Shown in pieces: positions 1 through 11,097 of a stretch of DNA of 11,097 nt. The notes under the pieces are model-generated. The model ran no database searches, was not told the DNA's origin, and saw nothing but the letters and a program-made list of their open reading frames with translations. The DNA is taken from NCBI GenBank assembly GCA_016208665.1, contig JACQXT010000026.1, positions 1-11,097 of the forward strand, given 5' to 3'. Position numbers and translations under genes: made by a program. This stretch comes from Chitinivibrionia bacterium. GTDB lineage: Bacteria > Krumholzibacteriota > Krumholzibacteriia > WVZY01. How positions within the stretch are numbered: the first letter of the stretch is position 1; every line of letters begins with the position of its first letter.

Positions 1-186
1 AATCTTGGTTTCGTGTACCACCAGGCTGGATTGGCACGCACGGCGCATGAGAGCTTCAAGGAAGCCCTCAAGTGGGATCCGGAGAACCCGATAGCGCTGA
101 AATACTTCTACAACGCGGACAAGGGCGGCAAGTCAACCATCATGGGCGGACTGAAGTCCCTTTTCAAGCGTTCCCCGTCGAAATAG
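1..186 (+). CDS. C-terminal end of a TPR-repeat protein (5' partial)
   Basis: The frame is open from base 1 to a TAG at 184-186 and gives the last 61 residues of a protein that starts outside the window. The segment 'ARTAHESFKEALKWDPENP' has the helix-turn-helix spacing of a tetratricopeptide repeat, with the typical A..F..AL..DP.NP pattern. TPRs are protein-interaction scaffolds. A Gly/Lys-rich tail follows ('DKGGKS', then 'GGLKSLFKRSPSK'). The visible part contains no catalytic motif and no membrane segment, so the overall function cannot be read. The next gene begins 116 bases downstream behind its own possible promoter, so co-transcription is uncertain. The coding frame is clear; the TPR call rests on a single repeat. 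Confidence 0.7.
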   Translation, partial: NLGFVYHQAGLARTAHESFKEALKWDPENPIALKYFYNADKGGKSTIMGGLKSLFKRSPSK

Positions 187-246
187 CCGTTCATCGTGCC
201 GGCGCGGCTGCAGCACGTGCACGGGCCATCCTCCTAAAAAGATACG

Positions 247-276
247 TTGACAGGCGCCGGGGTCCTTCTGTACTCT
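247..276 (+). promoter_or_regulatory. Possible sigma70-type promoter upstream of the propeller gene
   Basis: A perfect -35 hexamer TTGACA lies at 247-252. It is followed after 18 bases by TACTCT (271-276), a 4/6 match to TATAAT. It sits in the 116-base gap after the TPR gene and would give a leader of about 20 nt before the ATG at 303. Found by eye from consensus only. Confidence 0.4.
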
Positions 277-302
277 GGTGTCAGCTCCATTCGTCGACGC
301 CC

Positions 303-2231
303 ATGAACAGACAGATCATTTTCACACCCGAAAAAGAAGCTTCGAGGGACCTTACCTATTCGGAGTACTCCAGCTGCAAGCAGAGTATCCATATTCTGTT
401 TCAGGATAAGGGACTCGAGGGATACGAATTTCTGCTCAAAGCCTACCGCGCCGCCATTTCCGCGTACTTGTCGTTTCATAAAATCGAGAGTCCGGCGCGC
501 TTTCTCCGCACGCTGGTCTCACGGTTCGATGTCCTGGCGCGAGAGGCGCGGCTCGCCCCTAGCGAATATCAGAATTTTGGAGCTCATATTATCGTTAATA
601 CCGGAAGGATGCTCTGGCTCTTGTCCTCCGACGAACGGAGCGTTCACATCGGTTCGGCCGGGCGGCAGGTCTCCTGCGCGGATGCCGGCAGGCATCTGCT
701 GTCCGAAGTGGCCGTCGTGGACTCGGGCGGACAAACCGAGCTCTTTCCTTCGAGCATCAAGGATTGCATGAGGCTCTATGCCATAACGCCGCCCGCGGAC
801 GAAGACGTCGATCTCGTGATCGGATGCGGGGAAGCCGAGCGGAACTCCGTATTCGAAAGTTTGCGGATGCTGTCTCCGAAAACGGCGGAGCCGGGCGGTC
901 CCCTGAAACAGTATATTCCCCTCAAGTACCTCAACAAGAAAGTGATTGCAATTTCACTCTCGCGCAGTCGCGACGCGCTCGAGACGCCCGTGCCGCGCGG
1001 GATCCCCGTGGCTCTTGCCGGCGCTTCGCATCGGAATATTCCCGCGATAACGCTCTACGCGGTATTGATCGCGACCATCGTTCTAGCGCTTTTCTGGGGG
1101 GCGCAGAAATTGACGGGGCAACGGCCGGAGAGGGAGCATACGCCTGCCATGGAATCGCGCATAGCCGCGGATTCCCACCTCGGCGCCGCAGCGGAGGAGG
1201 CTCCGCCGGCCGAACCCGAGCACTCCGGGCTCCGAGGGGGCGGCGCCGCTCATGAACTCGCTCTCCTGTGGAATCGCAGTTTCAAGAGCGCCGTTACCTC
1301 CTCTCCGGCCGCCGCCGGAGACGCGGTGGTATTCGGATGCAGGGATGGCAAACTCTATGCTCTGAACTCGCTCAGCGGGGAGCCGAAATGGAACTACGCC
1401 GCTTCCGCGGGCATCGGGGCGTCCCCCGCGGTTCTGGGGGAGCGGGTCGTCTGCGCGGACTACCGGGGAAATGTCTTTTGCCTGAATTCCGGCGACGGGT
1501 CCGCGGCATGGAAACGCACGCTCCCGGGAAAGATAAGCAGCTCTCCGCTCATCGTGGAGCAGAAAGTGATCGCGGGATGCTATGACGGATATGTCTACTG
1601 CCTTGCGCTCGGCGACGGAGCAATGCTCTGGCGGTTCAAAACGGGCGGAATCGTGCGCGCCTCTCCCGCATCGAACGGAAGCCTCGTGATCGCGCCGTCG
1701 CACGACGGCATCGTGTACGGGATTTCTCTCGGAACCGGCGCCGAACGCTGGCGCCACGAGATACGGATCGATCTCGAGAGTTCTCCGGCGGTATCCGGGA
1801 CGCGGGTGGTCATGGGCGGACCGGATGGAACGATTCGAGCGCTCGATCCCGTATCCGGAACCTCACTATGGAAAACAACGGCCGGCGGCGCGGTGAAGTC
1901 GGGTGTTTCAATCTCAGGCGACCGCGTATATGCCGGTTCGAACGACGGACACCTGTACTGTCTCTCTCTCGAGACAGGATCGATCCTGTGGAGATTCAAG
2001 ACGGGCGACATCGTTCTCTCGCGGTCCTGCGTTTTCGACGGCATCGCATTGTGCGCGTCGTACGACGGCACCCTGTATATGCTGGATGCCGAAACCGGAG
2101 AGCAGCTCGATGCGTATTCGACGAAGGCGCAGATCTATTCGTCGCCCCTCGTCATCGGCGATTTGGTTTATTTCGGCAATAACGCGGGCGGCATGTACTG
2201 CCTGCGGATCGTCCGGAAAAGCGCCGTATAG
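303..2231 (+). CDS. Membrane-anchored PQQ/BamB-like eight-bladed beta-propeller protein
   Basis: This is a 642-residue protein in three parts. Residues 1-245 are a soluble domain I do not recognise with certainty. Residues about 246-265 (LYAVLIATIVLALFWG core) form a single transmembrane helix. A linker rich in Ala, Glu and Pro (about 270-318) leads into eight propeller blades (323-642). Each blade has a PQQ-like pattern: W at the start, 'SSP' in the middle, then 'DG.vY.L....G'. There is no signal peptide, so an N-in/C-out topology with the propeller in the periplasm or outside is likely. PQQ-like propellers occur in quinoprotein dehydrogenases and in BamB-type scaffold proteins. I see no dehydrogenase partner or PQQ-ligand signature, so a structural or binding role is more likely. 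The frame is open upstream to an ATG at 72, but that overlaps the TPR gene. ATG 303 is the first sensible start, although no Shine-Dalgarno precedes it. Propeller assignment is confident; the role is unknown. Confidence 0.85.
   Translation: MNRQIIFTPEKEASRDLTYSEYSSCKQSIHILFQDKGLEGYEFLLKAYRAAISAYLSFHKIESPARFLRTLVSRFDVLAREARLAPSEYQNFGAHIIVNTGRMLWLLSSDERSVHIGSAGRQVSCADAGRHLLSEVAVVDSGGQTELFPSSIKDCMRLYAITPPADEDVDLVIGCGEAERNSVFESLRMLSPKTAEPGGPLKQYIPLKYLNKKVIAISLSRSRDALETPVPRGIPVALAGASHRNIPAITLYAVLIATIVLALFWGAQKLTGQRPEREHTPAMESRIAADSHLGAAAEEAPPAEPEHSGLRGGGAAHELALLWNRSFKSAVTSSPAAAGDAVVFGCRDGKLYALNSLSGEPKWNYAASAGIGASPAVLGERVVCADYRGNVFCLNSGDGSAAWKRTLPGKISSSPLIVEQKVIAGCYDGYVYCLALGDGAMLWRFKTGGIVRASPASNGSLVIAPSHDGIVYGISLGTGAERWRHEIRIDLESSPAVSGTRVVMGGPDGTIRALDPVSGTSLWKTTAGGAVKSGVSISGDRVYAGSNDGHLYCLSLETGSILWRFKTGDIVLSRSCVFDGIALCASYDGTLYMLDAETGEQLDAYSTKAQIYSSPLVIGDLVYFGNNAGGMYCLRIVRKSAV
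1269..2228 (+). repeat. Eight tandem 120-bp propeller units (8 x 40 residues) inside the coding sequence
   Basis: TGG (Trp) codons occur at 1269, 1389, 1509, 1629, 1749, 1869 and 1989, exactly 120 bases apart. The eighth unit begins at 2109 with GAT (Asp) in the Trp position. Eight units of 120 bases end at the last sense codon before the stop. Unit sequences have diverged and are recognisable mainly at the protein level (W at position 1, small residues around 'SSP', 'DG' near position 27, 'Y.L' shortly after). Units 4 and 7 share the opening 'LWRFKTG'. These units are the blades of the beta-propeller. Confidence 0.85.
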
Positions 2232-2239
2232 GCTGTTTC

Positions 2240-2260
2240 CCGCCGAGATTTTTCCGGCGG
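2240..2260 (+). terminator. Hairpin after the propeller gene, weak terminator candidate
   Basis: CCGCCG (2240-2245) can pair perfectly with CGGCGG (2255-2260) across a 9-base loop, starting 8 bases after the stop codon. The position suits transcript termination. The downstream bases on the + strand are CAGAAAAAG, with no T tract, so it is not a canonical intrinsic terminator. It may be a 3'-end stabilising hairpin. Confidence 0.3.
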
Positions 2261-2397
2261 CAGAAAAAGAGGTGTGTTGCGCCGGCACTCATCCGGCACG
2301 TATGTGTATACATTCCCGTACGAATCAACGTCCTGGCACAGGCATCCGTGCTCACGGGATACAAGATCCGCTCACCGTATCAAGGAGGCCGCGGCTC

Positions 2398-2598
2398 ATG
2401 CATAACGGGACCATCAAGTACTTCAACGAATTGAAGGGATATGGATTCATCTCCAGCGACGACGAGAGGAGCATTTTCGTACACCATTCATCCATAGAAG
2501 GCCGGGGGTATCGAACTCTGGAAGAGGGCCAGCGGGTGCGTTTCGACGTGAAACAGAGCAGGCTCGGACTCGAAGCGAAGAACGTGAGAAGAATATAG
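2398..2598 (+). CDS. Cold-shock domain protein (CspA family)
   Basis: This encodes a 66-residue single cold-shock domain, the normal length for the family. Both nucleic-acid-binding motifs are clear: RNP1 'KGYGFI' (13-18) and RNP2 'IFVHHS' (26-31). The family C-terminal pattern is present as 'GLEAKNV'. Such proteins bind single-stranded RNA or DNA in the cytoplasm and act as RNA chaperones or transcription antiterminators. The ATG at 2398 is fixed by a strong Shine-Dalgarno AAGGAGG (2382-2388) nine bases upstream, the best ribosome site in this half of the window. The 166-base gap before it holds no gene. A long leader would fit cold-shock mRNAs, but I could not identify a convincing promoter. 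It lies between the propeller gene and secA with no obvious functional link. Confidence 0.93.
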   Translation: MHNGTIKYFNELKGYGFISSDDERSIFVHHSSIEGRGYRTLEEGQRVRFDVKQSRLGLEAKNVRRI

Positions 2599-2606
2599 GG
2601 CGCGCC

Positions 2607-2621
2607 GTTCGTCCCCCGAAC
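2607..2621 (+). other. Small hairpin downstream of the cold-shock gene
   Basis: GTTCG (2607-2611) and CGAAC (2617-2621) form a perfect 5-bp stem with a 5-base loop, nine bases after the cold-shock stop codon. No T tract follows, so intrinsic termination is not supported. Factor-dependent termination or mRNA 3'-end protection is possible. Confidence 0.25.
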
Positions 2622-2652
2622 AACCGGCTTGCTGCATATAGAAGCCTTCCTC

Positions 2653-2681
2653 TTGCCAAGATACGCAATTTCTGCTAGGTT
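2653..2681 (+). promoter_or_regulatory. Probable extended -10 promoter for secA
   Basis: TTGCCA (2653-2658, 5/6 match to TTGACA) is separated by 17 bases from TAGGTT (2676-2681, 3/6 match). The -10 is preceded by TG at 2673-2674 with one base between, which is the extended -10 arrangement. The predicted start near 2688 would give a leader of roughly 28 nt before the secA ATG at 2716. Spacing and the TG element support it; the weak -10 lowers confidence. Confidence 0.45.
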
Positions 2682-2715
2682 CCAAGCGACCTCAACAGCC
2701 GGGTGCGACCACACT

Positions 2716-5682
2716 ATGCTAGACGGACTGTTTAAAAAGATATTCCGGCCCAAATCGAAGCGCGACTTTGAACGCCACAAAGACGTCCTGCTGCGCGTCA
2801 ATGAATTCGCGGAATCGTTCTACGGCATGGCGCCGGCGGATTTCCCGGCCAAAACCGCGGAATTCAAGCAGCGAGTTTCTAACGGCGAACCGCTCGACAA
2901 CCTTCTTCCGGAGGCTTTCGGGCTCGTGAAGGCCGCATGCAAGTCTCTTGTCGGGGAATCGTGGGATGTGTGCGGACTGCCGATCACATGGGACATGGTT
3001 CCGTACGATGTCCAAGTCGTCGGCGGAATCATCCTTAACGGCGGTTCGATTGCGGAGATGGCGACCGGAGAAGGCAAGACGCTCGTCGCTACGATGCCGC
3101 TCTACCTCAACGCCCTTGCCGGCACAGGGGCCCATCTCGTCACCGTCAACGATTACCTTGCCAAGAGGGATGCGGAATGGATGGGAAAAATCTACGAGCG
3201 GCTTGGATTGACGATTGGATGCATTCAGAGCGATATGCCCAACGACGAACGCATCAAGGCGTATCGTTGCGACATCACCTATGGAACGAACAACGAGTTC
3301 GGATTCGATTACCTGCGCGACAACATGAAAACCCGCGTAGAGGACAAGGTTCAACAGGCGCATTTCTATGCAATCGTCGACGAAGTGGACAGCGTTCTGA
3401 TCGATGAAGCGCGAACGCCGCTCATCATATCCGGACCCATCATGGCGAGCGTCTCCTCCGAGCTGTTCGTGCGACTGAAACCGAAGGTTGAGCACGTCGT
3501 CACCCTGCAGAACCGCATGATCAACTCGCTCCTTTCGGACGCCGAGCGGACGGTGGACGATCCTGACGAGGACTTCGCGCGGTCCGTCCTGATGATACAG
3601 CGCGGCGCGCCGAAGAATTCGCGCTTCCTCAAGCTCAAGCAGCATTCCGGCGTCGATAAGATCATTCTGCGCGCCGAAGCCGATCTGATGCGGGAGAAAA
3701 GCCTTCACCTCCTCGACGAGGAACTCTACTTTGCGATAGATGAGAAGGCGAACACCATCAACCTCACGGAAAAAGGCAGAGAGACGCTGGCTCCCGAGGA
3801 CCGGGAACAATTCGTTCTTCCCGATCTGAGCGAAGAAATCGCGGCCATAGATAGGGATTCGAGCCTTCTCCCCAAGGACAAGATCAAGAAGAAAGATCAA
3901 TGCTACCGCAAATACGGCGAAAAATCCGACGCCATCCATAATTTCAACCAGCTCCTGAAAGCCTACACGCTGTTCGAGCGCGACGTGGAATATGTGGTGC
4001 AGGACGGAAGAGTCATCATCGTGGACGAATTCACGGGCCGCCTGATGCCCGGCAGAAGGTTTTCCGACGGCCTTCACCAGGCGCTCGAAGCAAAAGAGGG
4101 CGTGAAGGTCGAGGGCGAAACGCAGACGCTTGCCACGATCACGCTTCAGAATTACTTCCGCATGTACGAAAGACTGTCGGGCATGACCGGCACCGCGGAA
4201 ACCGAAGCGGAAGAATTTTTCAAAATCTACAAGTTGGATGTATCGGTGATACCGACGAACGAGGATGTTCGCCGCATCGATTACAACGATAGAATATACA
4301 AGACGAAGCGCGAGAAGTATAACGCGATCATCGATGAGATCATCCGGCTGCACGAACAGCCACTGCCCGTTCTCGTCGGCACCGTGAGCGTTGAAGTGTC
4401 GGAAACACTGAGTCGCCTTCTGCAGCGGCGCGGCATCAAGCACAATGTTCTCAACGCGAAATACTACCAGCCAGGACGAGGCACCGACATCAAGCTCGCT
4501 CCCGAAGTGATGAAATGCTCCGAGTGCGGCATCGGCACCGGTGAGACGGCGTGGAAGAGCAAGAGCGGCGCCGTGGACACGCGGGAATGCGAAGCCGACG
4601 TCCCCTGCGGGCTCCACATCATCGGCACCGAGCGCCACGAGGCGCGGCGGATCGATCGACAGCTCCGGGGACGGGCCGGGCGCCAGGGCGATCCGGGAGC
4701 TTCGCTCTTCTTCATGTCTCTCGAGGACGACTTGATGAGGCTTTTCGGCTCGGAGAGGATTTCGACCGTTATGGACCGGATGGGCGCACAAGACGGGGAA
4801 GTGATAACGCACCGGTTGGTAACGCGGGCCATCGAACGAGCCCAGCGGCGCGTCGAGAATCACAACTTCGACATACGAAAACGCCTGCTGGACTACGACG
4901 ACGTCATGAACAAGCAGCGCGAGGTCATATACGGCAGGCGTGACGAGATCATGCGGGCGGCCGACCTTTCCGAAATCACACAGGTCATGATCGACGACTT
5001 GATCGAATCTTCCGTGAGCCGGAGCATCGACACCTCGCAGCTCCAGGAGCACTGGGCGCTGGAGGACTTCCTTTCCGGCCTTGAAACGACGTTTCTTTAC
5101 CCGTTTCCCAGGCCGGAAACGGAGATAGAAACCCTCTCCCTCGAAGCGCTTACCGATTACGTGAAGGAACGCGCCCGTTCGGCGCTCGCGGCCCGGCACA
5201 CCGTCCTCGTCGAAGAACTGGGGAGCGAGGAAATGGTGAGGGAGTTCGGCAAGTACGTGCTTCTCCACACGATCGACGAGAAGTGGATGGATCATCTCCA
5301 CGAACTTGACTACCTCAAGGAAGGCATCCATTTCCGCTCCTACGCACAGAAGGATCCGCTCGTCGAGTACAAGAAGGAAGCGTTCCAGCTCTTTGCCGCC
5401 TTGAACGAGACCATCGACAAGGATGCTCTCACCGCGTTCTTCCATGCCAGGATCAGCACAGAGCGGCGAAGACGCGAACCTCCCTCGGCCACGGCGGTGC
5501 ACAAGGAGACTTCCCATTACGGCGTAGAAAACGCCGGTCTGGGGAGCACTCCTGCCACGAGCGCCGCCCTGAAAACGGCTTCCTCCACTCAACCGCGGCA
5601 AAGGGACGCCGCCAAGGTCGGCAGAAACGATCCATGCCCATGCGGAAGCGGCAAGAAATATAAAAAATGCTGTGGGGCATAA
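2716..5682 (+). CDS. secA: Preprotein translocase ATPase SecA, with an in-frame gap in motif V
   Basis: SecA is the ATPase motor that drives unfolded preproteins through SecYEG at the inner membrane. This 988-residue protein has the family in order. Walker A 'ATGEGKT' is at 116-122 and DEVD at 222-225. The preprotein-binding insertion runs from about 242 to 425. 'VDEFTGR' is at 436-442 and 'GMTGTAE' at 489-495. Motif VI '[13 protein letters not shown]' is at 649-661, followed by the helical scaffold/wing region. The SEC-C zinc tail has C974, C976, C985 and C986. Two features are odd. The family sequence between 'NAK.HQ' and 'GRGTDI' (about 22 residues including 'TIATNMA') is replaced by one Pro at 585-587. 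An insertion with C601, C604, C625 and C631 precedes '[10 protein letters not shown]'. ATG 2716 matches the family N terminus ('[10 protein letters not shown]'); the frame extends upstream to a TTG, but that extra sequence is not SecA-like. No clear Shine-Dalgarno is visible. Family identity is certain; full activity is doubtful if the gap is real. Confidence 0.97.
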
Positions 5683-5766
5683 AGCTATAATACATTGATA
5701 TAAATATAGATACTGCGTATCGGCTCTGCCGGCCCCTGCCTGCCCGGAAAATTATGTTTGCCAAGC

Positions 5767-5788
5767 CCGCCGTGTTGCGGTTATTTTT
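5767..5788 (+). terminator. Weak intrinsic terminator candidate between secA and the Smg-like gene
   Basis: CCGC (5767-5770) pairs with GCGG (5777-5780) around a 6-base loop and is followed directly by TTATTTTT (5781-5788). The layout is that of a Rho-independent terminator, but the stem is only 4 bp, so efficiency would be low. It lies 85 bases after the secA stop. The gap 5683-5834 also holds an AT-rich patch (5684-5712, including TATAAT at 5686-5691 without a recognisable -35) and a 5-bp hairpin GATAC/GTATC at 5709-5721. Confidence 0.35.
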
Positions 5789-5834
5789 CATTCCCTGTTT
5801 AACCTGAATGTTCCGGTTAGGAGCCGAGCTAATA

Positions 5835-6116
5835 ATGATAAGTCGATTGATGGATCTCGTTCTTCTCCTTGCGGAAATGAACGAGCGCGATGACAGACCT
5901 TTGAAAGACATCGGCAAGGAGCCGTCCTTGCAGGGCTATACGTCCGAGGAAATAACCCAGGCCATGTCCTGGATATCTTCAAGCAAGACGGCGGCAAACA
6001 CCTGCATGACCGAGGTCTCCCGGTGCGCGAGCCAGCGTGTGCTCACTACCTGGGAGATATCAATAAACAAGATAAACCTTTTATCAAGCGCCCCATCCAT
6101 CGCGCACTCCTTATGA
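5835..6116 (+). CDS. DUF494/Smg-like small protein, probably C-terminally truncated
   Basis: From ATG 5835 this encodes 93 residues. The N-terminal half resembles the DUF494 (Smg) family: a short hydrophobic helix ('MDLVLLLAEMNE'), then 'GYTSEEITQAMSWIS' (34-48), close to the family's 'G(F/Y)..eEI..AL.WL' pattern. 'QRVLTTWE' (67-74) may match the start of the later conserved block ('RvL...E'). Family members I know are about 150 residues, so the C-terminal part appears lost. The last 25 codons are rich in TCA, TTA and ATA, unlike the neighbouring genes, suggesting decayed or shifted sequence. The stop overlaps the topA ATG (ATGA, 6113-6116), which allows translational coupling. AGGAG at 5819-5823 lies 11 bases before ATG 5835; an ATG at 5808 is also in frame. 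In several bacteria smg sits beside topA or a topA-like gene, which supports the call. The molecular function of Smg is not established. Confidence 0.6.
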   Translation: MISRLMDLVLLLAEMNERDDRPLKDIGKEPSLQGYTSEEITQAMSWISSSKTAANTCMTEVSRCASQRVLTTWEISINKINLLSSAPSIAHSL

Positions 6117-8320
6117 GCAAAGCTTCCCTCGTCATCGTCGAATCGCCTGCCAAGGCCAGCACTATCAAGAAATTCCTCGGCAAGAATTACGAGGTCATCG
6201 CATCGGTGGGCCACGTGATGGACCTCCCGAAAAACGAGCTCGGCGTCGATATCTCGAACGGGTTCGCGCCGAAATACATCGTCTCCAAAGGCAAGCAGAA
6301 AATCCTCCTGAAGATAAAGAAAGCTGCGAAAGAGTCGTCCGAAGTCCTGCTCGCCCTTGATATGGATAGGGAAGGAGAAGCGATTGCCTGGCATTTGCAG
6401 CAATTCCTGGCTCCTGTTCAGAGCAATATCAAGAGAATCATTTTCAACGAGATCACGAAGAATGCGATTCTCGAGGCCGTCGCCTCCCCGCACGAGGTCG
6501 ACATGAACAAGGTCCTCGCGCAGCAGGCCCGGCGAATCCTCGACCGGCTCGTCGGATACCAGATCAGCCCCATTCTCTGGCAGATCTTCTATTACGGCTT
6601 GAGCGCAGGAAGGGTGCAGACGGTCGGCCTGAGGCTGGTCCTCGAGCGCGAAGACGAGATTCTGGCCTTTGCGCCCGAAGAATACTGGAGCATCGAGGCT
6701 TCGCTCGGCGCCCCGCCCGGCGAACCGTTCCGGGCTAAGCTCACGCACCACCAAGGCGCCAAGGTAATGCTCGGCCGCAAGGAGGACGTGGATCTTATTT
6801 TGAAGTCGCTCGAGGGCGCTCGGTTCCGCGTCGATGCAATCGACAAAAAGAAGAAAAAGCGAAACCCCCAGCCTCCCTATATCACCAGCACGCTTCAGAG
6901 AGACGCCGCCCGGCGTCTGAAGTTCTCCGCGAAAAAGATCATGGTGATTGCGCAGCAGCTGTATGAAGGCATCAATCTGGGCAAAAAGGAACGAGTCGGG
7001 CTGATAACCTACATGCGCACAGATTCGGTCAGAATTTCAGATCAGGCCGGCCGGAGCGCGCGCGGTTTTATTCAGGAGGCCTTCGGAAAGGAGTACGTGC
7101 CCGCGAAACCGAGGGTGTTTCATCAGAACAAGCGGGCGCAGGACGCCCACGAGGCGATCCGCCCGAGCGACGTTGCGCGGGGCCCCGAGGCCGTACAACC
7201 CTACCTCACGAAGGATCAGTTCGCCCTCTACGAGCTCATCTGGCGGCGCTTCATCGCCTCGCAAATGGAGAGCTGCCATTACGACACGACCGAAGCGAGC
7301 ATCTCAGCCGGCGACTGCATCTTCAAGGCCAACGGGAGGGTGATGACCTTCCCGGGATTTCTCAAGGTGTACGATGAAGATCTCGACAACGACGAGGGCG
7401 AGCTCCCTCCGCTGTCGATCGGAGACATCCTTTCGCTGCAGTCGCTCGAAGGACTGCAGCATTTTACCGAACCGCCGCCTCGCTATTCGGAATCGAGCCT
7501 CATTAAGGAGCTCGAGGACCGCGGCATCGGCAGGCCGAGCACGTATGCGAACATCGTATCGATCATTCAAGAGCGCGAATACGTGGAGAAAGAAAACGGC
7601 CGCTTTATTCCCACGACGCTGGGGAGGCAGGTCTGGGTCACTCTCAAGGGATTCTTCCCGAAGGTGTTCGACACTTCCTTCACGGCGATGATGGAGGAAG
7701 AGCTCGACAGAGTCGAGGGAGGCGGATACGAGTGGCAGAAAGTCGTGATGGATTTTTACGAGCCGTTTGAGAAATCCCTCAGCAAGATTGAAGAGAAGAA
7801 GGAGCGCATAAAGAGTTCTCTCCAGGAAGAAACGGACATAGCGTGCGAGAAGTGCGGCAGGAAACTCATCAAGAAATGGGGCAAGAACGGCCAATTTCTC
7901 GCCTGTCCGGCCTATCCCGAGTGCAAGTTTTCCCGTCCGCTCGAAGAGGAAGCTCCCGATCATTATCTTGAAACGCCGTGTCCGGTGTGCGGCTCGCGGC
8001 TCCTTCTCAAGAGAGGCCGATTCGGAAGATTCGCCGCGTGCGAGCGATATCCGGAATGCAAGCACACGCAGTCTTATCAGATCGGCGTCGATTGCCCGGC
8101 CAAGGGATGCAGCGGGAAAGTGGTCGAAAAAGTAACCCGCCGCGGCAAGATATTCTACGGATGCAGCCGGTATCCGAAATGCGATTTCGCGAGCTGGGAC
8201 AAGCCGGTTCCGCAACCATGCCCGCATTGCAAGAATCCCTATCTCGTAGAAAAGACATCCAAGAAGCGCGGGACATACTTCATATGCCCCTCATGCAAGG
8301 AAGAGATTTCTCCCGAATAG
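6113..8320 (+). CDS. topA: DNA topoisomerase I (type IA)
   Basis: This enzyme relaxes negative supercoils by transient cleavage of one strand through a 5'-phosphotyrosine. The 735 residues include a TOPRIM domain with 'VIVESPAKA' (E10) and the acidic triad D83, D85 and E87 in 'DMDREGE'. The active-site Tyr is Y300 in 'LITYMRTDS'. The toroidal core with 'GRPSTYA' follows. The C terminus (577-732) carries four C4 zinc motifs, opening at C578/C581, C623/C626, C661/C666 and C703/C706, usual for DNA binding in this family. All key residues are present. ATG 6113 gives the standard N terminus and overlaps the stop of the Smg-like ORF. No Shine-Dalgarno is seen, which fits translational coupling. The frame stays open upstream to 6023, but that segment is not TopA-like. 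trmFO starts 13 bases after the stop, so the two are probably co-transcribed. Confidence 0.98.
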   Translation: MSKASLVIVESPAKASTIKKFLGKNYEVIASVGHVMDLPKNELGVDISNGFAPKYIVSKGKQKILLKIKKAAKESSEVLLALDMDREGEAIAWHLQQFLAPVQSNIKRIIFNEITKNAILEAVASPHEVDMNKVLAQQARRILDRLVGYQISPILWQIFYYGLSAGRVQTVGLRLVLEREDEILAFAPEEYWSIEASLGAPPGEPFRAKLTHHQGAKVMLGRKEDVDLILKSLEGARFRVDAIDKKKKKRNPQPPYITSTLQRDAARRLKFSAKKIMVIAQQLYEGINLGKKERVGLITYMRTDSVRISDQAGRSARGFIQEAFGKEYVPAKPRVFHQNKRAQDAHEAIRPSDVARGPEAVQPYLTKDQFALYELIWRRFIASQMESCHYDTTEASISAGDCIFKANGRVMTFPGFLKVYDEDLDNDEGELPPLSIGDILSLQSLEGLQHFTEPPPRYSESSLIKELEDRGIGRPSTYANIVSIIQEREYVEKENGRFIPTTLGRQVWVTLKGFFPKVFDTSFTAMMEEELDRVEGGGYEWQKVVMDFYEPFEKSLSKIEEKKERIKSSLQEETDIACEKCGRKLIKKWGKNGQFLACPAYPECKFSRPLEEEAPDHYLETPCPVCGSRLLLKRGRFGRFAACERYPECKHTQSYQIGVDCPAKGCSGKVVEKVTRRGKIFYGCSRYPKCDFASWDKPVPQPCPHCKNPYLVEKTSKKRGTYFICPSCKEEISPE

Positions 8321-8333
8321 AACATCTTGACTC

Positions 8334-9662
8334 ATGAGTACCGTAACGATTGTCGGCGGGGGTCTCGCAGGGTCCGAAGCGTCCTGGCAGCTGGCTGGCC
8401 GTGGAATCGGCGTCACGCTGATTGAAATGCGTCCCGCCGCCGCTACCGGAGCGCACAGAAGCGGGAACCTGGCCGAAATCGTCTGCTCAAACTCCCTCAA
8501 GTCAATCCGTCTCGACACCGCTGCCGGTCTCCTGAAGGCCGAACTTGCCATTCTAGGGTCGAAGCTGCTTTCCGTCGCCGCCGAAAACAGCGTCCCAGCA
8601 GGCCATGCACTCGCGGTAGACAGAGAGCTCTTTTCATCCGCCGTGACGGCGCTCGTCGAAGGCCATCGGCTGATCGAGGTCCGCAGAACCCGACAGGACA
8701 CGCTCGATCTCGCTCTCCCCGCCATCATAGCGACAGGCCCGCTGACCGATCCTGCGTTGATGGAGGAGCTTGGAAGACATTTTTCGTCGAAATCCCTTTA
8801 TTTCTACGATGCGATAGCGCCTTCCATCGATGCGCGCACGATCGATGAATCCCGCTGCTTCCGGGGAAGCAGATACGGCAAGGGGGAACCGGATTACCTG
8901 AATGTGCCGCTGGACGAGGACGAGTATTCCGTCCTTCTTGATCGAATCAGAGGCGCCGATATTCTGCCGCTCCACCAATTCGAGGAGGAACGCTATTTCG
9001 AGGCATGCCTGCCGATCGAAGTAATGGCGGCACGGGGAGACGACACGCTCCGTTTCGGTCCGCTGCGGCCGAAGGGCCTGGCCGATCCCCGCACGGGAGC
9101 GGAACCGTATGCAGTCCTGCAACTCCGCCAGGAAAAGCGGGACGGATCGCTCTATGGTCTTGTCGGCTTCCAGACGCGCATGCGGCATGCCTCACAGGTC
9201 GACATGGTGAGATGTCTGCCCGGATTGGAAAGGGCGGAAATTCTGCGTTTCGGCGCAATTCACAGGAACTCCTTTATCGATACTCCGCGAGCCTGCGTTC
9301 GATGGCAGATGGACAGGAAGCAGCCGGGACTCTTTTACGCCGGCCAGCTGTGCGGCGTCGAGGGGTATGTGGAATGCATAGCGAGCGGCCTCGTCGCAGC
9401 GCTCTCCGTCTTCGCGCGGCTTTGCGGCAGGGAACTGCCTTCCATGCCCGGAGAAACACTCGTCGGAGCGCTCATGAACTACATTCATACCGAGCGGCCG
9501 GATTTTCAACCCATGAACGCCAATATGGGCATTCTGCCCCCCGCCCGCACCCGCGTGCGCGACCGCGGCAAACGGAACCTGATGCTGGCGGATAGGGCCC
9601 TTGAGGCGATGAGAGCATACCGGAACATGCATGAGTGGCTCTTCACCCCGGCGGCGCCTTGA
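8334..9662 (+). CDS. trmFO: Methylenetetrahydrofolate--tRNA-(uracil-5-)-methyltransferase TrmFO
   Basis: TrmFO makes m5U54 in the tRNA T loop using 5,10-methylenetetrahydrofolate and FAD, in the cytoplasm. The 442 residues match the usual family length. A dinucleotide-binding motif 'GGGLAGSEAS' opens the protein (8-17). 'EIVCSNSLKS' carries C51 and 'FEACLPIE' carries C225; these correspond to the functionally important Cys53 and Cys226 of the Bacillus enzyme. 'YFYDAIAPSID', 'SRYGKGEPDYLN', 'QTRM', 'GQLCGVEGYVE' and 'NANMGILPP' are typical family blocks. The common 'YLNCP' reads 'YLNVP' here, a minor change. The start at ATG 8334 gives the standard N terminus ('MSTVTIVGGG'); no Shine-Dalgarno is obvious, and the gene probably depends on read-through from topA. 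The topA-trmFO pairing is a conserved arrangement. Confidence 0.97.
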   Translation: MSTVTIVGGGLAGSEASWQLAGRGIGVTLIEMRPAAATGAHRSGNLAEIVCSNSLKSIRLDTAAGLLKAELAILGSKLLSVAAENSVPAGHALAVDRELFSSAVTALVEGHRLIEVRRTRQDTLDLALPAIIATGPLTDPALMEELGRHFSSKSLYFYDAIAPSIDARTIDESRCFRGSRYGKGEPDYLNVPLDEDEYSVLLDRIRGADILPLHQFEEERYFEACLPIEVMAARGDDTLRFGPLRPKGLADPRTGAEPYAVLQLRQEKRDGSLYGLVGFQTRMRHASQVDMVRCLPGLERAEILRFGAIHRNSFIDTPRACVRWQMDRKQPGLFYAGQLCGVEGYVECIASGLVAALSVFARLCGRELPSMPGETLVGALMNYIHTERPDFQPMNANMGILPPARTRVRDRGKRNLMLADRALEAMRAYRNMHEWLFTPAAP

Positions 9663-9679
9663 ACCGGGCTTCCACCGCT

Positions 9680-9704
9680 CCCGGATCCGGGCAATTTTTC
9701 TCTT
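9680..9704 (+). terminator. Possible intrinsic terminator after trmFO
   Basis: The perfect palindrome CCCGGATCCGGG (9680-9691) can fold as a 4-bp GC stem with a GATC loop and is followed by CAATTTTTCTCTT, a T-rich stretch on the + strand. It begins 17 bases after the trmFO stop. The short stem makes this a moderate candidate. A competing pairing with CCGGG at 9664-9668 is possible. Confidence 0.4.
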
Positions 9705-9731
9705 AATGAAGCCTTCGCAGTAAGGTATATT
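9703..9731 (+). promoter_or_regulatory. Possible promoter for xerC-hslV
   Basis: TATATT (9726-9731) is a 5/6 match to the -10 consensus. A weak -35-like TTAATG (9703-9708, 3/6) lies 17 bases upstream. It would drive xerC after the candidate trmFO terminator, leaving a leader of about 60 nt. The -35 is poor, so this is tentative. Confidence 0.3.
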
Positions 9732-9757
9732 ACGCTCAGAGCCTGTTTTCATCGGGG

Positions 9758-9770
9758 CGGCTCGCAGCCG
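9758..9770 (+). other. Hairpin in the leader of xerC
   Basis: CGGCT (9758-9762) and AGCCG (9766-9770) form a perfect 5-bp stem with a CGC loop, 28 bases before the GTG start of xerC. No T tract follows. It may affect translation of the leader or have no role. Confidence 0.25.
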
Positions 9771-9798
9771 GGCACCCTTTCATCCGTCTGGTGCATAG

Positions 9799-10719
9799 GT
9801 GACATTCGACGCAGCTATAGGGAAATTCGAGGCGTATCTCGGCGAGAAAAATTTCTCGCCGAGAACAGTCGATGGGTACATCACCGACGTGATGCAATTT
9901 ATTTCGTTCCTGGAACATTCCCGCGGCGCTGTTCCTTCGCCGGACAGCGTCACGCACCATGACATGCGCGCGTTTCTGGCCGCCTGCGTGGAGAGGGGAT
10001 TGAACGGAGCATCGCTCCGCAGGAAGATATCAGCCCTTCGCGCCTTTTTCAGGTACGCGTATAAGCGCCGCTACGTGTCCCAGAATCCGACTGCTCTCGT
10101 CGCCAGCCCAAAGAAGAGGCGCACGATTCCGGCCGTCGTCGACGAAGACGGTGTTCGGACGATGATGGATCTGCCCGATTGCACGACGCTTGCGGGCAGC
10201 CGCGACCGAGCGATCCTCGAATTGCTCTACGGTACGGGGATCCGGCTCAGCGAGCTGGTTCGCCTCAACGTGATCGATCTCCTTCCCGGGAGCGACGTGA
10301 TACGGGTCCGGGGAAAGGGGGATAAAGAGCGGCTGATTCCGTGGGGAAGAAAATCGAAGGAATCCTTTTTTTCCTACCTTTCGATACGTTTCTCGCTGCC
10401 CGATACGCCCGATGGAAGATCCCTGAGAGGCCTGGAGCAGCACCCGGCGTTTTCCGCGCGAGGGCAGGCGCGCATCAGCCGCAGGACCGTTCAGAGAATC
10501 GTGACACGCTATCTCAACAAGGTCTCTCACCGCATGGGGTTGAGTCCGTACAGCCTTCGGCATGCGTTCGCCACCCACCTGTTGAACAACGGGGCCGATT
10601 TGCGCGCCGTGCAGGAGATGCTGGGCCACGAAAGCCTGTCGACTACCCAGGTGTATACGCATGTCAGCGCAAAGAGGCTGAAGGCCGCCTATGAGAAGTC
10701 TCATCCGCGTGCGGAGTAG
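9799..10719 (+). CDS. xerC: Tyrosine recombinase XerC-like
   Basis: XerC acts with XerD at dif sites to resolve chromosome dimers. The 306 residues have the N-terminal SAM-like DNA-binding domain ('FEAYLGEKNFSPRTV', then 'RRKISALRAFFRYA') and a C-terminal catalytic domain. Catalytic residues by family alignment are R149 ('GTGIRLSE'), K173 ('RGKGDKER'), R254 ('SLRHAFATHLL'), H277 ('LGHESLSTTQ') and nucleophile Y286 ('VYTHV'). The His normally three residues before the second Arg is Tyr (Y251, codon TAC). The C terminus 'AYEKSHPRAE' is typical of XerC/XerD. A TAG lies immediately before the GTG at 9799 in the same frame, so GTG 9799 is the earliest possible start and gives a full N-terminal domain; no Shine-Dalgarno is visible. 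The order trmFO-xerC-hslV matches gid-codV-clpQ of Bacillus and favours XerC over XerD or a phage integrase. Confidence 0.92.
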   Translation: MTFDAAIGKFEAYLGEKNFSPRTVDGYITDVMQFISFLEHSRGAVPSPDSVTHHDMRAFLAACVERGLNGASLRRKISALRAFFRYAYKRRYVSQNPTALVASPKKRRTIPAVVDEDGVRTMMDLPDCTTLAGSRDRAILELLYGTGIRLSELVRLNVIDLLPGSDVIRVRGKGDKERLIPWGRKSKESFFSYLSIRFSLPDTPDGRSLRGLEQHPAFSARGQARISRRTVQRIVTRYLNKVSHRMGLSPYSLRHAFATHLLNNGADLRAVQEMLGHESLSTTQVYTHVSAKRLKAAYEKSHPRAE

Positions 10720-10726
10720 CTTACCC

Positions 10727-10733
10727 AAGGAGG
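10727..10733 (+). promoter_or_regulatory. Strong Shine-Dalgarno that fixes the TTG start of hslV
   Basis: AAGGAGG at 10727-10733 is a near-perfect anti-16S match, 4 bases before TTG 10738, in the 18-base gap after the xerC stop. No ATG or GTG in the right frame lies nearby, so this site decides the start. The spacing is shorter than the usual 5-9 bases. Confidence 0.75.
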
Positions 10734-10737
10734 AGTC

Positions 10738-11097
10738 TTGAAGATAAGGAGCACGACCATACTCGGCGTCAGGATCGGCAACCGCGCCGCAATCGGCGGC
10801 GACGGGCAGGTAACCATGGGGCAGACCATCCTGAAACAAAATGCGAACAAGATACGCGTCCTTGCAGGCGGCAAGGTCCTCGCCGGTTTCGCCGGCAGCA
10901 CGGCGGACGCGCTCACGCTGTTCGAGAAATTCGAAGAGAAATTGGAAACCTACTCGGGAAACCTTCAACGGTCCGCCGTCGAGCTCGCGAAGGATTGGCG
11001 GAGCGATCGCATCCTCCGGCGCCTCGAGGCCCAGCTCGCCGTCATGGACGCCGGTTCGTCCCTCATCATATCGGGGACCGGCGATGTCGTGGAGCCG
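10738..11097 (+). CDS. hslV: ATP-dependent protease subunit HslV (3' partial)
   Basis: HslV is the proteasome-like peptidase of the HslUV (ClpYQ) complex; its double hexamer rings dock on the HslU ATPase. The first 120 codons are in the window and the frame is open to the edge. Family blocks are 'TTILGVR', '[12 protein letters not shown]', '[13 protein letters not shown]', '[12 protein letters not shown]' and '[13 protein letters not shown]'. The catalytic N-terminal Thr would be T6, after a 5-residue propeptide (initiator Met, then KIRS) removed on maturation. The start is TTG with the strong Shine-Dalgarno described separately. The gene follows xerC by 18 bases and is probably translated from the same transcript. 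hslU is expected just downstream, outside the window. Confidence 0.95.

Follow-up and report, generated by a model that had tools for sequence, protein, structure and literature searches.

A 21-residue gap at helicase motif V of SecA is most likely an artefact of a draft bacterial genome assembly

The secA locus and its neighbours

We analysed a stretch of 11,097 bases (hereafter the window), which is one whole contig (C134) of a draft assembly. The draft comprises 232 contigs totalling 1.86 Mb and is put at 66% completeness and 0.75% contamination. The window carries the following features:

72-2231: PQQ-type beta-propeller protein
Ending at 2598: cold-shock protein
2716-5682, forward strand: secA, 988 amino acids from an ATG at 2716, complete apart from the lesion, with NCBIfam and Pfam SecA domains
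4465-4476, forward strand: junction of a 63-nt loss, reading Tyr for His at residue 584 (H584Y), then Gln, then a Pro that replaces 22 residues, then GRGTDIKL, as read from the sequence and its relatives
5835-6116, forward strand: DUF494 (smg-like) gene, cut short, its homology stopping at about 6056
6113-8320, forward strand: topA, intact (TIGR01051)
8334-9662, forward strand: trmFO, intact (TIGR00137)
After trmFO: tyrosine recombinase of the XerC/XerD kind, scoring under the curated cut-offs of both
After the recombinase: start of a further gene

The window SecA scores above the curated NCBIfam cut-offs (PRK12904, 967 bits against 814; TIGR00963, 926.5 against 800) and retains most of the landmarks of the family, including the Walker A sequence MATGEGKT (residues 115-122) and the DEVD sequence (222-225) of the first nucleotide-binding domain, both in invariant columns, as well as motif VI (649-661) and the SEC-C tail (PF02810, 970-987). 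Motif V with its strand (TIATNMAGRGTDI) is absent, and GRGTDI alone is left in the assembled protein. Between motifs V and VI lies a Cys-bearing insert (4516-4608), perhaps a metal site, in which C604, C625 and C631 are shared by all of 61 aligned proteins and C601 by nearly all.

When topA was compared with five relatives, four matches (one spanning only 356 residues) had no gapped positions and the fifth had three; trmFO has none against three relatives. The DUF494 gene, which lies between secA and topA, ceases to match after about 74 residues, while five relatives continue for 70-75 codons before topA; the fragment scores 19.7 bits against a Pfam cut-off of 22.6, compared with 70.5 bits for the relative L113. 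This truncation is probably a further assembly loss on the same contig, and it was left out of the losses counted below because its exact size could not be fixed.

The motif V gap among SecA sequences

The preliminary description of this DNA had proposed a clean, in-frame loss of about 63 nt from secA, at motif V. Both the reading frame and the comparison with other SecA proteins and loci bear this out: residues 580-594, encoded at 4453-4497 and including an odd Pro codon at 4471-4473, are 21 residues (63 nt) shorter than in all other SecA checked, a loss that takes out most of motif V. Relatives aligned over the lesion, a check that the same description had recommended, carry the segment in recognisable form, and the window alone is short.

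The distance from the NAK block to the IKL block is 36 residues in 148 of the 151 SecA proteins fetched and 15 in the window's protein alone; the other two (P0092 and P0095) have the usual spacing and were missed by our search expression because the Gly of GRGTD is changed. We also examined 109 secA loci of other genomes (L004-L112), which are best matches, 29 from 57 other genomes plus the best 80 of 588. In this set, the spacing is exactly 36 residues at 103 loci and greater (40-46) at five, and one locus (L012) has the usual spacing with a stop codon within the motif. A search of the database directed at the junction (residues 566-605) returned the short form in the window's own protein only, among the 41 matches listed. 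The closest protein to the window SecA (P0002), which is 87% identical over the alignment, has the full segment; named relatives belong to Candidatus Latescibacterota and Krumholzibacteria. As a separate observation, the middle Gly of GRGTD is altered in L012 (from genome G039, where it reads as the stop TGA) and in P0092 and P0095 (Val and Glu in the proteins), which perhaps reflects base errors in draft sequences.

The rest of the gene shows no sign of relaxed constraint. In an alignment of 61 SecA proteins picked from 120 matches listed, the 60 proteins other than the window's agree without exception at 284 columns, and the window SecA departs from 12 of these, all at the lesion: ten are deleted, A586 is Pro (A586P) and H584, the His of NAK.HQ, is a Tyr adjoining the deletion. 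The remaining 272 invariant columns are all kept, indicating no decay outside the lesion. A screen of the secA neighbourhood in all directions among five relatives placed the secA lesion in the window only, the sole other event being a 10-residue linker difference of one relative (G005), which appears twice. The short form is true of the letters, and chance is ruled out as its cause. No N was found at the junction in a search of the contigs for N-runs, and the portions of the SecA motif V literature reached by our search yielded no report of a motif V deletion.

Losses across the draft assembly

A uniform two-way screen compared 40 contigs and the window, 348,114 bases in all, against 81 stretches of one relative, G002 (1,118,254 bases, of which at least 30,355 are N), our sole broad comparison genome; other genomes were used for secA, rpoC, dapF and DUF494 only. 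Opposite-strand open reading frames were dropped where a better gene overlapped, and genes of fewer than 100 residues were left out. The forward direction covered 57 matched genes in 49 distinct places (G002 paralogues matched the same place) and 15,782 residues, and the reverse direction 57 genes in 53 places and 14,652 residues. Eight losses were found in seven of the 57 matched genes of the window's genome, and a ninth, in rpsS, was found by eye:

rpoC: 69 nt, at about 3260 of contig C12 (screen; family match)
secA: 63 nt (screen; family match)
Bifunctional-nuclease-domain gene: 93 nt, another size being given by the automatic DNA split (screen; family match); C-terminal to most of the domain, so that natural variation may account for it
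TolB-like gene: 85 nt and 218 nt (screen; weak TolB match, with beta-propeller repeats)
Transglutaminase-like gene: 148 nt, at about 1990 of contig C27 (screen; transglutaminase core match)
pilT-like gene: 62 nt, at about 6370 of contig C15 (screen; PilT family match)
dapF: 74 nt, at about 7890 of contig C2 (screen; family match)
rpsS (S19): 62 nt with a change of frame, at about 14260 of contig C12 (by eye, too short for the screen; S19 family match)

In the reverse direction two rows passed, one for a 10-residue gap in an open reading frame opposite ribosomal genes and the other for a repeat protein (44-47% identity) that differs by 32 nt; we judged both spurious. The asymmetry gives p 0.004 in a sign test (8 versus 0), or p 0.055 were both reverse rows real (8 versus 2). 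The losses thus belong to this assembly, the relative being free of them, and they include essential, normally single-copy genes. Their rate, about one per 6 kb of coding sequence compared, is a lower bound because genes shorter than 100 residues fell outside the screen. Fifty of the 57 genes showed no loss by this screen, and AlaS and Lon, picked in advance as further tests, are both intact; SMC, the third gene of that test, was not found in the 66%-complete draft. The one-contig genome G004 has SMC in two pieces on opposite strands, about 450 kb apart: the first 130 residues (C1:263170-263559) and the remainder (712905-716123).

Two of the affected genes were compared more widely. The 23 residues absent from rpoC, which has a single match in the window's draft genome, occur in each of five other genomes in which we read this block (G002, L239-L241 and L244), and a segment also fills this site in the solved RpoC that matches best; L243 and L245 did not match the search expression for it. 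Similarly, dapF runs over two separate frames in the window's genome and is unbroken in the best match from each of five other genomes, one of these matches being cut by a contig end. In G005, which is a single contig, about 820 kb separate one half of rpoC from the other (C1:3660237-3662132 and 2838228-2840228), as a result of either a rearranged assembly or a real split.

The screen was preceded by a first pass at a threshold of six residues or more, which counted eight gaps in the window's genome against five in G002, shadows included; requiring at least half identity in both flanks left four against none, one of the four being an opposite-strand shadow of secA. Several candidates from this stage were set aside. 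Gaps in RpoB and in L122 (one gene, two gaps) had weak flanks, a 2-nt frame row falls between genes, and rplC, rplB, rplN, rplF and the ends of rpsQ and rpsH proved intact on reading the frames, with intergenic spacing alone differing (rplC, L3, is named by family match). Four rows had the appearance of lesions in G002, which is the longer sequence each time: one repeats the 218-nt loss and three concern neighbouring ribosomal genes, of which one led us to the loss in rpsS.

Ordered by size, the losses measure 62, 62, 63, 69, 74, 85, 93, 148 and 218 nt. No shorter loss passed the screen in real genes, within the reach of a method that cannot see in-frame losses of less than 24 nt. Three of the nine are in frame, as random lengths would give, and therefore selection for an open frame is not visible.

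Origin of the gap

The preliminary description had left three options for the SecA gap: a second secA, an unusual tolerated variant, or a segment lost in assembly. The last is the one for which evidence exists. Because other vital genes of the same draft show similar clean losses, the gap is most likely an assembly mistake, and we hold with high confidence that it is an artefact of the draft and not true of the organism. The genes secA, rpoC, rpsS and dapF, all broken at once, are at odds with a living cell, and tolerance under selection should favour in-frame losses in essential genes, while rpsS and dapF instead have their frames broken. Against this reading, the secA junction bears no N, 50 of the 57 screened genes are without a loss, topA, trmFO, AlaS and Lon are whole, and G002 is the only relative compared broadly.

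We propose that the organism itself has a full-length secA and that the fault arose when contigs were joined, the two flanking secA pieces having been connected directly with 63 nt omitted, in a join that would stay in frame by chance. The floor in the loss sizes suggests a more specific route. In an assembly graph with a k-mer length of 63, contigs that meet overlap by 62 bases, and an assembler that trimmed this presumed overlap from contigs having no true overlap would lose exactly 62 nt where they merely abutted, and more where a true gap lay between them. This idea would fit the sizes, although it arose after they were known. Of 40 sampled contigs, 14 contain runs of N, 18 in all and 5-101 bases long, which fit a scaffolded assembly unless some of them are masked stretches.

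A laboratory step could have produced the same pattern, if chimeras formed during multiple displacement amplification from one or a few cells had deleted these stretches before sequencing. A draft this fragmented, with 66% completeness and 0.75% contamination, could come from a single cell, and yet we consider this origin unlikely. Amplification chimeras are mostly inverted (406 of 475), and direct joins less than 10 kb apart make up just 11 of the 475 (PMC1855051). Such chimeras fit less well here because all the losses are direct, with no inverted join found in the 57 genes. At secA, moreover, no repeat longer than 4 nt is spaced 63 nt apart in nine relatives, in which a search for direct repeats that might mediate the loss returned matches of 3-4 nt at this distance in two loci only. 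A local repeat search in the window found short repeats only. Repeat-driven slippage at secA was likewise considered and rejected, there being no repeat found to explain it.

It is very improbable that the genome is truly decaying and that the losses are real pseudogenes. Losses scattered over several genes, often with a broken frame, are what decay would leave; however, rpoC, rpsS and secA should be the last genes lost in any living cell, SecA has kept every invariant column away from the lesion, and the lack of losses below 62 nt among those passing the screen in real genes also speaks against this reading. Least probable of all is a real, tolerated SecA variant, in which case protein export would depend on a SecA whose second nucleotide-binding domain is without the motif V strand and the preceding helix, or else a damaged secA accompanied by another, intact one: the frame is open, the rest of the gene is intact and 34% of the genome is absent from the draft, but the 1.86 Mb at hand hold neither a second secA (one full match and a SEC-C tail on another contig only) nor any match to a degenerate motif V pattern, no relative shares the junction among the 41 matches listed, and like losses in rpoC, rpsS, dapF and other unrelated genes, in and out of frame, need no SecA-specific cause. 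Thus, what stands of the preliminary interpretation is the clean in-frame loss, its place at motif V and the assembly option, and of its other two options the second secA is not supported and the tolerated variant is disfavoured.

The probable assembly origin of the SecA gap has implications for how such genomes are read. A striking deletion within an essential gene of a draft genome should be weighed first against the rate of loss elsewhere in that assembly, and here counting losses in both directions against a single relative was enough to make the artefact reading clear, with no recourse to the reads. The window's genome is unsuited to claims on lost or broken genes, and if the 62-nt floor reflects an overlap-trimming fault, other genomes of the same pipeline may share it.

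Assembler, platform and coverage have been identified as the source of many supposedly broken genes in bacterial genomes (PMC11017572). The spurious cases described there are frameshifts and internal stops, whereas those found here are losses of 62-218 nt, one third of which keep the frame. Compared with the SecA preprotein translocase ATPase (PRK12904, TIGR00963), the window SecA shares the SecA domains, Walker A, motif VI and the SEC-C tail, and the gene order of its locus is like that of its relatives; it differs from known SecA in that 21 residues at and about motif V are missing, a difference confined to this assembled sequence.
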